NCBI GenBank assembly: GCA_944389505.1
Contig: CALXMP010000009.1
Location: 1 to 64,000 of the forward strand
DNA from: an uncultured Spirochaetaceae bacterium
Lineage (GTDB): Bacteria; Spirochaetota; Spirochaetia; Sphaerochaetales; Sphaerochaetaceae
Length of the DNA: 64,000 nucleotides
Direction of reading: 5' to 3'
Shown here: one piece after another, positions 1 to 64,000 of the stretch
Layout: each line of letters opens with the position of its first letter
Numbering within the stretch: the first letter of the stretch is position 1
Notes under the pieces: model-generated
The model's input: the letters and a program-made list of their open reading frames with translations, nothing else
What the model was told of the DNA's origin: nothing
Databases searched by the model: none
Made by a program: the position numbers and the translations under genes

Positions 1-75
1 GCTTTTAGCTGCCGGCAGGTGACGGCCCCTTATAGGGGGATTTAAAGCCACCGGCTGGGCCGGTGGTCATTACTA
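1..75 (+). mobile_element. Probable right end of an IS200/IS605-type (tnpB) element, truncated by the window edge
   Basis: Three closely packed foldback units are visible: CTGCCGGCAG (9-18), CCCC-TTATA-GGGG (26-38), and a perfect 8-bp stem CCACCGGC-TGG-GCCGGTGG (48-66) followed by TCATTAC. A small hairpin, then a GC-rich CCACCGGC/GCCGGTGG hairpin just before a TCA-containing tip, is typical of IS200/IS605 right ends, where the same DNA encodes the 3' part of a TnpB guide RNA. No transposase is visible because the element body would lie left of the window. It could instead be an ordinary terminator or a stand-alone repeat. The tip position is a guess. Confidence 0.45.
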
Positions 76-77
76 TA

Positions 78-83
78 TATAAT
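78..83 (+). promoter_or_regulatory. -10 box for the gene at 132
   Basis: TATAAT at 78-83 lies directly after the element-like hairpins and predicts a start near 90, giving a leader of about 40 bases that contains the AAAGGAAG ribosome site. No clear -35 is visible; the DNA upstream is the hairpin itself. Confidence 0.4.
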
Positions 84-131
84 TTCCGTACAGCGAGGAA
101 AAATAAGGCAGACAGTGAAAGGAAGTATGCT

Positions 132-509
132 ATGGTTTTGCGGAATTTCAATCTATATGGCCATTTGCTTCCTGCTGCTGATAAGCGGATAATCAGACGA
201 TTTGTATCTGATCAGGGCAATAATTATCTTGTCTGCATTGAAAAAGCAGGCAATCGAGTCTTCATTATAGGGGAGGATCTATTCAAGGAAATCCGGAGAG
301 ATCCTTCCCTGAAGGCCGTCCCTGTGATTTCAGAAGGATCTCAAGGACGGATTTTAAGCGTTATCTGCCGTATAAGCAGCGATGAAACTCCGGAGCCATT
401 TGATATTGTCCTTGGAGAAAAGCCCCATAAAAAAAGATTTTTAGGGAAGTTTGTCATTGAGACCGCTCAGGAGATGTGTGATTTCATACTTTCTGATGGT
501 ATAAATTAA
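132..509 (+). CDS. Hypothetical protein, 125 aa
   Basis: I do not recognise this protein. It is a soluble, mixed alpha/beta sequence without signal peptide or membrane segment; the C-terminal part has a basic patch (KPHKKR) before a short helix. The ATG at 132 is chosen because AAAGGAAG lies about 7 bases upstream; an in-frame GTG at 63 sits inside the stem of the element-like hairpin and is unlikely. The gene follows that hairpin and ends before a large stem-loop shared with the convergent dehydrogenase gene. Possible cargo or neighbour of the truncated element, but nothing proves a link. Confidence 0.55.
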   Translation: MVLRNFNLYGHLLPAADKRIIRRFVSDQGNNYLVCIEKAGNRVFIIGEDLFKEIRRDPSLKAVPVISEGSQGRILSVICRISSDETPEPFDIVLGEKPHKKRFLGKFVIETAQEMCDFILSDGIN

Positions 510-575
510 TTTGCCTATACGAAGCAATAATCCTATCGCTTTACAAAAGATTCTGAAGATCAGGGAATAGCAATC

Positions 576-614
576 ATCTGGCATGGGCATGAATCAATGC
601 ATGTCATGCCAGAT
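576..614. terminator. Bidirectional terminator-like stem-loop
   Basis: ATCTGGCATG at 576-585 pairs with CATGCCAGAT at 605-614 (10 bp), with further partial pairing inside (GGCATG/CATGTC). It lies between two convergent genes, so it probably ends both transcripts. T-runs are weak on both sides. Confidence 0.65.
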
Positions 615-636
615 AAATTCTTATTGTCAATTATTA

Positions 637-1371
637 TCAATCGCAGGTCGTTCCACCATCGACAGGAAGCTGCACACCATTCAGGAATGAAGCTTCATCG
701 CTTGCCAGGAAACCAACTGCTGCAGCTACGTCTTCAGGTGTAGCAAGATGTCCAAGAGGAACTTCCTCAATCCTTTCCCTCATGCGGTCAGGATCTGATA
801 GGAATCCATTCACCAATCCAGTCTTTACAGTACTGGGATGAACGGAATTGCATCTTATATTGTATTTGCCATAGCGCGAGGCAATGCTCTTGGTGAGCAT
901 TGTCACAGCGCCTTTTGATGCTGTATAGGATTCGTTTGTATATCTATGCCCGACAAGTCCGCATACCGATGAGATATTGATTATCGAACCACCTCCCTGG
1001 GTCTTCATGATAGGAATTGCATGCTTGATGGAAAGGAATACGCTCCTGACATTTATCTGGAACATCTTATCCCAGTCCTCTACAGAGCATTCTTCGATAT
1101 CATGGCGGATATTGACACCTGCATTGTTCACTACGACATCAACGCTCCCTTCTTCTGATATCACGTCCTTATAGATTGAGATCCAGTCGGATTCCTCTGT
1201 CACATCAAGTTTCTTTGCGCGGACATTTCCGAGCTTGATCTCCGCAATGGCATCCTTGCATCTCTCCTCGGAAATATCCGTCATGTATACCATGAAACCT
1301 TCGGATGCAAGCTTTCTGCAGATGGCCTTCCCCAAGCTTCCAGCACCGCCCGTGACTATTGCTGTTTTCAT
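637..1371 (-). CDS. SDR-family NAD(P)-dependent oxidoreductase
   Basis: A 244-residue classical short-chain dehydrogenase. The Rossmann dinucleotide motif TGGAGSLG is at residues 8-15, NNAG at about 85-88, the catalytic Ser in NISS near residue 134, and the YxxxK pair in YTASK near 150. The C-terminal VDGG motif is also present, as in 3-oxoacyl-ACP reductase and sugar or polyol dehydrogenases. The substrate cannot be read from sequence. The start is set by AAGGAGG just upstream. The gene is monocistronic with no related neighbours, so its pathway is unknown. Confidence 0.85.
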   Translation of the reverse strand: MKTAIVTGGAGSLGKAICRKLASEGFMVYMTDISEERCKDAIAEIKLGNVRAKKLDVTEESDWISIYKDVISEEGSVDVVVNNAGVNIRHDIEECSVEDWDKMFQINVRSVFLSIKHAIPIMKTQGGGSIINISSVCGLVGHRYTNESYTASKGAVTMLTKSIASRYGKYNIRCNSVHPSTVKTGLVNGFLSDPDRMRERIEEVPLGHLATPEDVAAAVGFLASDEASFLNGVQLPVDGGTTCD

Positions 1372-1512
1372 TTGTTTTCCTCCTTAAGAACAATATCATA
1401 TATGAGTTTTCCTGCAGTGGAGTATTAATTTTACGTTTAACCGCATATTGGGAGATACGTGATGCAAGAGTAGGTTCATGATACGATAAAGCTGGATCCC
1501 ATTACGATGTGA

Positions 1513-1530
1513 TGATATCCTGGCAATATG
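1513..1530 (+). promoter_or_regulatory. Extended -10 placing transcription start on the ATG of the HNH gene
   Basis: TGATATCCT at 1513-1521 is an extended -10 (TG-n-TATCCT). Six bases later comes the ATG at 1528, so the predicted +1 is the A of the start codon. No Shine-Dalgarno site precedes this ATG. Confidence 0.55.
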
Positions 1531-2484
1531 AATGGGATGGCAGAGAAGCAGCAGGGAATTTCATTCAGGCTGCGAAATAGTCTTAGGATAGACAATGAAT
1601 ATACAATCAATGATATTGCACCTATTCTTGGCGTTGATCCTATTGCTCTAAGGCAGACTGGTGTCTTTAAAGGAAAGGATAGTGATGCATTCATAATTCT
1701 TGTCACCCTGCATAAAAGAGCAGATGCCACACAATATATGGATATCTTTAATGAGGAATCTCCATGCTTATTCTGGGAGGGACAGACAAACAAGAGAATA
1801 GCTGAGAAGGCTATCAAGGATGGGCTGGATTGTCATGTCTTTATTCGAGAATCCGCAGGAGATCCATATACTTATTACGGCAGGGCGATTGTCATCAGGT
1901 CTTATATAAAAGAACCAGGAACTCCTTCTCGCTTCCTATTCGATCTACCGGAGTACGCGGCCTATCAGGAGATAATACGGGCTTCCGATATGAATCTCAA
2001 AGAGAATCCTAGTCCTTTTTCAGGTGCTACAGAGAAGCAGAGAATCCAGGCAATCAGGATAAAGCAGCAGGATTTTAGAAATGGTGCGATTAAGCTCTGG
2101 AATGGCAAGTGTGCGGTTACAGGAGTTGATGATACATCTTGGTTGATTGCAAGCCATATAAAGCCATGGCGGGAATCCAACTCCCAGGAGAGAGTCGATC
2201 CTAGGAATTCATTATTGCTATCCCCGAATTACGATAAGCTCTTTGACAGAGGTGTAATCTCATTCAGTCCTGATACAGGTAAGATAATATTGCCTGAGAC
2301 ACTTACATATTCTCTGTTCAAGAATCTTGAACGATTGGGAATAGATGATGAGAAGCATCTGGAGTTTGTTCCCGATGGAACAGATAAATATCTTGATTAC
2401 CACCGGAATAGGATATTCGGATATAAACCTTCTTCTGATTTCGATGTGAATGATCTTGTTGCTGAGATGCTTTCCGTCTGCTGA
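1528..2484 (+). CDS. HNH endonuclease with DUF3427-like N-terminal domain
   Basis: A 318-residue, two-domain protein. The N-terminal part (about residues 10-150) resembles the DUF3427-type domain found at the end of some restriction helicases: NEYTINDIAPILGVD, then a short ILVTLHK strand. The C-terminal part (about 185-250) is an HNH_2-type nuclease: WNGKCAVTG, then SHIKPW, then a DPRNSLLLSPNYDKLFD stretch. Such proteins act as orphan type IV-like or HNH restriction enzymes. No methyltransferase or helicase is adjacent. The start at 1528 fits a leaderless transcript; a second ATG lies at 1537. Cutting of modified foreign DNA is an inference. Confidence 0.75.
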   Translation: MNGMAEKQQGISFRLRNSLRIDNEYTINDIAPILGVDPIALRQTGVFKGKDSDAFIILVTLHKRADATQYMDIFNEESPCLFWEGQTNKRIAEKAIKDGLDCHVFIRESAGDPYTYYGRAIVIRSYIKEPGTPSRFLFDLPEYAAYQEIIRASDMNLKENPSPFSGATEKQRIQAIRIKQQDFRNGAIKLWNGKCAVTGVDDTSWLIASHIKPWRESNSQERVDPRNSLLLSPNYDKLFDRGVISFSPDTGKIILPETLTYSLFKNLERLGIDDEKHLEFVPDGTDKYLDYHRNRIFGYKPSSDFDVNDLVAEMLSVC

Positions 2485-2529
2485 TGATATTCTCTCAGGA
2501 TCTGCAATAAGAATGTTTTTATTGATGCA

Positions 2530-2538
2530 TGCTAGAAT
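2530..2538 (+). promoter_or_regulatory. Extended -10 for the GyrI-like gene
   Basis: TGCTAGAAT at 2530-2538 is an extended -10. The predicted start near 2545 falls at the AAAGAGGTGG ribosome site, giving a leader of about 14 bases before GTG 2559. This supports the GTG start, because the upstream ATG at 2529 lies inside the promoter. Confidence 0.5.
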
Positions 2539-2558
2539 TCCATAAAGAGGTGGATAGG

Positions 2559-3059
2559 GTGGATTATAGGATTGTCCATAGGAAAGGTTTCTCGATTATC
2601 GGTTTCAGGAAAAGGATAACGCTTCAATTCACAGGTGAGAACCATCAGATCGATTCTCTTAATGCTCTTCTCACCGAAGATGCCAGAGGAAGACTTCTTG
2701 CATGCAATGATGAATTGCCTAAGGGGATAGTGAGTGTTTCCGCTGATTTCTCCGATAGAACGCGGGAAGGAAGCCATCTTGATCAGTATCTTGGCGTCGC
2801 TTCCTCTATAGGTTCTGTTTCTGGATTCGATAGTCTTTCGGTGCCTGAATCGGACTGGGCTGTGTTCCCTTCCTGCGGGAGTTATCCTGAGGCACTTCAG
2901 AATACATGGGCTGCTATATATTCGGAATGGCTTGGCAGTTCAGGATATGAACTGATCGGCGGCCCGGAGATACTCTGGAATGAGAGCGATGATACCTCTC
3001 TTGCGGATTTCAGAAGCGAGATATGGATTCCTGTCCGTCTTCGCAGTATCAGAGGTTGA
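2559..3059 (+). CDS. GyrI-like small-molecule-binding (effector-binding) domain protein
   Basis: A 166-residue stand-alone GyrI/SbmC-type domain. It starts DYRIVHRKGFSIIGF, the usual first strand of AraC_E_bind/Cass2 proteins, and ends with a WNE...DFRSEIWIPV strand typical of the fold. These domains bind hydrophobic or cationic small molecules in AraC-type regulators and in free-standing resistance or integron proteins. GTG at 2559 is preferred: AAAGAGGTGG precedes it with 6-base spacing. The 3' end overlaps the convergent, interrupted transporter gene by 11 bases. No DNA-binding domain is present. Confidence 0.75.
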   Translation: MDYRIVHRKGFSIIGFRKRITLQFTGENHQIDSLNALLTEDARGRLLACNDELPKGIVSVSADFSDRTREGSHLDQYLGVASSIGSVSGFDSLSVPESDWAVFPSCGSYPEALQNTWAAIYSEWLGSSGYELIGGPEILWNESDDTSLADFRSEIWIPVRLRSIRG

Positions 3060-3697
3060 GAAGGAGTATTGCAGGGATTATCAATATGATGCTGAGCCTG
3101 CTCCATTTCGATAACCGCTCCTTGAATACAATCGAGCTGACAGCTGTTACCGTGAGAATAGCTCCAACGCTGTATGTAGGGTAGGCAATATATGCGCTTA
3201 TGCTCGATAGCGATTTGAGAAGGAGTAGGGAGGAAAGATAGTTCGGGATACCAAGGAACATTCCTATGGCAATCTCGGTCTTTCCGATTCTTCCTTTTCC
3301 TATCAGGACTGCAATGAGACACATAGCTGATGCTGATATAAAAGTCAGCCCCATGAACCAGTCATTCAGGCTTTGCGTCCCGAACTCCTCATAGACTTTC
3401 AGCATGCTGTCTGCGATGCCGCCGAAGAGAAGACCCAGAAGCAGAAGACCAAATGCGGGTTCGGCTGCTGAGGAATTACCAGTTTCCCTCTCCTTCGGTA
3501 TGTTCATTATGCAGAACGCAGCAAGGACCATCGCAATCCCGATTCCCTGCTGCAGGGAGGGCCTTTTACCGAATAGGGCTATCGACAGGCATGTCGGGAC
3601 CATGACACCCAGGCGGGCGAATGCTGCCTGCAGTATTGCGCCATTTCTTTTCACATTCACCTGATTCATGATCATTCCTGCGAGATAGAGAACTCCG

Positions 3698-3702
3698 TTG
3701 AT
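3698..3702 (+). other. TTGAT target / TAM at the left flank
   Basis: TTGAT lies immediately before the proposed left end. In IS200/IS605 elements such as ISDra2 the same pentanucleotide is the insertion site and the motif TnpB needs beside its target. It lies in GTTGATCAAC, a perfect 10-bp palindrome spanning the junction. Confidence 0.6.
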
Positions 3703-3754
3703 CAACAAATTCATCCGCGCATACACCATCTTCCATAAGATTGAGATAGCGGAT

Positions 3755-3769
3755 ATAGCCGAAGGCTAT
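3755..3769 (+). repeat. Left-end subterminal hairpin
   Basis: ATAGCC-GAA-GGCTAT is a perfect 6-bp stem with a 3-base loop, about 50 bases inside the left end. Subterminal hairpins are recognised by TnpA in this family. It is directly followed by a TATAAT (3771-3776). Confidence 0.6.
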
Positions 3770-3788
3770 GGTATAATACTATTCAACA

Positions 3789-3806
3789 TGGTAGAATAAT
3801 ATTATG
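3789..3806 (+). promoter_or_regulatory. Extended -10 placing transcription start on the tnpB ATG
   Basis: TGGTAGAAT at 3789-3797 is an extended -10; six bases separate it from ATG 3804. A second TATAAT lies at 3771-3776. There is no Shine-Dalgarno site before 3804, so the message is probably leaderless. Confidence 0.5.
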
Positions 3807-5120
3807 AGAACGATGGTATCAAGAGAAGCAAGGATCATAGATGAATACAGGCCTTTCCTCGATACCATCGGCATATATCAGGATGCCCTCTCGTTCCTCA
3901 TCGATGTGGCTGACGAGCATTATGGTGAAATCCGAAATTTTGCCTCGCAGAAGGCGATGGCTGCTGTTGAGCGCATGGTCCATTCGACATCATCGAGGAA
4001 GGCCATCTATCCGTCATTCGACATCAGATTCCCGAAGTTCCCCTCATATCTCCGCAGGGCTGCCATATTCGAGGCTATCGCTGCTGTGATGCTCTACAGG
4101 AAGAATCTCGCTGGCTGGGAGTCATCTGACAGGAAGAGGAAGAAGCCGAGGCTGAACAGGCGAAGGAATGCGATGCCAGCCTTCTGCCGCGGCAATATGC
4201 TCTCCCTCAACGGGAAGGATGGAGCATATACGGTGCGGCTGAAGCTCTGGAAGGATAATGACTGGAAGTGGCATGAGTTCAGGCTGTCTGGAGCAGATGC
4301 AAGGAACATAGAGAAGGAATTCAGCCTCAGTGAAGCGAAATGCCCTGTGCTGAAGAAGCATGGCTGCAGGTTCAGCCTCTCATTCGCATTCGAGAGCGAG
4401 GCAGAGCTTCCTGATAAGAAGAAAGCGGATACGATATGCGCGGTGGATATCGGCGTGAACAATGCCGCGGTCTGCTCGATCATCCGATCCGACGGTACTG
4501 TCACCGGAAGGAAGTTCATATCCTTCCCGGGAGAAGAAGACCGGCTGATGAGGATAATGAACGAGCGGAGAGCCGCGCATTCAAGGTCAGCGCGCAGGAC
4601 GTATAGATTGGACCGGTTCCTTGGAAACCATAATGAGAACCTTGCAAGGATGACGGCAGCCGCGATTGCTGAGTATGCCGCATCAGAAGGAGCATCTGTG
4701 ATCGTGATGGAGCATCTCAATCCGGGAGGCAAGGCAGGAGGCTCGAAGAAGGAGCGGCTGCACCTCTGGAGAAAGAGGGATATCTTGAAGCGCACGGAAG
4801 CCATTGCCCACAGGAAGGGCATAAGGTTCTCGGCTGTGTATGCAGGAGGGACATCGAAGTATGCATTCGATGGATCCGGTGCAGTCATAAGGGACAAGGA
4901 CAACCATTCGCTCTGCACGTTCAGGACGGGTAAGAGGTATAATGCCGATCTCTCGGCGTCGTACCACATAGGCGGGAGATACCTTATAAGGGAGCTCCTG
5001 AAAGCGTGTCCGGAAACGGAGGCGTCGGAGGCCAAGGCAAAAGTTCCTGGCTTATCCGCACGGGCCACATGCACCCTGTCCACCTATATCAGTCTTCTTG
5101 CGGTGACGGCTTCGGCCTGA
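3804..5120 (+). CDS. tnpB: TnpB-family RNA-guided nuclease with a degenerate zinc ribbon
   Basis: A 438-residue TnpB-like protein. The RuvC-like catalytic residues are all visible: Asp215 in CAVDIGVNN, Glu303 in VIVMEHL, and Asp382 in NADLSAS. The zinc ribbon between RuvC-II and RuvC-III, normally two CxxC pairs, is reduced: the region reads GTSKYAFDGSG...SLCTFRTGKRYNAD and keeps only Cys371. The N-terminal part is helical, followed by a basic stretch (DRKRKKPRLNRRRN, about 109-122). TnpB proteins cut DNA guided by RNA from their own element's right end and so favour element retention. The intact acidic triad argues for an active nuclease rather than a dead TldR-type repressor, but the missing cysteines leave doubt. 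Confidence 0.85.
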   Translation: MRTMVSREARIIDEYRPFLDTIGIYQDALSFLIDVADEHYGEIRNFASQKAMAAVERMVHSTSSRKAIYPSFDIRFPKFPSYLRRAAIFEAIAAVMLYRKNLAGWESSDRKRKKPRLNRRRNAMPAFCRGNMLSLNGKDGAYTVRLKLWKDNDWKWHEFRLSGADARNIEKEFSLSEAKCPVLKKHGCRFSLSFAFESEAELPDKKKADTICAVDIGVNNAAVCSIIRSDGTVTGRKFISFPGEEDRLMRIMNERRAAHSRSARRTYRLDRFLGNHNENLARMTAAAIAEYAASEGASVIVMEHLNPGGKAGGSKKERLHLWRKRDILKRTEAIAHRKGIRFSAVYAGGTSKYAFDGSGAVIRDKDNHSLCTFRTGKRYNADLSASYHIGGRYLIRELLKACPETEASEAKAKVPGLSARATCTLSTYISLLAVTASA

Positions 5121-5149
5121 GCTGAGGGAAGACCTAGCGGTGGAAGGGA

Positions 5150-5228
5150 AGTCCCCGCTCCCTAAAGGAGCAAGCGCGGGAGACCGCGTAGAGGGAAGCA
5201 CCTGCTTCTATAAGCGGGCGAGGTTCAC
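5150..5228 (+). ncRNA. Candidate reRNA (omega RNA) scaffold at the element right end
   Basis: Between the tnpB stop and the right tip lie three tandem perfect hairpins: GCTCC-CTAAA-GGAGC (5157-5171), CGCGG-GAGA-CCGCG with a GNRA loop (5175-5188), and GAAGC-ACCT-GCTTC (5195-5208). The tail runs to GGTTCAC. TnpB guide RNAs are made from this part of the element, often overlapping the end of tnpB, and their guide is the flanking DNA. Here the guide would start at 5229 (GAGTGCGAAGATGATG), which is the transporter sequence next to TTGAT in the empty site. The 5' boundary is unknown and may lie inside tnpB. Confidence 0.55.
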
Positions 5229-5565
5229 GAGTGCGAAGATGATGCAGATGCCGAGATCTCTGTCTATAGCTGGCAGTGGATGGCCTGTCTGGGATATGAG
5301 GAAAGGAATAAGGCATGCGAAATAGTTCACGGTTAGCATCCCGAACCTGTCATAACTCCATCTGCTGCTGATCTTCAATACGATTGAGACCATCGCGCTG
5401 CAGAGTAGACATGCTATAAGGAAGAACATCCTATCAGCTCCTTTCCTGTCAGTTTTCCACGGGAATTCTAATCTAATTGGAGAGAGTGCTTTGCGCAATC
5501 TCTTCTGATAATCTCTGGAAATATGCTTCTGTGGACCTGTATCATATATTCGAAGGAGATTTGGT

Positions 5566-6444
5566 ATGTATGAGCTGATTCAGGCTGCGGGGGATAGCTA
5601 TTTTATCGAGAGTCCCGCGAAGGTCGGGCTTGTGAAGGTCGGTGGCAATGAGGTAGTGCTTATCGACAGCGGGAGCGATAAGGATGCAGGACGTAAGATC
5701 CGCCAGATTCTCGATGCGAATGGGTGGAAGCTAAGGGCTATCCTGAATACGCATTCCAATGCAGACCATATCGGGGGCAACAGCTATCTCCAGAAGCAGA
5801 CTGGATGCAGGATATTCGCACCGGGAATCGAATGCTGTTTTACAAGATATCCTGTCCTGGAGCCATCATTCCTCTACGGAGGATATCCACCGCAATCGCT
5901 CAGGCACAAGTTCCTTATGGCTCAGGAGAGCAGTGCGGAATATCTTTCAGATGATGTCCTTCCCGTGGGAATGGAGATCATACCGCTTCCAGGGCACTTT
6001 TTTGATATGGTCGGCTTCCGCACATCCGATGATGTCGTCTATCTTGCAGACTGCCTTTCGGGCAGGGAGACATTGGAGAAATATGGTGTGACGTTCATAT
6101 ACGATGTCGAAGCGTATCTTCAGACACTTTCCGCTGTGTGCGACATGGAGGCTAGGATGTTTGTGCCAGCCCATGCGGCAGCCTCTGAGGATATAAGAGG
6201 ACTTGCAGAGTATAATATCGCAAAAGTGAATGAGGTAGCGGACAGAATCTGCAATGCATGTTCAGATCCGATATCCTCGGATGAGGTCATTAGAACAGTC
6301 TTCAGATCTTATGGACTTGCGATGAGCATGCAGCAGTACGTGCTTGTCGGAAGCACTGTGAGATCGTATCTGGCATGGCTCATGGATGCAGGACGCATCG
6401 ATGCGATAGCTGAGGATGGGATGATTCTCTGGAGAAAGGCCTGA
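5566..6444 (+). CDS. MBL-fold metallo-hydrolase
   Basis: A 292-residue metallo-beta-lactamase fold protein. The first metal motif is THSNADHIGG (about residues 62-71), a variant of HxHxDH in which the middle His is Asn. Further ligands appear in PLPGHFFD (about 142-149), YLADC (about 164-168) and VPAHA (about 204-208). The C-terminal 90 residues form a helical domain, as in members acting on small thioesters or similar substrates. AAGGAGAT precedes the ATG. No enzyme partner is adjacent, so the substrate is unknown. Confidence 0.8.
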   Translation: MYELIQAAGDSYFIESPAKVGLVKVGGNEVVLIDSGSDKDAGRKIRQILDANGWKLRAILNTHSNADHIGGNSYLQKQTGCRIFAPGIECCFTRYPVLEPSFLYGGYPPQSLRHKFLMAQESSAEYLSDDVLPVGMEIIPLPGHFFDMVGFRTSDDVVYLADCLSGRETLEKYGVTFIYDVEAYLQTLSAVCDMEARMFVPAHAAASEDIRGLAEYNIAKVNEVADRICNACSDPISSDEVIRTVFRSYGLAMSMQQYVLVGSTVRSYLAWLMDAGRIDAIAEDGMILWRKA

Positions 6445-6497
6445 GCAATCCCTCTGTGAAGAGCGATGCCGCCTCGTGAGAAGCGGCATCGGATAGA

Positions 6498-6845
6498 TCA
6501 GTCAAGTATTATTACAGCTACGAAGACAAGATCCTCATCGCTTTCGTTCATGATAGAGTGGGAAGCCCCATCTCCTGTAATGACGACATCGCCTGGAAGT
6601 ACCTCCTTGATGCCATCCTTTTCCTTTACAGTGCCTTTGCCGGAAACTATGTAATAATATTCTGTCTCATTGTTATGCTCATGCTCGCCGATTGAGCAGC
6701 CTTTCTTCAGTGTGAAGAGTGAGAAGAGCCTTGAATGCTTTGCCATATCATCTGCATCAAGGATATCCTTCCTCATGACAGTTCCATTACCACCTCTCAT
6801 GTGTTCGATGAGATTGTCCTTCATTTCACAGCTTTTCTTGATCAT
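6498..6845 (-). CDS. Cupin-domain protein
   Basis: A small 115-residue single-domain cupin. The first metal motif is GEHEHNNETEYYYIVSGKG and the second is PGDVVITGDGASHSI, giving His, His, Glu and His ligands. Such proteins are often sugar- or metabolite-binding proteins or isomerases; no substrate is evident. AAAGGAGAAGG precedes the ATG. It lies downstream of, and in the same direction as, the barrel protein gene, about 50 bases away, and may share its transcript. Confidence 0.85.
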   Translation of the reverse strand: MIKKSCEMKDNLIEHMRGGNGTVMRKDILDADDMAKHSRLFSLFTLKKGCSIGEHEHNNETEYYYIVSGKGTVKEKDGIKEVLPGDVVITGDGASHSIMNESDEDLVFVAVIILD

Positions 6846-6895
6846 TTTCCTTCTCCTTTATTCCTGTTCCGGACATATCCGGTACGTTAAGCTTA

Positions 6896-8254
6896 TCAGA
6901 ATGATATTCCGAGTACGATATCCGCAGAGAGCATATGCTTTCCGCTTCCGATCATGTACCTGTAGGATGCTTCTGCTCCTATAGATATCATGTCAGTAAC
7001 ACTGAAGCGGACGCCTGCGACAGCTGATGCAAACCAGTCCAGCCTCAGCGCCTCTGTAGGTTGATAGCCGAAGTATGAGGACATCCTGGAATTGTATCCC
7101 GCAGAGCCTATTGCCCCACCCAGTCCTCCTCCTAGGTAAATATCGGCAGGACCTGCTGTGAAATCCATCATCAGCTTGAGGTCAATCGATCCCAAGACGC
7201 TGCATGAAGGGATTGAAGCGATAAGGAGCATCCCATCATAGACACCTGCCATTTTTGTAAGCACCGGGAAAAGATTGACCGAGATATCGCTCCTCAGACC
7301 GAAGCTGGCTGCATCACCCATTGCTGCCATCCTGCTGAAGTCCAGACCGATTCCGAATTCCGGGGACCAGACCCCATCAAATGCCGTAAGTGCTCCTCCC
7401 TTTATAAGGAGAGTGAATCCTTTCTGGCTGGATTCCACCCCTGCAGTTTCAATTGGCTGCACAGGATTTTCAGGACTTTCCATAGCCGGTTCAGGTACGA
7501 TTGCTTCAATCTCAATCTCCTCGATTGCTGGCGATGGGGATGTATATTCTTCATTTTCCGGCTCTGGCTCAGGCAGGAGGTATCCGAGAAGATCGGAGAC
7601 AAGAATATCCAGTTCATTTCTAATTTCCTCATCATCCATAGCTGATGGAAGCTTTATGACAGCAATCCCATCTTCAGGTATTGAATAGCTGTATCCAGCA
7701 TCTGCAAGGCCGTATCTGCTGTCTTCGTATCCGAAGAATGATGCCACATCATTTCTATCAATCCATACAGGATAGATAAGCCTTACGCTCTCCCCATCGG
7801 TCTCCGCAGAGAGGCTGTAGCCTAGGATATCATACTCTGCAATCAGATTATGAATCTCAGGTTCATTGCTCTCTGTATCTGAGATCGCAGTGGGCTCTGT
7901 CAGCGTGCTCTCTGAAGCAGTCTCTATTGATTCCTCCGTTTCAGCAGCCTCCGGAATCACAGAAAGCTCTCCATCGTCAGGCTTATCTTCAGATGTAACC
8001 TGAGGCTTGGCGGGGGGTTCTATCTGCTCCTCAGCTGTGATGCTGGAGGGTGGGGCAGCGGTCTCTGCCTGTATAGGTTCTTCTTCCTGCGGTTCTTTCA
8101 GTTCCTCCGCAGGCTCAGGCTCTGGTGCGGTACTGACAATTTCAGATGTCCTGTCAAACATTGCAGCCCTGAAGTTATATGCGATCAGAATGCCTGCGGT
8201 CGCCAGTACGACGATAACGCAGAAAGCCAGAATAACGCTTCTTCTCAGTTTCAT
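6896..8254 (-). CDS. Inner-membrane-anchored protein with acidic linker and barrel-like C-terminus
   Basis: A 452-residue protein with an unusual layout. Residues 5-28 are a hydrophobic segment without a clear signal-peptidase site, so it may stay as an anchor. Residues 35-135 are low-complexity, rich in Glu, Pro and Thr. About 140-215 is a small globular domain (YDILGYSLS...). A second acidic Pro-rich linker follows, and the last 170 residues read as alternating strands of an outer-membrane beta-barrel, ending in the terminal Phe typical of barrel proteins (ADIVLGISF). A protein linking both membranes is one reading; a cleaved signal peptide is another. No gene name is recognised. Confidence 0.6.
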   Translation of the reverse strand: MKLRRSVILAFCVIVVLATAGILIAYNFRAAMFDRTSEIVSTAPEPEPAEELKEPQEEEPIQAETAAPPSSITAEEQIEPPAKPQVTSEDKPDDGELSVIPEAAETEESIETASESTLTEPTAISDTESNEPEIHNLIAEYDILGYSLSAETDGESVRLIYPVWIDRNDVASFFGYEDSRYGLADAGYSYSIPEDGIAVIKLPSAMDDEEIRNELDILVSDLLGYLLPEPEPENEEYTSPSPAIEEIEIEAIVPEPAMESPENPVQPIETAGVESSQKGFTLLIKGGALTAFDGVWSPEFGIGLDFSRMAAMGDAASFGLRSDISVNLFPVLTKMAGVYDGMLLIASIPSCSVLGSIDLKLMMDFTAGPADIYLGGGLGGAIGSAGYNSRMSSYFGYQPTEALRLDWFASAVAGVRFSVTDMISIGAEASYRYMIGSGKHMLSADIVLGISF

Positions 8255-8448
8255 TCCTATCCCGTCCTAATACCATCATTATATTCCGGTAGCGTGGGAG
8301 AATGGAAGAAAACATGAAAACGAGATCCGCAGGATATCGGCAAAAGCATGCAAGAAATTAAAAAAGTATGTTTTCTGCCATCCTAGTGATGGACCTGATA
8401 GAGAATAAAGGTTATAAAGTGCATGCGATATATCCCAATTGCTTTTTG

Positions 8449-8478
8449 TTAGCAGGCGGGTGCATTGGTCACTATATT
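8449..8478 (+). promoter_or_regulatory. Promoter of the amino-acid ABC operon
   Basis: TTAGCA (8449-8454), 18 bases, then TATATT (8473-8478). The predicted start near 8485 leaves an 11-base leader that contains TTAGAGGAG, the ribosome site of the gene at 8496. The rest of 8255-8448 shows no gene or riboswitch I can recognise. Confidence 0.5.
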
Positions 8479-8495
8479 GTTTTTAGAGGAGTGCA

Positions 8496-9608
8496 ATGAT
8501 AGAGATTAAGCACCTTAGAAAAGTATTCGATGATGATACCATTCCGCTGAAAGACATAGATATTACAATCAATGACGGCGACGTGATATCAATCATCGGA
8601 CCTTCCGGCACGGGCAAGTCAACTCTTCTCCGTTGTATCAATATGCTTACGGAACCGACTTCGGGAAGCATTATCGTCGATGGCCAGGATATTACCGAAA
8701 AGGGATGCAACCTGAATGAGATCAGGAAGAAGATGGGAATGGTATTCCAGTCATTCAATCTGTTCGGCCATCTTACAATCATCGAGAACATCATGAATCC
8801 GCAGATAACGCTGCTTGGCAGAAGCAGGCAGGAGGCTTATGACAAGGCCATGTATCTTCTCAAGCAGGTCGGTCTTGCATCGAAGGTCTTTGCTTATCCT
8901 GAGGAGCTATCAGGAGGTCAGCAGCAGAGAATAGCGATTGCGAGGACGCTGGCGATGGATCCGGATATAATCCTCTTTGATGAGCCTACTTCCGCTCTCG
9001 ATCCATCGATGATCGGAGAGGTCCAGTCGGTAATCAAGATGCTTGCTAAGACGGGCAGGACGATGATGATCGTCACCCATGAGATGGATTTCGCTAGGAA
9101 GATCTCGAACCGCATCCTCTTCATGTATGATGGATACATCTACGAGGATGGAACGCCTAAGCAGATCTTCGAGCATCCCCAGAAGGAGATCACAAAGAAG
9201 TTCATCCAGCGCCTCTCTTCGCTCACATACAGAATCCACTCTATGGATTTCGATGTTGAGGCAATGAATGATGAGCTCAACGCCTATGGAGAGAAGCTCC
9301 TGATCGAGGCAGAGCGTCTTAGCAAGCTCATGCTGGCATTCGAGGAGATCTGCATAAACAATATCGCAGCGAATTCCGAGGTGCCGGATATCCTTGTGAA
9401 GGTCGAATACTCAGAGAAGCTCGATATCCTCACCATGGTCATCCATTACAAAGGTGAGTTCTTTGACGTGCATTCATCAGACAGCTCGCTTTTCCAGGAT
9501 CTCCTTGCCGAGCCGACGACAGATGTGAAGCAGAATGATATCACGGATGATGCCATGGGCTATGAGCATGAGATCTCAATCCGCTTCAGATGGATGGAGG
9601 AGGAGTGA
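8496..9608 (+). CDS. Polar amino-acid ABC transporter ATPase with GHKL-like C-terminal extension
   Basis: Residues 1-245 are a GlnQ/HisP-type ATPase: Walker A GPSGTGKST (about 36-44), signature LSGGQQQR (about 136-143), Walker B IILFDEPTSALDP, and the H-loop THE. Members normally end near residue 245. Here about 125 extra residues follow: a helix LSKLMLAFEEICINNIA, like the N-box helix of HATPase_c_2 (RsbW-type) domains, then strands and GEFFDV. The glycine-rich ATP lid is poorly kept, so the extension may sense or bind rather than hydrolyse. TAGAGGAG sets the start. It overlaps the next gene by one base (TGATG), so the two are translationally coupled. Confidence 0.85.
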   Translation: MIEIKHLRKVFDDDTIPLKDIDITINDGDVISIIGPSGTGKSTLLRCINMLTEPTSGSIIVDGQDITEKGCNLNEIRKKMGMVFQSFNLFGHLTIIENIMNPQITLLGRSRQEAYDKAMYLLKQVGLASKVFAYPEELSGGQQQRIAIARTLAMDPDIILFDEPTSALDPSMIGEVQSVIKMLAKTGRTMMIVTHEMDFARKISNRILFMYDGYIYEDGTPKQIFEHPQKEITKKFIQRLSSLTYRIHSMDFDVEAMNDELNAYGEKLLIEAERLSKLMLAFEEICINNIAANSEVPDILVKVEYSEKLDILTMVIHYKGEFFDVHSSDSSLFQDLLAEPTTDVKQNDITDDAMGYEHEISIRFRWMEEE

Positions 9609-11110
9609 TGAGAAAGCTTTCTATTTTCCTTGCATTGCTATGTCTTGCTGTCTTCTCCGCATCCGCTGCTGCATATGAGACGATAGAGGATCTCAACGGT
9701 CATAATATAGGAGTGCAGACTGCGGTATTGTATGAGGATCTTATCCGCGACAGGGTTCCGGATACGGAGTTCCAATACTATACAATGCCCAATGATATGA
9801 TCCTTGCCCTGAAGTCAGGAAAGGTCGATGGATACCTCATTGAAGAGGTCAGCTATGGCGTGCAGAAGAAGAACCATCCCGACCTTGCCGTCATAGAGGA
9901 GCCCGCGGGGTATATCAATGCCACCTGCATAATCGGTGAGAATGAGAGACAGGACAGGCTTCTTTCAGAGCTCAACCAGTTCATCGCCGATAGCTGGGAG
10001 AACGGACTTCTTGATGAGCTTTATGACTACTGGATTGCTGATTTCGATCCTGTGAATGATACCTGCGATGTGACGGGATTCACAGGTGAGAACGGAACAA
10101 TCGCTGTTGCTGTTGAGGGAGGATATGAGCCTTTCTCTTTCATAAGCAATGGCCATATATCAGGATTCGATGCGGACTTCATCTGCCGTTTTGCACGCGC
10201 TTATGGCTATACCCCTGAGTTCTACGAGGTGCCTTTCGAGGCCATCGCTCCAGGCGTGGAGAGCGGTAAGTATGATATCGGCATGAATATCGTTGTCAGT
10301 GCGGAGAGGAATGAGACAGGAACCCTCTCTGATGTCTACTATACAACGCCTATCCGCGTAGTCATCCTTGGTGAGGCTGAGTCCATGCCAGGCTTCTTCG
10401 AATCGCTCGCAATAAGCTTTGAGAAGACATTCATAAGGGAGTCGAGATGGGAGCTCTTCGTGCAGGGCGCAGGGCTTACATTCCTTATCACGATAACCTC
10501 GATCCTCGCTGGTACGGTGCTGGGATTCCTTGTCTACATGGTCTGCAGGAAAGGAAACAGAATCGCCAACTCGATAACTAATTTCTTCCTCTGGCTGATC
10601 CATGGAATGCCTACTGTACTGCTTCTGATGATTCTCTACTACATTGTCTTCGGTTCTTCCGATCTCAGTGGCACATGGGTCTCTGTAGTAGGGTTCTCGC
10701 TGATGTTCGCCTGTGCGATGATCGATATGCTTCGGGTCGGATGCAATGCGATAGGCAGAGGACAGTTCGAGGCATCGCGCGCACTTGGATACTCCGAAAA
10801 GCAGAGCTTCTTCAGAATCATCCTGCCGCAGGCTGCGCAGCACTTCCTGCCGATTTACCGCAACGAGGTCGTAACGCTTATCAAGGAGACCTCAGTCGTA
10901 GGTTATATTGCAGTTCTCGATCTGACGAAGATAAGCGATCTCGTCCGAAGCAGGACATATGAGGCATTCTTCCCGCTTATCGTCACTGCGATCATGTATT
11001 TCGTCCTTTCCGCCGTCCTTACGAAGATCGTTACGCTTGTTGAGCATGCTATCGATCCCAAGAGAAGGAAGAAGGATAAGATCCTTAAGGGAATCAAAGA
11101 AGAGGAATGA
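9608..11110 (+). CDS. Fused amino-acid-binding protein and ABC permease (permuted binding domain)
   Basis: 500 residues from ATG 9608, which follows GGAGGAG. A signal peptide (LSIFLALLCLAVFSASAAA) leads into a periplasmic domain in permuted order: first the lobe-2 type unit (IEDLNGHNIGVQTAVLYEDL...ALKSGKVDGYLIEE), then the C-terminal lobe-1 piece, then a lobe-1 N-terminal unit (GTIAVAVEGGYEPFSFISNG...GKYDIGMN). About residue 280 on is a HisM/GlnP permease with an EAA-type loop (FEASRALGYSEKQSFFRIILPQA). With the ATPase upstream it forms a complete two-gene importer. A strong terminator follows. Confidence 0.85.
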   Translation: MRKLSIFLALLCLAVFSASAAAYETIEDLNGHNIGVQTAVLYEDLIRDRVPDTEFQYYTMPNDMILALKSGKVDGYLIEEVSYGVQKKNHPDLAVIEEPAGYINATCIIGENERQDRLLSELNQFIADSWENGLLDELYDYWIADFDPVNDTCDVTGFTGENGTIAVAVEGGYEPFSFISNGHISGFDADFICRFARAYGYTPEFYEVPFEAIAPGVESGKYDIGMNIVVSAERNETGTLSDVYYTTPIRVVILGEAESMPGFFESLAISFEKTFIRESRWELFVQGAGLTFLITITSILAGTVLGFLVYMVCRKGNRIANSITNFFLWLIHGMPTVLLLMILYYIVFGSSDLSGTWVSVVGFSLMFACAMIDMLRVGCNAIGRGQFEASRALGYSEKQSFFRIILPQAAQHFLPIYRNEVVTLIKETSVVGYIAVLDLTKISDLVRSRTYEAFFPLIVTAIMYFVLSAVLTKIVTLVEHAIDPKRRKKDKILKGIKEEE

Positions 11111-11119
11111 TGAATATGC

Positions 11120-11145
11120 AGAGCCCGGTCCGCCGGGCTCTTTCC
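11120..11145 (+). terminator. Rho-independent terminator
   Basis: AGAGCCCGG-TCCG-CCGGGCTCT (11120-11141), a perfect 9-bp stem followed by TTCC. It closes the two-gene ABC operon. Confidence 0.8.
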
Positions 11146-11173
11146 GTAGACATTCATGTATACTGGATCAGAT

Positions 11174-11797
11174 ATGCCCACAGCCTATGAGATATATACA
11201 CAGCTCCTTTCCGCATACGGCACACCGGAGTGGTGGTCCGATGACCCATTCACAGTGATGGTCCAGGCTGTCCTTGTACAGAATACAGCCTGGGAGAATG
11301 TGGTCATGGCAACAAAGGCAATGGGTGGCATACCTCGCCCTGAAACTATACTCTTAATGGCAGATGAGGAGCTTCATGCGCTTATCCGCCCCTGTGGATT
11401 CTTCAGGGCAAAAGCTAGGACGATAAGATCCCTTGCTGCATGGTGGGATGGTATCAGGGGAGATGAATCATCCCTGAGCACAGAAGCGCTTAGGAAACAG
11501 CTTCTTGCCATAAAAGGAGTAGGAGAGGAGACGGCTGATGTGATACTCGTATATGCACTCTATAGGCCATCTTTCATAATCGATGCCTATACCCGCCGCT
11601 TGCTATCCAGGCTTGGATTCCAATTCAGCTCAGACACTGAAATCAGGAGCTTCTTTGAAGAAGGACTGGAAGCGGATGCAGGATTGTATGGAAGTTATCA
11701 TTGGCTTGTGCTCGAACACTGCAAGGCAGTATGCAGAAAGACTCCCTGCTGTGATGAATGCAGGCTCAGAACAATCTGCCCATTCTGCTGCCAATAA
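11174..11797 (+). CDS. Endonuclease III-like / MagIII-like DNA glycosylase with Fe-S cluster motif
   Basis: A 207-residue HhH-GPD protein. The helix-hairpin-helix reads LAIKGVGEETADVIL and the catalytic Asp lies in FIIDAYTRRLL. The Nth lysine used for AP-lyase chemistry is replaced by Glu (GVGEETA versus GVGRKTA), as in the monofunctional MagIII 3-methyladenine glycosylases, so a glycosylase without lyase activity is likely. The C-terminus keeps the 4Fe-4S loop (four cysteines in CRKTPCCDECRLRTIC). The start at 11174 has GGATCAG upstream; an in-frame ATG at 11156 has no ribosome site. TATACT (11159-11164) may be its -10. Confidence 0.8.
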   Translation: MPTAYEIYTQLLSAYGTPEWWSDDPFTVMVQAVLVQNTAWENVVMATKAMGGIPRPETILLMADEELHALIRPCGFFRAKARTIRSLAAWWDGIRGDESSLSTEALRKQLLAIKGVGEETADVILVYALYRPSFIIDAYTRRLLSRLGFQFSSDTEIRSFFEEGLEADAGLYGSYHWLVLEHCKAVCRKTPCCDECRLRTICPFCCQ

Positions 11798-12038
11798 TAG
11801 TCCGCTCCGATGATATTTCTCTTGCCGAAAAGAAGATAACGAAATATATTGTAGTCATAAAAATGCATTCCTTCCCGGAGTAGAACAGTCTCTCATCTTA
11901 TACCAGATTCTCAGAACTCCTTCGAGAAGGTTTTTCTTAGACACTGCATCACTGTCGTTGCTCATGAAGTATTTTATTGCATTGCAATATGATAGATACC
12001 AGGCTTGAATTTTTCTCCCATCTTTGCTTCAATCTCTA
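11798..12038. other. Intergenic region, nothing recognised
   Basis: About 240 bases of AT-rich DNA. A mixed hairpin-like stretch (CTTCGAGAAGG near 11931) is the only local symmetry I see. No coding or RNA gene is supported here. Confidence 0.4.
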
Positions 12039-12067
12039 TTGCCAAGTGCCATCGATTCTGGTAATAT
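12039..12067 (+). promoter_or_regulatory. Promoter of the tRNA-Thr / rpmG / secE / nusG unit
   Basis: TTGCCA (12039-12044), 17 bases, then TAATAT (12062-12067), with an upstream TGG giving an extended -10. The predicted start near 12074 is 26 bases before the mature tRNA-Thr. No later strong promoter is evident before nusG. Confidence 0.6.
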
Positions 12068-12099
12068 ACCAAACGCATGTCACATAGAGGGCGTGATTT

Positions 12100-12172
12100 G
12101 CCTCTGTAGCTCAGTCGGTAGAGCACAACCATGGTAAGGTTGGGGTCAGCGGTTCAAATCCGCTCGGAGGCT
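12100..12172 (+). tRNA. tRNA-Thr (GGT)
   Basis: A 73-base cloverleaf. The acceptor stem is GCCTCTG/CGGAGGC with one G-T pair. The anticodon arm is CAACC-ATGGTAA-GGTTG, giving anticodon GGT, and the T arm contains GGTTCAAATCC. CCA is not encoded. It is followed directly by rpmG, a conserved bacterial order. Confidence 0.95.
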
Positions 12173-12197
12173 TGATATTTTTGAGGAGTATACATAG

Positions 12198-12377
12198 ATG
12201 GCTAGCTCAAAGAAGAAAGGACCAGTAGAGAAGATTGCTCTTCAGTGCACTGAGTGCAAGCAGAAGAACTATACGACGGAGAAGAACCGCCGCAATACTC
12301 CGGGTAAGCTTGAGCTTATGAAGTATTGCCCGTTCGAGCACAAGCACACGCTGCATCGCGAGACAAAGATAAAATAA
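12198..12377 (+). CDS. rpmG: 50S ribosomal protein L33
   Basis: 59 residues, starting [20 protein letters not shown]. It keeps the first Cys pair (CTEC) but in the second motif reads YCPFEHKH, with one Cys and no second Cys. This mixed state is common in partly zinc-free L33. GAGGAG lies upstream. It sits between tRNA-Thr and tRNA-Trp, ahead of secE-nusG-rplK, as in many bacteria. Confidence 0.93.
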
Positions 12378-12400
12378 TAAGGGTTTTCCAGGGTGCGAGC

Positions 12401-12474
12401 AGGTCAGTAGCTCCAACGGCTAGAGCACTGGTCTCCAAAACCGGGTGTTGTAGGTTCGAATCCTACCTGGCCTG
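12401..12474 (+). tRNA. tRNA-Trp (CCA)
   Basis: A 74-base cloverleaf. The acceptor is AGGTCAG/CTGGCCT with one T-G pair, the anticodon loop is CTCCAAA, giving anticodon CCA, and the T arm contains GGTTCGAATCC. The 3' CCA is not encoded. It lies between rpmG and secE. Confidence 0.95.
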
Positions 12475-12506
12475 CTGGCACTCTGGGATCCTGTAAGGAA
12501 CAGTCA

Positions 12507-12686
12507 ATGAAGAAAATCGGAAGATATTTCAGAGAATGCTGGCTTGAGATGAAGAAGGTCTCGTGGCCTACAAGACAGGTTGTAATCCATTCAACATGGA
12601 TTGTGATTCTTTCGACTATTGCTTTTGCTGTGGTTCTTGGTCTTGTTGATACGCTTCTCGGGCTTGGGCTTGACCTTATTTTCTAG
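12507..12686 (+). CDS. secE: Protein translocase subunit SecE
   Basis: 59 residues, the short bacterial SecE form. An amphipathic N-terminal helix carries the conserved LEMKKVSWPTRQ motif, followed by a single membrane helix (IVILSTIAFAVVLGLVDTLL). It is part of the SecYEG protein-export channel. TAAGGA lies about 8 bases before the ATG. nusG follows after 8 bases. Confidence 0.95.
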   Translation: MKKIGRYFRECWLEMKKVSWPTRQVVIHSTWIVILSTIAFAVVLGLVDTLLGLGLDLIF

Positions 12687-12694
12687 GTGGTAAG

Positions 12695-13267
12695 ATGGCA
12701 AGGGGCTGGTACGTAGTACATACATACACGGGATATGAGCAGAAGATAGAGAGAATCATCAATAAGCTCCGTGCTTCTGATGGTGAGTTCGCTGCATACT
12801 GCACCGGTGTAAGTGTTCCGATGGAGCAGGTTGCTGTTATCAATGACAAGGGTGAGAAGAAGATGGAGATGAAGAAGGTCATCCCCGGCTATATCCTTGT
12901 TGAGCTTGATCTGCCTGAGAACACATGGCGTACTGTCACTGCTAAGATTGCAAGAATCCAGGGTGTGACTGGCTTCCTGACAGCAGATAAGACGGGAAAG
13001 AATCCTCCTAAGCCGCTTACGGCTCGTGAGCATAGCGATATACTCCGCCGTACTGGTGAGATGCCGGAGGAGAAGGTATTCCGTCCGAAGCAGGATTTCG
13101 AGAAGGGCGAGGAGGTCAAGGTTATTTCCGGACCGTTCGCATCCTTTAACGGAACCATTGATGAGATCGATAATGCAAAGGGTAGGCTTCGCCTTTCTGT
13201 GCAGATATTCGGTCGCTCAACGCCTGTTGAGGTTGATTTCTCGCAGGTTGAGAAGGTCCTGGTATAA
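12695..13267 (+). CDS. nusG: Transcription termination/antitermination protein NusG
   Basis: 190 residues: the NGN domain starts GWYVVHTYTGYEQK, and the C-terminal KOW domain reads GEEVKVISGPFASFNGTIDEID. It binds RNA polymerase and couples it to Rho or the ribosome. GGTGGT serves as a close ribosome site. The stop codon lies within a small stem, CCTGGT-ATAAG-ACCAGG (13258-13274), followed by a T6 run at 13284, a possible partial terminator before the ribosomal protein genes. Confidence 0.97.
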   Translation: MARGWYVVHTYTGYEQKIERIINKLRASDGEFAAYCTGVSVPMEQVAVINDKGEKKMEMKKVIPGYILVELDLPENTWRTVTAKIARIQGVTGFLTADKTGKNPPKPLTAREHSDILRRTGEMPEEKVFRPKQDFEKGEEVKVISGPFASFNGTIDEIDNAKGRLRLSVQIFGRSTPVEVDFSQVEKVLV

Positions 13268-13329
13268 GACCAGGGCCATTGGTTTTTTACATTATCAATT
13301 TGATATCTCCCCTGCATTGCAGGGTGGGA

Positions 13330-13400
13330 GCTCTTCGTTGAAGAGCGTTAATACCAGCGCGGAGCCCTGCGTTATCGGTCAGCTCAGACCAGGCTCCAGA
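13330..13400 (+). promoter_or_regulatory. Structured leader upstream of rplK
   Basis: A perfect hairpin GCTCTTC-GTT-GAAGAGC (13330-13346) is followed by a long-range stem, GGAGCC pairing with GGCTCC over a 25-base loop (about 13361-13397). In many bacteria the rplKA leader carries an L1-binding structure mimicking 23S rRNA; position and structure suggest the same, but I cannot confirm the L1 motif. Confidence 0.45.
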
Positions 13401-13416
13401 GCGTAAGGAGACTAAA

Positions 13417-13848
13417 ATGGCAAAGAAGAAGGTTACTGCGGTAATTAAGCTGCAGTGTCCTGCCCAGAAGGCTACGCCGGCACCACCAATCGGACCAGCA
13501 CTCGGCCCTCATGGTGTCAGCGCCCCACAGTTCGTCCAGCAGTTCAATGACAAGACAAAGGGATATGAACCTGGACTCATCCTTCCTGTTATCATCACGG
13601 TCTATCAGGATAAGAGCTTCTCTTTCATCCTCAAGACCCCTCCAGCAGCAGTGCTCATCAAGAAGGCTCTCGGCCTTCAGACAGCATCCGGCACGCCTAA
13701 CAAGACAAAGGTCGGTACTCTTACTGATGCACAGCTCACGGAAATCGCTAAGACCAAGTTCGAGGATCTCAATGCAAACGACATGGACGCTGCAAAGAAG
13801 ATCATCGCTGGCACAGCCCGCTCCATGGGTGTAGAGGTGGAGAAGTAA
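13417..13848 (+). CDS. rplK: 50S ribosomal protein L11
   Basis: 143 residues, full length. The N-terminal domain carries the [13 protein letters not shown] loop and the C-terminal rRNA-binding domain the [19 protein letters not shown] stretch. L11 forms the GTPase-associated centre with L10/L12. TAAGGAG precedes the start. rplA begins one base after the stop. Confidence 0.98.
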
Positions 13849-13849
13849 G

Positions 13850-14545
13850 ATGAAAAGAGGAAAGAAATACCAGGAAGCTGTCAAGAAGATTGACAGAACG
13901 AAACTCTATACGCTTCAGGAAGCAGCTGAGCTCGTGAAGAGCTGTGCTTTCGCAAAGTTCACAGAGACGGTTGAGCTTTCAGTAACGCTTACTCTCAAGA
14001 AGAGCCAGTCTGTCAGAGACACCGTTGTTCTTCCAAACCAGTTCATGGCACAGAAGAGGATCCTTGTCTTTGCTAAGGGCGATAAGGCAGAGGAGGCTAA
14101 GGCTGCTGGAGCTGCTTTTGTTGGCGATAATGACCTTATCGAGAAGATCAGAGGCGGCTGGATGGATTTCGACGTTGCTGTCGCTACTCCCGATATGATG
14201 AAGGATGTAGGTAGGCTTGGTCCTATCCTCGGCAGAAGAGGTCTCATGCCGAACCCGAAGACACACACTGTAACCAATGATATCAAGGAAGCACTCGCAG
14301 AGCTCAACAAGGGCCGCGTGGAGTTCCGCTCTGATAAGACAGGTGTTGTCCACCTCGCAGTAGGCAAGGTCAATATGGAAGCTGCGGCTATCGCAGAGAA
14401 CGCACAGGCTGCAATCGATGAGATCGTCAGAAAGAAGCCATCTGATGCAAAGGGTGACTTCGTTGTCTCGATCGCTCTCTCATCGACAATGGGTCCTGGC
14501 GTGCATGTCAATGCTAAGGATGCAGCTGCATCCACAGCCGTATAA
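13850..14545 (+). CDS. rplA: 50S ribosomal protein L1
   Basis: 231 residues. The conserved [15 protein letters not shown] motif is near residues 127-141. L1 binds the 23S L1 stalk and, in many bacteria, represses its own operon by binding the rplK leader. It is tightly coupled to rplK and followed by rplJ after 11 bases; no room remains for a separate L10 leader between them. Confidence 0.98.
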
Positions 14546-14556
14546 GGAGGGAGAGC

Positions 14557-15081
14557 ATGGATAATTACAAGACACGCATTACTCCGGCTAAGGAAGATGC
14601 AGTAAAGGCTCTCAGAGATGAGTTCTCTGGATACGATGCATTCATCTTCACGGATTACAGAGGCATGACCGTTGAGCAGATCACCGATATCAGGAAGAGC
14701 CTGAGGAAGGAAGAGGCTGCTTACCGTGTCGTTAAGAACCGCTATGCGAAGATTGCTCTCAAGGATCTTGGCAAGGACGGTGCTGATGATGAGATGAAGG
14801 GACCGACAGCTGTTGCTCTCGTCAAGGGCGATACAGCGAACTCTGTCGCAAAGATTCTCTTCAATGCAAACAAGGATGGTGTTGCCATCACAGTCAAGGG
14901 CGCGCTCATCGGCGGAGAGCTGATGAATGCAGACCAGATTGAGGCTCTCTCGAAGCTCCCAACCAAGCTCGAGCTCATCGCTTCCCTCATGGGTACGATG
15001 AAGGCACCTGTACAGAAGCTTGCTGCTACTCTTCTTGCATATGTCGAGTCGAAGGGCGGTGCTTCTGCTGAAGCTAACTAA
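14557..15081 (+). CDS. rplJ: 50S ribosomal protein L10
   Basis: 174 residues. The N-terminal rRNA-binding domain (DYRGMTVEQITDIRKSLR...VVKNRYAKIAL) is followed by the long helix that carries L7/L12 dimers. AAGGAGGG lies just before the ATG. The classic L10 leader is not possible here because rplA ends 11 bases upstream, so any L10 feedback would act elsewhere. Confidence 0.97.
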   Translation: MDNYKTRITPAKEDAVKALRDEFSGYDAFIFTDYRGMTVEQITDIRKSLRKEEAAYRVVKNRYAKIALKDLGKDGADDEMKGPTAVALVKGDTANSVAKILFNANKDGVAITVKGALIGGELMNADQIEALSKLPTKLELIASLMGTMKAPVQKLAATLLAYVESKGGASAEAN

Positions 15082-15143
15082 TACGGTCATAGTCTTCGCG
15101 TAACCTGCTAGACCGTTAAAAAATCTGATAAGGAGAAGGTAAT

Positions 15144-15521
15144 ATGGCTACAAAAGAGGAAATCATTGAGTCAATCGCATCGATGAGCGTCATGGACGTT
15201 GCTGATCTCATCAAGATGATGGAGGAGAAGTTCGGCGTTGTCGCAGCTGCTGCTGTTGCTGCAGGTCCTGCTGCTGGTGCTGGTGAGGCTGCCGCTGCTG
15301 AAGAGGAGCAGACAGAGTTCACAGTTGTTCTCAAGAGCGTTGATGCTGCAAAGAAGATCGCTTGCATCAAGGAAGTCAGAGCTGTAACAGGTCTCGGACT
15401 CAAGGAAGCAAAGGATCTCTGCGAGAACGGCGGTACACTCAAGGAAGGCGTCAGCAAGGAAGAGGCTGCTTCTATGAAGGAGAAGCTCACTGCTGCAGGC
15501 TGCGAGATCGAGGTAAAGTAA
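15144..15521 (+). CDS. rplL: 50S ribosomal protein L7/L12
   Basis: 125 residues: an N-terminal dimerisation domain, an Ala/Gly-rich hinge ([22 protein letters not shown]), and the conserved C-terminal factor-binding domain ([21 protein letters not shown]). It recruits translation GTPases. AAGGAGAAGG is a strong ribosome site, fitting multicopy expression relative to L10. Confidence 0.98.
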
Positions 15522-15567
15522 TAAGGCTTTCAGCCGCTTTTTATCCTGGGCTGTATAGTCCAGGCTG

Positions 15568-15590
15568 TGCCATCGGAACCCCCGATGGCA
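15568..15590 (+). promoter_or_regulatory. rplL-rpoB intergenic hairpin
   Basis: TGCCATCGG-AACCC-CCGATGGCA is a perfect 9-bp stem without a T-run. A small GGCT-TTC-AGCC stem with GCTTTTT precedes it (15524-15542). E. coli has an attenuator and an RNase III site at the same place, lowering rpoBC relative to ribosomal proteins; a similar role is inferred. Confidence 0.55.
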
Positions 15591-15651
15591 TAGGTGTCTT
15601 AAGAGATTCAGGAAAAAACCAAGTACTTCGGTGCTTTTTGGAGGTACAGCG

Positions 15652-18600
15652 ATGGCCAGCAAAGGCAAAGCCATAAAGAGAGTAGACATCGGTTCTGAGC
15701 TCCCGGAAGTCTGCGAACTTCCCAATCTTATCGGAATCCAGACCGAGTCATTCAGAAATTTCCTGCAGCTTGATAAGCTGGAGAAGGGCCAGGCTCCCGA
15801 TCCTTCATGCGGACTTGAGCATGTATTCCGTACAACATTCCCGATCATCTCCCCTAATGAGGACATGAGGGTTGATTACAACGGCTATACCGTTGATATG
15901 GATGGAATAAAATATTCAGAGTCAGAGTGCAAGAAGAAGGGAAGGACGTTTGGCGTTCCAGTGAAGGCGAGGGTCGCTCTCGAGACTGCGAAGAATGGAG
16001 AGATCAAGGAGAAGGAGATCTTCTTCGGTGATTTCCCTTTGATGACGGATCGCGGTACCTTCATCATCAATGGCGCGGAGCGTGTCATTGTATCCCAGAT
16101 TGTCAGATCTCCTGGTGTTGTCTTCAAGGAAGGCAAGAAGAGCGATGTATCATCATTGTCTTATACAGGAACGCTTTATCCTTATTCTGGAACAAAGCTT
16201 GAGTTCGTCCTGACAAGGAAGAACGAGAAGACCGATGCCAGCAAGAAGGATAATGAGAAGAAGAAGGTCAACAACATAATCCAGGTCAACTTCGGCAAGA
16301 AGCCATTCCTTGTGACATTCTTCCTCCGCGTCCTTGGCATTGATACAAGAGAGAAGATCGTCAGCGCTTTCTACAGCCCGAAGACGATAAAGATCGATGA
16401 TGTCATCTCCGAGAATGGCCACTACTTCCTTTTCAAGGACATTGCGGACGAGGACAGGACTGTCAGATTCGTCGCTGGCAGTGAGGTCGGTACGGTAGAG
16501 CTTCAGGAAATGAAGGATATGGGCATTTCCGAGATTGAGGTTGTCGATACTCCGGCAAAGGATCTCGATGCCCCGGCTCTTGCTGTACTCAAGACACTCA
16601 GCAGGGAGGCTGTCTATATCGAGAGAGAGGATAAGGAGAGCGTATACCGCAACGAGCAGTCCGAGGATTTCCAGAATGAATACATCGGATGCATCGTGGA
16701 GGCATGCAAGAATACTCTTCCTCAGAACCTCAAGACATTCCCTGATCCGAAGCGCGTTATCAGCTATTTCCAGGAGTTCTTCCTCCATGGGCGTGGCTTT
16801 GAGCTTTCGGATATTGGCCGCCATAAGCTCAACAAGAAGTTCTATGGTATGGATGAGGATAAGTACATCCAGTTGACAGCTCTTACTCCGGACGATGTCA
16901 TCAACACTGTCAGACTCCTGATTGATTTCTGTAATGGTGACATCAAGGAAGACGATATCGATGCTCTTGGAAACAGGCGTGTCCGTACAGTCGGTGAGCT
17001 GCTCGAGAACAATATAAGCGATGCTTTTGCCCGCATGGCAAAGGCTGCAAGGGAGAAGATGAATATCTCCGATGAGTCGATCAAGCCGCAGGAGGTCATC
17101 TCCATAAAGCCTATCGTTGGCGCCATCAAGGAGTTCTTCGGTTCCTCACAGCTTTCGCAGTTCATGGATCAGGTCAACCCGCTTGCTGAGCTCACGCATA
17201 AGAGAAGGGTATCCGCACTTGGTCCGAAGGGTGGTCTTTCAAGATCCTCTGCACGTGCTATCTACGAGGTCAGAGACGTACACTACACCCATTATGGAAG
17301 GATCTGTCCTATCGAGACCCCAGAAGGATCGAATATCGGACTTATCCTTTCGCTTGCCAACTATGCACGCATCAATGAGTATGGCTTCATCGAGACTCCG
17401 TACCGCCGTGTCGTGAATGGTGTTGTAACGGACGAAGTCAAATACCTCGATGCGAATGATGAGGAGAAGTTCTACATCGCACAGGGCAATGCAAAAGTCG
17501 ATGAGAATGGCAGATTCCTCGAGAAGGAGGTCTCTGTAAGACACTATGGCGATTACGGTGTCGTATCCCCGGATCAAATCCAGTGGATGGATGTCTCACC
17601 TCGCCAGGTCGTATCTGTTGCTACATCTCTCATCCCGTTCCTCGAGCATGACGATGCTAACCGTGCGCTCATGGGATCGAACATGCAGCGCCAGGCTGTT
17701 CCTCTCGTATTCCCAGAGGCACCGAGAGTCGGTACCGGTATGGAGCAGAGGACTGCTTACGATTCCGGCGTGCTCATCAAGGCTAAGAGGGCAGGAACTG
17801 TTGAGTATGTCTCCTCAACAGAGATCCGCGTTAAGCCTGACAAGCCCGAGATCAAGGGTGAGATCGATACATATGAGGTCCATAAGTTCGAGAGAACCAA
17901 CCAGGATTCCTGTCTGAACCAGAAGCCGATTGTAAATGTCGGTGATCATGTGGATGATGGCGATGTCCTTGCTGACGGACCGGCTACACAGAATGGTGAG
18001 CTTGCTCTTGGCCGCAACATACTCGTAGGTTTCGTTCCATGGAATGGATACAACTATGAGGATGCTGTCCTCATCTCCGAGCGTGTTGTCCGCGAGGATA
18101 TCTATACCTCAATCCATATCAAGGAGTTCTCCATTGATATCAGAGAGACGAAGCTCGGACCTGAGAAGCTTACCAGGGATATCCCGAATACATCGGACAA
18201 GCTTCTTGAGCATCTTGATGCAGAGGGTATCGTCTGCGTCGGAACATATGTCCGTCCGGGTTCAATCCTTGTAGGAAAGGTCACTCCGAAGAGCGAGGCA
18301 GATACGACTCCTGAGGTCAAGCTCCTCAATTCAATCTTCGGTGAGAAGGCAAAGGAAGTCAGGGATTCCTCTCTCAAGGTTCCTCATGGAACAGAGGGTA
18401 CGGTTATCGATATCCAGCGCCTGAGAAAGAGCGATGGCGATGAGCTCCAGCCTGGAGTAGAGCAGACGATCAAGGTTCTTATCGCTACAAAGCGTAAGCT
18501 CAAGCAGGGCGATAAGATGGCAGGACGCCATGGAAACAAGGGTGTTGTATCCCGTGTTCTCCCAGAGGAGGATATGCCATACATGGAGGATGGTACTCCG

Positions 18601-19257
18601 CTCGATGTCTGTCTCAACCCGCTTGGCGTTCCGTCACGTATGAATATCGGACAGCTGATGGAGACAGAGCTCGGCTGGGCTGCTGTGAAGAATGATAAGT
18701 GGTATAAGACACCGGTCTTCCAGTCTGCATCAATGGAGCAGATTGAGCATGAGATGGAGATTGCTGGCCTTCCGAAGAACAGCAAGACACGTCTCTATGA
18801 CGGAAGGACAGGCGTTCCGTTCGTCAACGATGTCTTCTGCGGATATATCTACTACCTCAAGCTGCACCACCTTGTCGATGACAAGATGCATGCAAGGTCA
18901 ACCGGTCCTTACTCGCTCGTAACACAGCAGCCGCTCGGCGGAAAGGCTATGTTCGGTGGACAGAGACTTGGAGAGATGGAGGTCTGGGCATTCGAGGCTT
19001 ATGGCGCTGCGAATACGCTTCAGGAGCTCCTCACAATCAAGTCTGATGACATGAAGGGCCGTGTGCAGATCTACGAGTCAATCGTCAAGGGAGAGCCTGC
19101 CCAGACTGTTTCGATGCCAGAGGCATTCAACGTTCTTGTGCAGGAGATCAGAGGCCTTGCCCTTGATATCTCCGTATTCGATGAGGATGGCAGGCAGGTT
19201 CCTCTCACAGAGCGCGATGAGGAACTGATCCAGAAGAAAGAGAAGGGAACTCTCTAG
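15652..19257 (+). CDS. rpoB: DNA-directed RNA polymerase subunit beta
   Basis: 1201 residues from ATG 15652, preceded by GGAGGT; an upstream in-frame ATG at 15631 lies before that site and is not used. The rifampicin-pocket segment GSSQLSQFMDQVNPLAEL and following HKRRVSALG is near residues 497-526. E. coli positions 518 and 522 here are Val and Ala, while 526 (His) and 531 (Ser) are unchanged. The C-terminal GGQRLGEMEVWAFEAYGA motif is intact. It forms the polymerase active-site half with RpoC, which follows after 12 bases. Confidence 0.98.
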   Translation: MASKGKAIKRVDIGSELPEVCELPNLIGIQTESFRNFLQLDKLEKGQAPDPSCGLEHVFRTTFPIISPNEDMRVDYNGYTVDMDGIKYSESECKKKGRTFGVPVKARVALETAKNGEIKEKEIFFGDFPLMTDRGTFIINGAERVIVSQIVRSPGVVFKEGKKSDVSSLSYTGTLYPYSGTKLEFVLTRKNEKTDASKKDNEKKKVNNIIQVNFGKKPFLVTFFLRVLGIDTREKIVSAFYSPKTIKIDDVISENGHYFLFKDIADEDRTVRFVAGSEVGTVELQEMKDMGISEIEVVDTPAKDLDAPALAVLKTLSREAVYIEREDKESVYRNEQSEDFQNEYIGCIVEACKNTLPQNLKTFPDPKRVISYFQEFFLHGRGFELSDIGRHKLNKKFYGMDEDKYIQLTALTPDDVINTVRLLIDFCNGDIKEDDIDALGNRRVRTVGELLENNISDAFARMAKAAREKMNISDESIKPQEVISIKPIVGAIKEFFGSSQLSQFMDQVNPLAELTHKRRVSALGPKGGLSRSSARAIYEVRDVHYTHYGRICPIETPEGSNIGLILSLANYARINEYGFIETPYRRVVNGVVTDEVKYLDANDEEKFYIAQGNAKVDENGRFLEKEVSVRHYGDYGVVSPDQIQWMDVSPRQVVSVATSLIPFLEHDDANRALMGSNMQRQAVPLVFPEAPRVGTGMEQRTAYDSGVLIKAKRAGTVEYVSSTEIRVKPDKPEIKGEIDTYEVHKFERTNQDSCLNQKPIVNVGDHVDDGDVLADGPATQNGELALGRNILVGFVPWNGYNYEDAVLISERVVREDIYTSIHIKEFSIDIRETKLGPEKLTRDIPNTSDKLLEHLDAEGIVCVGTYVRPGSILVGKVTPKSEADTTPEVKLLNSIFGEKAKEVRDSSLKVPHGTEGTVIDIQRLRKSDGDELQPGVEQTIKVLIATKRKLKQGDKMAGRHGNKGVVSRVLPEEDMPYMEDGTPLDVCLNPLGVPSRMNIGQLMETELGWAAVKNDKWYKTPVFQSASMEQIEHEMEIAGLPKNSKTRLYDGRTGVPFVNDVFCGYIYYLKLHHLVDDKMHARSTGPYSLVTQQPLGGKAMFGGQRLGEMEVWAFEAYGAANTLQELLTIKSDDMKGRVQIYESIVKGEPAQTVSMPEAFNVLVQEIRGLALDISVFDEDGRQVPLTERDEELIQKKEKGTL

Positions 19258-19269
19258 GAGGATTGCGTA

Positions 19270-22200
19270 ATGAAGGAAATACAGGATTTCAGCTCAATCA
19301 GAATCAAGCTGGCTTCGCCTGAGCAGATACTTGCCTGGTCATATGGCGAGGTAAAGAAGCCTGAGACAATCAATTACCGCTCGCTCCGCCCTGAGAGGGA
19401 TGGTCTCTTCTGCGAGCGCATCTTCGGTACGACAAAGGCATGGGAGTGCTGGTGCGGAAAGTTCAAGTCGAACCGTTATAAGGGTGTTGTCTGTGACCGC
19501 TGCGGTGTAGAGGTCACAGATACCAAGGTAAGACGTGAGCGTATCGGACATATCACACTGGCCGCTCCTGTCGCGCATATCTGGTTCTATCGCTCGACTC
19601 CTTCGATCATGAGCTATCTTCTCGATATCAAGAGATCCGAGCTGATGGAAATCCTCTCATATGAGAAGTATGTCGTAACCGATCCTGGCCAGGATACTGA
19701 GCTCAGGAAGTATCAGGTTCTCGATGAGGATGAGTACCAGAGCGCTCTCGATAAGTATGGCGATACATTCAAGGCCGGAATGGGTGCTGAGGCTATCTAT
19801 GATCTTCTCAGGACAATCGACCTTGATGCACTCTCTGAGGAGCTGAGGGATCAGCTTTCGCAGAAGGAAGGCGCCAAGAACAAGATTGATAACAAGCTTC
19901 TCAACAGAATCAAGTTCTGCGAGTACTTCCGCACATCTGGAAACAGGCCGGAGTGGATGATCCTGAAGGTCATTCCTGTCATTCCGCCAGATCTTAGACC
20001 TATGGTCCAGCTTGATGGTGGAAGATTCGCTACAACCGATCTCAATGAGCTTTACAGAAGGGTTATCAACCGCAACAACCGTCTTGACCGTCTTATCAAG
20101 ATCCAGGCCCCTGATATCATCATCCGCAATGAGAAGAGGATGCTTCAGGAAGCTGTTGATTCGCTCTTTGATAACTCCAAGACTGCGAATCCTACGAAGG
20201 GAAGCAGCAAGAGAGATCTCAAGTCGCTTTCGGATGTCCTCAAGGGCAAGCAGGGTAGATTCAGGCAGAACCTTCTCGGAAAGCGCGTAGACTACTCTGG
20301 CCGTTCTGTTATCGTCGTAGGACCGGAGCTCAGGATGCACCAGTGCGGTGTTCCTTCGAAGATGGCACTTGAGCTGTTCAAGCCATTCATCATGCGCCGC
20401 CTTGTACAAAAGGAGATCGCACAGAACATAAAGAAGGCTAAGATGCTTGTCGAGCAGGAGGCTCCGGAGGTATGGGGAGTCCTTGACGAGGTCGTCAAGG
20501 AGCATCCTGTCATGCTCAACAGAGCTCCTACGCTTCACCGTCTTGGTATTCAGGCATTCGAGCCCGTCCTTGTCGAAGGCAAGGCCCTTAAGCTCCATCC
20601 GCTTGTATGCCATGCATTCAATGCTGACTTCGATGGAGACCAGATGGCTATACATGTGCCTCTCACTCAGGCTGCTCAGCTCGAGTGCTGGACGCTCATG
20701 CTCTCAACAACGAACCTCCTCGACCCTGCGAATGGAAAGCCTATCGCATTCCCGTCACAGGACATGGTCCTTGGTATCTTCTACCTCACGAAGGAGAGAA
20801 CCGACCTTGATCCAAACCGCCATGTGAAGAGATTCGAGAGCATTGCCGAGATCGAAGTAGCAATCGATTCCGGTGCTGTAAGCTATAACGAAGGCGTATA
20901 CTATCGCCTCAAGAAGGATCTTGAGATCGTTGAGGCCGATGGAACAAGGCATGTGGCAGACGGAAAGGGCTGGGTATGGACAACCCCGGGACGCATCATC
21001 TTCAACAGTGCTATCCCTGTTGGTCTGCCTTACCAGAACTACTGCCTTGGCGATAAGCAGCTCAGGAAGCTCATCGGCGAGACTATCCACAGCAATAAGC
21101 CGTCAGTGGCTGTAGAGCTCCTCGACTCCGTCAAGGATCTCGGATTCAAGTATGCTACGATCTTTGGTGCAACGATCGGTCTTTCTGATATGGTTGTTCC
21201 AGAGAAGAAGAAGGAGCTCATCGAGGAAGCAAATGAGAGACAGTCTGTTGTCTTCAGGCAGTTCCATGATGGCCAGATTACCCAGGAAGAGAGATACAAC
21301 CGTGTCATCGAAGTCTGGACTGAGACCAATGAGGAGCTTACTGACCTTCTTATGGATGAGCTTAAGAAGAGCCAGCATGGATTCAATCCTCTCTATCTCA
21401 TGGTCGACTCCGGTGCTAGAGGATCGAAGAACCAGATCAGACAGCTTGGCGGTATGCGCGGACTCATGGCAAAGCCTAATGGCAAGATCATCGAGCTCCC
21501 GATCAAGTCGAACTTCAAGGAAGGTCTCTCGATCATGGAGTTCTTCATCTCGTCCAACGGTGCTAGAAAGGGTCTTACCGATACAGCTCTTAAGACGGCA
21601 AAGGCAGGATACCTCACTCGTAAGCTTGTCGATGTCGCACAGGATGTCGTTGTATCCGAGGAGGACTGCCATACCATCAATGGTATCTGGACAACAGCGG
21701 TCAAGGATGGTGACACTGTCATCGAATCCCTTGCATCGAGAATCGCTGGTTCCTGCCCGGTCGAGGATGTCCTCCATCCGTTCCTTAAGGATGAGAACGG
21801 CAAACCTGTTGTGCTTGCTGTTGCCAATGAGGAGATTTCCGATGAGACAGCTCAGGAGATCGAGAATGCAGGTGTCGAGCGCGTTCTGCTCCGCACAGTT
21901 CTCACATGCGAGGCTGAGCATGGAGTATGCCGCAAGTGCTATGGACGCAACCTTGCAACTAACCGCTCTGTCGAAATCGGAGAGGCTGTCGGTATCATCG
22001 CTGCCCAGTCAATCGGCCAGCCTGGTACACAGCTTACGATGCGTACATTCCATGTCGGTGGTACTGCTTCGACATCAACCAAGGAGAACAGGCTCTCATT
22101 CTCATATCCTGTCATTGTCCGTGGCCTGAAGGGAATGGTTATTTCAGATAGCCGTGGCAACCGCCTCTTCCCGAGGAAGGGACATATAACGGTATCGAAG

Positions 22201-23661
22201 GTCTTCAAGGAGATCACAGGACTTTATGATGAGCTTCTTGTCCAGTCAGGTGATGCTGTTGCAAAGGGATACCCTGTATACAGGAAGAATGGAGCAGAGG
22301 TTGTTGCTGAGGAGAACGGAAGGCTCTATATCGATGGAGAGAGGACATTCATCGTCGCATCTCCGGTAGAGTATCCTGTCCCTGCAGGTTCCGAGCTCTA
22401 TGTCTCTGAAGGCCAGGTGGTGCCGGCAGATGAGTCGCTGATTACATTCGATCCATTCTCTGAACCTATCATCGCAGAGGCATCAGGTGTCGTAGAGGAG
22501 ATGAATGACTTCGTTGAGGATAAGTCCTACAGGAGGATCTACAATGAAGCAGGCGATACCGATATGATCGTCGTGCCATCAGCTCAGCTCGGTGGATTCC
22601 GCCCTGCTATCCTTGTCCGCACGGATTCCGGAGAGTTCAACAGCTACCAGATCCCTGGTGGAGCATATATGGTTGTCAAGGAGAGGGGTGAGAGGATTGA
22701 AACAGGTGATATTCTCGCAAAGGTCTCCAAGGACAGCACGACAACGAAGGATATCGCTGGTGGTCTTCCGCAGGTCGACTCGCTCTTCGAGGCACGCCAT
22801 GGAAAGATCTCCTCTTCAAACAAGGTCAATCCGATCATCCTCGCACGTGTTACTGGAAGGGTCACAAGCGTACAGGCTTCCTCTTCCTCCAACAGCGGTT
22901 CGATGATCGTCACGATCACAGATGCGTTCGGGAAGGCTCATCCTCATAAGGTATATACGAAGGATGCTCTTCTTCTCGTCCGCGAAGGCGATGAGGTCAA
23001 GGCTGGCGAGCCGCTCTGCGATGAGCCTGTGACATCAAGAGAGGTCCTGGATGTGCTTGGTGAGAATGCTGTTCTCTCCTTCCTCGTAGAGGAGATCCAG
23101 AAGGTCTACAGAATGCAGGGTGTTGAGATCAACGAGAAGCATCTGGGAATCATCATCCGCCAGATGCTCAGGAAGGTTGAGATACTCCGCGCTGGAGATA
23201 CGGACTTCATCAAGTCGCAGAAGGTCGATAAGCACCTGTTCGACAGAGTCAATGAGGAAGCGAAGAAGGAAGGCAAGACACCTGCTATCGCACGTCCTGT
23301 TCTTCAGGGTGTATCAGAGGCGGCGCTCTCTGTTGATTCCTTCATCTCCGCAGCTTCGTTCCTCTCTACGACCAAGGTGTTGACAGAGGCAGCTATAGCT
23401 GGTAAAAAGGATAAGCTCAGAGGTCTCAAGGAGAACGTCATCATCGGACATCTCATTCCTGCTGGAACCGGCATGAAGAGATACCGCAGCGTGCGTCTTG
23501 AGGAGGATGAGAAGCTTCTCGAGCTCCAGAAGGAAGTGGATAAGGCAAGACGTGAGAGGAAACTTGCTGAACCGCAGGAAGATCTGGATGTCGAGGATCT
23601 CGGTGATATGAAGACAGTGGGAGCTGCTGTGGAGGCAGAAGATACCCAGTTTGATGAGTAG
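19270..23661 (+). CDS. rpoC: DNA-directed RNA polymerase subunit beta'
   Basis: 1463 residues. The N-terminal zinc finger ([20 protein letters not shown]) is at about 55-75, and the catalytic Mg-binding [10 protein letters not shown] is at about 452-461. The bridge/trigger helix region and the second zinc site ([15 protein letters not shown]) are present. An SI3-like insertion is not obvious. AGGAGG precedes the start. The stop overlaps the first of two overlapping hairpins leading to rpsL. Confidence 0.98.
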
Positions 23662-23692
23662 GTGCCTGTTGGCACCCCTCATTGGGGTCTTT
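23661..23692 (+). promoter_or_regulatory. Overlapping alternative hairpins between rpoC and rpsL
   Basis: GGTGCC-TGTT-GGCACC (23661-23676) and ACCCC-TCATT-GGGGT plus CTTTC (23674-23692) share three bases, so only one can form fully. The second is terminator-like. A further stem GCTGC-TTGT-GCAGC lies near 23731-23744. This may set read-through into rpsL. Confidence 0.4.
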
Positions 23693-23799
23693 CCCAGCGC
23701 TCATGCTGACCCTGTCTTTAGATATAGACGTGCTGCTTGTGCAGCATAGATTCCCCGGTGTGAGACGGGCGGATCAAATTTTAAGGAGCGTATCGTAAG

Positions 23800-24174
23800 A
23801 TGCCTACTATTAATCAGCTGATCAGAAAGGGCAGAAAGAGCTCAAAGGCTAAGACAAAGTCACCAGCTCTTCAGGGCTGCCCTCAGAAGAGAGGAGTATG
23901 CACAAGGGTAATGACAGTTACTCCTAAGAAGCCTAACTCCGCTCTCAGAAAGGTTGCTCGTGTGCGCCTTTCGAATGGAATCGAAGTAACCGCATACATT
24001 CCTGGTATCGGGCACAATCTTCAGGAGCACTCTGTTGTTCTCATCAGAGGCGGAAGAGTCAAGGACCTTCCTGGCGTAAGGTACCACATCATCCGCGGAA
24101 CCAAGGATACCCTCGGCGTTGCCGATAGGAAGAGGTCCCGCTCGAAGTACGGCGCTAAGAAGCCAAAGGCCTGA
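23800..24174 (+). CDS. rpsL: 30S ribosomal protein S12
   Basis: 124 residues. The conserved decoding loops [15 protein letters not shown] and [13 protein letters not shown] are present, with wild-type lysines at the known streptomycin-resistance positions. TAAGGAG precedes the ATG. rpsG follows after 15 bases; fusA and tuf do not follow, so the str operon is short here. Confidence 0.98.
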
Positions 24175-24177
24175 TAG

Positions 24178-24660
<483 letters not shown>

Positions 24661-24681
24661 ATCTTCTGTATTCAGAGAAAA

Positions 24682-24722
24682 GGACTGCAATGGAGAGATC
24701 CGGAGCAGTCTTTCTTTTTTTC
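24682..24722 (+). terminator. Rho-independent terminator after rpsG
   Basis: GGACTGC (24682-24688) pairs with GCAGTC (24705-24710), followed by TTTCTTTTTTTC. It lies only a few bases upstream of the next promoter. Confidence 0.8.
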
Positions 24723-24724
24723 TG

Positions 24725-24742
24725 TGCTATAATCTCTCCATG
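24725..24742 (+). promoter_or_regulatory. Extended -10 placing transcription start on ATG 24740
   Basis: TGCTATAAT (24725-24733), a perfect extended -10, then CTCTCC, then ATG. The predicted +1 is the A of the ATG. There is no Shine-Dalgarno site: the upstream DNA is the terminator T-run. Confidence 0.65.
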
Positions 24743-25075
24743 CTGCCTGATTACGATGATTATTATTCACTTACCGCATATGCAGGACGATTTGTGAAAG
24801 AACCTATGCGTCAGATTGAGTACTGGCTATCACAGAGATCCACCGTTGCTGCCATAACTGCCTGGGAAAGGAGAAATGGCAATGAGAGCTTCCGTGAATC
24901 ATCGGTGGAATATCTTTTCGGCAAAGCTGATTGTGATGAGATAATAACAGTCCCTGACTTCATAGCTCTCACTTCCTGTCAGGGACTTGCGCTTAACGGT
25001 GGCGATGTCATCGCGGATATAGATATCTACAATGACTTTGTTGCTTATCTTACAGTTAAGGGAATCAATGTGTAG
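24740..25075 (+). CDS. Small KilA-N-like domain protein, probably leaderless
   Basis: 111 residues. The pattern matches a KilA-N domain along its length: DYDDYYSLTAYAGRF (like the opening DD-I-x-LTdIA strand), IEYWLSQRSTVAAITAWE (like NWLRNRNTIEFLGLWE), ITVPDFIALTSCQGL, and GGDVIADIDIYNDFVAYL (like GGTxAHKDIAFEFASWI). The protein ends right after the domain, so it is KilA-N only. KilA-N domains bind DNA in phage antirepressors and in RloF-like proteins. No phage genes are near. The 3' end overlaps the convergent TSCPD gene by 11 bases. Confidence 0.6.
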   Translation: MLPDYDDYYSLTAYAGRFVKEPMRQIEYWLSQRSTVAAITAWERRNGNESFRESSVEYLFGKADCDEIITVPDFIALTSCQGLALNGGDVIADIDIYNDFVAYLTVKGINV

Positions 25076-25322
25076 AAAGAGCTTCTCTTATTGCTTTTGA
25101 AAGCTGGTCAGGACAGGATGTGCTTCTTATGCCGCAGGTATTCCCTGCAAGACGATCTGCTACTTCCTCTGCTTTCATCCCTTCGCAAAGCTTTCCGATA
25201 CCCTTGAGGTTGCCATTGCATCCGCCTGTGAATACAAGATTGCGGATGCATCCTTCCTCATCGATATCGAAGTCGATTGCCCTTGAGCATGTTCCTTGTG
25301 TTCTGTATGTTTTATGTATCAT
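25065..25322 (-). CDS. TSCPD-domain protein (TIGR03905 family)
   Basis: 85 residues. The short family pattern is clear: CSRAIDFDIDEEGCIRNLVF, GGCNGNLKGI, and a CGIRSTSCPDQL motif that gives the domain its name. These domains also occur at the end of some B12-dependent ribonucleotide reductases; the stand-alone form has no known function. AGGAGTAGAAG precedes the ATG. It is divergent from the GNAT gene with only 29 bases between start codons. Confidence 0.85.
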   Translation of the reverse strand: MIHKTYRTQGTCSRAIDFDIDEEGCIRNLVFTGGCNGNLKGIGKLCEGMKAEEVADRLAGNTCGIRSTSCPDQLSKAIREALSTH

Positions 25323-25351
25323 CTTCTACTCCTGAGGTAAGATACAAAAAG

Positions 25352-25831
25352 ATGAATCGGAAAGCAATACTTGTTCCTTATAATCCATCATACGCTGATG
25401 CTGTCATCAGACTGATGGATGACACTATACACAGAATATGCTCAGCTGATTACAGCGTTGACGAAATACGGGAATGGTCTCCCGCAGGGAGAGAGAAGTC
25501 CATTATCGATAAACTTGGATCCACATACAGCATAATTGCTCTCATTGATGAGGTCATTGCCGGGTTCGGTAATGCGGTTGGAACAAAGATTGACTGCCTG
25601 TATGTTTCTGCAGAACATCAGCGGGAAGGAATAGGTTCGATACTGCTTGAGAGTCTTGAGAATCATGCTTTCAGGTATGGAGATACGATACATGTGTACG
25701 CTTCATTGACTGCTGAAGGATTCTTCCTCAGCCATGGTTACCATCCAGTCCGCCGGAATATTGTGGAACGGAACGGGGTGAGAATACCAAACTGGTATAT
25801 GGAGAAGAGCAAGGGTTGCAGCAGGTCCTAA
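25352..25831 (+). CDS. GNAT-family N-acetyltransferase
   Basis: 159 residues. The acetyl-CoA-binding motif A reads LYVSAEHQREGIGSILLESLE (Q/RxxGxG/A type), followed by the typical strand before FFLSHGYHP. The substrate is unknown. A -10-like TAAGAT (25338-25343) lies 8 bases upstream of the ATG and no good Shine-Dalgarno site is seen, so the leader is at most very short. A stem-loop separates it from the convergent flavodoxin gene. Confidence 0.85.
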   Translation: MNRKAILVPYNPSYADAVIRLMDDTIHRICSADYSVDEIREWSPAGREKSIIDKLGSTYSIIALIDEVIAGFGNAVGTKIDCLYVSAEHQREGIGSILLESLENHAFRYGDTIHVYASLTAEGFFLSHGYHPVRRNIVERNGVRIPNWYMEKSKGCSRS

Positions 25832-25838
25832 GGTATTC

Positions 25839-25889
25839 GGCTGGCACTTCAGAGCTATTTGAATGAATGCATATCCAGCAGTGCCAGCC
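25839..25889. terminator. Long stem-loop between convergent genes
   Basis: GGCTGGCACT (25839-25848) pairs perfectly with AGTGCCAGCC (25880-25889) over a 31-base loop. It lies between the convergent GNAT and flavodoxin genes and may end both transcripts, although no T-run follows. Confidence 0.5.
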
Positions 25890-25900
25890 TATGTCCTGTA

Positions 25901-26317
25901 TCAGAGAAGACTGCCTGCAGCTTCCCTGAGCTCTGCTTCCGCTGTTTCGTCCGGAGCCTCATTCGCGATGACAGGAGCATGGGCAAGGACAGCTCCATCT
26001 GCTATGCACCTTTCTTCCCAGTTTCTCATCCATTCGCCATCTCCCCATCCGTAGGAGCCGAATATTATGATCTTCCTGCCATTGAGGCTTCCCTCTATCG
26101 ATGCGAACATCGGTTCGAAGATCTCTTCCTCCAGTACCTCTTGTCCCATCGCAGGGCATCCGAATGCGAACGCATCGTATTTTTCGATATCCCCGGGCCC
26201 GAAAGCAGGTGGATCGATTACAGTCACCTCTGCCTTGCCCTGAAGCTCTGACCTGACGATCTCCGCCATTGCCTCCGTATTGCCCGTTCCTGAATAGTAT
26301 ACGAGTGCGATTTTCAT
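25901..26317 (-). CDS. Flavodoxin
   Basis: 138 residues. The FMN phosphate loop is YSGTGNTEAMAE at the N-terminus, followed by FGSYGWGDGEW, a flavin-contacting loop. GAGGAGG precedes the ATG. It lies 11 bases after the DUF3793 gene, a pair often seen together in anaerobes. Flavodoxin replaces ferredoxin when iron is short, and the iron-box-like operators upstream of the pair fit this. Confidence 0.92.
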   Translation of the reverse strand: MKIALVYYSGTGNTEAMAEIVRSELQGKAEVTVIDPPAFGPGDIEKYDAFAFGCPAMGQEVLEEEIFEPMFASIEGSLNGRKIIIFGSYGWGDGEWMRNWEERCIADGAVLAHAPVIANEAPDETAEAELREAAGSLL

Positions 26318-26328
26318 TGTTTTCCTCC

Positions 26329-26865
26329 TCAGGCTGATACGCACAGCCTTGCAATTGATGTGCCGTTTCTGTACATGGTCCTGTATATATCCCTGCATCT
26401 GCCATACATTGAGAAGAGCTTGATTGCTCTGTCGGCAGAGCTATAGACCTTCCATAATCCCGATAGCATTGGATTCTTTCCTCCATCTCTGATGAAGCCT
26501 TCGACATCCTCGGCAGGGTAGCCGAGGAACAGGCCAACCTCATGAGGGCATGATTCCTCCTGGAATCTTTCCATGAGATGGTTCAGACTTGCTTTGAGCG
26601 ATGATGTATCGTAGCCAAGCTGCTTCAGGATTTCCTTAGCTTTTGCATCTTCCAATGCCTTCCTCAGTTCCTTTTCCCTGTAGACAAGAAGCAGGTGCTT
26701 CCCCTTCATTGTCCTTATAGCCATGAATGACAGTCCTTTCTCTCTAAGCTCTTTTCCTGGAAGGCTTTCTTTGCTGTCGAGCCTTGCAAGGCTAATCAGA
26801 GATGCACATTTTATCCCAGCTAGCGTCGGAGCAGAGTGCTCGATAAGCAGATCCGAAAGCGTCAT
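26329..26865 (-). CDS. DUF3793-family protein
   Basis: 178 residues. The pattern LIEHSAPTLAGIKCASLISL, then LLVYREKELRKAL, then EVGLFLGYPAEDVEGFI, WKVYSSADRAIKLF and YRTMYRNG is that of DUF3793. The conserved Cys in IKCASL and HEVGLFLGYP are typical. Its function is unknown, but the family often sits beside flavodoxin and iron-regulated genes. AGGAGG precedes the start, immediately downstream of an operator-like palindrome. Confidence 0.85.
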   Translation of the reverse strand: MTLSDLLIEHSAPTLAGIKCASLISLARLDSKESLPGKELREKGLSFMAIRTMKGKHLLLVYREKELRKALEDAKAKEILKQLGYDTSSLKASLNHLMERFQEESCPHEVGLFLGYPAEDVEGFIRDGGKNPMLSGLWKVYSSADRAIKLFSMYGRCRDIYRTMYRNGTSIARLCVSA

Positions 26866-26875
26866 ATATCCTCCT

Positions 26876-26891
26876 GTTAGCTATTGCTAAC
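26876..26891. promoter_or_regulatory. Operator-like palindrome, proximal copy
   Basis: GTTAGC-TATT-GCTAAC, a perfect 6-bp inverted repeat with 4-base spacer, directly beside the ribosome site of the DUF3793 gene. It has the TTAGC-N4-GCTAA form seen for DtxR/MntR-type metal regulators. The twin copy lies exactly 100 bases away. Confidence 0.7.
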
Positions 26892-26900
26892 TCATTTATG

Positions 26901-26944
26901 TCTCAAAAAGGCCGGGCGGAGAGAAGGACCGAAGTTGCCCGGCC
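26901..26944 (-). terminator. Terminator inside the DUF3793 leader (attenuator or sRNA end)
   Basis: On the minus strand, GGCCGGGC (26944-26937) and GCCCGGCC (26917-26910) form a perfect 8-bp GC stem followed by TTTTTGAG. It lies between the promoter at 26962-26991 and the coding start, so most transcripts could end here after about 55 bases. Confidence 0.65.
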
Positions 26945-26961
26945 AGATGATTCACAAGGGC

Positions 26962-26991
26962 AGTATAGCATATCAGTTAGCTTTTGCTAAC
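26962..26991 (-). promoter_or_regulatory. Promoter with distal operator for DUF3793-flavodoxin
   Basis: On the minus strand, TTAGCA, 17 bases, then TATACT preceded by TGC (extended -10 at 26970-26962). The palindrome GTTAGC-TTTT-GCTAAC (26976-26991) covers the -35 and part of the spacer, so a bound repressor would block polymerase. The predicted start is near 26955. Confidence 0.65.
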
Positions 26992-27002
26992 TACTTTTCA
27001 CC

Positions 27003-27031
27003 TTGACCTTGATTGATTTTGTCGATATTAT
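27003..27031 (+). promoter_or_regulatory. Promoter of the acyl-CoA synthetase gene
   Basis: TTGACC (27003-27008), 17 bases, then TATTAT (27026-27031). The start near 27038 gives a 38-base leader with GAGGGGA before the ATG. The distal metal-box-like operator lies 12 bases upstream of the -35 and could affect both directions. Confidence 0.55.
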
Positions 27032-27075
27032 TCCTGACGGTTTTGAAATATTTGTCAGAAAAATGAGGGGATTGT

Positions 27076-28968
27076 ATGTTCAGTACACTCGTTCAGATGT
27101 TTGATAACAGGGTAGCAAGGGCTCCTCTTGCCACATGCCAGATGGGAAAGGATGAGAAGGGAGCTTTTATTCCTGTTTCGTTTTCCGAGCTCCAGGAAAG
27201 ATCGAGAGCACTCGCTCTGGCACTGATGGAAATCGGGGTTAAGAGAGGTGATGCAGTCGGCCTCCTCAGTGATAACAGGCCTGAATGGCTTGCCGCTGAT
27301 CTTGCTGTTCTCTCGCTTGGCGCTGCGGATGTGCCGAGAGGCCGTGATGCGATGCCCTATGAGATTGAGCATATACTCAAAGTCACATCTGCATCGGTTG
27401 TATTCGTAGAGAATGACGAGCTTGCCGAAAAGCTGAATCAGGTCAGAGAAAATCTCCCAGCGCTCAGGACTGTGATACTGTTCGACAGCGAAAAAACAGT
27501 TGCTGATGCTGAAAACATACACTATGGAGATCTCCTGAATAGGGGAATGGAGCTTCTGTCTCTGCCTGAGGGCCGTGAAAGGATCCAGCGGGAGATAAGC
27601 CTTGGCTCAGAGAATGATACAGCTACAATCATCTTCACATCCGGTACAACAGGGCTCCCGAAGGGAGTTATGCTGTCCCACAGGAATATGCTCTATCAGC
27701 TGGGGGAGATCGATAAGATAATAGAGTTCCAGCCTGGCTGGAAATGGCTTTCTGTCCTTCCTGTATGGCATGCATTCGAGCGTATAATCCAGTATGTCTC
27801 CCTTTATGAGCTGAGTGTGCTTGCTTATTCAAAGCCGATCGGAAAGATAATGCTTACAGATATCCAGCGTGTCAATCCTGAGCTTCTCTGCTCTGTACCG
27901 CGCATCTGGGAGACCGTAAAGGCAGGTGTATACCAGTCTCTCAAGTCCAAGAAGCCTGCTGAGAGGAAGATTTTCAATTTCTTCCTCGCTGCCGCGAAGC
28001 GCTACCGCCACTATGAGAATCTTGTGCTAGGCCTGGATCCGAGATTCTCCAAAGGCTCGCATGTATTCGATAAGATCCGCGGGATCATACCTTATCTTGT
28101 TCTGAAAATGATCTATTCCATCGGCGATAAAGCCGCATTCTCACAGATAAAGAGCAAGTTCGGTACATCGTTCATCGCTGGTATATCCGGAGGCGGTGCA
28201 ATGAGCAAGGACGTCGATGAATTCTTCTCCGCTATCGGTATAAAACTGCTCAATGGTTATGGCATGACAGAGACAGCCCCTGTTGTCGGTGTTGCGGCAT
28301 ATCCTCACCCGAAGAAGGGATTCATCCATACATTCGCAGGTACGGAGCTGAAGGTAATAGAGCACGATACAGGCAAGGTCCTTCCCGTAGGCGAGATGGG
28401 AGAGCTGCTTATCAGAGGACCGCAGGTGATGAAGGGTTATTTCGGCGACGAGGAGCGGACAAGGCAGATTATCGACCGCGATGGATACATACACACAGGT
28501 GATCTTGCCATCCTTGATATCGATGGAGATTTCTCAATCGTGGGAAGGGTGAAGGATACGATAGTCCTCTCCGGAGGTGAGAATATCGAACCGGTACCCA
28601 TAGAGAATGCGATGAAGGAGAGCGAGTACATCGATACGGCGGTCGTTGTCGGGCAGGATGAGAAATACCTTGGTGCGCTTATTGTCATCAATGAGAAGAA
28701 CGTGGAGAGGTATCTCAAGGAGAACCATATCCCATATGTCAACAGAGAGTCGCTTAAGGAGATGGATGAGGTCAGGAGGCTTGTCAATTCTGAGGTCTCA
28801 AGGCTTGTATCCTCCAGTGCGGGCTTCAAGGCATATGAGCAGGTTTCACGCTTCGCGCTTCTCGATAAGCCATTCACAGTAGGGCGTGAGCTTTCAGCAA
28901 AGCAGGAAGTGAAGAGGGCCGAGGTCATGAAGCTCTATAAGAAAGAGGTTGAGGCTATCTTCGGCTGA
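27076..28968 (+). CDS. AMP-dependent long-chain acyl-CoA synthetase
   Basis: 630 residues, usual length for FadD-like ligases. The P-loop motif TIIFTSGTTGLPKGVMLSH is near residues 185-203, the GYGMTETAP motif near 395, and the hinge DGYIHTGDLA near 473. The enzyme activates fatty acids with ATP and CoA. The C-terminal catalytic Lys region is present (SAKQEVKRAEV). mnmA begins 17 bases later but has its own promoter in the gap. Confidence 0.92.
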   Translation: MFSTLVQMFDNRVARAPLATCQMGKDEKGAFIPVSFSELQERSRALALALMEIGVKRGDAVGLLSDNRPEWLAADLAVLSLGAADVPRGRDAMPYEIEHILKVTSASVVFVENDELAEKLNQVRENLPALRTVILFDSEKTVADAENIHYGDLLNRGMELLSLPEGRERIQREISLGSENDTATIIFTSGTTGLPKGVMLSHRNMLYQLGEIDKIIEFQPGWKWLSVLPVWHAFERIIQYVSLYELSVLAYSKPIGKIMLTDIQRVNPELLCSVPRIWETVKAGVYQSLKSKKPAERKIFNFFLAAAKRYRHYENLVLGLDPRFSKGSHVFDKIRGIIPYLVLKMIYSIGDKAAFSQIKSKFGTSFIAGISGGGAMSKDVDEFFSAIGIKLLNGYGMTETAPVVGVAAYPHPKKGFIHTFAGTELKVIEHDTGKVLPVGEMGELLIRGPQVMKGYFGDEERTRQIIDRDGYIHTGDLAILDIDGDFSIVGRVKDTIVLSGGENIEPVPIENAMKESEYIDTAVVVGQDEKYLGALIVINEKNVERYLKENHIPYVNRESLKEMDEVRRLVNSEVSRLVSSSAGFKAYEQVSRFALLDKPFTVGRELSAKQEVKRAEVMKLYKKEVEAIFG

Positions 28969-28969
28969 G

Positions 28970-28987
28970 TGCTATCATCCGGGCATG
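28970..28987 (+). promoter_or_regulatory. Extended -10 placing transcription start on the mnmA ATG
   Basis: TGCTATCAT (28970-28978), then CCGGGC, then ATG 28985. The predicted +1 is the start codon. No Shine-Dalgarno site is present; CCGGGC is not one. Confidence 0.55.
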
Positions 28988-30070
28988 AAGGTTCTTGTTG
29001 GAATGTCCGGAGGCATTGACTCCTCCGTTGCCGCATATCTATTGAAGAAAGCGGGGTACGAAGTCGAGGGAATCACCATGCTCATATGGAAGAAGGATTC
29101 CCCGTATCCTGCCCCGGTCTCTGCAAACAGCTGCTACTGCCCCGATAAATCCAAAGACTTGGAGTCGATTGATCGCGTTGCTTCGATTCTCGGCATAAAG
29201 CACCATGTCGTGGACTGCTCCGATGTATTCCAGCGTTCCGTTCTCGAGGCTTTCCGCACAGGGTATCTTGAGGGAATCACGCCAAATCCGTGCATACAGT
29301 GCAACAGCATCGTCAAGTTCGGTGCCATGGTCGATTACGCCAGATCTGTGACGGATTTCGATCTTTTTGCTACCGGGCATTATGCACGTGTCCGGGAGGG
29401 CAATGGCAGGTATGAGCTTCTCAAGGCGAAGGATACGAGGAAGGATCAGTCCTACTTCCTCTCGAGGTTATCGCAGAGACAGCTTTCCAGTGTCGTATTC
29501 CCGCTTGGCGACTATACCAAGGATGAGATAAGGGATATCGATGTGTCGATGGGATTCCATGAGGATGGGATGGCTGAAAGCCAGGATTTCTATGGCGGTG
29601 ATTACTCCGACCTTCTTGCTGTCCCTGACCGCCCTGGCAGCATAATCCTTCCCGATGGGAAGGTCATTGGCAGCCATAATGGCTATTGGCACTATACGAT
29701 AGGGCAGAGAAAGGGACTCGGTGTAGCATACAGTGAACCCCTCTATGTAATTGATATCGATCCGGAAAGGAATACAGTCATCGTGGGAACAGAGGATATG
29801 ACACACATCTCAGGAATCGATGCGGTGGATTCTGTGTTTTCCAGCTCCGATCATTTCGAGGAGGGGAAGGTATACCAGGTTAAGATCCGGAGCACGGCTC
29901 CCGGAGCCGATGCCTATGTCCATAGCACACCTGAGGGATTTTCTGTCGATTTCATTTCATATGTAAAGGGCGCAGCTCCAGGGCAGAGTGCTGTAGTCTA
30001 TGATGGGGAGAGGGTGATTGCATCGGGCTTCATCTCATCGCGTAGGTCGATGGCAAAACAGGATATCTGA
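28985..30070 (+). CDS. mnmA: tRNA 2-thiouridylase MnmA (variant lacking the second catalytic Cys)
   Basis: 361 residues. The PP-loop SGGIDSS is at residues 8-14. The first catalytic Cys region is NPCIQCN, with Cys103 and Cys106 matching E. coli Cys102 and Cys105. The usual second Cys (E. coli Cys199, in ...CFI) is replaced: the segment reads ESQDFYGGDY with Phe202-Tyr203. An extra Cys pair lies at SCYCPD. MnmA adds sulfur to U34 of tRNA Lys, Glu and Gln. The chemistry here may use a different sulfur route or an iron-sulfur cluster held by other cysteines. Confidence 0.9.
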   Translation: MKVLVGMSGGIDSSVAAYLLKKAGYEVEGITMLIWKKDSPYPAPVSANSCYCPDKSKDLESIDRVASILGIKHHVVDCSDVFQRSVLEAFRTGYLEGITPNPCIQCNSIVKFGAMVDYARSVTDFDLFATGHYARVREGNGRYELLKAKDTRKDQSYFLSRLSQRQLSSVVFPLGDYTKDEIRDIDVSMGFHEDGMAESQDFYGGDYSDLLAVPDRPGSIILPDGKVIGSHNGYWHYTIGQRKGLGVAYSEPLYVIDIDPERNTVIVGTEDMTHISGIDAVDSVFSSSDHFEEGKVYQVKIRSTAPGADAYVHSTPEGFSVDFISYVKGAAPGQSAVVYDGERVIASGFISSRRSMAKQDI

Positions 30071-30073
30071 TGG

Positions 30074-30099
30074 TATCATTGTCTGAGAGGAGGCATGTA
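30074..30099 (+). promoter_or_regulatory. -10 and short leader of nagB
   Basis: TGGTATCAT ends at 30079; the predicted start is near 30086. The 13-base leader carries GAGAGGAGG before ATG 30099. It overlaps the region just after the mnmA stop. Confidence 0.5.
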
Positions 30100-30908
30100 T
30101 GAGAGTCATTATCGAACCCGATTATGAGCATCTTTCGCAGTGGGCGGCAAATTATATCGCCAAGCGCATGAAGGAGCATGTGAGGAAAGGGGAGACAAGG
30201 CCATTTGTTTTGGGACTTCCCACAGGATCCTCTCCTATAGGCACGTACAGGGAGCTTGTGAAGCTCTGCAAGTCAGGGTATATCTCATTCAGGAATGTCG
30301 TCACATTCAATATGGATGAGTATGCAGGTCTTACCAGAGATCATGAGCAGAGCTACTGGACATTCATGCATAAGCATCTCTTCGATCTGATAGATATCCC
30401 CGCAGAGAATATAAACATCCTTGATGGCATGGCAGAGGATACTGCCGCCGAATGCCAGAGATTCGAGGAGAAGATCGCATCATACGGCGGTATAGACCTG
30501 TTCCTTGGCGGGATAGGTGCTGATGGGCATATCGCATTCAACGAGCCATTCAGCTCACTGACATCCAGAACGCGTGAGAAGACCCTGACATTCGATACGA
30601 AGCTGATGAATTCAAGATTTTTCGGAGGGAATATATCGGCAGTGCCTTCCAAGGCCCTTACCGTCGGCGTCGGTACTGTAATGGATGCCAAGGAGGTCAT
30701 GATACTCGTCAATGGCCACAATAAGGCCAGAGCCCTGAGGCATACTGTAGAGGGCGGCGTATCCCAGAGCTGGACATGCTCTGCGCTCCAGATGCATAAA
30801 AGAGCTATAATCGTGTGCGATGAGGATGCCTGCGATGAGCTCAAGGTAGGCACCTACCGCTTCTTCAAGGATATAGAGCAGGCGCATCTCGATCCTGCTA
30901 CGCTCTGA
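30099..30908 (+). CDS. nagB: Glucosamine-6-phosphate deaminase
   Basis: 269 residues, standard length. Conserved segments include VLGLPTGSSPIGTYRELV, NMDEYAGL with the general-base Asp, and LGGIGADGHIAFNEP. It converts glucosamine-6-phosphate to fructose-6-phosphate and ammonia, feeding amino sugars into glycolysis. GAGGAGG sets the start. nagA is not adjacent. A terminator follows. Confidence 0.96.
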   Translation: MRVIIEPDYEHLSQWAANYIAKRMKEHVRKGETRPFVLGLPTGSSPIGTYRELVKLCKSGYISFRNVVTFNMDEYAGLTRDHEQSYWTFMHKHLFDLIDIPAENINILDGMAEDTAAECQRFEEKIASYGGIDLFLGGIGADGHIAFNEPFSSLTSRTREKTLTFDTKLMNSRFFGGNISAVPSKALTVGVGTVMDAKEVMILVNGHNKARALRHTVEGGVSQSWTCSALQMHKRAIIVCDEDACDELKVGTYRFFKDIEQAHLDPATL

Positions 30909-30925
30909 GTACATATATTTTCCGG

Positions 30926-30958
30926 TAGCGGCATTGGGGATGGCGATGCCGCTATTTC
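30926..30958 (+). terminator. Terminator after nagB
   Basis: TAGCGGCAT (30926-30934) pairs with ATGCCGCTA (30946-30954), a perfect 9-bp stem followed by TTTC. Confidence 0.7.
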
Positions 30959-31083
30959 ATGACCCTTCAAATGCTGTTTTCCAGCCTTGTGGCTTTTCTG
31001 TGTCTCAGATTGCATGTCTTACGGTCTCTTTGATTATTTTCTTTCATACAGTATGCAAAAAAAGTAATAAAAATACAGAAAAT

Positions 31084-31100
31084 TTGCATTCGAGATGCAA
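31084..31100. promoter_or_regulatory. Operator-like palindrome upstream of the liv promoter
   Basis: TTGCAT-TCGAG-ATGCAA, a perfect 6-bp inverted repeat 8 bases upstream of the -35. A possible activator or repressor site for the liv operon. The surrounding 30959-31083 stretch is AT-rich with no gene. Confidence 0.4.
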
Positions 31101-31107
31101 TTTGGTA

Positions 31108-31137
31108 TTAACATATATCTGTTCGATTAAGTATCAT
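31108..31137 (+). promoter_or_regulatory. Promoter of the liv operon
   Basis: TTAACA (31108-31113), 18 bases, then TATCAT (31132-31137). The predicted start near 31144 gives a leader of about 65 bases. Confidence 0.5.
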
Positions 31138-31208
31138 ATCGTCAACTAAAGAGATTTAATTCAGTTATCGCTACTGTAGATAATGAATTATCTATGCGAG
31201 GAGGAAAA

Positions 31209-32381
31209 ATGAGGAAAACTGTGCTCTCATTGGTCATAGCGATTGTTGCTTGCGCTATGGTATTCGCAGGTGGATCCAGCGAGTCTGATTCCACAGTTGT
31301 AAAGATCGGTGTCTTCGAGCCCGCATCCGGCGATAATGGCGCTGGCGGAAAGCAGGAGACGCTTGGTATCCAGTATGCCAATTCGCTTACACCTACGGTA
31401 ATGATCGGTGATACTGAGTATACCGTTGAGCTTGTCCTTGCAGATAATGAGAGCTCCAATGACAGAGCTGCATCTGCCGCTGCAACGCTCGTGAATGCCG
31501 GTGCATCTGTCGTTCTCGGCTCATATGGATCCGGTGTCTCAATCGCAGGAAGCGATACATTCCGTGTAGCTGGTGTTCCTGCTATCGGCATTACATGCAC
31601 CAATCCTCAGGTAACGGAAGGCAACAGCCACTATTTCCGTATCTGTTACCTTGATCCTTTCCAGGGAACGGTCCTTGCGAACTATGCATATAATGAGCTC
31701 GGAGCAAGAAAGGTATACTGCCTTGCAAAGCTCGGCGATGACTATTCAGGCGGTCTTGTGAATTACTTCGTGGAGCAGTTCACTTCGCTTGGCGGAGAGG
31801 TTGTCTCCGAGACATTTCCTGACGGAAACAGCGATTTCACATCGTATATCGCGAATGCAAAGAACAGCGGCTGCGAGGTCTTCTTCTCTCCTGTATCCAC
31901 AGAAGCTGCTCAGCTCATCATCAACCAGTCGGACAGCCAGGGACTTGGCATGCCTATCCTTGCTGGTGACACATGGGATTCGAACGTCATCCTCCAGGCA
32001 GCTCTTGGCAAGAACGCTGACATAACTGTTACGACATTCTATCCTGAGGGTGCGGATCCTGAGTTCGATGCTGCATTCAAGGAGTGGGTGAATGCCGATT
32101 CAACCCGCCTTGCGAACAATGGAGGCGATGATACGATCAGTGCTGTGACAGCAATGGGATACGATGCATACTACTTCGCGCTCCAGGCTATCCAGAATGC
32201 CGGAAGCACCGATCCTGCTGATATCATGGATGCGCTCTGGACTACTGAGATCGATGGAGTCACAGGACATATCGCTCTCGATGATGTCAATGGCGATGCA
32301 ATCCGCAATACCGTATATGTAAAGCATGCCAATACCACAACAGGTGGCTGGGATGCCCTTCCCGCGGTAGTCGTTGACTGA
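31209..32381 (+). CDS. livK: Branched-chain amino-acid ABC transporter, substrate-binding protein
   Basis: 390 residues from ATG 31209, with GGAGGAAAA upstream. The signal peptide ends ACAMVFAGGSSE, likely cut before GGSS; there is no lipobox Cys. The mature part is a type I periplasmic binding fold (VKIGVFEPASGDNGAGG...). It is first in a five-gene importer operon and is followed by a strong hairpin that probably raises its level above the membrane parts. Substrates of this family include Leu/Ile/Val, amides and urea; the exact ligand is not readable. Confidence 0.9.
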   Translation: MRKTVLSLVIAIVACAMVFAGGSSESDSTVVKIGVFEPASGDNGAGGKQETLGIQYANSLTPTVMIGDTEYTVELVLADNESSNDRAASAAATLVNAGASVVLGSYGSGVSIAGSDTFRVAGVPAIGITCTNPQVTEGNSHYFRICYLDPFQGTVLANYAYNELGARKVYCLAKLGDDYSGGLVNYFVEQFTSLGGEVVSETFPDGNSDFTSYIANAKNSGCEVFFSPVSTEAAQLIINQSDSQGLGMPILAGDTWDSNVILQAALGKNADITVTTFYPEGADPEFDAAFKEWVNADSTRLANNGGDDTISAVTAMGYDAYYFALQAIQNAGSTDPADIMDALWTTEIDGVTGHIALDDVNGDAIRNTVYVKHANTTTGGWDALPAVVVD

Positions 32382-32388
32382 CCTTATA

Positions 32389-32410
32389 TGCGGCAGGTCA
32401 TCCTGCCGCA
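32389..32410 (+). terminator. Intra-operon hairpin after livK
   Basis: TGCGGCAGG-TCAT-CCTGCCGCA, a perfect 9-bp stem followed by TTATCC. Without a full T-run it is more likely a 3'-end protector or partial terminator, giving excess livK message. Confidence 0.65.
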
Positions 32411-32438
32411 TTATCCAATCCACTAGGAGGTAAGCCGC

Positions 32439-33353
32439 GTGGCGGATTTCTTCCATCAGAATCTTTCATATTTCCTGTCAGGTATATCTGTAGGAGGGCA
32501 GTATGCTCTTATAGCGATAGGCTATACGATGGTCTACGGAATACTCAGGCTCATCAATTTCGCCCATGGGGATGTATTCATGTGCGCCGGTCTGATGATG
32601 GTCTATTTCTCATCATCGCTTCCATTTGCTATATCGATACCGGCCGTGCTTCTTCTGACGCTCCTTCTGGGCTTTGTAATCGAGCGTGTTGCATATAAAC
32701 CGCTCAGAAGCGCTCCGAGGATGTCTGTCATGATAAGCGCCATCGGAGTGTCATATCTCCTTCAGAATGCGGCGCTCTACTTCACCGGAGGCCTTGCAAA
32801 GGTCTATCCGGAGATCCCATTCCTTTCCCGTTCAGTGCAGATCTGGGGAGCGACAACGAGGGTCGTAACGCTTGTGACACCTGTTCTGACAGTTGTCCTG
32901 GTCGTGCTTCTGACGCTTCTGATAAAGCATACGAAGATCGGTATGGCTATGAGAGCGGTCTCAAGGGATTTCGAGACAAGCCAGCTCATGGGCATAAAGA
33001 TAAATAGGGTCATATCAATGACATTCATGCTCGGATCCATACTCGCAGCTGTAGCATCGCTGCTGTATTTCACCAACTATGCATCGGTAACGCCCACGAG
33101 CGGTGCAATGCCTGGACTGAAAGCGTTTGTTGCCGCTGTATTCGGAGGCATAGGTTCAATCCCCGGTGCGGTAATCGGAGCATTCATCATCGGCATATGC
33201 GAGAACATCATCAAAGGCGGTGCCTCTATATTCGGTATTCCCGGATCGGGATGGACCACCTTCTCCGATGCATTCACATTCGCGTTCCTCATCATTGTTC
33301 TCATAGTGCGTCCTACTGGGCTTTTCGGTGAGAAGTCTGTCGATAAGGTCTGA
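32439..33353 (+). CDS. livH: Branched-chain amino-acid ABC transporter permease LivH
   Basis: 304 residues, GTG start with AGGAGGTAA upstream. About eight membrane helices, with family motifs GGQYALIAIGYTMVYGILRLINFAHGD and GLKAFVAAVFGGIGSIPGAVIGA. It pairs with LivM, which follows after 10 bases. Confidence 0.95.
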   Translation: MADFFHQNLSYFLSGISVGGQYALIAIGYTMVYGILRLINFAHGDVFMCAGLMMVYFSSSLPFAISIPAVLLLTLLLGFVIERVAYKPLRSAPRMSVMISAIGVSYLLQNAALYFTGGLAKVYPEIPFLSRSVQIWGATTRVVTLVTPVLTVVLVVLLTLLIKHTKIGMAMRAVSRDFETSQLMGIKINRVISMTFMLGSILAAVASLLYFTNYASVTPTSGAMPGLKAFVAAVFGGIGSIPGAVIGAFIIGICENIIKGGASIFGIPGSGWTTFSDAFTFAFLIIVLIVRPTGLFGEKSVDKV

Positions 33354-33363
33354 GGAGGGTGAT

Positions 33364-34473
33364 ATGGACAGAGAAAAGAGAAACCATTATATAAGGCTGT
33401 TCTCGGCTATCGCGGCTGTATATATCATCATAACGATACTGGAGTTCACGCTCCGCCCTACAAGCATTGTCTTCACCGTTCTGAGAAAGGGAGCAATCTA
33501 TTCGCTTGTTGCTGTATCGATGAATCTTCTCAATGGCTTTACAGGTCTGTTCTCACTTGGCCAGGCAGGATTCATGCTTCTCGGCGCTTATACATATGCG
33601 ATCTTCACGATGCCTGTTTCTGTAAAGCAGTCTGAGAGGGTATACAGGTACTATGAGTGCATCGTCCCGTTCGATACCGGTGTGTTCATCGGGCTTATTG
33701 CAGCAGGGCTTGTCGCTGCATTCTTCGCATTCCTCATAGGGCTTCCTGTTCTTCGCCTCAAGTCGGACTACCTTGCAATCGCGACGCTCGGCTTTGCGGA
33801 GATCATCAGGGCTATATTCCAGTGGGATGTGCTTGGTCCTCTCACGAATGGCGCTAATCTTCTCCGTGAATTCAAGGATCTTTCGAGGATAACGATTCCA
33901 TTTACCGATATACCTTTCCCGCCTACATTGTTCGTGTTCATCGTCGTAGGCATATGCGTCCTTCTGATAGTCCTTCTCATAAATTCCTCATATGGGAGAG
34001 CATTCAAGGCTATCAGGGACGATGAGACCGCGGCTGAGGCTATGGGTATAAATCTCTTCAGGCATAAGGAGCTCTCATTCGTTATATCATCGTTCTTTGC
34101 AGGAGTGTCAGGAGCGCTTCTGGCTATGTTCCAGTATACGGTCCAGGCCCAGCAATTCAGGACGGTGCTTACATATGAGATACTGCTTATAGTCGTTATC
34201 GGAGGTATTGGGTCGATATCCGGATCATGCATAGCTTCGTTCCTCTATATCGCACTCTCAGAGTGGTGGCTCCGTGGCCTCGATATGGGGACATTCCTCG
34301 GAATCGAGGCTCCGGATCTCTTCCGTTCCGGTTTCCGCCGTCTTGTCTTCTCTGTAATCATCATGGTGATTGTCCTCTTCTTCTCAAGGGGCATCATGGG
34401 TGATAAGGAGCTTTCATACGAGCGGTTTAAAAGCGGAGTCAGGCGGCTGATGCCTGGAAGGAGGTCAAGATGA
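33364..34473 (+). CDS. livM: Branched-chain amino-acid ABC transporter permease LivM
   Basis: 369 residues from ATG 33364, with GAGGAGGG upstream; an in-frame ATG at 33328 lies inside livH and is not used. Membrane helices and the SLGQAGFMLLGAYTYAI and RDDETAAEAMGIN motifs are typical. The stop overlaps the start of livG by four bases. Confidence 0.95.
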   Translation: MDREKRNHYIRLFSAIAAVYIIITILEFTLRPTSIVFTVLRKGAIYSLVAVSMNLLNGFTGLFSLGQAGFMLLGAYTYAIFTMPVSVKQSERVYRYYECIVPFDTGVFIGLIAAGLVAAFFAFLIGLPVLRLKSDYLAIATLGFAEIIRAIFQWDVLGPLTNGANLLREFKDLSRITIPFTDIPFPPTLFVFIVVGICVLLIVLLINSSYGRAFKAIRDDETAAEAMGINLFRHKELSFVISSFFAGVSGALLAMFQYTVQAQQFRTVLTYEILLIVVIGGIGSISGSCIASFLYIALSEWWLRGLDMGTFLGIEAPDLFRSGFRRLVFSVIIMVIVLFFSRGIMGDKELSYERFKSGVRRLMPGRRSR

Positions 34474-35315
34474 GCGCGCTTCTTGAGCTGGAGCATGTCA
34501 CAATGCAGTTCGGCGGCGTTGTTGCCGTCAATGATCTCTCACTCCATGTCGATACCGGCGAGATAATCGCTCTTATCGGTCCCAATGGCGCTGGCAAGAC
34601 AACGGCATTCAACTGTATCACCGGCGTATATGAGCCGACCAATGGACGGATCTCATTCGATGGTAAGACGATAATCGTAAACCATCCATCCGGCAGGATG
34701 AAGAGGATGTATGCGGGAAATGAGGCGGAGATGTTCGCAGGGGAGAAGACTATCGATCCAACCCCTGATGAGATAACAAAGCTCGGGATTGCGAGGACGT
34801 TCCAGAACATTAGGCTCTTCAAGAGCATGGATGTCTTCGATAACGTTCTTACGGCGATGCATCTCAGGGCCAAAGCAAATGTCTTCTCATCCGTCCTAAG
34901 GCTTAGCTACAGGGAAGAGAGGGCAATGCGCGCGGAGACGGAGAAGCTTCTCAGGGAGCAGGGACTGTGGGAGCACAGGCATGAGAAGGCGGTAAGTCTG
35001 CCATATGGCTTCCAGAGAAGGCTGGAGATCGCGAGGGCGCTTGCGACGAAGCCAAGGCTCCTGCTGCTTGATGAGCCTGCTGCGGGAATGAATCCGCAGG
35101 AGACTCTTGAGCTTTCCAGATTCATCAGGGAGATAAAGGACCGCTATGATCTGACTGTATTCATGATTGAGCATCATATGGATCTTGTCATGGGGATATC
35201 TGACAGAGTATACGTTCTCGATTTCGGTTCCCTGATAGCGGAAGGAACGCCGGAAGACATACAGAAGGACCAGAAGGTCATCGATGCATATCTAGGAGTG
35301 TCCGAAGATGTTTGA
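34470..35315 (+). CDS. livG: Branched-chain amino-acid ABC transporter ATPase LivG
   Basis: 281 residues. Walker A is GPNGAGKTT, and Walker B is LLLLDEPAAGMNP; the ABC signature position reads LPYGFQRRLEIARA, the LivG form. A roughly 25-residue insert after the first strands (HPSGRMKRMYAGNEAEMFAG) makes it slightly longer than usual. It overlaps livF by 8 bases. Confidence 0.95.
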   Translation: MSALLELEHVTMQFGGVVAVNDLSLHVDTGEIIALIGPNGAGKTTAFNCITGVYEPTNGRISFDGKTIIVNHPSGRMKRMYAGNEAEMFAGEKTIDPTPDEITKLGIARTFQNIRLFKSMDVFDNVLTAMHLRAKANVFSSVLRLSYREERAMRAETEKLLREQGLWEHRHEKAVSLPYGFQRRLEIARALATKPRLLLLDEPAAGMNPQETLELSRFIREIKDRYDLTVFMIEHHMDLVMGISDRVYVLDFGSLIAEGTPEDIQKDQKVIDAYLGVSEDV

Positions 35316-36006
35316 GATCAGCAATCTGTCAGTCAATTATGGTGGAATAGAGGCAGTAAGGGATATTTCCTTCTCCGTTCCCGATGGCTCTATCGTTACG
35401 CTCATCGGCGCCAATGGTGCAGGCAAGTCGACAACGCTGCGCACGATAGCAGGACTCGTCAGGCCGAGGACCGGGAAGATTGTATTCAATGGTGAGGATA
35501 TAACGGGAAAGGATCCCGCGTATATCGTCGGAAAGGGAATCACGCTTGTTCCGGAAGGGAGAAGGATATTCCCCGATCTTACGGTACTTGAGAATCTGAA
35601 AATCGGGGCTTATCTCAGAAGCGGCAGCATCGAGGATGATATCGAGTGGGTGTACCAGCTCTTCCCACGCCTTAAAGAGAGGAGCTGGCAGTATGGCGGT
35701 ACGCTTTCAGGCGGCGAGCAGCAGATGCTTGCTGTAGGAAGGGCGCTCATGTCCAGGCCCAAGCTGATAATGATGGATGAGCCTTCGCTGGGACTTGCCC
35801 CGCTTGTCGTCCGTGATATCTTCTCGATAATCCGCAGAATCAATGAGGAGGGTGTTACAATACTTCTCATTGAGCAGAATGCGAATATGGCTCTGCAGGT
35901 TGCCGATACAGGGTATGTCATGGAGACCGGTGTCATAACGCTATCAGGAAAGGGGTCGGACCTCATACGCGATGAAGGTGTAAGGAAGGCATATCTCGGA
36001 GGCTGA
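35308..36006 (+). CDS. livF: Branched-chain amino-acid ABC transporter ATPase LivF
   Basis: 232 residues. Walker A GANGAGKST, signature LSGGEQQMLAVGRAL, and Walker B LIMMDEPSLGLAP. It is the last gene of the liv operon. AGGAGTG within livG serves as its ribosome site. Confidence 0.95.
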   Translation: MFEISNLSVNYGGIEAVRDISFSVPDGSIVTLIGANGAGKSTTLRTIAGLVRPRTGKIVFNGEDITGKDPAYIVGKGITLVPEGRRIFPDLTVLENLKIGAYLRSGSIEDDIEWVYQLFPRLKERSWQYGGTLSGGEQQMLAVGRALMSRPKLIMMDEPSLGLAPLVVRDIFSIIRRINEEGVTILLIEQNANMALQVADTGYVMETGVITLSGKGSDLIRDEGVRKAYLGG

Positions 36007-36018
36007 GCCCATTTCGTG

Positions 36019-36040
36019 TGGTAGAATACGGAAAAGGGGG
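36019..36040 (+). promoter_or_regulatory. Promoter and ribosome site of the FUSC gene
   Basis: TGGTAGAAT is an extended -10 ending at 36027. The predicted start near 36034 coincides with AAGGGGG, which serves the TTG start at 36047. Confidence 0.5.
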
Positions 36041-36046
36041 ACAGAT

Positions 36047-37990
36047 TTGGGTATTGACTTCACAGGAAAGGGGTTTGCGGAATGGATGCACAGATTCCTG
36101 GCTGCATTCCGCAGAGCTATGCCTGTGATATTCTTCTTCATCACATCGTATTTCCTGATTCTTCTCCTTTTCGGACTCCAGTACACGATCGCTGCATCGG
36201 CGATAACGGTATTCTTCAGCTCGAGATACAGAAGAGGAGCAGGTTCTGTTCTCGGGTATCTTATCCTGATTCTCCATGAGACGCTCATCATCACGCTGGC
36301 GACAATAGGTTCATGGAATATCTATCTTGGAACGGCTCTGAATATCCTGGTTCCATTCATCCTTGTATTTACACAGAGCACGCAGTTCAATCCTCGCGGA
36401 TATTTCGCATACGCGCTCCTGTATGTCTTCCTATCCCTGATGCCGCCGGTGACGGGCACCGATTTCGTTATAGAGCTTGTATCTCTGTGGATGCTGACGC
36501 TGTATATGGCTCTTGTGATATGGATCTGGAACAGAGTGCATCACAACAGCCCCGGAGCCGGTATGTCAATCCCTGAGATTCTCTCAAAGCTCTCTAACCT
36601 CGTTCTCCTTCTTATCCAGACTGATAGGAAGGAAGAGCTTGAGGAGGAGTTCGGGAAGCTTATGCGTGCGCATGTCGTCCGCCGCCAGAGCTTCTCTGCT
36701 ATGAGTACCCGTGATACCGAGCTTGAGAATATGGTATCGACGCTGCTCCAGCGCTTTTCATATATGATTGCGGATTACGACTGGCATTCAGAGCTTGATA
36801 CTGCATCTGCAATGGAACTCAGGAGGCTGTCATCTTTCCTTTCCGAGACAGCGAAGTATATAGGCACACCTAGCCAGAGGGATCAGATGGAGCATGCCCA
36901 GGAGCTCCTCGACAGCATGACAATCCCGGAAGGGCGCATAAGGATATTCTCCAGAAGCATTATACACATGGTGGATTTCATGCTCCATACAGCAGAGAAG
37001 GATCCTTCAGGAGATAGGCGGAGGAGCATCAACTGGCATGGGCTTATGCACGAAATCGCTGTACGGTTCTCCTCGGAATCATTCGAGATGAGACTAGCTT
37101 CCCGTCTTGCGATTGTAATGGCTATAAGCGGTATTGTAAGCTATCTCATACCGCTTTCCCATTCATACTGGATACCATTCAATGCCTTTCTCCTGCTTCA
37201 GCCGAGCAGTGAGGACAGCAGCTACAGAATGCGTACCAGGCCTATTGGGACATTCATCGGATGCATTGTTGAATTCGCCGTGTATCCTCTGCTTCCCGGA
37301 CTTCCCGCGCAGATAGCCTTCTCCCTTGTGATGATATCCCTGATGTACTGTTCTGTGCCTGGAACGTGGTATCATCCGATATTCTCGACCTGCTATGCGC
37401 TTACCATGGCATCAATGACGATGCCAGGAACTACCGCTATAGTCCTCCGCATATCATATCTTCTGATCGCTGTTCTGATTGTCTTCGCTGTCAACAGGTT
37501 CTTCCTTCCGATGAGGAAGACATCGCAGTTCAGATACAGTGTCAAGGCGCTGTTCAGGTTCCATAACAAGTATTGGGATATCATAAGGCGAGGGCTCCAG
37601 GCGGAGACCGACCTCTCCATCTCTACCGATATCCTCAGCGATTTCCATATGTATTATGAGGACTGCCTATCATATATCAGAGAGAACGATGTCCCTTCTG
37701 CTGATAGGCTCGAGGAGGCTATGATAATCCTCTGGCATATGTTCTCAGAGCTTGAGCAGATCCACTATCTTGTCCGCATTAAGAGCATACAGAGCTCTGA
37801 GACTGGCCAGATACAGGATCTGATCATTGCCATACAGAAGGATCTCTATCCGATTATCAGGGGAGAGGACTTTCCTGATCTCATGAAGAGGATACACCTT
37901 CAGCGTCCTGATATAGCATACGTGATGAATGGATACCTCAGAAATGCGGAGAGACTGCTTGAGTACAGGGATGCGATACCTTTCTTATGA
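36047..37990 (+). CDS. FUSC-family membrane protein
   Basis: 647 residues, TTG start with AAGGGGGAC upstream. It has two hydrophobic blocks (about residues 20-165 and 345-490) separated by a soluble helical region, the layout of YccS/YhfK-type FUSC proteins. The second block carries SHSYWIPFNAFLLLQPS and RPIGTFIGC, typical of the family. Members are linked to export of aromatic acids or to envelope stress. There is no AaeA/AaeX partner. The fourth region after the second block is helical and probably cytoplasmic. Confidence 0.8.
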   Translation: MGIDFTGKGFAEWMHRFLAAFRRAMPVIFFFITSYFLILLLFGLQYTIAASAITVFFSSRYRRGAGSVLGYLILILHETLIITLATIGSWNIYLGTALNILVPFILVFTQSTQFNPRGYFAYALLYVFLSLMPPVTGTDFVIELVSLWMLTLYMALVIWIWNRVHHNSPGAGMSIPEILSKLSNLVLLLIQTDRKEELEEEFGKLMRAHVVRRQSFSAMSTRDTELENMVSTLLQRFSYMIADYDWHSELDTASAMELRRLSSFLSETAKYIGTPSQRDQMEHAQELLDSMTIPEGRIRIFSRSIIHMVDFMLHTAEKDPSGDRRRSINWHGLMHEIAVRFSSESFEMRLASRLAIVMAISGIVSYLIPLSHSYWIPFNAFLLLQPSSEDSSYRMRTRPIGTFIGCIVEFAVYPLLPGLPAQIAFSLVMISLMYCSVPGTWYHPIFSTCYALTMASMTMPGTTAIVLRISYLLIAVLIVFAVNRFFLPMRKTSQFRYSVKALFRFHNKYWDIIRRGLQAETDLSISTDILSDFHMYYEDCLSYIRENDVPSADRLEEAMIILWHMFSELEQIHYLVRIKSIQSSETGQIQDLIIAIQKDLYPIIRGEDFPDLMKRIHLQRPDIAYVMNGYLRNAERLLEYRDAIPFL

Positions 37991-38020
37991 ATCGATGTGG
38001 CGGAAATGGATGCTGTGCAT

Positions 38021-38035
38021 TAGAATCCAGATATG
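38021..38035 (+). promoter_or_regulatory. -10 placing transcription start on ATG 38033
   Basis: TAGAAT (38021-38026), then CCAGAT, then ATG. Transcription should begin on the start codon. No Shine-Dalgarno site precedes it. Confidence 0.5.
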
Positions 38036-38710
38036 GAACTTCTTCTTGATACCGGCAATGTTGCAAAGATAAGGAATGCGATGGAGTACTACCCTGTAAG
38101 CGGGGTGACTACGAATCCCACTATACTCAGGAAGGAGGGCGATGTGCCTTTCTGGGATCTGATCGGCGAGATAAAGGAGCTGATCGGTCCGCAGCGTTCC
38201 CTCCATGTCCAGACTATCTCATCCGATGCCGATGGCATAATCCGCGAAGCTGGCATCATAGCAGAGCGCCTCGGTATGGATACGTATATCAAGATACCTG
38301 TCGATAGAGAAGGGCTGAAAGCGATAAAGGAACTTGCTTCGGAGGGTTTCCGCATCACAGCAACAGCCATATACACGGAGCTGCAGGGCGTCCTTGCTGC
38401 TATGGCTGGTGCTTCATATCTTGCTGTGTACTACAACAGGATGGAGAACACCTCGATCGATGCCGATGATGTGATAAAGAATCTCAGGACATGCACGAAC
38501 GAGTGCGGAGCAAAGATTCTCGGGGCATCCTACAGGAATGTCTCCCAGGTGCTTTCTTCCTTCCATTCAGGTGCCCATGCTGTTACAGTCAATCCTGATA
38601 TAATCGACAAAGCCCTGTATTCGCCTCTTGTATCGGGAGCGGTAGAGAATTTCAGGGATGACTGGTATTCGGTCCATGGGGAGGATTCATCTCTTCTGGA
38701 CACTCTATGA
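38033..38710 (+). CDS. Fructose-6-phosphate aldolase / TalC-type transaldolase
   Basis: 225 residues, the short transaldolase form. Motifs include VSGVTTNPTIL and the Schiff-base Lys in YIKIPVDREG (residue about 87). The conserved NRM in YYNRMEN is present. It transfers or cleaves dihydroxyacetone units from sugar phosphates; whether Fsa or TalC activity dominates cannot be told. The EFR1 gene starts inside its stop codon (ATGA). Confidence 0.85.
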   Translation: MELLLDTGNVAKIRNAMEYYPVSGVTTNPTILRKEGDVPFWDLIGEIKELIGPQRSLHVQTISSDADGIIREAGIIAERLGMDTYIKIPVDREGLKAIKELASEGFRITATAIYTELQGVLAAMAGASYLAVYYNRMENTSIDADDVIKNLRTCTNECGAKILGASYRNVSQVLSSFHSGAHAVTVNPDIIDKALYSPLVSGAVENFRDDWYSVHGEDSSLLDTL

Positions 38711-39567
38711 GATGCATCATCTATGTCTTCTCCGGGACTGGGAATACAATGCTGGTGGCAGAGGAATATGCTGCCAGCCTTGGGCCTGAGACGCATATAG
38801 CAGCCATCGATTCATCGTTCATGGATCTTCCATCCCCCGATGGTTATCAGCTTGTGGGGATAGGCTATCCTGTCCATGCATTCAATGCGCCCGAGATTGT
38901 TGAGCGCTTTGCCAGAGAGCTGAAGCCGTCAGTGCATCAGGATCTATTCATCTTCCATACAGGGGGAGAAGGGCTGCACTTCAATGACACATCGTCGGTC
39001 CGTATCAGGAGAATCCTCAGAAAAGATTTCACCATTCTCTCCGAGCGCCATTACGTTATGCCTTACAATATGATTTTCCGCCATAGCGATGCTATGGTTA
39101 AGCATATGGTCACATATATGAGGAAGCTTGTTCCACTCCATGTCTCCTCAATACTGGCGAAAAGAACAGAGGGCATGAGGCTTATGCCCTTCTCGCGCAT
39201 TGTCTCATCGGTCCTTCGCATAGAATGGCTCTATGCGAAGCTTCAGGGACCAACTATGAGGGCAGGGGACAGCTGTACGGGATGTGGCCTCTGTGCCAGA
39301 CGATGTCCCATGGGAAACATAACAGTGGTAAATGGGCGTCCAGTTTTCGGCAGGAACTGCTCTCTATGTGTCCGCTGTTCTTTTTCCTGTCCTGTAGATG
39401 CTATATCGATAGGACTGCTGAACGGATGGCGCGTCAGCGGGCCGTATGAAGTGGACAGGGTAATGGCAGACCAGACCATTCCCGATACCATCCCGATAGA
39501 GAAGCTTCCCCGTCTGTACAGAAAGTACTACAGGGAAGCTGATGCTATGCTCGGGAAGAGATCATAG
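38707..39567 (+). CDS. EFR1-family ferredoxin-flavodoxin protein
   Basis: 286 residues. The N-terminal flavodoxin domain (FSGTGNTMLVAEEYA) is followed, after a linker of about 70 residues, by two 4Fe-4S motifs: CTGCGLCARRCP and CSLCVRCSFSCP. EFR1 proteins are typical of gut anaerobes; they are thought to move electrons between cluster and flavin. It is translationally coupled to the transaldolase gene. Only 16 bases separate it from the convergent flavodoxin operon. Confidence 0.9.
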   Translation: MRCIIYVFSGTGNTMLVAEEYAASLGPETHIAAIDSSFMDLPSPDGYQLVGIGYPVHAFNAPEIVERFARELKPSVHQDLFIFHTGGEGLHFNDTSSVRIRRILRKDFTILSERHYVMPYNMIFRHSDAMVKHMVTYMRKLVPLHVSSILAKRTEGMRLMPFSRIVSSVLRIEWLYAKLQGPTMRAGDSCTGCGLCARRCPMGNITVVNGRPVFGRNCSLCVRCSFSCPVDAISIGLLNGWRVSGPYEVDRVMADQTIPDTIPIEKLPRLYRKYYREADAMLGKRS

Positions 39568-39582
39568 TCCTATATCCCCCAG

Positions 39583-40119
39583 CTATGATTTCAGGCTTTC
39601 CCTGTTGCTTATTCTCGCTCCTGCAAGTACCGTAGCATTGCTTTCCATCGCTCTTATATTCTCTTCTGCCCTGGATATGCCGCTGCTTCCGCTTGTGCAG
39701 AATGGTGCGATAGTCTTTCCGGAAAGGTCGTATTCATCTAGGAATGTATATATGATCTTAGGCATGTCACCGAACCATATGGGGAATCCGAGGAAGATAG
39801 TATCGTATCCGGATATATCCTCTGATAGCGGGAGAATTGCCGGGCGCGCTGCTGGATTGCTGTTCTCAAGCGATGCTCGTGAACTGTCATCCCTGTAGTC
39901 CAGATCAGTATCGGAATACGGTTCTGCTGGCTCAATTTCTGCAATGTGTGCCTCTGTAATGGCTGCAAGCTCCTGAGCTACGCGCTCTGTATTCCCTGTT
40001 GCTGAGAAGAAGATTATCACGGCATTGTCCATTGATGGCTGGACACCGCCGTCCGCATTGCATGATGCTGATGCAATGATGATTGCCAGTGCCGTAAACA
40101 GTACAGATAGTCTCTTCAT
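39583..40119 (-). CDS. Flavodoxin-type lipoprotein
   Basis: 178 residues. The signal peptide ends in the lipobox-like ASASC (Cys20), so the protein should be lipid-anchored outside the inner membrane. The mature part is a flavodoxin: FFSATGNTERVAQELA, FLGFPIWFGDMP, and an FCTSGSSGI flavin loop. It is the last gene of a five-gene operon, overlapping the reductase gene by four bases. An exported flavodoxin is unusual since FMN must be loaded outside the cytoplasm. Confidence 0.85.
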   Translation of the reverse strand: MKRLSVLFTALAIIIASASCNADGGVQPSMDNAVIIFFSATGNTERVAQELAAITEAHIAEIEPAEPYSDTDLDYRDDSSRASLENSNPAARPAILPLSEDISGYDTIFLGFPIWFGDMPKIIYTFLDEYDLSGKTIAPFCTSGSSGISRAEENIRAMESNATVLAGARISNRESLKS

Positions 40120-40649
40120 AAGCTCCTCCCGAGTTCATATGCCTTCTCAGGGAATCCTGAGTTCTTTGTCATCGATACGCTGCCGCAGCCTTTGCCGAGT
40201 ATCATTCCCATATCCTGGAAGTTCATATAGCGGCAAAGCGTTCTGTAGTGGTGTGCTATATCCTCCATCGTCCAGTCATTGCTATCCCATGCAGCTACGA
40301 TCAAGGCTGTCTTCATATGCTTCGCTGAAAGCGCTGTGGTGAAGCTGTACCATCTGTCTATCACCAGCTTCAGCTGCGATGAGAAGCCAAAGTAGTAAAG
40401 CGGAGTAGCCAGTACCATCATGTCGGAGGAAAGGATTAGATTCCTAAGCTTTTCCATATCATATTTCTGCACGCACGCGCCATCCATTCCGCATCTGTCA
40501 CAGGCAAGGCAGGGGTTCACCTTGCTATGTCCTGCATCGAAGATAGTAACCTCATGACCGCTTTCCTTAGCACCTTTCGTGAATGATGAGGCAATAAGAT
40601 TCGAAGATCCGTTTTTGTGCGGACTGCTCTCAATTACAAGTTTTTTCAT
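40116..40649 (-). CDS. NADPH-dependent FMN reductase-like / flavodoxin-fold oxidoreductase
   Basis: 177 residues. SSPHKNGSSNLIASSF forms the FMN phosphate site, and PCLACDRCGMDGACVQKYD is the Cys-rich loop of iron-sulfur-flavoprotein-like NADPH:FMN reductases; ATPLYYFGFSSQLK is the flavin-facing loop. AAGGATC lies before the ATG. It is coupled to the lipoprotein flavodoxin gene. Confidence 0.85.
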   Translation of the reverse strand: MKKLVIESSPHKNGSSNLIASSFTKGAKESGHEVTIFDAGHSKVNPCLACDRCGMDGACVQKYDMEKLRNLILSSDMMVLATPLYYFGFSSQLKLVIDRWYSFTTALSAKHMKTALIVAAWDSNDWTMEDIAHHYRTLCRYMNFQDMGMILGKGCGSVSMTKNSGFPEKAYELGRSL

Positions 40650-40660
40650 GTCTGATCCTT

Positions 40661-40984
40661 CTATGTTCTTATGAAACTGTTATCAGCTGTATCGGCAGCG
40701 ACAAGGTATCTCTCCGCTCTCATGTGGAGGTCATGCTTCTCCCTTAGTGCCGCGATTGTCTTCATCATAGGGGAAGCATGGTGGCTGTCCAGAGCTTCCT
40801 GATCCCTCCAGATATCGATAAGCAGGACGGTATCAGGATCAGAGGCTGGGAAGAAGTACTCATACCTCTCATTTCCTTCCTCCTTCCTGATAAGATCGGC
40901 AGTACCGCTTTCTTCCATTTCCCTTGCGAATCTGCGGGCACTGCCATCCCTGCCTGTATAGTACAGAAGCATCATTATGCTCAT
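40661..40984 (-). CDS. Antibiotic biosynthesis monooxygenase (ABM)-domain protein
   Basis: 107 residues. A YgiN-like ferredoxin-like fold: FAREMEESGTADLIRKEEGNERYEYF, then LLIDIWRDQEALDSHHASP. Such proteins act on quinones or related small substrates. ATG 40984 overlaps the flavodoxin stop (ATGA). The operon partners suggest a redox or quinone stress role. Confidence 0.8.
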   Translation of the reverse strand: MSIMMLLYYTGRDGSARRFAREMEESGTADLIRKEEGNERYEYFFPASDPDTVLLIDIWRDQEALDSHHASPMMKTIAALREKHDLHMRAERYLVAADTADNSFIRT

Positions 40985-41430
40985 ACTATGTTACCTGTCA
41001 CGTGCCCGTTCAGGAGCTTCCCTTCTTTGATATCCAGCTCCGGATATCTCTTCTGCAGATCCTTCACTGCAGGGGACAGCGAGCTTCCTCCGGAGGTTGC
41101 GAATATGACTATATCTTTACCGGAAAGATCATTGCCCTCTATGAATGTGTTTATGATCCTTGGCGCAACACCCCACCAGATTGGAAAGCCTATATAGATA
41201 GAATCATACCTTGAAAGGTCTGGTTTTTCTCCTTTTATATTAGGACGGGAATTATGATCCTTCATCTCCAGAGAGCTCCTGCTCTTCCTGTCCATCCAGT
41301 CGAGGTCCGCTGCAGTATATGGGACTTCCGGGATAATCTCATATACATCTGCTCCGATGATGCCTGCAAGCTCTGCTGCAGCCTTTGCTGTTACGCCGCT
41401 TGCGGAGAAGAAAGCAACAAGCTTCTTCAT
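40981..41430 (-). CDS. Flavodoxin
   Basis: 149 residues. The phosphate loop is FFSASGVTAKAAAELAG; then YIGFPIWWGVAPRIINTF and FATSGGSSL. It is close to the lipoprotein flavodoxin in sequence, suggesting a paired or duplicated gene. It overlaps the TetR gene (ATGA) and the ABM gene. Confidence 0.9.
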   Translation of the reverse strand: MKKLVAFFSASGVTAKAAAELAGIIGADVYEIIPEVPYTAADLDWMDRKSRSSLEMKDHNSRPNIKGEKPDLSRYDSIYIGFPIWWGVAPRIINTFIEGNDLSGKDIVIFATSGGSSLSPAVKDLQKRYPELDIKEGKLLNGHVTGNIV

Positions 41431-42065
41431 CTTCTTCCCTCCTTGATTCCATTGAGAATATGTATGACGAAAATCTTTGTAGCCTTTCTTATTTCCATCT
41501 TCCTTGGCACCATTCCAGCCATTTTCATTGCATCCATCTGCTTCTTTGTCGGGTAGACATATGGATAGAGCCCATAGAGGAAGGGGTAGAATTCATAGAT
41601 GAAATCCGTCCTATCTTCAGTTGTCATATCAGGGAAGAACTTCTCCAGAGCCGCATCGATGATATCTATTGTCCTTCCATAGTGCTTCTTGAATTCCACA
41701 AGACGCTCTGTCCTGCTGTTCTCCTCAATCTCATAGAGATTCATGCAGAGTATCTTAAGGAGCGTCTCCCTCTTCGCAATCGATTCGGAGATTGCAGCTG
41801 CAAAGCCTTGGATGTCATATCCATCGTGGCTGAGTATCTGCTCAAGGTCATCAGCCCAGAGCCGGTATTCCTCCTCCAGAAGGGCGAGGAATATCTCCTC
41901 TTTCGTCTGGAAGTAGTTATAGATGGATGGCCTCGACAGGCTAGTCTCCTTGCTGATCTCCTTCAGCGTGATCTCCTTGAAGGCCATTGTCCTATAAAGT
42001 CTTCTGCAGGCATCTATGATCTCTCCCGGCCGTTTCTCCACCATTTCCCTTGATACTCTTGGCAT
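41427..42065 (-). CDS. TetR-family regulator of the flavodoxin operon
   Basis: 212 residues. The N-terminal HTH reads FKEITLKEISKETSLSRPSIYNYFQTKEEIFLALL. The C-terminal ligand domain has no recognised specificity. It is the first gene of the operon and its promoter holds two inverted repeats, so it probably represses itself and the four redox genes. AAGAGG precedes the ATG. Confidence 0.9.
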   Translation of the reverse strand: MPRVSREMVEKRPGEIIDACRRLYRTMAFKEITLKEISKETSLSRPSIYNYFQTKEEIFLALLEEEYRLWADDLEQILSHDGYDIQGFAAAISESIAKRETLLKILCMNLYEIEENSRTERLVEFKKHYGRTIDIIDAALEKFFPDMTTEDRTDFIYEFYPFLYGLYPYVYPTKKQMDAMKMAGMVPRKMEIRKATKIFVIHILNGIKEGRR

Positions 42066-42078
42066 GCGAACCTCTTTT

Positions 42079-42123
42079 CTGACTCTATGTCAGTAAATTA
42101 TGATTATTCCGACATTATGTCAA
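42079..42123 (-). promoter_or_regulatory. Promoter with two TetR-operator-like palindromes
   Basis: On the minus strand TTGACA (42123-42118), 17 bases, then TAATTT. Two palindromes of related sequence overlap it: GACAT-T-ATGTC (42111-42121) over the -35, and CTGAC-TCTAT-GTCAG (42079-42093) over the start region. Both share the GACATA/TATGTC half-site. Confidence 0.65.
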
Positions 42124-42154
42124 TATATTTTATCTTCTTTCCATATGTTACCAT

Positions 42155-42409
42155 ATGGTCATGATGAAAAGCAGGGAAGAAGCAATTGAGGACATGACGC
42201 TGATGCTTATGTATCTTACATGTTTTGGGGAAAGAAGCGGTGATACGATTTACCTGAGGACATGGAAGAACTATCCATTTGATGTGGTCGATACCCTTTG
42301 CGATAAGGATCTGATCGATACAAGGCATGGGAATAAGTCGGCATACATACTTGATGAAGGGAAGAGGAGGGCAGAGGAGCTTCTGAAGGAGTATGGGATA
42401 GGAATATGA
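42155..42409 (+). CDS. DUF6429-like small protein
   Basis: 84 residues. The pattern EAIEDMTLMLMYLTCFGE..., TWKNYPFDVVDTLCDKDLI, and LDEGKRRAEELLKEYGI resembles DUF6429 proteins, a small winged-helix-like family of unknown role. It is divergent from the TetR operon, sharing a 90-base region. The start may be 42155 or 42161; no Shine-Dalgarno site is seen, and a weak TATGTT lies just upstream. Confidence 0.6.
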   Translation: MVMMKSREEAIEDMTLMLMYLTCFGERSGDTIYLRTWKNYPFDVVDTLCDKDLIDTRHGNKSAYILDEGKRRAEELLKEYGIGI

Positions 42410-42443
42410 TGGCTGCATTGTATCCATAAGCCATTCCTGAACG

Positions 42444-42458
42444 TATAATAGCCATATG
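42444..42458 (+). promoter_or_regulatory. -10 placing transcription start on ATG 42456
   Basis: TATAAT (42444-42449), then AGCCAT, then ATG. A consensus -10 with the six-base spacing that puts +1 on the start codon. Confidence 0.6.
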
Positions 42459-42986
42459 CCGATGGATATGAAGGAAATGATAGCCAGAGCAGCCGCAGAG
42501 CTGATGATGGATGGGAATACGCGAAAGCTTACCGTCACCGATATTGTTGATAAATGCCAGATCACGCGTCAGACGTTCTACTATCATTTTGATGGCATTC
42601 CTCAGATGATCGAGTGGGTATTCCAGAAGAAGCTGGACCAGCTTATCGATGAGACATGGACAATGGATGATCCAGAGGCAGGCATCAGAAGCTTCTTCAT
42701 CATGGCGCTGAATGCTGCGCCATATATAAGTAAATCGATGCAGAGCAATTACAGGGATGAGCTTGACAGGCTCATGACAAATGGCATGTATGGGCTTTTT
42801 GACCGTCTTGCGGAGCAGGAGGATCTTTACAGCGACTGCACACGCTCTGAGTTTGCCATAATCCGCAGGTATCATTGCCAGGCGGTGATCGGTATACTCC
42901 GCGAGTGGAGCATACGCGATACGGAGAACCTTGATGGCATTGTCCATACAGTCTATAGGCTTCTTCGTGGAGATATCCGTCCATAG
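42456..42986 (+). CDS. TetR-family transcriptional regulator, probably leaderless
   Basis: 176 residues. The HTH is RKLTVTDIVDKCQITRQTFYYHFDGIPQMIEWVF, with the YYHF signature. The short C-terminal domain is of the DhaS/TetR_C type. No target is evident; the DUF6429 gene upstream is co-directional. Confidence 0.85.
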   Translation: MPMDMKEMIARAAAELMMDGNTRKLTVTDIVDKCQITRQTFYYHFDGIPQMIEWVFQKKLDQLIDETWTMDDPEAGIRSFFIMALNAAPYISKSMQSNYRDELDRLMTNGMYGLFDRLAEQEDLYSDCTRSEFAIIRRYHCQAVIGILREWSIRDTENLDGIVHTVYRLLRGDIRP

Positions 42987-43083
42987 CCTTACACTTCTGC
43001 ATTTCTGTCAATACACACAATCAATACTGATAGTTTCCACAGAATATCCTGATTATTAGATTATGTTCTGTAAGGAGCGTATT

Positions 43084-43455
43084 ATGGCATATGGGATGCT
43101 ATCAGCGAAGCTATGCGAACTTGATGATGATATCTGCCGCCTACATGGCAGAATACAGCAAGGCGCAGAGAATCTTGATTCGGAGATCAGGGCTGCGGAG
43201 CTCGAGCTAGAGGAATCGCAGAAATCTCTGAATGAGAGGCTCGCCTTCTCAAGGTCAGAGGCTGTACAGGATATCGCGAAGATATACAGAAGGATAGAGA
43301 ATGCACTATCCAGTGAGCAGAAGGAGCTGTCGGCTGATGAGAGACTGCTTCTCGCTGAGTATTCCCTCGATTTCGCCATGCTTGCTGCACGCAAGGCAGT
43401 ACTTCAGTCACTTAGAGCAATAAAATCCTCGGAAAATGAGGATAGGAGTAAATGA
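43084..43455 (+). CDS. Coiled-coil hypothetical protein upstream of ftsH
   Basis: 123 residues from ATG 43084, with TAAGGAG upstream. It is almost wholly helical and charged, with heptad-like repeats (LDSEIRAAELELEESQKSLNER). No membrane segment. It overlaps the ftsH start (ATGA), so both are coupled. I do not recognise it; an FtsH adaptor or substrate is conceivable but unproven. Confidence 0.7.
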   Translation: MAYGMLSAKLCELDDDICRLHGRIQQGAENLDSEIRAAELELEESQKSLNERLAFSRSEAVQDIAKIYRRIENALSSEQKELSADERLLLAEYSLDFAMLAARKAVLQSLRAIKSSENEDRSK

Positions 43456-45287
43456 AAATGGAAGAAGTAAAATCCCCGAAGAAACCCCTGATATACTATT
43501 ATATCGCTGTTTTTCTCGTAATATTCCTCTTCAATATGCTTCTCTCTCCGATGCTGCAGAGAGGGCAGATCATCGAGGTCGATTACGGCAGATTCATGAA
43601 TATGGTGAATGAGAAGGATATCGGTACCGTCCAGATGGATGATAACCAGATCATATTCACCAACAAGGATAATACAATGATCTTCAAGACCGGGACGATG
43701 GATGATCCCGATCTTACGGAAAGACTGTATGATTCCGGTGCAGTGTTCTCCAAGGTAATAGTTGAACCGATGTCACCGCTGATGAGTCTTTTCCTTAATG
43801 TTGTTGTCCCTCTTCTTATATTCTTCGCTATCGGGCAGTATTTCAGCAGGAAGCTGATGCAGCAGGCAGGTGGCAAGAACTCGATGATGTTCGGCATGGG
43901 GAAGAGCAACGCGAAGGTCTATGTGCAGTCAACGCAGGGCATACATTTCTCGGATGTCGCTGGAGAGGATGAGGCGAAGGAGAGCCTTGCGGAGATCGTT
44001 GATTACCTCCACAATCCGAAGAAGTATACCGATGCAGGTGCATCAATGCCTAAGGGAATCCTTCTTGTAGGTCCTCCAGGAACAGGTAAGACGATGCTGG
44101 CGAAGGCTGTGGCAGGCGAGTCCAATGTCCCTTTCTTCTCAATCTCTGGCTCTGAGTTCGTGGAGATGTTCGTCGGCATGGGAGCCTCGAAGGTCAGGGA
44201 TCTCTTCAGACAGGCAAAGGAGAAGGCTCCATGTATTGTCTTCATCGATGAAATCGATGCTATAGGACAGAAGAGAAATTCCGGAATCAATGGAGGAAAT
44301 GATGAGAGGGAGCAGACTCTGAATCAGCTTCTGACGGAGATGGATGGCTTCGAGAGCAACAATGGCGTTATGATCCTGGCTGCGACGAACCGTCCTGAAT
44401 CGCTTGATCCTGCTCTTACGCGTCCTGGACGCTTTGACAGGCGGGTTCCTGTTGAGCTTCCTGATCTTGCAGGCCGTGAGGCAATCCTCCGTGTCCATGC
44501 GAAGAAGATAAAGATGGCGGATGATGTGGATCTCCATACGATTGCGCGCATGGCAGCCGGAGCATCGGGTGCAGAGCTTGCGAATATCATAAATGAGGCA
44601 GCGCTGAGGGCTGTGAGGAACAACAGAACGGTCGTGAATGAGGCCGATCTCGAGGAGAGCATCGAGGTCGTCATCGCAGGATACCAGAAGAAGAATGCCG
44701 TGCTATCTGATAAGGAGAAGCTTGTTGTTTCCTATCATGAGATCGGGCATGCGCTTGTAGCGGCGATGCAGTCGCATTCGGCTCCAGTGCAGAAGATCAC
44801 TATTATCCCTCGCACGTCCGGAGCTCTCGGATACACGATGCAGGTCGATACAGGAGATAAGTATCTGATGACCAAAGAGGAGCTTGAGAACAAGATCGCA
44901 ACCTATACAGGTGGCCGCGCTGCTGAGGAGGTCATATTCGGAGAGATAACCACTGGTGCCTCGAATGATATCGAGCAGGCGACAAAGCTTGCCCGTGCGA
45001 TGATCACACAATATGGAATGAGCGACAATTTCGGCATGGTTGCGCTTGAGACAGTGAATAACCAGTATCTTGGAGGTGATACATCGCTTGCATGCTCGGC
45101 GGAGACGCAGAAGGAGATAGACGCGGAAGTCGTGGCTCTTGTGGAGGGGCAGCATCAGAAAGCGAAGAAGATCCTGGAGGACAATAAGGCAAAGCTCAAT
45201 GAGCTGGCGAAGTTCCTTTATGAGAAGGAGACAATCACTGGTAATGAGTTCATGGCGATACTTGAAAGGGGAGGTGAGGCAAGATGA
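43452..45287 (+). CDS. ftsH: ATP-dependent zinc metalloprotease FtsH
   Basis: 611 residues. Two membrane helices flank a periplasmic domain (about 15-35 and 110-132). The AAA module has Walker A GPPGTGKT near 207-214 and Walker [12 protein letters not shown], plus the SRH. The zinc site HEIGH is near residue 430. It degrades membrane and short-lived proteins. It overlaps both neighbours by four bases, forming a three-gene unit with the coiled-coil and DUF308 proteins. Confidence 0.97.
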
Positions 45288-45826
45288 TGAGGCGCTCAGG
45301 CTTCGGATGGCTTGAATCCATAATAGGCATTATTCTCATTGTCCTGGGCATTGTTGCCCTCTCCCATCCTACGGGAGTGGTCAATGGCTTTGTGATTGTA
45401 TGCGGTTTAGTGGCTGTCATAATGGGTATTGCTGATATTATCATGTATATAAGGGTCGAAAGATTCACGGGATTCGGTCCGATGGTATCATTGATCTCTG
45501 GAATACTCGGAGTCATGGCGGGTGTTATGCTTATGGCTTATCCACAGGCTGGATCACTGGTATTCGCAATCCTGTTCCCGATATGGTTCATCGCCCATTG
45601 CATATCGAGGCTGTCAAGACTGGATGAAATACGCCTGATAGCTGGCAACGGAGCCTATTACTGCTCTCTGGCAATGAACATCATAGGGCTGCTTCTTGGT
45701 GTGCTCCTCATCATAAAGCCGTGGATCGCCATCGTCTCAATCGGCTGGATAATCGGTCTCTATCTCATTCTGCTGGGAATAGAGAGCCTATTGGTCGCAT
45801 TCTCAGGAATGGGTTCAAAGTACTGA
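45284..45826 (+). CDS. HdeD/DUF308-family membrane protein
   Basis: 180 residues, about six membrane helices in paired repeats of DUF308 (IIGIILIVLGIVALSHP; ISGILGVMAGVMLMAYP; IIGLLLGVLLIIKP). HdeD is linked to acid resistance in E. coli; elsewhere the role is unknown. Translationally coupled to ftsH. Confidence 0.85.
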   Translation: MMRRSGFGWLESIIGIILIVLGIVALSHPTGVVNGFVIVCGLVAVIMGIADIIMYIRVERFTGFGPMVSLISGILGVMAGVMLMAYPQAGSLVFAILFPIWFIAHCISRLSRLDEIRLIAGNGAYYCSLAMNIIGLLLGVLLIIKPWIAIVSIGWIIGLYLILLGIESLLVAFSGMGSKY

Positions 45827-45839
45827 TACCCCCATATAT

Positions 45840-45870
45840 GCTGCCGCATGCTGTCTTCGCGGCAGCTTTC
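45840..45870 (+). terminator. Terminator after the ftsH operon
   Basis: GCTGCCGC (45840-45847) pairs with GCGGCAGC (45859-45866), followed by TTTC. The next promoter starts within a few bases. Confidence 0.7.
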
Positions 45871-45873
45871 ATG

Positions 45874-45888
45874 TATATTGTAGCCATG
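45874..45888 (+). promoter_or_regulatory. -10 placing transcription start on ATG 45886
   Basis: TATATT (45874-45879), then GTAGCC, then ATG. It lies directly after the terminator stem. No Shine-Dalgarno site is present. Confidence 0.55.
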
Positions 45889-46410
45889 GTCACTATAAGG
45901 AAAGCAGGGGATGGCGATTACGCTATCGTACGTGATCTGTACTATGCCATCACCGATGGAATGCAGGCTTCCGGGGTGTCGAACAGCTGGAGGCACGATA
46001 TCTATCCATCTCAGGAATTCATAAGGTCTGCCATCGCTTCTGATACGATGTATATAGGCTATGAGGATGATGTTCCTGTATCGGTAATGGTAATCAACAG
46101 GGAATACAATGAAGGTTATGAGAAAGCAGCATGGCCTTCCGGGATTCCTATGTCCGATGCTGTGATGATTCATGCCCTTGGTGTTCTTCCAGAGTTCTCT
46201 GGACGTGGTATAGCCGGAGCAATGACACGATATGCCATAACTGAAGCAAAAAGGATGGGTGCCAAAGTCCTCCGGCTAGATGTGATTGAGGATAATAAGA
46301 AGGCAGAGCATGTGTATGTATCCGTGGGCTTTGTCTTTGCCGGGGCAGTGAAGATGTTCTATGAGGATACCGGCTGGACACCATTCAGGCTTTTCGAGCA
46401 TGTGCTCTGA
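45886..46410 (+). CDS. GNAT-family N-acetyltransferase, probably leaderless
   Basis: 174 residues from ATG 45886; upstream in-frame starts lie inside the DUF308 gene or its terminator. Motif A is ALGVLPEFSGRGIAGAMTRYAI, followed by LRLDVIEDNKKAEHVYVSVGF. Substrate unknown. Convergent with the oligosaccharide importer operon. Confidence 0.85.
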   Translation: MVTIRKAGDGDYAIVRDLYYAITDGMQASGVSNSWRHDIYPSQEFIRSAIASDTMYIGYEDDVPVSVMVINREYNEGYEKAAWPSGIPMSDAVMIHALGVLPEFSGRGIAGAMTRYAITEAKRMGAKVLRLDVIEDNKKAEHVYVSVGFVFAGAVKMFYEDTGWTPFRLFEHVL

Positions 46411-46416
46411 AAAGAA

Positions 46417-46440
46417 CAGAGCCCAGTTTCCTGGGCCCTG
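46417..46440. terminator. Terminator between convergent genes
   Basis: CAGAGCCCAG-TTTC-CTGGGCCCTG, nine pairs with one A-C mismatch. It probably serves both the GNAT gene and the importer operon. Confidence 0.65.
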
Positions 46441-46457
46441 ATAAACAAGCACTGAGC

Positions 46458-48023
46458 TTAGTAGAGATAGTTGTTCGCTACTGCGTACTCGTATCCTTCC
46501 TGCTCCCACTCTGTTGCTCCAAGAGCATCGAGCTGGTCGATGAATGCCTGCCAGTTCTCCGGTGTGAGCTCTCTTGCTCCTGCGAAGAACTCTGCAAGTC
46601 CCTGCTGGTAGTATGTCTTCAGGTCGTTGCCAGGGATAGGCATTGAATCCATACCGTTTGCAGGTGTCCATGTCTTGGACTGCATGTCGCGGAGTGTCCA
46701 GAGTGCGCTCATCTCCTTTCCGGAGTTCTCACATGTGTAGACAGGGTATCTGCTGAGAAGCTCTGTCTCGGATGTGTAGTTGAATGCCATGGATCTGAGC
46801 TGGATGTATGTCTGTCCGATAGGTCCATCGAATCCCATGTCGCCAGGGATCGATACAGGAATTCCGTTCTCATCGAACGTGTAGTTGATTCCTTCCTGTC
46901 CCCATCCGCAGAGGAGGTAGCCTTCATCATGTGCCATCCATTCGAACATCTCACAGATCTTCTCTGCCTTTCCTGCATCGGCTGCATCAGCACTGATACA
47001 CCAGATTCTGAGTCCTCTTACTGCAGGTCCTACAGAGCGGAGACCTGTCGGTCCATATGGTGGTTCGATTACAAGCCACTCGCCATCTGGGAAGTTGGCA
47101 TCGAACGGAGCATAGTTGTTCTGTGAGCTGAGTGCGGAGTTCTGCTCTCTCATGATACCGAACTTGCCCTGCTTCCATGCAGCTCTGAAGTCATCCTTCT
47201 TGTATGCCATCCAGTTTGGATCGATGACGCCAGCGTCGATTACCTTCTTCATGAATACCATGAAGTCATAGAACTCTGGCTTGTGGATCTGGAGACCGAA
47301 GTTGTCCTTGCTGAAATTCCATGTTCCTTCAACACCGAATGCACCCATGAGAGGCTCGAACCTTCTGCCTGGGTAGCTTTCATATGTTGTCTCCTCGATG
47401 AATGCGCCGTATCCCCATGTATCGTTCTTGCCGTTTCCGTCAGGATCGTTGTATGTGAATGCGTACATGACATCAAAGAGCTCGTCGAGAGTAGTAGGAA
47501 CCTCAAGCCCGAGATTGTCGAGCCAGTCCTTTCTGATTACGAGACCTTCGTTCTTTGTAACGATGCTAGGAGTTGCGAAGCCATAGCTTCTGCCGTCGAT
47601 CGTTGTGAAGTTGATGGCATCCTGGTCGAACATGATTGCTGTTCTCTCAGGCATCAGCTCATAGAGATCAGTTACGTCAGCGAGCATTCCATTGTTTGCA
47701 AGCCTTACCCAAACCTCTCTGTTAGCAACGAAGAAATCAGGGAGCTCATTGGCAGCGGCAGCAGCCTGTACCTTTGTATCCTGATCGACGGTGCTGGAAG
47801 GAAGGGATGAAGCCTCAAGATCAATGCCCATGCCTTTGAGGATATCGTATCCGACCCAGTCATTCGGGAGAGGACCGACCTCTGTCTGTGTTGCGTTGTA
47901 CCACATCTCGATGTGTGTCAGTCCATCATCCGACGCCTTCTTGTCGGAGCTTCCTCCTGCAAAGACCTGACCGAAACCAATCAGCAGTACAAGGAGAATA
48001 GCAAGAAATTTCCTGGTTTTCAT
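46458..48023 (-). CDS. Lpl-type oligosaccharide ABC transporter, substrate-binding protein
   Basis: 521 residues from ATG 48023, set by AAAGGAGG. The signal peptide ends GFGQVFAGGSS with no lipobox Cys. The mature part is a type 1 extracellular binding protein of the LplA/AlgQ-like class (THIEMWYNATQTEVGPLPNDW; long, about 500 residues). It follows two LplC/LplB permeases; the ATPase is missing, as usual in this class, where a shared MsmX-like ATPase serves. Confidence 0.88.
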   Translation of the reverse strand: MKTRKFLAILLVLLIGFGQVFAGGSSDKKASDDGLTHIEMWYNATQTEVGPLPNDWVGYDILKGMGIDLEASSLPSSTVDQDTKVQAAAAANELPDFFVANREVWVRLANNGMLADVTDLYELMPERTAIMFDQDAINFTTIDGRSYGFATPSIVTKNEGLVIRKDWLDNLGLEVPTTLDELFDVMYAFTYNDPDGNGKNDTWGYGAFIEETTYESYPGRRFEPLMGAFGVEGTWNFSKDNFGLQIHKPEFYDFMVFMKKVIDAGVIDPNWMAYKKDDFRAAWKQGKFGIMREQNSALSSQNNYAPFDANFPDGEWLVIEPPYGPTGLRSVGPAVRGLRIWCISADAADAGKAEKICEMFEWMAHDEGYLLCGWGQEGINYTFDENGIPVSIPGDMGFDGPIGQTYIQLRSMAFNYTSETELLSRYPVYTCENSGKEMSALWTLRDMQSKTWTPANGMDSMPIPGNDLKTYYQQGLAEFFAGARELTPENWQAFIDQLDALGATEWEQEGYEYAVANNYLY

Positions 48024-48033
48024 AAAACCTCCT

Positions 48034-48942
48034 TTATCCTTTGACGCTTCCAAGAAGCGTTCCCTTTGTGAAGTATTTCTGAATGAACGGGTATGCGATT
48101 ACCATCGGGATTGCCGAGAGGAATACCGATGCGGCCTTGATAGCCTCGACAGGTGCATTGCCGAATGCCCTTGCCTCGACGAACTCGTTCATGCCTGCTG
48201 CGAGAAGGATGTTCCTGAGAAGTATCGGGAGCGGTCTGAGATAGTCTCTTGTGAGGTAGAGCATCGGGCGGAAGTAGTCGTTCCAGAATGCAACACCATA
48301 GTAGAGACCAATCGTCATTATGATTGCCTTCGAAAGCGGCAGGATTATCTTTAAGAGGATCTGGAGCTCATTGCAGCCATCGATCGATGCGCTTTCCCTG
48401 AGCTCGTTCGGGATTCCCTCGAAGAATGATCTCATGATGATACAGTTGTATGTGCTGATTGCAACAGGAAGGAATACCGACTGCAGATGGTTCGTCAGCC
48501 CAAGCTTCGCGATGAGGAGGTATACAGGGATGATACCTACGTTGAAGATGTATGGGATGAGAACGAAGACCGTTATCAGCTTCTTGCCCCTGAGATCCTT
48601 TACGGAAAGACCATATGCAAGCGGAATCGTGAGAATGAGAGCGCAGATGACGCCTTCGACAAGGATCTTGATTGAATTCCAGAATGCGATGAGGAATCCA
48701 TTGTTGCCGAGAAGCGATTCATAAGCGGCAATCGACCATTCCCATGGGGGAAGGAACATGCCTTCGGTATATGTTCCGATGAATGTTACAGGCCTGAACG
48801 AGAGTGTGAGCGTACTCCAGAGCGGAAGCACGATGACAATCAGTATGAAGACCATGAAGATATCAACAACGATATTGAATCCTCTATCTGCTGCGGTTGG
48901 CTTTACAGCTACGCTTGTAACCTGCTTGTTCTTCTTTTTCAT
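48034..48942 (-). CDS. Oligosaccharide ABC transporter permease, LplC type
   Basis: 302 residues, six membrane helices. The EAA loop is ELRESASIDGCNELQILLKIILPLSK. The C-terminus YPFIQKYFTKGTLLGSVKG is typical for this permease class. AAGGAGG serves as ribosome site, and the gene follows LplB-type permease by 15 bases. Confidence 0.92.
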   Translation of the reverse strand: MKKKNKQVTSVAVKPTAADRGFNIVVDIFMVFILIVIVLPLWSTLTLSFRPVTFIGTYTEGMFLPPWEWSIAAYESLLGNNGFLIAFWNSIKILVEGVICALILTIPLAYGLSVKDLRGKKLITVFVLIPYIFNVGIIPVYLLIAKLGLTNHLQSVFLPVAISTYNCIIMRSFFEGIPNELRESASIDGCNELQILLKIILPLSKAIIMTIGLYYGVAFWNDYFRPMLYLTRDYLRPLPILLRNILLAAGMNEFVEARAFGNAPVEAIKAASVFLSAIPMVIAYPFIQKYFTKGTLLGSVKG

Positions 48943-48957
48943 GCTAACCTCCTTGGA

Positions 48958-49902
48958 TCAGAACAGAGACGAGTCTGAGAACTTCTTCGAGAAGTAGTTC
49001 GATGCGAAGAGCAGCAGCATTCCGATGATGCCTTTGAAGAGGCCGGCAGCCGTTGCCAGGCCGAATCTTCCTTCGAGAAGACCCTGTCTGTAGACCCAGG
49101 TATCGATGATATCCGCGACGCTGTATACAGCCGGGCTGTAGAGCATGAATATCTGGTTGAATCCAGCTTCGAAGATAGTACCTATCTTGAGAAGCAGGAC
49201 TGTGACTATAACGGGCTTGATTGCTGGGAATGTGATGTATTTCACACGCTGCCAGCTGTTTGCTCCTTCGACCATCGCCGCCTCAAAGAGGGATACGTCG
49301 ATTCCCATGAGCGCTGCGATGAAGATGATCGCTGACCAGCCCATCTCCTTCCATGCGTCAGAGAATATGACGAGCCATGGGAATGCCTTTGCATTCGTGA
49401 GGAAGTCGATCGGCTGCCCGCCGAAGAATTTGATCAGGTCGTTTATGATTCCATCTCCAGGTGCGAAAAGCGAGAGAAGGATACCGTACATGATAACCCA
49501 TGAGAGGAAGTGGGGGAGGTATGCAAGGGTCTGGACAACCTTCCTGAGCTTATTGTGGCGGCACTCATAGATAGCGATAGCCAGAATGACAGACAGCGGA
49601 AGCGATACAAGGATCTTTCCTATGCTGTACATAAGCGTATTGCGGATAAGGCTCCAGAAATAGTGCGATGTTACGAATTCCCTGAAATTCTCCATTCCCA
49701 CCCAGTCAGAGGTGAGGATTCCGTATCTGACGGATTTGAAATCCCTGAATGCAATCTGCGAATACCACAGAGGGACATACTTGAAGACAAAGTAGTAGAT
49801 AAGCGGTACTGCGATAAGGATGTAGATCCATTTCTGGCGTGCTATGTCCTTTCTCAGCGTCGACCAGTATGTCTTATTCTGCAGACTTCCTTTTTCTCCC
49901 AT
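48958..49902 (-). CDS. Oligosaccharide ABC transporter permease, LplB type
   Basis: 314 residues, six membrane helices. The EAA loop is LFEAAMVEGANSWQRVKYITFPAIKP. A basic N-terminus (STLRKDIARQKW) precedes the first helix. It is first in the three-gene operon. AAGGAGTC sets the start. Confidence 0.92.
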   Translation of the reverse strand: MGEKGSLQNKTYWSTLRKDIARQKWIYILIAVPLIYYFVFKYVPLWYSQIAFRDFKSVRYGILTSDWVGMENFREFVTSHYFWSLIRNTLMYSIGKILVSLPLSVILAIAIYECRHNKLRKVVQTLAYLPHFLSWVIMYGILLSLFAPGDGIINDLIKFFGGQPIDFLTNAKAFPWLVIFSDAWKEMGWSAIIFIAALMGIDVSLFEAAMVEGANSWQRVKYITFPAIKPVIVTVLLLKIGTIFEAGFNQIFMLYSPAVYSVADIIDTWVYRQGLLEGRFGLATAAGLFKGIIGMLLLFASNYFSKKFSDSSLF

Positions 49903-50084
49903 AACAGACTCCTTCTTTATGTGTATCTATGTTCAGCGTATGTATTCCATACGTCATAGCTTCCAGACCGAAGAATATCGATTCCAGTACAGAAACCCCA
50001 CGGAATGCTCTGCTTTCCGACGAACATCACCCAGACTAGCAGAAGATTGCAGGACTGTATAGCTTTCGGTTCTCCTTTCTGAGT

Positions 50085-50114
50085 ATTTTAACCGCCGTAT
50101 TTTTCATTTGTCAA
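50085..50114 (-). promoter_or_regulatory. Promoter of the oligosaccharide importer operon
   Basis: On the minus strand TTGACA (50114-50109), 18 bases, then TAAAAT (50090-50085). The leader of about 175 bases is long for this window. The rest of 49903-50340 is AT-rich; repeated CATTTG/CAAATG words near 50106 and 50171 are the only pattern I see and no gene is supported. Confidence 0.65.
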
Positions 50115-50340
50115 AAAACTTTCCCTGCTAAATGGATAAATAGGACATTCTTAGCTGAGTGTGCAGTTTCCATTTGTCCCATATGAGTTCAGGTTCTGGT
50201 GATTATCACATAAAATGCACATGATTCTGTGCAATGTGCTATCGTTGTGTGGCCCGAAGGTGTGCAGGCAATTATTTCATGCTGCTGTTCCACATCTGAT
50301 TTCTTTTATGTTTTTTATTGTTGCAGAGGGCCTTGATGGA

Positions 50341-50360
50341 TATAATCGCAGAAAAAGGGG
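50341..50360 (+). promoter_or_regulatory. -10 and ribosome site of the MATE gene
   Basis: TATAAT (50341-50346); the predicted start near 50353 lies at AAAAAGGGG, which serves ATG 50367. Confidence 0.55.
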
Positions 50361-50366
50361 TTGCAT

Positions 50367-51731
50367 ATGAAAGTTCATCAGGCTGATTTTTCCCAAGGGA
50401 AAGTATCTTCTCTTATCCTTAGGGTCTCATTTCCCCTGATTGTGGCAGAGCTTGTCAACCTTCTTTACAACATGGTCGATAGGATATATATAGGCCATCT
50501 TGCGGCGAATGGCTCGCTGGCGCTTACCGGCCTTGGGCTATGCTTTCCCGTGATATCCTTGATAAGCGCATTCGCCAAGCTCTTCGGGTCGAATGGCGGG
50601 GCTCCTCTCTGTGCGATGGCAAGAGGCAGAAAGGATGAGAGGGAGGCTTCCCTTGTTATGGGCAATTCATTCATGCTTTCCGTCGTCACAGGTGCTGTGC
50701 TCATGACGATTGTCCTTATCTTCCATCGTCCTATCCTCTATGCGTTCGGAGCAAGCGATGCGACATATCCCTATGCACGCGACTACCTTATGATATATTC
50801 ACTTGGAACGATCCCTGTGCTGGTGACGCTGAGCATGAACGCATTCATAAACAGCCAGGGGTTTGCCACTATCGGCATGGTCACCGTGCTTATCGGCGCT
50901 GTCATAAATATCGTGCTCGATCCTATATTCATCTTTGTATTCGGGCTTGGCGTAAAGGGCGCAGCGATCGCAACGGTATTCAGCCAGACGGTATCATGCA
51001 TATTCGCAGTATCGTTCCTCTGCGGCAAGAGCGTTGAGCTGAAGCTCAGATTCAGGGATATGAGGCTCGATGCGAGGCGCTGCAAGGAGATCATTGCACT
51101 CGGTACAAGCGGTTTCACGATGGGAGCCACGAATTCCCTTGTGCAGCTTGTCTGCAATAAATGCGCCTTCATCTGGGGCGGCGATCTCTATGTCGGTGTA
51201 ATGACGATCCTCAACTCAGTAAGGGAGATATACAGCACGGTCATCAATGGCATAGGCGGAGGTTCAACGCCTGTCATGAGCTTCAATTACGGGGCACGCA
51301 ATGGCGCTCGGACAAGGAAAGCCAGCGACTGGACGCTTATATTCATCTTTGCATATGCGATGATCGTATGGCTTGCAGTCCTTATCTTCCCCCGCACGAT
51401 GGCAATGTTCTTCACGCAGGATGCGGCCATGCTCGATGCTTCTGTATCAGCGCTGAGAATCTACTTCTTCGGATTCATATTCATGGCGCTCCAGACAGCC
51501 GGCCAGCAGACCTTCGTTGCGCTGGGGAAGGCCAAGCAGGCTGTGTTCTTCTCCCTTTTCAGGAAGGTAATCATCGTCGTGCCGCTCACGATTGCTCTTC
51601 CGTATATCTTCGGGATAAACGGCGTTATGCTTGCAGAACCGATAAGCAATGTCATAGGAGGCTGTGCATCCTACTTTACGATGCGCCATATGGTAATGCC
51701 TGAGCTGAAGGCAATGGATGCGGAAAAGTAA
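50367..51731 (+). CDS. MATE-family multidrug or metabolite efflux protein
   Basis: 454 residues from ATG 50367; a TTG at 50361 lies too close to the ribosome site. About twelve membrane helices in two related halves. The first starts LRVSFPLIVAELVNLLYNMVDRIYIG, typical for MATE. GLCFPVISLISAFAKLFGSNGGAPL is the second conserved block. Exchange of H+ or Na+ for organic cations is known for the family; the substrate here is unknown. Confidence 0.92.
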   Translation: MKVHQADFSQGKVSSLILRVSFPLIVAELVNLLYNMVDRIYIGHLAANGSLALTGLGLCFPVISLISAFAKLFGSNGGAPLCAMARGRKDEREASLVMGNSFMLSVVTGAVLMTIVLIFHRPILYAFGASDATYPYARDYLMIYSLGTIPVLVTLSMNAFINSQGFATIGMVTVLIGAVINIVLDPIFIFVFGLGVKGAAIATVFSQTVSCIFAVSFLCGKSVELKLRFRDMRLDARRCKEIIALGTSGFTMGATNSLVQLVCNKCAFIWGGDLYVGVMTILNSVREIYSTVINGIGGGSTPVMSFNYGARNGARTRKASDWTLIFIFAYAMIVWLAVLIFPRTMAMFFTQDAAMLDASVSALRIYFFGFIFMALQTAGQQTFVALGKAKQAVFFSLFRKVIIVVPLTIALPYIFGINGVMLAEPISNVIGGCASYFTMRHMVMPELKAMDAEK

Positions 51732-51752
51732 TCCTCCGGAAGCCCGGAGGAT
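51731..51752. terminator. Terminator between MATE and pyk
   Basis: ATCCTCCGG-AAGC-CCGGAGGAT, a perfect 9-bp stem overlapping the MATE stop codon and serving two convergent genes. Confidence 0.7.
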
Positions 51753-51757
51753 CGTGG

Positions 51758-53173
51758 TCAGATTCTCGATATCTGCATCGAATCAGCGTACTGGAATCCG
51801 GGAAGGGATCCTGTGATGATCACCGCAAGATCATCCTTCTTCACGATTCCTGAGCCAAGTGCCAGCCTGATTGACTGCTCCCTCATCTTCTCCTTGTCCT
51901 CTGTGAAGTCCGCAAGGATCGGAGTGACACCATAGGCGAGCCTGAGCTGCCTTACAGCCTTTCTGTCCGTCACGCAGGCTATGATCGGGCATGCCGGGCG
52001 GCATGATGATGTCAGCCATCCGGTTCTTCCCGTTGCGGTCATGCAGATTATCGCCTCGGCATTGAGCGTGAATGACGCTTCCACTGCCGCGCTGGATATT
52101 GTTCCAGGGATATCGAGGGAAACAGTAGCCTGATTAGCGAAATAGCGCTGGCGGTAGTCTATCTGATTCTCAGTGAATTCCGCAATCTCCGCCATCGTCC
52201 TCACAGCTTCGATAGGGTATTTTCCAGCAGCTGTCTCCCCGCTGAGCATCGTGCATGTCGTTCCATCGAATATGGCATTGGCAACATCGGAGACCTCAGC
52301 CCTTGTCGGTCTGGAATGCTCTGTCATCGATTCGAGCATCTGTGTTGCTGTCACGACGATCTTTCCAGCCTTGGTGCATTCGGAGATCATCATTTTCTGG
52401 ATGACAGGAAGTTCCTTGAATGGAATCTCCACACCCATGTCACCTCTGGCGACCATGATTCCATCGGCTTCCTGGATAATCTCACGGAGGTTGTCTATGC
52501 CGCTTCTGCATTCTATCTTCGCGATTATCTTGATCTTCTCCCCGCCATTGACGGCAAGAAGCTTTCTCATCTTCCTGATATCATCGGCGGTTCTGACGAA
52601 TGATGTGGAGATATAATCGACATCCTCCTCAATCCCGAAGAGGATATCTGACCTGTCTGCCGCAGAGATGAATGGCTGATCGATGTCCACTCCAGGCACA
52701 TTGATTGATTTATGGTTTGATACCTTTGATGTATTGTTGACGCGGCATACGACATCTCCGCCGTTGATAGCAATGACCGTAAGGGAACAGAGACCATCAT
52801 CAATGAGGATAGATGTGCCGGCCTCCACATCCTCCGCAAGGTAGGGATACGTGATCGACACTCCAGTCTCATCACCGAGCCTGTCAGGATCTGCTGAGAG
52901 CGTGAACTCCGAGCCTTCTTTGAGTATCACGGAACCGTCCCTGAATTCCCTTGTCCTGATCTCAGGGCCCTTTGTATCGAGAATGACAGGTATATTCGTG
53001 CCGAGCTTCTCCGCGACACGCCTTACGCGCTCTATCCTTGCCTTATGCTCTTCATGGGAGCCATGGGAGAAATTCAGCCTTGCAGCGTCCATTCCGTTCT
53101 TTATCAGGGCTTCGACCATCTCATCGGATTCGACGGCCGGTCCCAATGTGCAGATAATCTTGGTTTTTCTCAT
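51758..53173 (-). CDS. pyk: Pyruvate kinase
   Basis: 471 residues, bacterial length without the extra PEP-utiliser domain. Motifs: ICTLGPAVESDEMVEALIKNGMDAARLNFSHG at the N-terminus, IAKIECRSGIDNL, MVARGDMGVEIPF, and TRAEVSDVANAIFDGTTCTMLSGETAAGKYP. It makes pyruvate and ATP from phosphoenolpyruvate. AAGAAGGA precedes the ATG. Confidence 0.97.
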   Translation of the reverse strand: MRKTKIICTLGPAVESDEMVEALIKNGMDAARLNFSHGSHEEHKARIERVRRVAEKLGTNIPVILDTKGPEIRTREFRDGSVILKEGSEFTLSADPDRLGDETGVSITYPYLAEDVEAGTSILIDDGLCSLTVIAINGGDVVCRVNNTSKVSNHKSINVPGVDIDQPFISAADRSDILFGIEEDVDYISTSFVRTADDIRKMRKLLAVNGGEKIKIIAKIECRSGIDNLREIIQEADGIMVARGDMGVEIPFKELPVIQKMMISECTKAGKIVVTATQMLESMTEHSRPTRAEVSDVANAIFDGTTCTMLSGETAAGKYPIEAVRTMAEIAEFTENQIDYRQRYFANQATVSLDIPGTISSAAVEASFTLNAEAIICMTATGRTGWLTSSCRPACPIIACVTDRKAVRQLRLAYGVTPILADFTEDKEKMREQSIRLALGSGIVKKDDLAVIITGSLPGFQYADSMQISRI

Positions 53174-53196
53174 ATCAATCCTTCTTTCAGCCCGGG

Positions 53197-53224
53197 ATTA
53201 TAAGGATTTTCGATGATATGTAAA
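53197..53224 (-). promoter_or_regulatory. Promoter of pyk
   Basis: On the minus strand TTTACA (53224-53219), 16 bases, then TATAAT (53202-53197). The start would be near 53190, giving a leader of about 17 bases that holds the ribosome site. Confidence 0.6.
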
Positions 53225-53257
53225 AGATACCCAATATGTCTGAAGTGTGTAATTTTC

Positions 53258-53290
53258 CCATTGATGCAATAGTGGTAAGGAGGATATCAT
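53258..53290 (+). promoter_or_regulatory. Promoter region of the SLC13-like transporter
   Basis: Near 53260 a TTGATG lies about 18 bases before TATCAT (53285-53290). It predicts a start near 53297 and a 9-base leader containing GGGGGA. If transcription instead begins upstream, a short frame of ten codons (53289-53321, MHGGLSCGIS) with AAGGAGG overlaps the transporter start. Confidence 0.4.
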
Positions 53291-53305
53291 GCACGGGGGA
53301 TTATC

Positions 53306-54412
53306 ATGTGGGATTTCATAAAGAGGGAAGTAGTATTCGTCATAGCATTGACAGCAGCGGTAGTGTCCGCATTCTTCAATCCTCCTTCCGCATCATGGCT
53401 GGAGGCAATAGATTTCAGGACGCTGGCCCTTCTTTTCTCCTTGATGGGTGTCTCGGAAGGGCTGAAGGTATCAGGGCTTTTCGATACCGCTGCGGGAATT
53501 CTCATGAAGAGGGCAGGGAACATGAGGATGCTATCAGCGATGCTCACAGCTGTCGTCTTCATCTCTTCGATGTTCTTCACGAATGATGTCGCCCTCCTGA
53601 TGTTCGTGCCTTTCACGATGATGCTTCTCGATAAGGAGAAGGCTGATGAGGGATATGTCATAAAGCTTGTGGTACTCGAGACGATAGCCGCCAATCTCGG
53701 CTCCATGACGACTCCAGTAGGCAACCCGCAGAATCTCTATATCTGCTCATTCTTCGGAGTAGAGGCCCCGGCATTCTTCCGTACTATCATTCCTTATTCA
53801 ATTATCTCACTGCTTCTTATAGTGCTCTCATTTAGGATATTCCTGTGGAAATCTGGCAGCGTAGAGAAGGAGACGAGGGCTGTCAGGAAGATGGATAAGC
53901 ATAGGACGATCATCTATCTGGTCTTCCTCCTTGCCGCTATGTTCTCGGTATTCCGGGTGATAAGCTGGCAGCTCCTGTTTGTCGTTGAGCTTATTTTCCT
54001 CCTTGCATTCGACAGGAATATCCTGAAGCGCATAGATTACATCCTCCTTCTCACATTCGTGGCATTCTTCATATTCAGCGAGAATCTGAGGAGCATGGAT
54101 GCAGTCCAGGGCTTTATATCATCCCCTATGGCAAGCCATCCAGTTGCCGTATCAGCGGCTGTGTCCCAGATAATAAGCAATGTCCCTGCCGCCATACTTC
54201 TTTCATCCTTCACAGATAGCTTTGAAGGAGTCCTCATCGGAACGGATATCGGAGGGCTGGGAACGCCTATCGCATCCCTTGCTTCCCTCATATCACTGAA
54301 GTTCTATTTCAGGAGAGAGTCAGGACGGAAGGGTATGTATATGGCATTCTTCCTGATGCTCAATATCGTGCTATTGGCCATCCTTGCTCTTTTTTCGGCA
54401 ATAATCCCCTGA
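53306..54412 (+). CDS. SLC13/ArsB-like ion transporter family protein
   Basis: 368 residues, about ten membrane helices. The family pattern is clear: FRTLALLFSLMGVSEGLKVSGLFD, MFFTNDVALLMFVPFT, and NLGSMTTPVGNPQNLYI, the conserved TPxGNPQN of CitMHS/ArsB-type proteins. The second half ends with SNVPAAILLSSF and GTDIGGLGTPIASLASLISL. The transported anion or metal cannot be told. A GGGGGA site precedes the ATG. Confidence 0.88.
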   Translation: MWDFIKREVVFVIALTAAVVSAFFNPPSASWLEAIDFRTLALLFSLMGVSEGLKVSGLFDTAAGILMKRAGNMRMLSAMLTAVVFISSMFFTNDVALLMFVPFTMMLLDKEKADEGYVIKLVVLETIAANLGSMTTPVGNPQNLYICSFFGVEAPAFFRTIIPYSIISLLLIVLSFRIFLWKSGSVEKETRAVRKMDKHRTIIYLVFLLAAMFSVFRVISWQLLFVVELIFLLAFDRNILKRIDYILLLTFVAFFIFSENLRSMDAVQGFISSPMASHPVAVSAAVSQIISNVPAAILLSSFTDSFEGVLIGTDIGGLGTPIASLASLISLKFYFRRESGRKGMYMAFFLMLNIVLLAILALFSAIIP

Positions 54413-54449
54413 TCTGTCTGTTTCTCAAGCTCCTCACATTTTCCATCTT

Positions 54450-54480
54450 ATGGTAATATTGGATTACGAGAGGTACGCTA
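54450..54480 (+). promoter_or_regulatory. -10 and ribosome site of the BMP-type importer operon
   Basis: TGGTAATAT is an extended -10 near 54451-54459; the start near 54466 leaves a leader of about 15 bases with GAGAGGT before the TTG at 54481. Confidence 0.45.
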
Positions 54481-56010
54481 TTGGAACACAACCCTGCAAT
54501 TGAAATGAGAGGCATTACCAAGCGTTTCGGACAGGTCGTAGCGAATGACAGCATCGATCTGACGATCCGGCGTGGTGAGATAATGGCGCTGCTGGGAGAG
54601 AACGGCAGCGGGAAGACAACTCTCATGAATATGCTCTCCGGTATCTATCAGCCCGATGGTGGCGAGATATGCAAGGATGGTAATCCCATCTACATCCATT
54701 CCCCCCGAGAGGCTTTTGGTTATGGCATAGGAATGATCCATCAGCACTATAAGCTCATTGAGGTCTTCACAGCAGCGGAGAATATCATTCTCGGTCTGAA
54801 TGAGGAGAAGATGGATCTGAAGCAGACGGCTTCGAAGGTCCGGGAGATATGCAGCCGCTATGGATTCGACATCGATCCGGATCAGAAGGTCTACGATATG
54901 TCGGTCTCACAGAAGCAGACTGTAGAGATTGTTAAAGTTCTCTACCGTGGTGCTGATATCCTCATCCTCGATGAGCCGACGGCTGTCCTTACGCCTCAGG
55001 AGACGCAGAAGCTCTTCCGTGTCCTCAGGAACATGAAGGAGGATGGGAAGGCCATTGTCATAATAACCCACAAGCTCCATGAGGTTATGGAGGTCTCTGA
55101 TAAAGTCGCGGTTCTGAGGAAGGGAAAGTACATAGGGACGGTCAATACCTCGGAGACAAATCCTCAGGCCCTTACTGATATGATGGTCGGACATGCTGTC
55201 TCCCTGAATATAGATCGCCCAAAATACGATGCCCCCAAGAAGAAGCTTATTGTTGAGAATCTCACATGCGTCGATGATGAGGGCGTTAAGAAGCTCGATT
55301 CCGTTTCCTTTACGGCATATACAGGAGAGATTCTTGGTGTCGCAGGTATTTCAGGATCGGGGCAGAAGGAGCTTCTCGAGGCGATAACAGGTCTCTATTC
55401 CGTGAAGAGCGGCAGTGTCAGATTCATCGGCGATGATGGACAGGAGATCGAGCTTGTAGGCAAGACTCCGATGAAGATAAGGCAGACAGGTGTCGGAATG
55501 GCTTTCGTCCCTGAGGACAGGCTTGGCATGGGACTTGTAGGCTCCATGGGCATGACAGGCAACATGCTTCTCCGTTCATGGAAGGCCGGGAAGGGCGCTC
55601 TTGTCCGCAGAAAGGAGCCGGAAGCTCTTGCAGGGAGGATCCTGGAGGAGCTTGAGGTCGTCACTCCGGGGGTTGATTATCCTGTCAGAAGACTTTCCGG
55701 AGGAAATGTCCAGAAGGTTCTTGTCGGACGTGAGATATCAAGTGAGCCTGCAGTGCTGATGACTGCCTATGCCGTGCGTGGCCTGGATATAAATACATCC
55801 TATACAATCTACAATCTTCTGACAGAACAGAAGATGAAGGGCGTTGCTGTCATATATGTCGGAGAGGATCTCGATGTCCTTCTTGAGCTTGCTGACAGGA
55901 TCGTCGTGCTCTGCGGCGGTCAGGTTGCAGGCATCGCCGATGCACGTACTGCAACGAAGGAAGAGATCGGTCTGATGATGACACAGTTCTCTGCCAAGGA
56001 GGAAGAATGA
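54481..56010 (+). CDS. BMP/nucleoside-type ABC transporter, double ATPase
   Basis: 509 residues, TTG start with GAGAGGT upstream. Two ABC domains: the first has GENGSGKTT, QKQTVEIVKVL and ILILDEPTAVLTP; the second has GISGSGQKELLEAITG, LSGGNVQKVLVGREI and a Walker B segment VLMTAYAVRGLDI. This is the YufO/NupO class that energises BMP-type nucleoside uptake. The second site lacks the canonical PT before RGLD (AV here). The next gene overlaps by four bases. Confidence 0.9.
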   Translation: MEHNPAIEMRGITKRFGQVVANDSIDLTIRRGEIMALLGENGSGKTTLMNMLSGIYQPDGGEICKDGNPIYIHSPREAFGYGIGMIHQHYKLIEVFTAAENIILGLNEEKMDLKQTASKVREICSRYGFDIDPDQKVYDMSVSQKQTVEIVKVLYRGADILILDEPTAVLTPQETQKLFRVLRNMKEDGKAIVIITHKLHEVMEVSDKVAVLRKGKYIGTVNTSETNPQALTDMMVGHAVSLNIDRPKYDAPKKKLIVENLTCVDDEGVKKLDSVSFTAYTGEILGVAGISGSGQKELLEAITGLYSVKSGSVRFIGDDGQEIELVGKTPMKIRQTGVGMAFVPEDRLGMGLVGSMGMTGNMLLRSWKAGKGALVRRKEPEALAGRILEELEVVTPGVDYPVRRLSGGNVQKVLVGREISSEPAVLMTAYAVRGLDINTSYTIYNLLTEQKMKGVAVIYVGEDLDVLLELADRIVVLCGGQVAGIADARTATKEEIGLMMTQFSAKEEE

Positions 56011-57107
56011 TGAGCACAGAAGCCAGAACTCCTATGGTACGTCTTGCTAAGCGCAGTGATATGAGTCCGCGGATGATCTGGTGCATCCGGTTCGGGTCTA
56101 TATTGATAGCGCTTCTTCTTGGCTGCATTCCAATACTTCTTACAGGAAGCAATCCGATTGCCGCTTATGAAGTGATTGTTGCGGGATCCCTCTCGAGGCC
56201 GATATACATAAGGCAGACGATAAGGATCGCGATTCCGCTCCTTGGATGTGCGCTCGCGATAGCCCCATGCTTCAAGATGCGTTTCTGGAATATCGGGGCA
56301 GAAGGGCAGATAACGATGGGGGCTGTCTTCGCATCGTACTTTGCGCTCTTCTGGGTGAATAGGATTCCCCATGTCCCTCTCCTTATCGTCATGGGTATTG
56401 CCAGTGCCATCGCTGGTGGTATATGGGCCTTGATTCCAGCATTCTTCAAAGCTAAGTGGAATACGAATGAGACGCTCTTCACACTCATGATGAACTATAT
56501 AGCCATCGGCATAGTCGCATGGCTCCAAGGCGGTCCCTGGGAGGGCAGGAAGGGTTCGCAGCTCATTCCTATGTTCAATGATGCCGCAAGGCTTCCTGAG
56601 GTATTCCGCGTCAACTGCGGATGGATCATCGTCCTTGTCCTCGCTGTATTGATGCATATCTACATGAATAAGACGAAGCAGGGCTATGAGATAGCTGTAA
56701 TAGGTGATTCGGTCAACACAGCGCGCTATGCAGGCATGAATGTCGGCTGGATAATGATGCGCACGATGTTCATATCCGGCGCGATAAGCGGGCTTGTAGG
56801 CTTCATAATCGTATCGGGCGCGAACTATACGCTGTATAAAGGAGTCGCTAACGGTGTCGGCTTCACCTCGATAACTGTTGCATGGCTCTCACAGCTCAAT
56901 TCATTTGCCATGATTGCCATATCCATGGTCCTCGCCATCCTTGAGAAGGGTGCGAATACGCTTCAGACCAGGATGCAGATTCCGGCTTCGATTGCAGATA
57001 TCATAACGGGCATACTTCTCTTCTGCATGCTCAGTTCGGAGTTCTTCATCAATTACAGGCTGATTTTCCGCAGGAAGGATGAGAAAGGCAAGGAGGCCGA
57101 CGCATGA
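56007..57107 (+). CDS. BMP/nucleoside-type ABC transporter permease, YufP class
   Basis: 366 residues, about nine membrane helices. KMRFWNIGAEGQITMGAVFAS and GANYTLYKGVANGVGFTSITVAWL are typical BPD_transp_2 motifs. AAGGAGG lies before the paired ATGATG; either could start. Coupled to its partner permease by overlap. Confidence 0.9.
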   Translation: MMSTEARTPMVRLAKRSDMSPRMIWCIRFGSILIALLLGCIPILLTGSNPIAAYEVIVAGSLSRPIYIRQTIRIAIPLLGCALAIAPCFKMRFWNIGAEGQITMGAVFASYFALFWVNRIPHVPLLIVMGIASAIAGGIWALIPAFFKAKWNTNETLFTLMMNYIAIGIVAWLQGGPWEGRKGSQLIPMFNDAARLPEVFRVNCGWIIVLVLAVLMHIYMNKTKQGYEIAVIGDSVNTARYAGMNVGWIMMRTMFISGAISGLVGFIIVSGANYTLYKGVANGVGFTSITVAWLSQLNSFAMIAISMVLAILEKGANTLQTRMQIPASIADIITGILLFCMLSSEFFINYRLIFRRKDEKGKEADA

Positions 57108-58087
57108 CAACCCTTATCACATTGATAGTAGCAGCTGTTACCTTCGGCACAGTCCTGATGTATGGAACGCTGGGAGAGATACTGACAGAGAAGTCCGGCA
57201 ACCTCAACCTTGGTGTAGAGGGAATCATGTATATGGGTGGTGCATTCGGCCTTGCTGGTGCATTCTACTATGAGAAAGCCGCAGGAGGCGCTGCCAGCGG
57301 TCCTGTTGCGATAATCATCGCTATCCTCGCCGCATTCGCTGCTGGAATGGCTGCTTCCGCTATATACAGCTTCATAACGATCACTCTCAGGGCGAATCAG
57401 AACGTCACAGGTCTCGCTCTCTCTATCTTCGGCACCGGAATAGGTCAGTTCGTAGGTGAGTTCATGAGAGTCAGCGAGAAGGGATATGTCGCTCTCAGCA
57501 ATGATCTCAAGGATGCATTCTCTGCTGCAATCTTCCCTGATTTCCTCATCAATATCCCTGTTATCGGAAGGATATTCTTCTCCCACACGGTATTCTTCTA
57601 CCTTGCAGTCCTGCTTGCAGTCCTTATGTACCTCTTCCTCCGGAAGACACGCTACGGCCTCTATCTCTCGGCTGTCGGCGAATCCCCCGCAACATCCGAT
57701 GCGGCTGGCATCAATGTAGCAAAATACAAATACCTTGCAACAACGATCGGCGGTGGTATCTCAGCAATAGGCGGCATGGTGTATATCATGACGACTGCGG
57801 GGTGTGTATGGAACCATGAAGGACTTTCCGGAGTAGGCTGGCTTGCTGTTGCTCTCGTAATCTTCTGCATATGGAGACCTCTCAATGCGATATGGGGCTC
57901 TGTGCTGTTCGGCGCGATGATGATCATGTATCTCCGTGTATCGATTCCATTCATACCTACGGAGATCTATAAGATACTGCCATACATCGTCACAGTCATC
58001 GTTCTCATACTCACAAGCATGAAGAACAGCCGCGACAAGCAGCCTCCTGCATCGCTTGGCAACAATTATTTCAGAGAAGAGAGATGA
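57104..58087 (+). CDS. BMP/nucleoside-type ABC transporter permease, YufQ class
   Basis: 327 residues, about nine membrane helices. GEILTEKSGNLNLGVEGIMYMGG and RANQNVTGLALSIFGTGIG are family motifs. It completes the membrane pore with the preceding gene. A terminator follows before the binding protein, which has its own promoter. Confidence 0.9.
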   Translation: MTTLITLIVAAVTFGTVLMYGTLGEILTEKSGNLNLGVEGIMYMGGAFGLAGAFYYEKAAGGAASGPVAIIIAILAAFAAGMAASAIYSFITITLRANQNVTGLALSIFGTGIGQFVGEFMRVSEKGYVALSNDLKDAFSAAIFPDFLINIPVIGRIFFSHTVFFYLAVLLAVLMYLFLRKTRYGLYLSAVGESPATSDAAGINVAKYKYLATTIGGGISAIGGMVYIMTTAGCVWNHEGLSGVGWLAVALVIFCIWRPLNAIWGSVLFGAMMIMYLRVSIPFIPTEIYKILPYIVTVIVLILTSMKNSRDKQPPASLGNNYFREER

Positions 58088-58094
58088 AAAATCT

Positions 58095-58122
58095 GGACTG
58101 CTGTGATATGCAGTCCTTTTTT
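58095..58122 (+). terminator. Terminator after the importer permease
   Basis: GGACTGC (58095-58101) pairs with GCAGTCC (58110-58116), followed by TTTTTTATG. The same GGACTGC/GCAGTC arms occur in the terminator after rpsG. Confidence 0.85.
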
Positions 58123-58126
58123 ATGG

Positions 58127-58135
58127 TGCTAGAAT
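58127..58135 (+). promoter_or_regulatory. Promoter of the BMP-family binding protein
   Basis: TGCTAGAAT is an extended -10 directly after the terminator T-run. The predicted start near 58142 gives an 88-base leader, unlike the short leaders elsewhere in the window. Confidence 0.6.
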
Positions 58136-58229
58136 ATAGCCAGAAAGGTTGGTAATTGTCTGTTCGTCGAAGATGGCGGGGATGCAGATCATATCTCCGC
58201 CCTGATAATGAAACTTTTAAGGAGAGCAT

Positions 58230-59450
58230 ATGAAGAAAATTTCGTTCGTTCTTATTGTGCTGGCTCTTATTTCCGGTTTTGTATTCGCAAGCGGCAGCAG
58301 CGAGACAGCTGCTCCTGCAGATAGCAATACCGTAAGAGTCGGTCTTCTCTGTATTGGTGATGAAAACGATCAGGGATACACCTACAACTTCATCAGAGGC
58401 CGTGATGAGGCAACTGAGATGCTCAAGGCAGATGGCATCAATGTTGAGTGGGTGACAAAGTACAACATCGGCGAGGATGCGACATGCAGAGACGCTAATA
58501 TCGAGGCTGCTGAGGAAGGATGCCAGATCATCATCAACAACAGCTACGGTTTTGAGCCTTTCATGCTCGAGGTTGTCGATGACTATCCAGAGATTGAGTT
58601 CATCAGCTGTACGAACTGCGCATCAGCATTCGACGGCAGAGACAATACCCACAACGCTTTCGCCAATATCTATGAAGGCAGATACATCGCAGGTGTTGTT
58701 GCAGGTCTCAAGCTCCAGCAGATGATCGATGAGGGTACAATCACTCCAGAGCAGGCTATAATCGGATACGTAGGCGCATACTCATTCGCAGAGGTTATCT
58801 CTGGATTCACATCCTACTTCCTCGGTGCAAGGTCTGTATGTCCGTCGGTTACGATGAAGGTTTCCTTCGTAGGCTCATGGTCTGATGCTACAGCTGAGTC
58901 CGATGCGGCTCTTGCTCTTGCTGATCAGGGCTGTGTGATGATCTCCCAGCATTCTGACAACACAACACCGGCAACAGCTGCTCAGTCACGCGGCGTATTC
59001 CACACGGGATACAACAATGACATGACCGGTATTGCTCCTAATGCATCGCTCATCTCCACAAGGATCGATTGGGGTATCTACTTCTATGAGGCTATCAAGG
59101 CATATGTCAATGGCGAAGAGATTCCTCAGGACTGGTGCAAGGGAATGGGAGATGGTGCTGTCGTGATGACTCAGCTCAATGAGGCAATCGCTGCTCCTGG
59201 AACAGCAGAGAAGATCGCTGAGGTAGAGCAGGCTATCGCTGATGGTACTATCCAGGTATTCGATACAAGCACATTCACGGTCAATGGCGAGGAGCTCACA
59301 CACGCATTCGCTCTTGATACCGATGGTGATTTCACAGCAGATTCCGAGGAAGCTGTCTATGATGGCGCATTCCACGAGTCTGTATTCCAGTCTGCTCCGT
59401 ACTTTACAGTGCAGATCGATGGAATCGAGTGGCTCAACGCTGCTTATTGA
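58230..59450 (+). CDS. BMP-family (basic membrane protein) substrate-binding protein
   Basis: 406 residues. The signal peptide ends GFVFASGSSE, cut probably before SGSS; no lipobox Cys, unlike many BMP proteins. The mature part is the BMP/PnrA fold (VRVGLLCIGDENDQGYTYNF, then an aromatic-rich NSYGFEPF). PnrA-type proteins bind purine nucleosides. It is separately expressed from its three partner genes, which favours excess binding protein. TAAGGAG sets the start. Confidence 0.92.
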   Translation: MKKISFVLIVLALISGFVFASGSSETAAPADSNTVRVGLLCIGDENDQGYTYNFIRGRDEATEMLKADGINVEWVTKYNIGEDATCRDANIEAAEEGCQIIINNSYGFEPFMLEVVDDYPEIEFISCTNCASAFDGRDNTHNAFANIYEGRYIAGVVAGLKLQQMIDEGTITPEQAIIGYVGAYSFAEVISGFTSYFLGARSVCPSVTMKVSFVGSWSDATAESDAALALADQGCVMISQHSDNTTPATAAQSRGVFHTGYNNDMTGIAPNASLISTRIDWGIYFYEAIKAYVNGEEIPQDWCKGMGDGAVVMTQLNEAIAAPGTAEKIAEVEQAIADGTIQVFDTSTFTVNGEELTHAFALDTDGDFTADSEEAVYDGAFHESVFQSAPYFTVQIDGIEWLNAAY

Positions 59451-59470
59451 TCAGATTACTGCTGATTACC

Positions 59471-59490
59471 GCCCCTCCGATGCGAGGGGC
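59471..59490 (+). terminator. Terminator after the BMP gene
   Basis: GCCCCTC (59471-59477) pairs with GAGGGGC (59484-59490), followed by ATTGTTATTC. It may also act on the convergent esterase transcript. Confidence 0.65.
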
Positions 59491-59501
59491 ATTGTTATTC
59501 T

Positions 59502-61274
59502 CTATACCTCTTTTCCGTCGTAATACAGCTTCTTCGTACTGGGATCCTTGGAGAAATGGCTGAGGAACTCCGCCCATGCTGTCCTGCATTCGCTTGGCCA
59601 TGTGGCATGTGTCTTTGTCTCCATCTCAACGCATCTGAGGATAGGAATGCCAGATGCTGAATGGAATAGATAGTTTATGGCTGATCCGACCTTGAATGAG
59701 CAGTTCTTCCCTCCGTCATTGTATGTATAGCTATCCCAGTTCTCCTTCAGATTGAATGCATCGTGCCAGTGTTCGATGAGCATCCTTGCATCATCTGTAC
59801 CGAAACCTCCGGGGAACATATTGTCATCAAGCCCCATACCAGCTATTACAGGCACGACCGAGCCATTGATGAAGGGGAGTGCTTCGCCTTCCATGTTGAG
59901 GATCTTCGCAGAGAAAGGTGCCACTGCCGTGAACGTATCCGGACGATAGCTTGCGCAGGCCCAGGACATCATGCCTCCTGAGGACTGTCCGCTTGCATAT
60001 ACCCTGCTTCTGTCTATATTGAAGTTCTCTGCTGCCCATTTATAGAGATAATCCACGAAAAGCATGTCAGAGGGACGGTCATGCTGGGGTTTTCCTGTAT
60101 TCCACATCGCACGGAATCTCTCGTTTATCACCATATCCGAGACGGAGCGAATGCGGTTTGGAAGCGATGCAGTCGGGCAGATTATCATGAATCCATACTC
60201 CTCAGCAGTCTCTGCCCATCCCATGCGGTCAGCAATCTCATCTCCGCTTCCTCCGGCTCCATGGAAGACAAAGAGAAGCGGGAATGGTTTCGAGTCATCC
60301 ACTGACTCAGGTTTATACACCCACCATACACGCAGATACGCATCAGATCCGTCAGCATGGTATCCTCCTGCGACCATTTTGGAGAACTTCATGAATCCGC
60401 GCTCTTCTATTGACGGATAGCGTCTGAGAGCTCCATTTGCATTGCCGGGGTATCGGGCAGTGCCTGAGAAGACCATATTCCAGATTGATTCTGAATACTC
60501 GGCTGAGAGGCAATCCTTCCAGTCACGGTCATCATGGACAGTCAGTGCGCACCAATGCTCATCCACAGTCCCTCCAGCCTCCGGCTTCCAGATCCGCCTC
60601 CCGTCTATGCATTCGGGGCTGTCAGAGCTATGGTTTGCCGCTCTGTAGTACTTAATCTCACGGGAAAGGCTCTCATCATTGCTTCTGCAGGATATCCACA
60701 CAGGCATCTGGACCTGGCTGTATAGGACACCCGGGACCTTGGTCATCTTAGCATTCATCATGGAAAGCTCTTCTTCATCCATCCCGCTTTCCCCGACGAG
60801 CGCTGTTCCAGCCCAGCTCCGCGGGAAGAGCCTGCTCTGCCTGCCGATGACGGATGCAGTCTCGCCATATGCATAGATGTAGAACTTCGATGAGAATGCA
60901 GAGGCAAACGGTCTGTAGTTCACATCCTCCCGCAGGGCATTTATATAGGCAATCTCGCTCTCGTCATCGCCCCATGCACCATTCTCAGCTTCCATCATGA
61001 CAAGATAGAAATGATTCTTTTCAGCAAGGCTCTTCCATCCGCTTTCAATGAGGAATCTGTCTGTCTCATAGGATGCCGGCACACCTATGAATATGGTGGG
61101 CTGGTTGTATTCACTGCCATCGGGTATATAGAACTTGGCTGTACGGATTTTGTCCCTGCTTACCCTGCAGCGGAAATCATAGTATCCGCACAGTGCCTGC
61201 TGATAATAATTCTCCGGATCTATTGTGAGGCTGTCCGCCTTGGGCAGCCTCATAGCAATCAGTTTTTCTTCCAT
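59502..61274 (-). CDS. Esterase with two hydrolase-like halves (PHB depolymerase/feruloyl-esterase-like C-half)
   Basis: 590 residues without signal peptide. The C-terminal half is an active-looking alpha/beta hydrolase: LLFVFHGAGGSGDEIADRMGW, the nucleophile elbow ASGQSSGGMMS (Ser near 430), an Asp region DDNMFPGG, and the catalytic His in KTHATW. The N-terminal half (about 50-190) also reads like a hydrolase core (PTIFIGVPASYETDRF; FYIYAYGETASV), but its elbow lacks the Ser, so it is probably inactive. AGGAAG precedes the ATG. Confidence 0.75.
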   Translation of the reverse strand: MEEKLIAMRLPKADSLTIDPENYYQQALCGYYDFRCRVSRDKIRTAKFYIPDGSEYNQPTIFIGVPASYETDRFLIESGWKSLAEKNHFYLVMMEAENGAWGDDESEIAYINALREDVNYRPFASAFSSKFYIYAYGETASVIGRQSRLFPRSWAGTALVGESGMDEEELSMMNAKMTKVPGVLYSQVQMPVWISCRSNDESLSREIKYYRAANHSSDSPECIDGRRIWKPEAGGTVDEHWCALTVHDDRDWKDCLSAEYSESIWNMVFSGTARYPGNANGALRRYPSIEERGFMKFSKMVAGGYHADGSDAYLRVWWVYKPESVDDSKPFPLLFVFHGAGGSGDEIADRMGWAETAEEYGFMIICPTASLPNRIRSVSDMVINERFRAMWNTGKPQHDRPSDMLFVDYLYKWAAENFNIDRSRVYASGQSSGGMMSWACASYRPDTFTAVAPFSAKILNMEGEALPFINGSVVPVIAGMGLDDNMFPGGFGTDDARMLIEHWHDAFNLKENWDSYTYNDGGKNCSFKVGSAINYLFHSASGIPILRCVEMETKTHATWPSECRTAWAEFLSHFSKDPSTKKLYYDGKEV

Positions 61275-61298
61275 GGCTTCCTAACTCTAGCATAGATA

Positions 61299-61318
61299 AT
61301 CCCCTCCTGAGAGGGGAT
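61299..61318. terminator. Terminator of the tryptophanase gene
   Basis: ATCCCCTC-CTGA-GAGGGGAT, a perfect 8-bp stem lying between the lyase stop and the esterase start. A TGCTAGAGT, 9 bases before the esterase ATG on the minus strand, could be its own promoter. Confidence 0.65.
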
Positions 61319-61322
61319 GCTG

Positions 61323-62768
61323 TCAGAGACTGTCTCCGAAATCCTTCCGGAAGGCTTTCACAAGCTCCTCCTGCCAAGGGGAGACCGGTTCGAGCCTGCC
61401 GAAGAAGAACCTCAGCGATGATGGCTCCTCAACGAACCTCAGTCCACCTATAAGATCCCTGTGGTCGTAGAGCCATTTGATCCTGTCCACTGCATATTTC
61501 ACCTGTGAAAGGGTGAAGACGCGGCGGGGAAGGGCAAGGCGCAGAAGCTCTACCGATGCAAGATGTTCCGATCCATCAGGCTCTCTCTGCTCTGAGACAG
61601 TTCCTCTTTCCATGCCTCTTATGCCGCCCGCGATATACACCGCAGCGCCGAGCGCGGCAGCTGGATACTCTTCCTGACGCACATTGGGGATGAAGCGTGA
61701 TGCATCGAGATGGCATCCAAGTCCTCCAGGAGGAGTGACGACAGGTACGCCAAGCCTTATCAGCTCATTTGTCATGTATTCGATGAAGAGCGGCCCCTGG
61801 GATATGACATCCATATCCATTGTCTCCTCAAGTCCTACTGCCATCGCTTCCATCTCCCTTACGCTCATTCCGCCGTAGGTGAGGAAGCCTTCGAACATCG
61901 GGACAAGCTCCCTCATCTTCGTATAGAGCGCCTTGTCATGGAGCGCGATACCGCCGCCACGGGCGAATCCGAGCTTTCTTGCCGAGAAGTATATGATGTC
62001 CATCTTCGCGGAGATGCGCTTTGTTATCTCCCTTATGGAGAGATTCTTTGCAGCTTCTTCTCTTGTCTTGATGAAGTAGAGATTATCCTGCAGGAGGCTT
62101 GCATCGATTACCATCAGCTTGCCATAGCTATGGACAAGATCCGCAGTTGCCTCCATGTTCTCAAGCGACAGAGGCTGGCCTCCGATAAGATTCGTTCCTG
62201 CCTCGATTCTTACGAAAGGAATCCTGTCTCCCTTCTCATCGAGGAGCTTCTTAAGCTTTTCAAGGTCGAAGTTGCCCTTGAATGGATGGTCGCTTGTGAG
62301 CTTTATCCCTTCATCGATGACCAGCTCCTCAACACTTCCTCCAAGCCTTGTTATATGTGCTTTCGTGGTAGTGAAGTGGTAGTTCATCGGGATTATCGAG
62401 CCTTCCTTGACGAATGTCATCGCAATGATGTTCTCCGCAGCTCTTCCCTGATGGGCCGGAAGGAAGTAATCGGTGTCGAAGATCTCCTTGAGCTTGTCAG
62501 TAAGTCGTGTGAATGTGGCGCTTCCTGCATAGCTGTCATCAGCTACCATCATGGAGGCAAGCTGCCTGTCGCTCATCGCGTTCACACCGCTGTCCGTGAG
62601 CATATCGAGGAAGATGTCCTTGTTCTTCAGCAGGAATGTGTTGTTCCCTGCTTCCGCTATCGCCTCTGCCCTGCGTTCCACCGGAACGAGGTCAAGCTTC
62701 TGTACGATTCTTACCTTATGTAGTTCGAGGGGAACATTCTCCCCTGTGTAGAATTGGATTTCTGCCAT
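61323..62768 (-). CDS. Tryptophanase / tyrosine phenol-lyase family beta-eliminating lyase
   Basis: 481 residues from ATG 62768, with GAGGG upstream. It is a PLP enzyme of the Beta_elim_lyase fold: YAGSATFTRL, LPAHQGRAAENI, GTNLIGGQPLS, and the PLP lysine in YFSARKLGFARGGG. The lysine context differs from the SAKKD of classic TnaA and Tpl, so the amino acid used is uncertain. Known family reactions cut Trp, Tyr or Cys to pyruvate and ammonia. The LrgAB pair lies just upstream on the same strand. Confidence 0.85.
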   Translation of the reverse strand: MAEIQFYTGENVPLELHKVRIVQKLDLVPVERRAEAIAEAGNNTFLLKNKDIFLDMLTDSGVNAMSDRQLASMMVADDSYAGSATFTRLTDKLKEIFDTDYFLPAHQGRAAENIIAMTFVKEGSIIPMNYHFTTTKAHITRLGGSVEELVIDEGIKLTSDHPFKGNFDLEKLKKLLDEKGDRIPFVRIEAGTNLIGGQPLSLENMEATADLVHSYGKLMVIDASLLQDNLYFIKTREEAAKNLSIREITKRISAKMDIIYFSARKLGFARGGGIALHDKALYTKMRELVPMFEGFLTYGGMSVREMEAMAVGLEETMDMDVISQGPLFIEYMTNELIRLGVPVVTPPGGLGCHLDASRFIPNVRQEEYPAAALGAAVYIAGGIRGMERGTVSEQREPDGSEHLASVELLRLALPRRVFTLSQVKYAVDRIKWLYDHRDLIGGLRFVEEPSSLRFFFGRLEPVSPWQEELVKAFRKDFGDSL

Positions 62769-62871
62769 ATGCCCTCGCTTTTTCTGTAGTTTCAATCATA
62801 GGCGAGGGAAATGTCAAATAAAATCATAATCGCATGCAGAAAATTTCATATTTTATGCATAAATATCGAAT
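62769..62871 (-). promoter_or_regulatory. Upstream region of the lyase gene with promoter elements and an inverted repeat
   Basis: On the minus strand, TTGACA lies at about 62817-62812, with TATGAT downstream near 62800; the spacing is short, so the exact promoter is unclear. Near 62833-62859 an interrupted inverted repeat is visible, GCAT...AAAAT opposite ATTTTATGC. This may be a regulatory site for amino-acid control. Confidence 0.35.
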
Positions 62872-63567
62872 TCAGAAGAAAAGCGAAACGAATATTGCTG
62901 TTATGATACCTGCAAATGAAAGCGCTATGCCGCTCATAGCACCGATATCCTCTCCCATCTCAAGTGCCTTGGATGTGCCGATGACATGGCTGGCGGTACC
63001 TATTGCAACGCCTGAGGCAATCCTTGATTTAACCCTGAAGAGCTTTACAAGGAGAGGGGCGAGTATGTTTCCCATCACACCTGTGAAGATAAGTGCGGTG
63101 ACAGTGAGGCTTCTTATACCTCCGAGAGAGTCTGCTATAGCGACTGCAATCGGGGTAGTGACGCTCTTTGGAACAAGGGAGTACTTCAGCTCATCGGTTA
63201 TGCCGAAAGCCTCTGAGAGTACAACTACTGCCACCACGCTCACAATGCTCCCGACAAGCGTTCCCATGAGTATTGGCAGGAAGTGCGACTTCACGATCTC
63301 CCTCTGCCTGTAGATCGATACAGCGAGTATTGTCGTGACAGGTGTTAGGAACATTCCGATGAAATCCCCTCCGCGGGCATATTCAGAGTAGGGTATCCCG
63401 AATACTGCCAGCACAGCGACTATAAGAAGGACGGAGATCAGATAGGGATTGAAGATGGCAAGCCTGAGCTTCTTGCTTATCCTGAGACCGATCCAGTAGG
63501 TGAGTATTGTCAGCGTTACACCGAAAAGTGGTGTCTCTATGATTGCCTCTGCTATTCTGTCGATCAT
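62872..63567 (-). CDS. lrgB: LrgB/CidB-family membrane protein
   Basis: 231 residues, seven or more membrane helices. NPYLISVLLIVAVL, GMFLTPVTTILAVSIYRQ, SVTTPIAVAIADSLGG, and GTASHVIGTSKALEMG are LrgB motifs. In Bacillus the LrgAB-like PftAB pair carries pyruvate. Overlaps lrgA by four bases. Confidence 0.93.
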   Translation of the reverse strand: MIDRIAEAIIETPLFGVTLTILTYWIGLRISKKLRLAIFNPYLISVLLIVAVLAVFGIPYSEYARGGDFIGMFLTPVTTILAVSIYRQREIVKSHFLPILMGTLVGSIVSVVAVVVLSEAFGITDELKYSLVPKSVTTPIAVAIADSLGGIRSLTVTALIFTGVMGNILAPLLVKLFRVKSRIASGVAIGTASHVIGTSKALEMGEDIGAMSGIALSFAGIITAIFVSLFF

Positions 63568-63926
63568 GCGGCCTTCCTCCTCTGCATCAAGCGCTCTGTT
63601 ATCTCAACAGCCTTTGCCGCTGCAAAGAATGTGATAAGCATCGAGATGGCTGAAATCAGGATTATATGGAACCATGATGATGAGAGCAGGTCCGCGTACT
63701 CTATGATCTCCACCCCGGATGGAACGAAGAACATCGCCATGTACTTCAGGAAGAAAGATGAGGATGATGAGAGCCCATCCTCCTTTATGATTCCCAGGAA
63801 AAGAAGCAGAAGAAGCAGGAAGAGGGATATCACGGCAGGAGGGAAGGCGAATGGAAGCATCGCGGCTATTACCCCGCCTGCTATCGACAGCAATGCTATT
63901 ATAATCAGCTCAGAAAGGATTTCCAT
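63564..63926 (-). CDS. lrgA: LrgA/CidA-family membrane protein
   Basis: 120 residues from ATG 63926. Four membrane helices; FAFPPAVISLFLLLLLLFLGII and YMAMFFVPSGVEIIEYADLL are typical for LrgA. The -10 TATCAT (63939-63934) ends 7 bases before the ATG and no Shine-Dalgarno site is seen, so it too may be leaderless or nearly so. Confidence 0.9.
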   Translation of the reverse strand: MEILSELIIIALLSIAGGVIAAMLPFAFPPAVISLFLLLLLLFLGIIKEDGLSSSSSFFLKYMAMFFVPSGVEIIEYADLLSSSWFHIILISAISMLITFFAAAKAVEITERLMQRRKAA

Positions 63927-63933
63927 GGCGCCA

Positions 63934-63939
63934 ATGATA
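63934..63939 (-). promoter_or_regulatory. -10 box of lrgAB
   Basis: On the minus strand GCTATCAT ends 7 bases before ATG 63926, predicting a start on or one base before the start codon. Confidence 0.5.
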
Positions 63940-63958
63940 GCCTTATCACGGCTTAATG

Positions 63959-64000
63959 TCACTTCTCCTCTTCGAGTTTTTCCTTTGCTACCGCAAGCAT
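63959..64000 (-). CDS. C-terminal tail of an upstream gene, cut by the window edge
   Basis: On the minus strand the frame MLAVAKEKLEEEK ends in TGA at 63961-63959. A charged helical tail of this type ahead of a new promoter suggests the end of a gene beginning outside the window. Too short to identify. Confidence 0.35.
   Translation of the reverse strand: MLAVAKEKLEEEK

Follow-up and report, generated by a model that had tools for sequence, protein, structure and literature searches.

A conserved hairpin between two DtxR-type iron boxes, a candidate iron-starvation small RNA, upstream of a DUF3793-flavodoxin operon in uncultured gut spirochaetes

The 64,000-nt stretch of DNA analysed here (the window) carries two copies of the operator GTTAGC-N4-GCTAAC on either side of a GC-rich hairpin, directly upstream of genes for a DUF3793 protein and a flavodoxin, and the arrangement raises the question of what binds the operators and what the RNA encoded between them does. 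A preliminary description had offered three meanings, namely DNA looping, a roadblock combined with control of initiation, and a metal-controlled small RNA with read-through into the operon. Both operators were found to be exact, perfect palindromes 100 bp apart (26876-26891 and 26976-26991), and their described positions, op1 over the -35 element (TTAGCA) and op2 abutting the AGGAGG ribosome site, were borne out by the sequence, as was the gene order, DUF3793 then flavodoxin, by Pfam domains (table 1). Flavodoxin is an iron-free electron carrier. The structure of the DUF3793 protein was predicted very confidently (pLDDT 94), and no convincing match to its fold was obtained among the solved chains compared (best 2guk, Z 5.6); the family has an invariant motif, PHExGxFLGYPxxD. 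Op1 might also touch the FadD-like gene on the other strand, since the divergent promoter lies 11 bp away; the FadD gene did not adjoin the box in the relatives G040, G041 and G075.

Table 1. Positions of the features in the window.
Feature	Position	Strand	Remarks
Upstream iron box op1, GTTAGCAAAAGCTAAC	26976..26991	(-)	overlaps -35 element
Downstream iron box op2, GTTAGCAATAGCTAAC	26876..26891	(-)	directly 5' of ribosome site; position conserved in Ornithospirochaeta
Promoter: -35 TTAGCA 26990-26985 (in op1), 17-bp spacer, extended -10 TGcTATACT (TATACT 26967-26962)	26962..26990	(-)	9/12 matches, TG before -10
Divergent promoter TTGACC-17-TATTAT of FadD-like gene 27076-28968	27003..27031	(+)	near-consensus; op1 ends 11 bp upstream
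Conserved RNA hairpin, model R1: 8-bp core stem 26944-26937 with 26917-26910, 19-nt loop 26936-26918	26909..26945	(-)	
Nearly invariant loop core UCCUUCUCUC	26919..26928	(-)	able to pair with Shine-Dalgarno-type sequences
T5 run after stem	26905..26909	(-)	only in source lineage, nearest relatives and stand-alone copy
Shine-Dalgarno AGGAGG of DUF3793 gene (ATG at 26865)	26870..26875	(-)	
DUF3793 protein, 178 aa	26329..26865	(-)	PF12672, E 8e-51
Short-chain flavodoxin, 139 aa	25901..26320	(-)	PF00258, E 3e-13

Within the window alone, two box matches were within chance if two mismatches were allowed. A scan of the whole source genome (2.12 Mb, 19 contigs), as the preliminary description had proposed, returned seven exact boxes, no box with exactly one mismatch and no match to the reversed control pattern, which points to a sharp operator and not to scattered words. 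Perfect boxes were present in 76 of 139 genomes of the family, and op1 followed by an extended -10 was a conserved arrangement in Ornithospirochaeta.

The other five boxes of the source genome precede an ABC exporter, a peroxiredoxin, a CsoR/P1B-ATPase pair, PFL and PFOR. The exporter pair carries Pfam ABC domains and presumably belongs to the siderophore type, resembling YbtPQ/IrtAB; the peroxiredoxin is of the 1-Cys type and has tetR downstream; the PFOR box lies about 0.2 kb upstream of its gene, and a box at this iron-sulphur enzyme is odd, being unexpected for a regulon induced purely by low iron. In relatives, boxes were located before feoA-feoA-feoB, FecB/C/D-like uptake genes and hydrogenase-type genes, the product names being read from translations. 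In two genera, represented by G024 (L037) and G052 (L180), a box, with one mismatch in G052, separates feoAB from a short DtxR-like gene that is transcribed in the opposite direction. The box was thus found before iron-homeostasis genes (feoAB, siderophore-type ABC exporter, peroxiredoxin, flavodoxin), as in a DtxR/IdeR-type iron regulon.

Several details of gene arrangement were recorded at these sites. In C6 of the source genome, just before the PFL iron box, one open frame (L008:16374-17417) begins as a TetR regulator and finishes as an ABC exporter; a deletion between two related tetR-exporter loci could have produced such a fusion, or an assembly error. Nearby (L008:13844-16296), the gene for an HMA_2-containing P1B-type ATPase is followed by that for a small HMA_2 protein, a layout situated among iron-box genes and recalling ferrosome (fez) loci. 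In two relatives (L081:1230-1606 in G013 and L060:3021-3215 in G039), the peroxiredoxin and PFL genes diverge from a stretch with a pair of boxes, each box immediately 5' of a ribosome site.

A single DtxR-family gene was identified in the source genome (C13, L019:1303-1683, 126 aa), with PF01325 and PF02742 both over the cut-off. Alignment of the C13 protein to solved DtxR chains placed a Met (in EMYL) and the segment ACRIEH at DtxR Met10 and Cys102/Glu105/His106. DtxR binds metal through Met, Cys, Glu and His, and MntR through Asp, Glu, Glu and His (PMC4805248); the ligand set of C13 is therefore of the iron type, unlike that of MntR, and points to iron. The single-dimer site of IdeR is TTAGGNNNNCCTAA, TTAGG-N4-CCTAA (PMC8464063), and the core of the present box, TTAGC-N4-GCTAA, has the same layout, with the inverted repeat TTAG-N6-CTAA. 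From the regulon, the feoAB and DtxR neighbours, the iron-type ligands and the IdeR-like layout, the reading of the operators as DtxR-type iron boxes, presumably bound by the C13 regulator, is well supported.

The box was not confined to the family. A GTDB scan gave 80 DUF3793 loci, mostly of Clostridia with Brachyspira and others; in 51 of them the 260 bp upstream contained GTTAG-N6-CTAAC (up to one mismatch), whereas 0.4% of shuffles did. Most Ornithospirochaeta and many Clostridia have a pair of boxes flanking the DUF3793 leader, and two or three boxes were counted at 30 of the 74 DUF3793 loci outside Ornithospirochaeta. Of the earlier suggestion of a DtxR/MntR-type operator, the DtxR/iron side was thus upheld by the iron-gene context, the boxes before DUF3793 in Clostridia, the adjoining DtxR-like gene and the iron-type ligands. 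In three DUF3793 leaders of relatives (L126 in G044, L130 in G071 and L132 in G043) the boxes are 34-37 bp apart and the hairpin has been lost.

Of the 37 Ornithospirochaeta genomes that carry DUF3793, 20 have a hairpin with a loop of 14-20 nt bearing UCCUUCUCUC, in 18 distinct sequences; the loop motif was absent from about half of the Ornithospirochaeta DUF3793 leaders. The stem sequence differs almost everywhere, yet 99.3% of cells were paired in the 18 distinct sequences, against 54.3% after shuffling, in an alignment that leans towards structure (N-padded to equal length, bulged bases removed in four sequences, stems picked by folding) and is guarded only in part by slid, shuffled and unconstrained-flank shuffle controls. 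In all eight core stem pairs both sides had changed, not one of 500 shuffles equalled the real alignment in paired cells or covariation score, and slid registers reached at most 48%. Each hairpin sequence folded better than its shuffles (z -2.3 to -6.4), and the loop was far more conserved than the stem sequence. With the covariance model, the best match fell at the DUF3793 leader in nearly all hairpin-bearing genomes, as a rule with one copy per genome; weak second matches had no nearby box and look like chance. No Rfam family was matched at the gathering score, the only sub-threshold match, Ysr49, being attributable to chance. Leaders with a single box in the sister genus g2 have a comparable hairpin with ACUCCUUCU, which the covariance model did not detect.

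The preliminary description had taken this element for a terminator. The GC-rich stem and the T5 run are present, but the loop of 19 nt exceeds the 3-8 nt accepted by a standard terminator scan, so that the hairpin went unlisted, and the U-run is not conserved: it was present in the source genome, G042, G048 and a stand-alone copy, and mostly absent after the hairpin in relatives. Instead of merely ending transcription, the element between the boxes is probably a conserved small RNA of iron starvation.

The stand-alone copy lies in G075 (L191), an 83%-complete MAG in which no DUF3793 was detectable. It comprises op1, the extended -10, an 11-bp stem, the UCCUUCUCUC loop and a U-run, UUAUUCUUUUUU, with no op2. 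It adjoins mnmA, the gene near which the source operon lies, and after it comes an oppositely oriented sensor-kinase gene, with no downstream gene on the strand of the hairpin. This copy was outside the training set of the covariance model and scored E 0.0011; its folding z was -5.25. In mnmA, G075 and its nearest compared relative, G040, share 77% DNA identity (23% different), and the differences between their hairpins keep the stem paired and leave the loop core unchanged, the left part of the loop being different. Since G075 keeps box, promoter, hairpin and U-run without DUF3793, it is the strongest hint of an RNA role apart from the operon, from one 83%-complete MAG. The element thus has features of an iron-sparing small RNA, that is, an iron-regulator box over its own promoter and a conserved structured RNA able to stand as its own gene.

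Possible trans targets were sought with the perfect complement of the loop, GAGAGAAGGA, which occurred at 36 places in the source genome against 32 for the reversed control and was not enriched. Two of the 29 places examined were at plausible ribosome sites of long genes, those of a rubrerythrin and an SSF-type transporter. The rubrerythrin site carries a perfect 10-nt loop complement (L198, source genome C1:388141-388150), conserved in many but not all relatives, and overlaps the end of an upstream frame that resembles PerR on a reading of its translation. The pattern GAGAGAAGGA-N(2-11)-ATG was present in all genomes of the genus, with or without the hairpin. By permutation, loop and rubrerythrin site did not co-change (p 0.57), and neither did loop and own Shine-Dalgarno (p 0.38). 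With the co-change and enrichment tests negative, rubrerythrin as a candidate target is only a lead.

From these comparisons we narrowly favour a mechanism in which a short DtxR-type iron repressor acts on both boxes and low iron yields a small RNA with read-through into DUF3793-flavodoxin. The palindromes would be single-dimer sites of the short, iron-loaded repressor. With sufficient iron, the repressor would occupy op1, over the -35 element, and op2, before the ribosome site, and the unit would be off; when iron is scarce, it would be expected to leave both. Transcription would start about 7 bp after the -10 element, and the first product would be a hairpin RNA of about 50 nt with a large loop displaying UCCUUCUCUC. 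As an iron-starvation small RNA it could pair through this loop with the ribosome sites of other mRNAs. A fraction of transcription would continue into DUF3793-flavodoxin, with op2 as a putative second block on read-through; a roadblock by op2 is plausible. Most relatives have no U-run after the hairpin, and there processing would be required to yield a short terminated RNA.

Some of the observations could be accommodated otherwise. The boxes might belong to another regulator, of the TetR, CsoR, Crp/Fnr or Rex type, with a redox or copper response in place of an iron response, and the tetR and csoR genes within the regulon and the fermentation genes PFL and PFOR would suit such a regulator. 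The box before feoAB and beside dtxR in two genera, its IdeR-like half-sites, its occurrence before DUF3793 across Clostridia and the DtxR-like gene in 125 of the 139 family genomes argue against this, and make it very improbable. Looping of the DNA between two repressor dimers would account for paired boxes that flank a leader, but the spacings, 37-112 bp in the source family and 15-101 bp elsewhere, vary, and those of the source family showed no helical phasing (Rayleigh p ~0.17, n 30). Double boxes are a common habit with free spacing, and the distance of exactly 100 bp is a coincidence of the source lineage. Bridging tetramers are not known for short DtxR-type dimers, and looping is regarded as extremely improbable.

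For the hairpin, a role solely as an intrinsic terminator or attenuator that sets read-through into the operon would fit the 8-bp GC stem followed by T5 and the U-runs listed above. Terminator function needs no conserved loop, and here the 14-20-nt loop varies far less than the stem sequence and most relatives have no U-run, which renders this role improbable. Harder to set aside, if unlikely on balance, is an action in cis only, by which the pyrimidine loop, or a bound protein or ribosome, sets how efficiently the DUF3793-flavodoxin mRNA is translated or how stable it is. The hairpin is in the DUF3793 leader in nearly all cases, its loop is able to pair with its own Shine-Dalgarno, and the fold predicted for the single-box g2 leaders pairs ACUCCUUCU with their ribosome site. 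In the hairpin-less leaders L126 and L130, op2 is preceded by CUCCU and followed by AGGAG, and these could lengthen the op2 palindrome into a helix that masks the ribosome site. Against an action in cis only stand the co-change of loop and own Shine-Dalgarno, which did not go beyond permutation, and the stand-alone copy, which has no downstream same-strand gene to control. Of the three meanings first offered, the metal-controlled small RNA with read-through is the best supported, through the conserved, covarying hairpin and the one relative that keeps it without the operon.

Extended to the lineage, the sequence comparisons lead us to put forward, as a tentative proposal that falls somewhat short of a favoured one, the idea that Spirochaetia possess a new small-RNA family, under DtxR control and serving in iron starvation; its members would be single hairpins whose UCCUUCUCUC loop is invariant, which form the DUF3793-flavodoxin leader between two iron boxes and can also persist free-standing. 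We know of hardly any description of iron control in most gut spirochaetes and many gut Clostridia, and of no iron-sparing RNA in the spirochaete phylum. The motif GTTAG-N6-CTAAC before DUF3793 in gut spirochaetes and Clostridia can serve as a query for tracing a wide DtxR-type iron regulon, and through the box the DUF3793 family is linked to iron starvation. Should the hairpin prove to be a small RNA, it would count among the iron-sparing RNAs and would have arisen in an unusual way, as the leader of the very operon it accompanies; it could be how these uncultured gut spirochaetes save iron.

The box and an iron-controlled small RNA are of known kinds, and the hairpin RNA family appears to be undescribed. 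With the single-dimer (half) operator of IdeR/DtxR the present box shares inverted TTAG-type halves and the 14-bp layout, and the systems are alike in having a DtxR-type regulator with Met/Cys/Glu/His ligands and in the control of iron genes (PMC8464063). They differ in the fifth base of the half-site, which here is C (or T/A) and not G, giving GTTAGC-N4-GCTAAC, in the short regulator of 126 aa without the C-terminal SH3 domain, and in boxes that are usually paired but separate (PMC8464063). TroR of Treponema is likewise a spirochaete DtxR-like repressor with a dyad near a sigma-70-like promoter, but it controls troABCD with Mn and Fe, and neither DUF3793 nor a hairpin RNA has been described for it (PMC2628430). 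MrsI, a mycobacterial small RNA with a single IdeR site, is similar in having a DtxR/IdeR box in the promoter of a small RNA gene, with iron sparing proposed to act through a short seed; the present case belongs to another phylum and has a single hairpin with the UCCUUCUCUC loop, embedded as a flavodoxin-operon leader, and candidate targets (PMC8628891). In its pyrimidine loop the hairpin is similar to iron-sparing small RNAs such as IsrR, which have C-rich seeds (PMC11257911). FsrA and IsrR share with it a C/U-rich single-stranded stretch able to pair with ribosome sites and control by iron starvation, but they are Fur-controlled, with several C-rich regions and a separate gene, whereas control here would be by DtxR (PMC12871923, PMC11257911).
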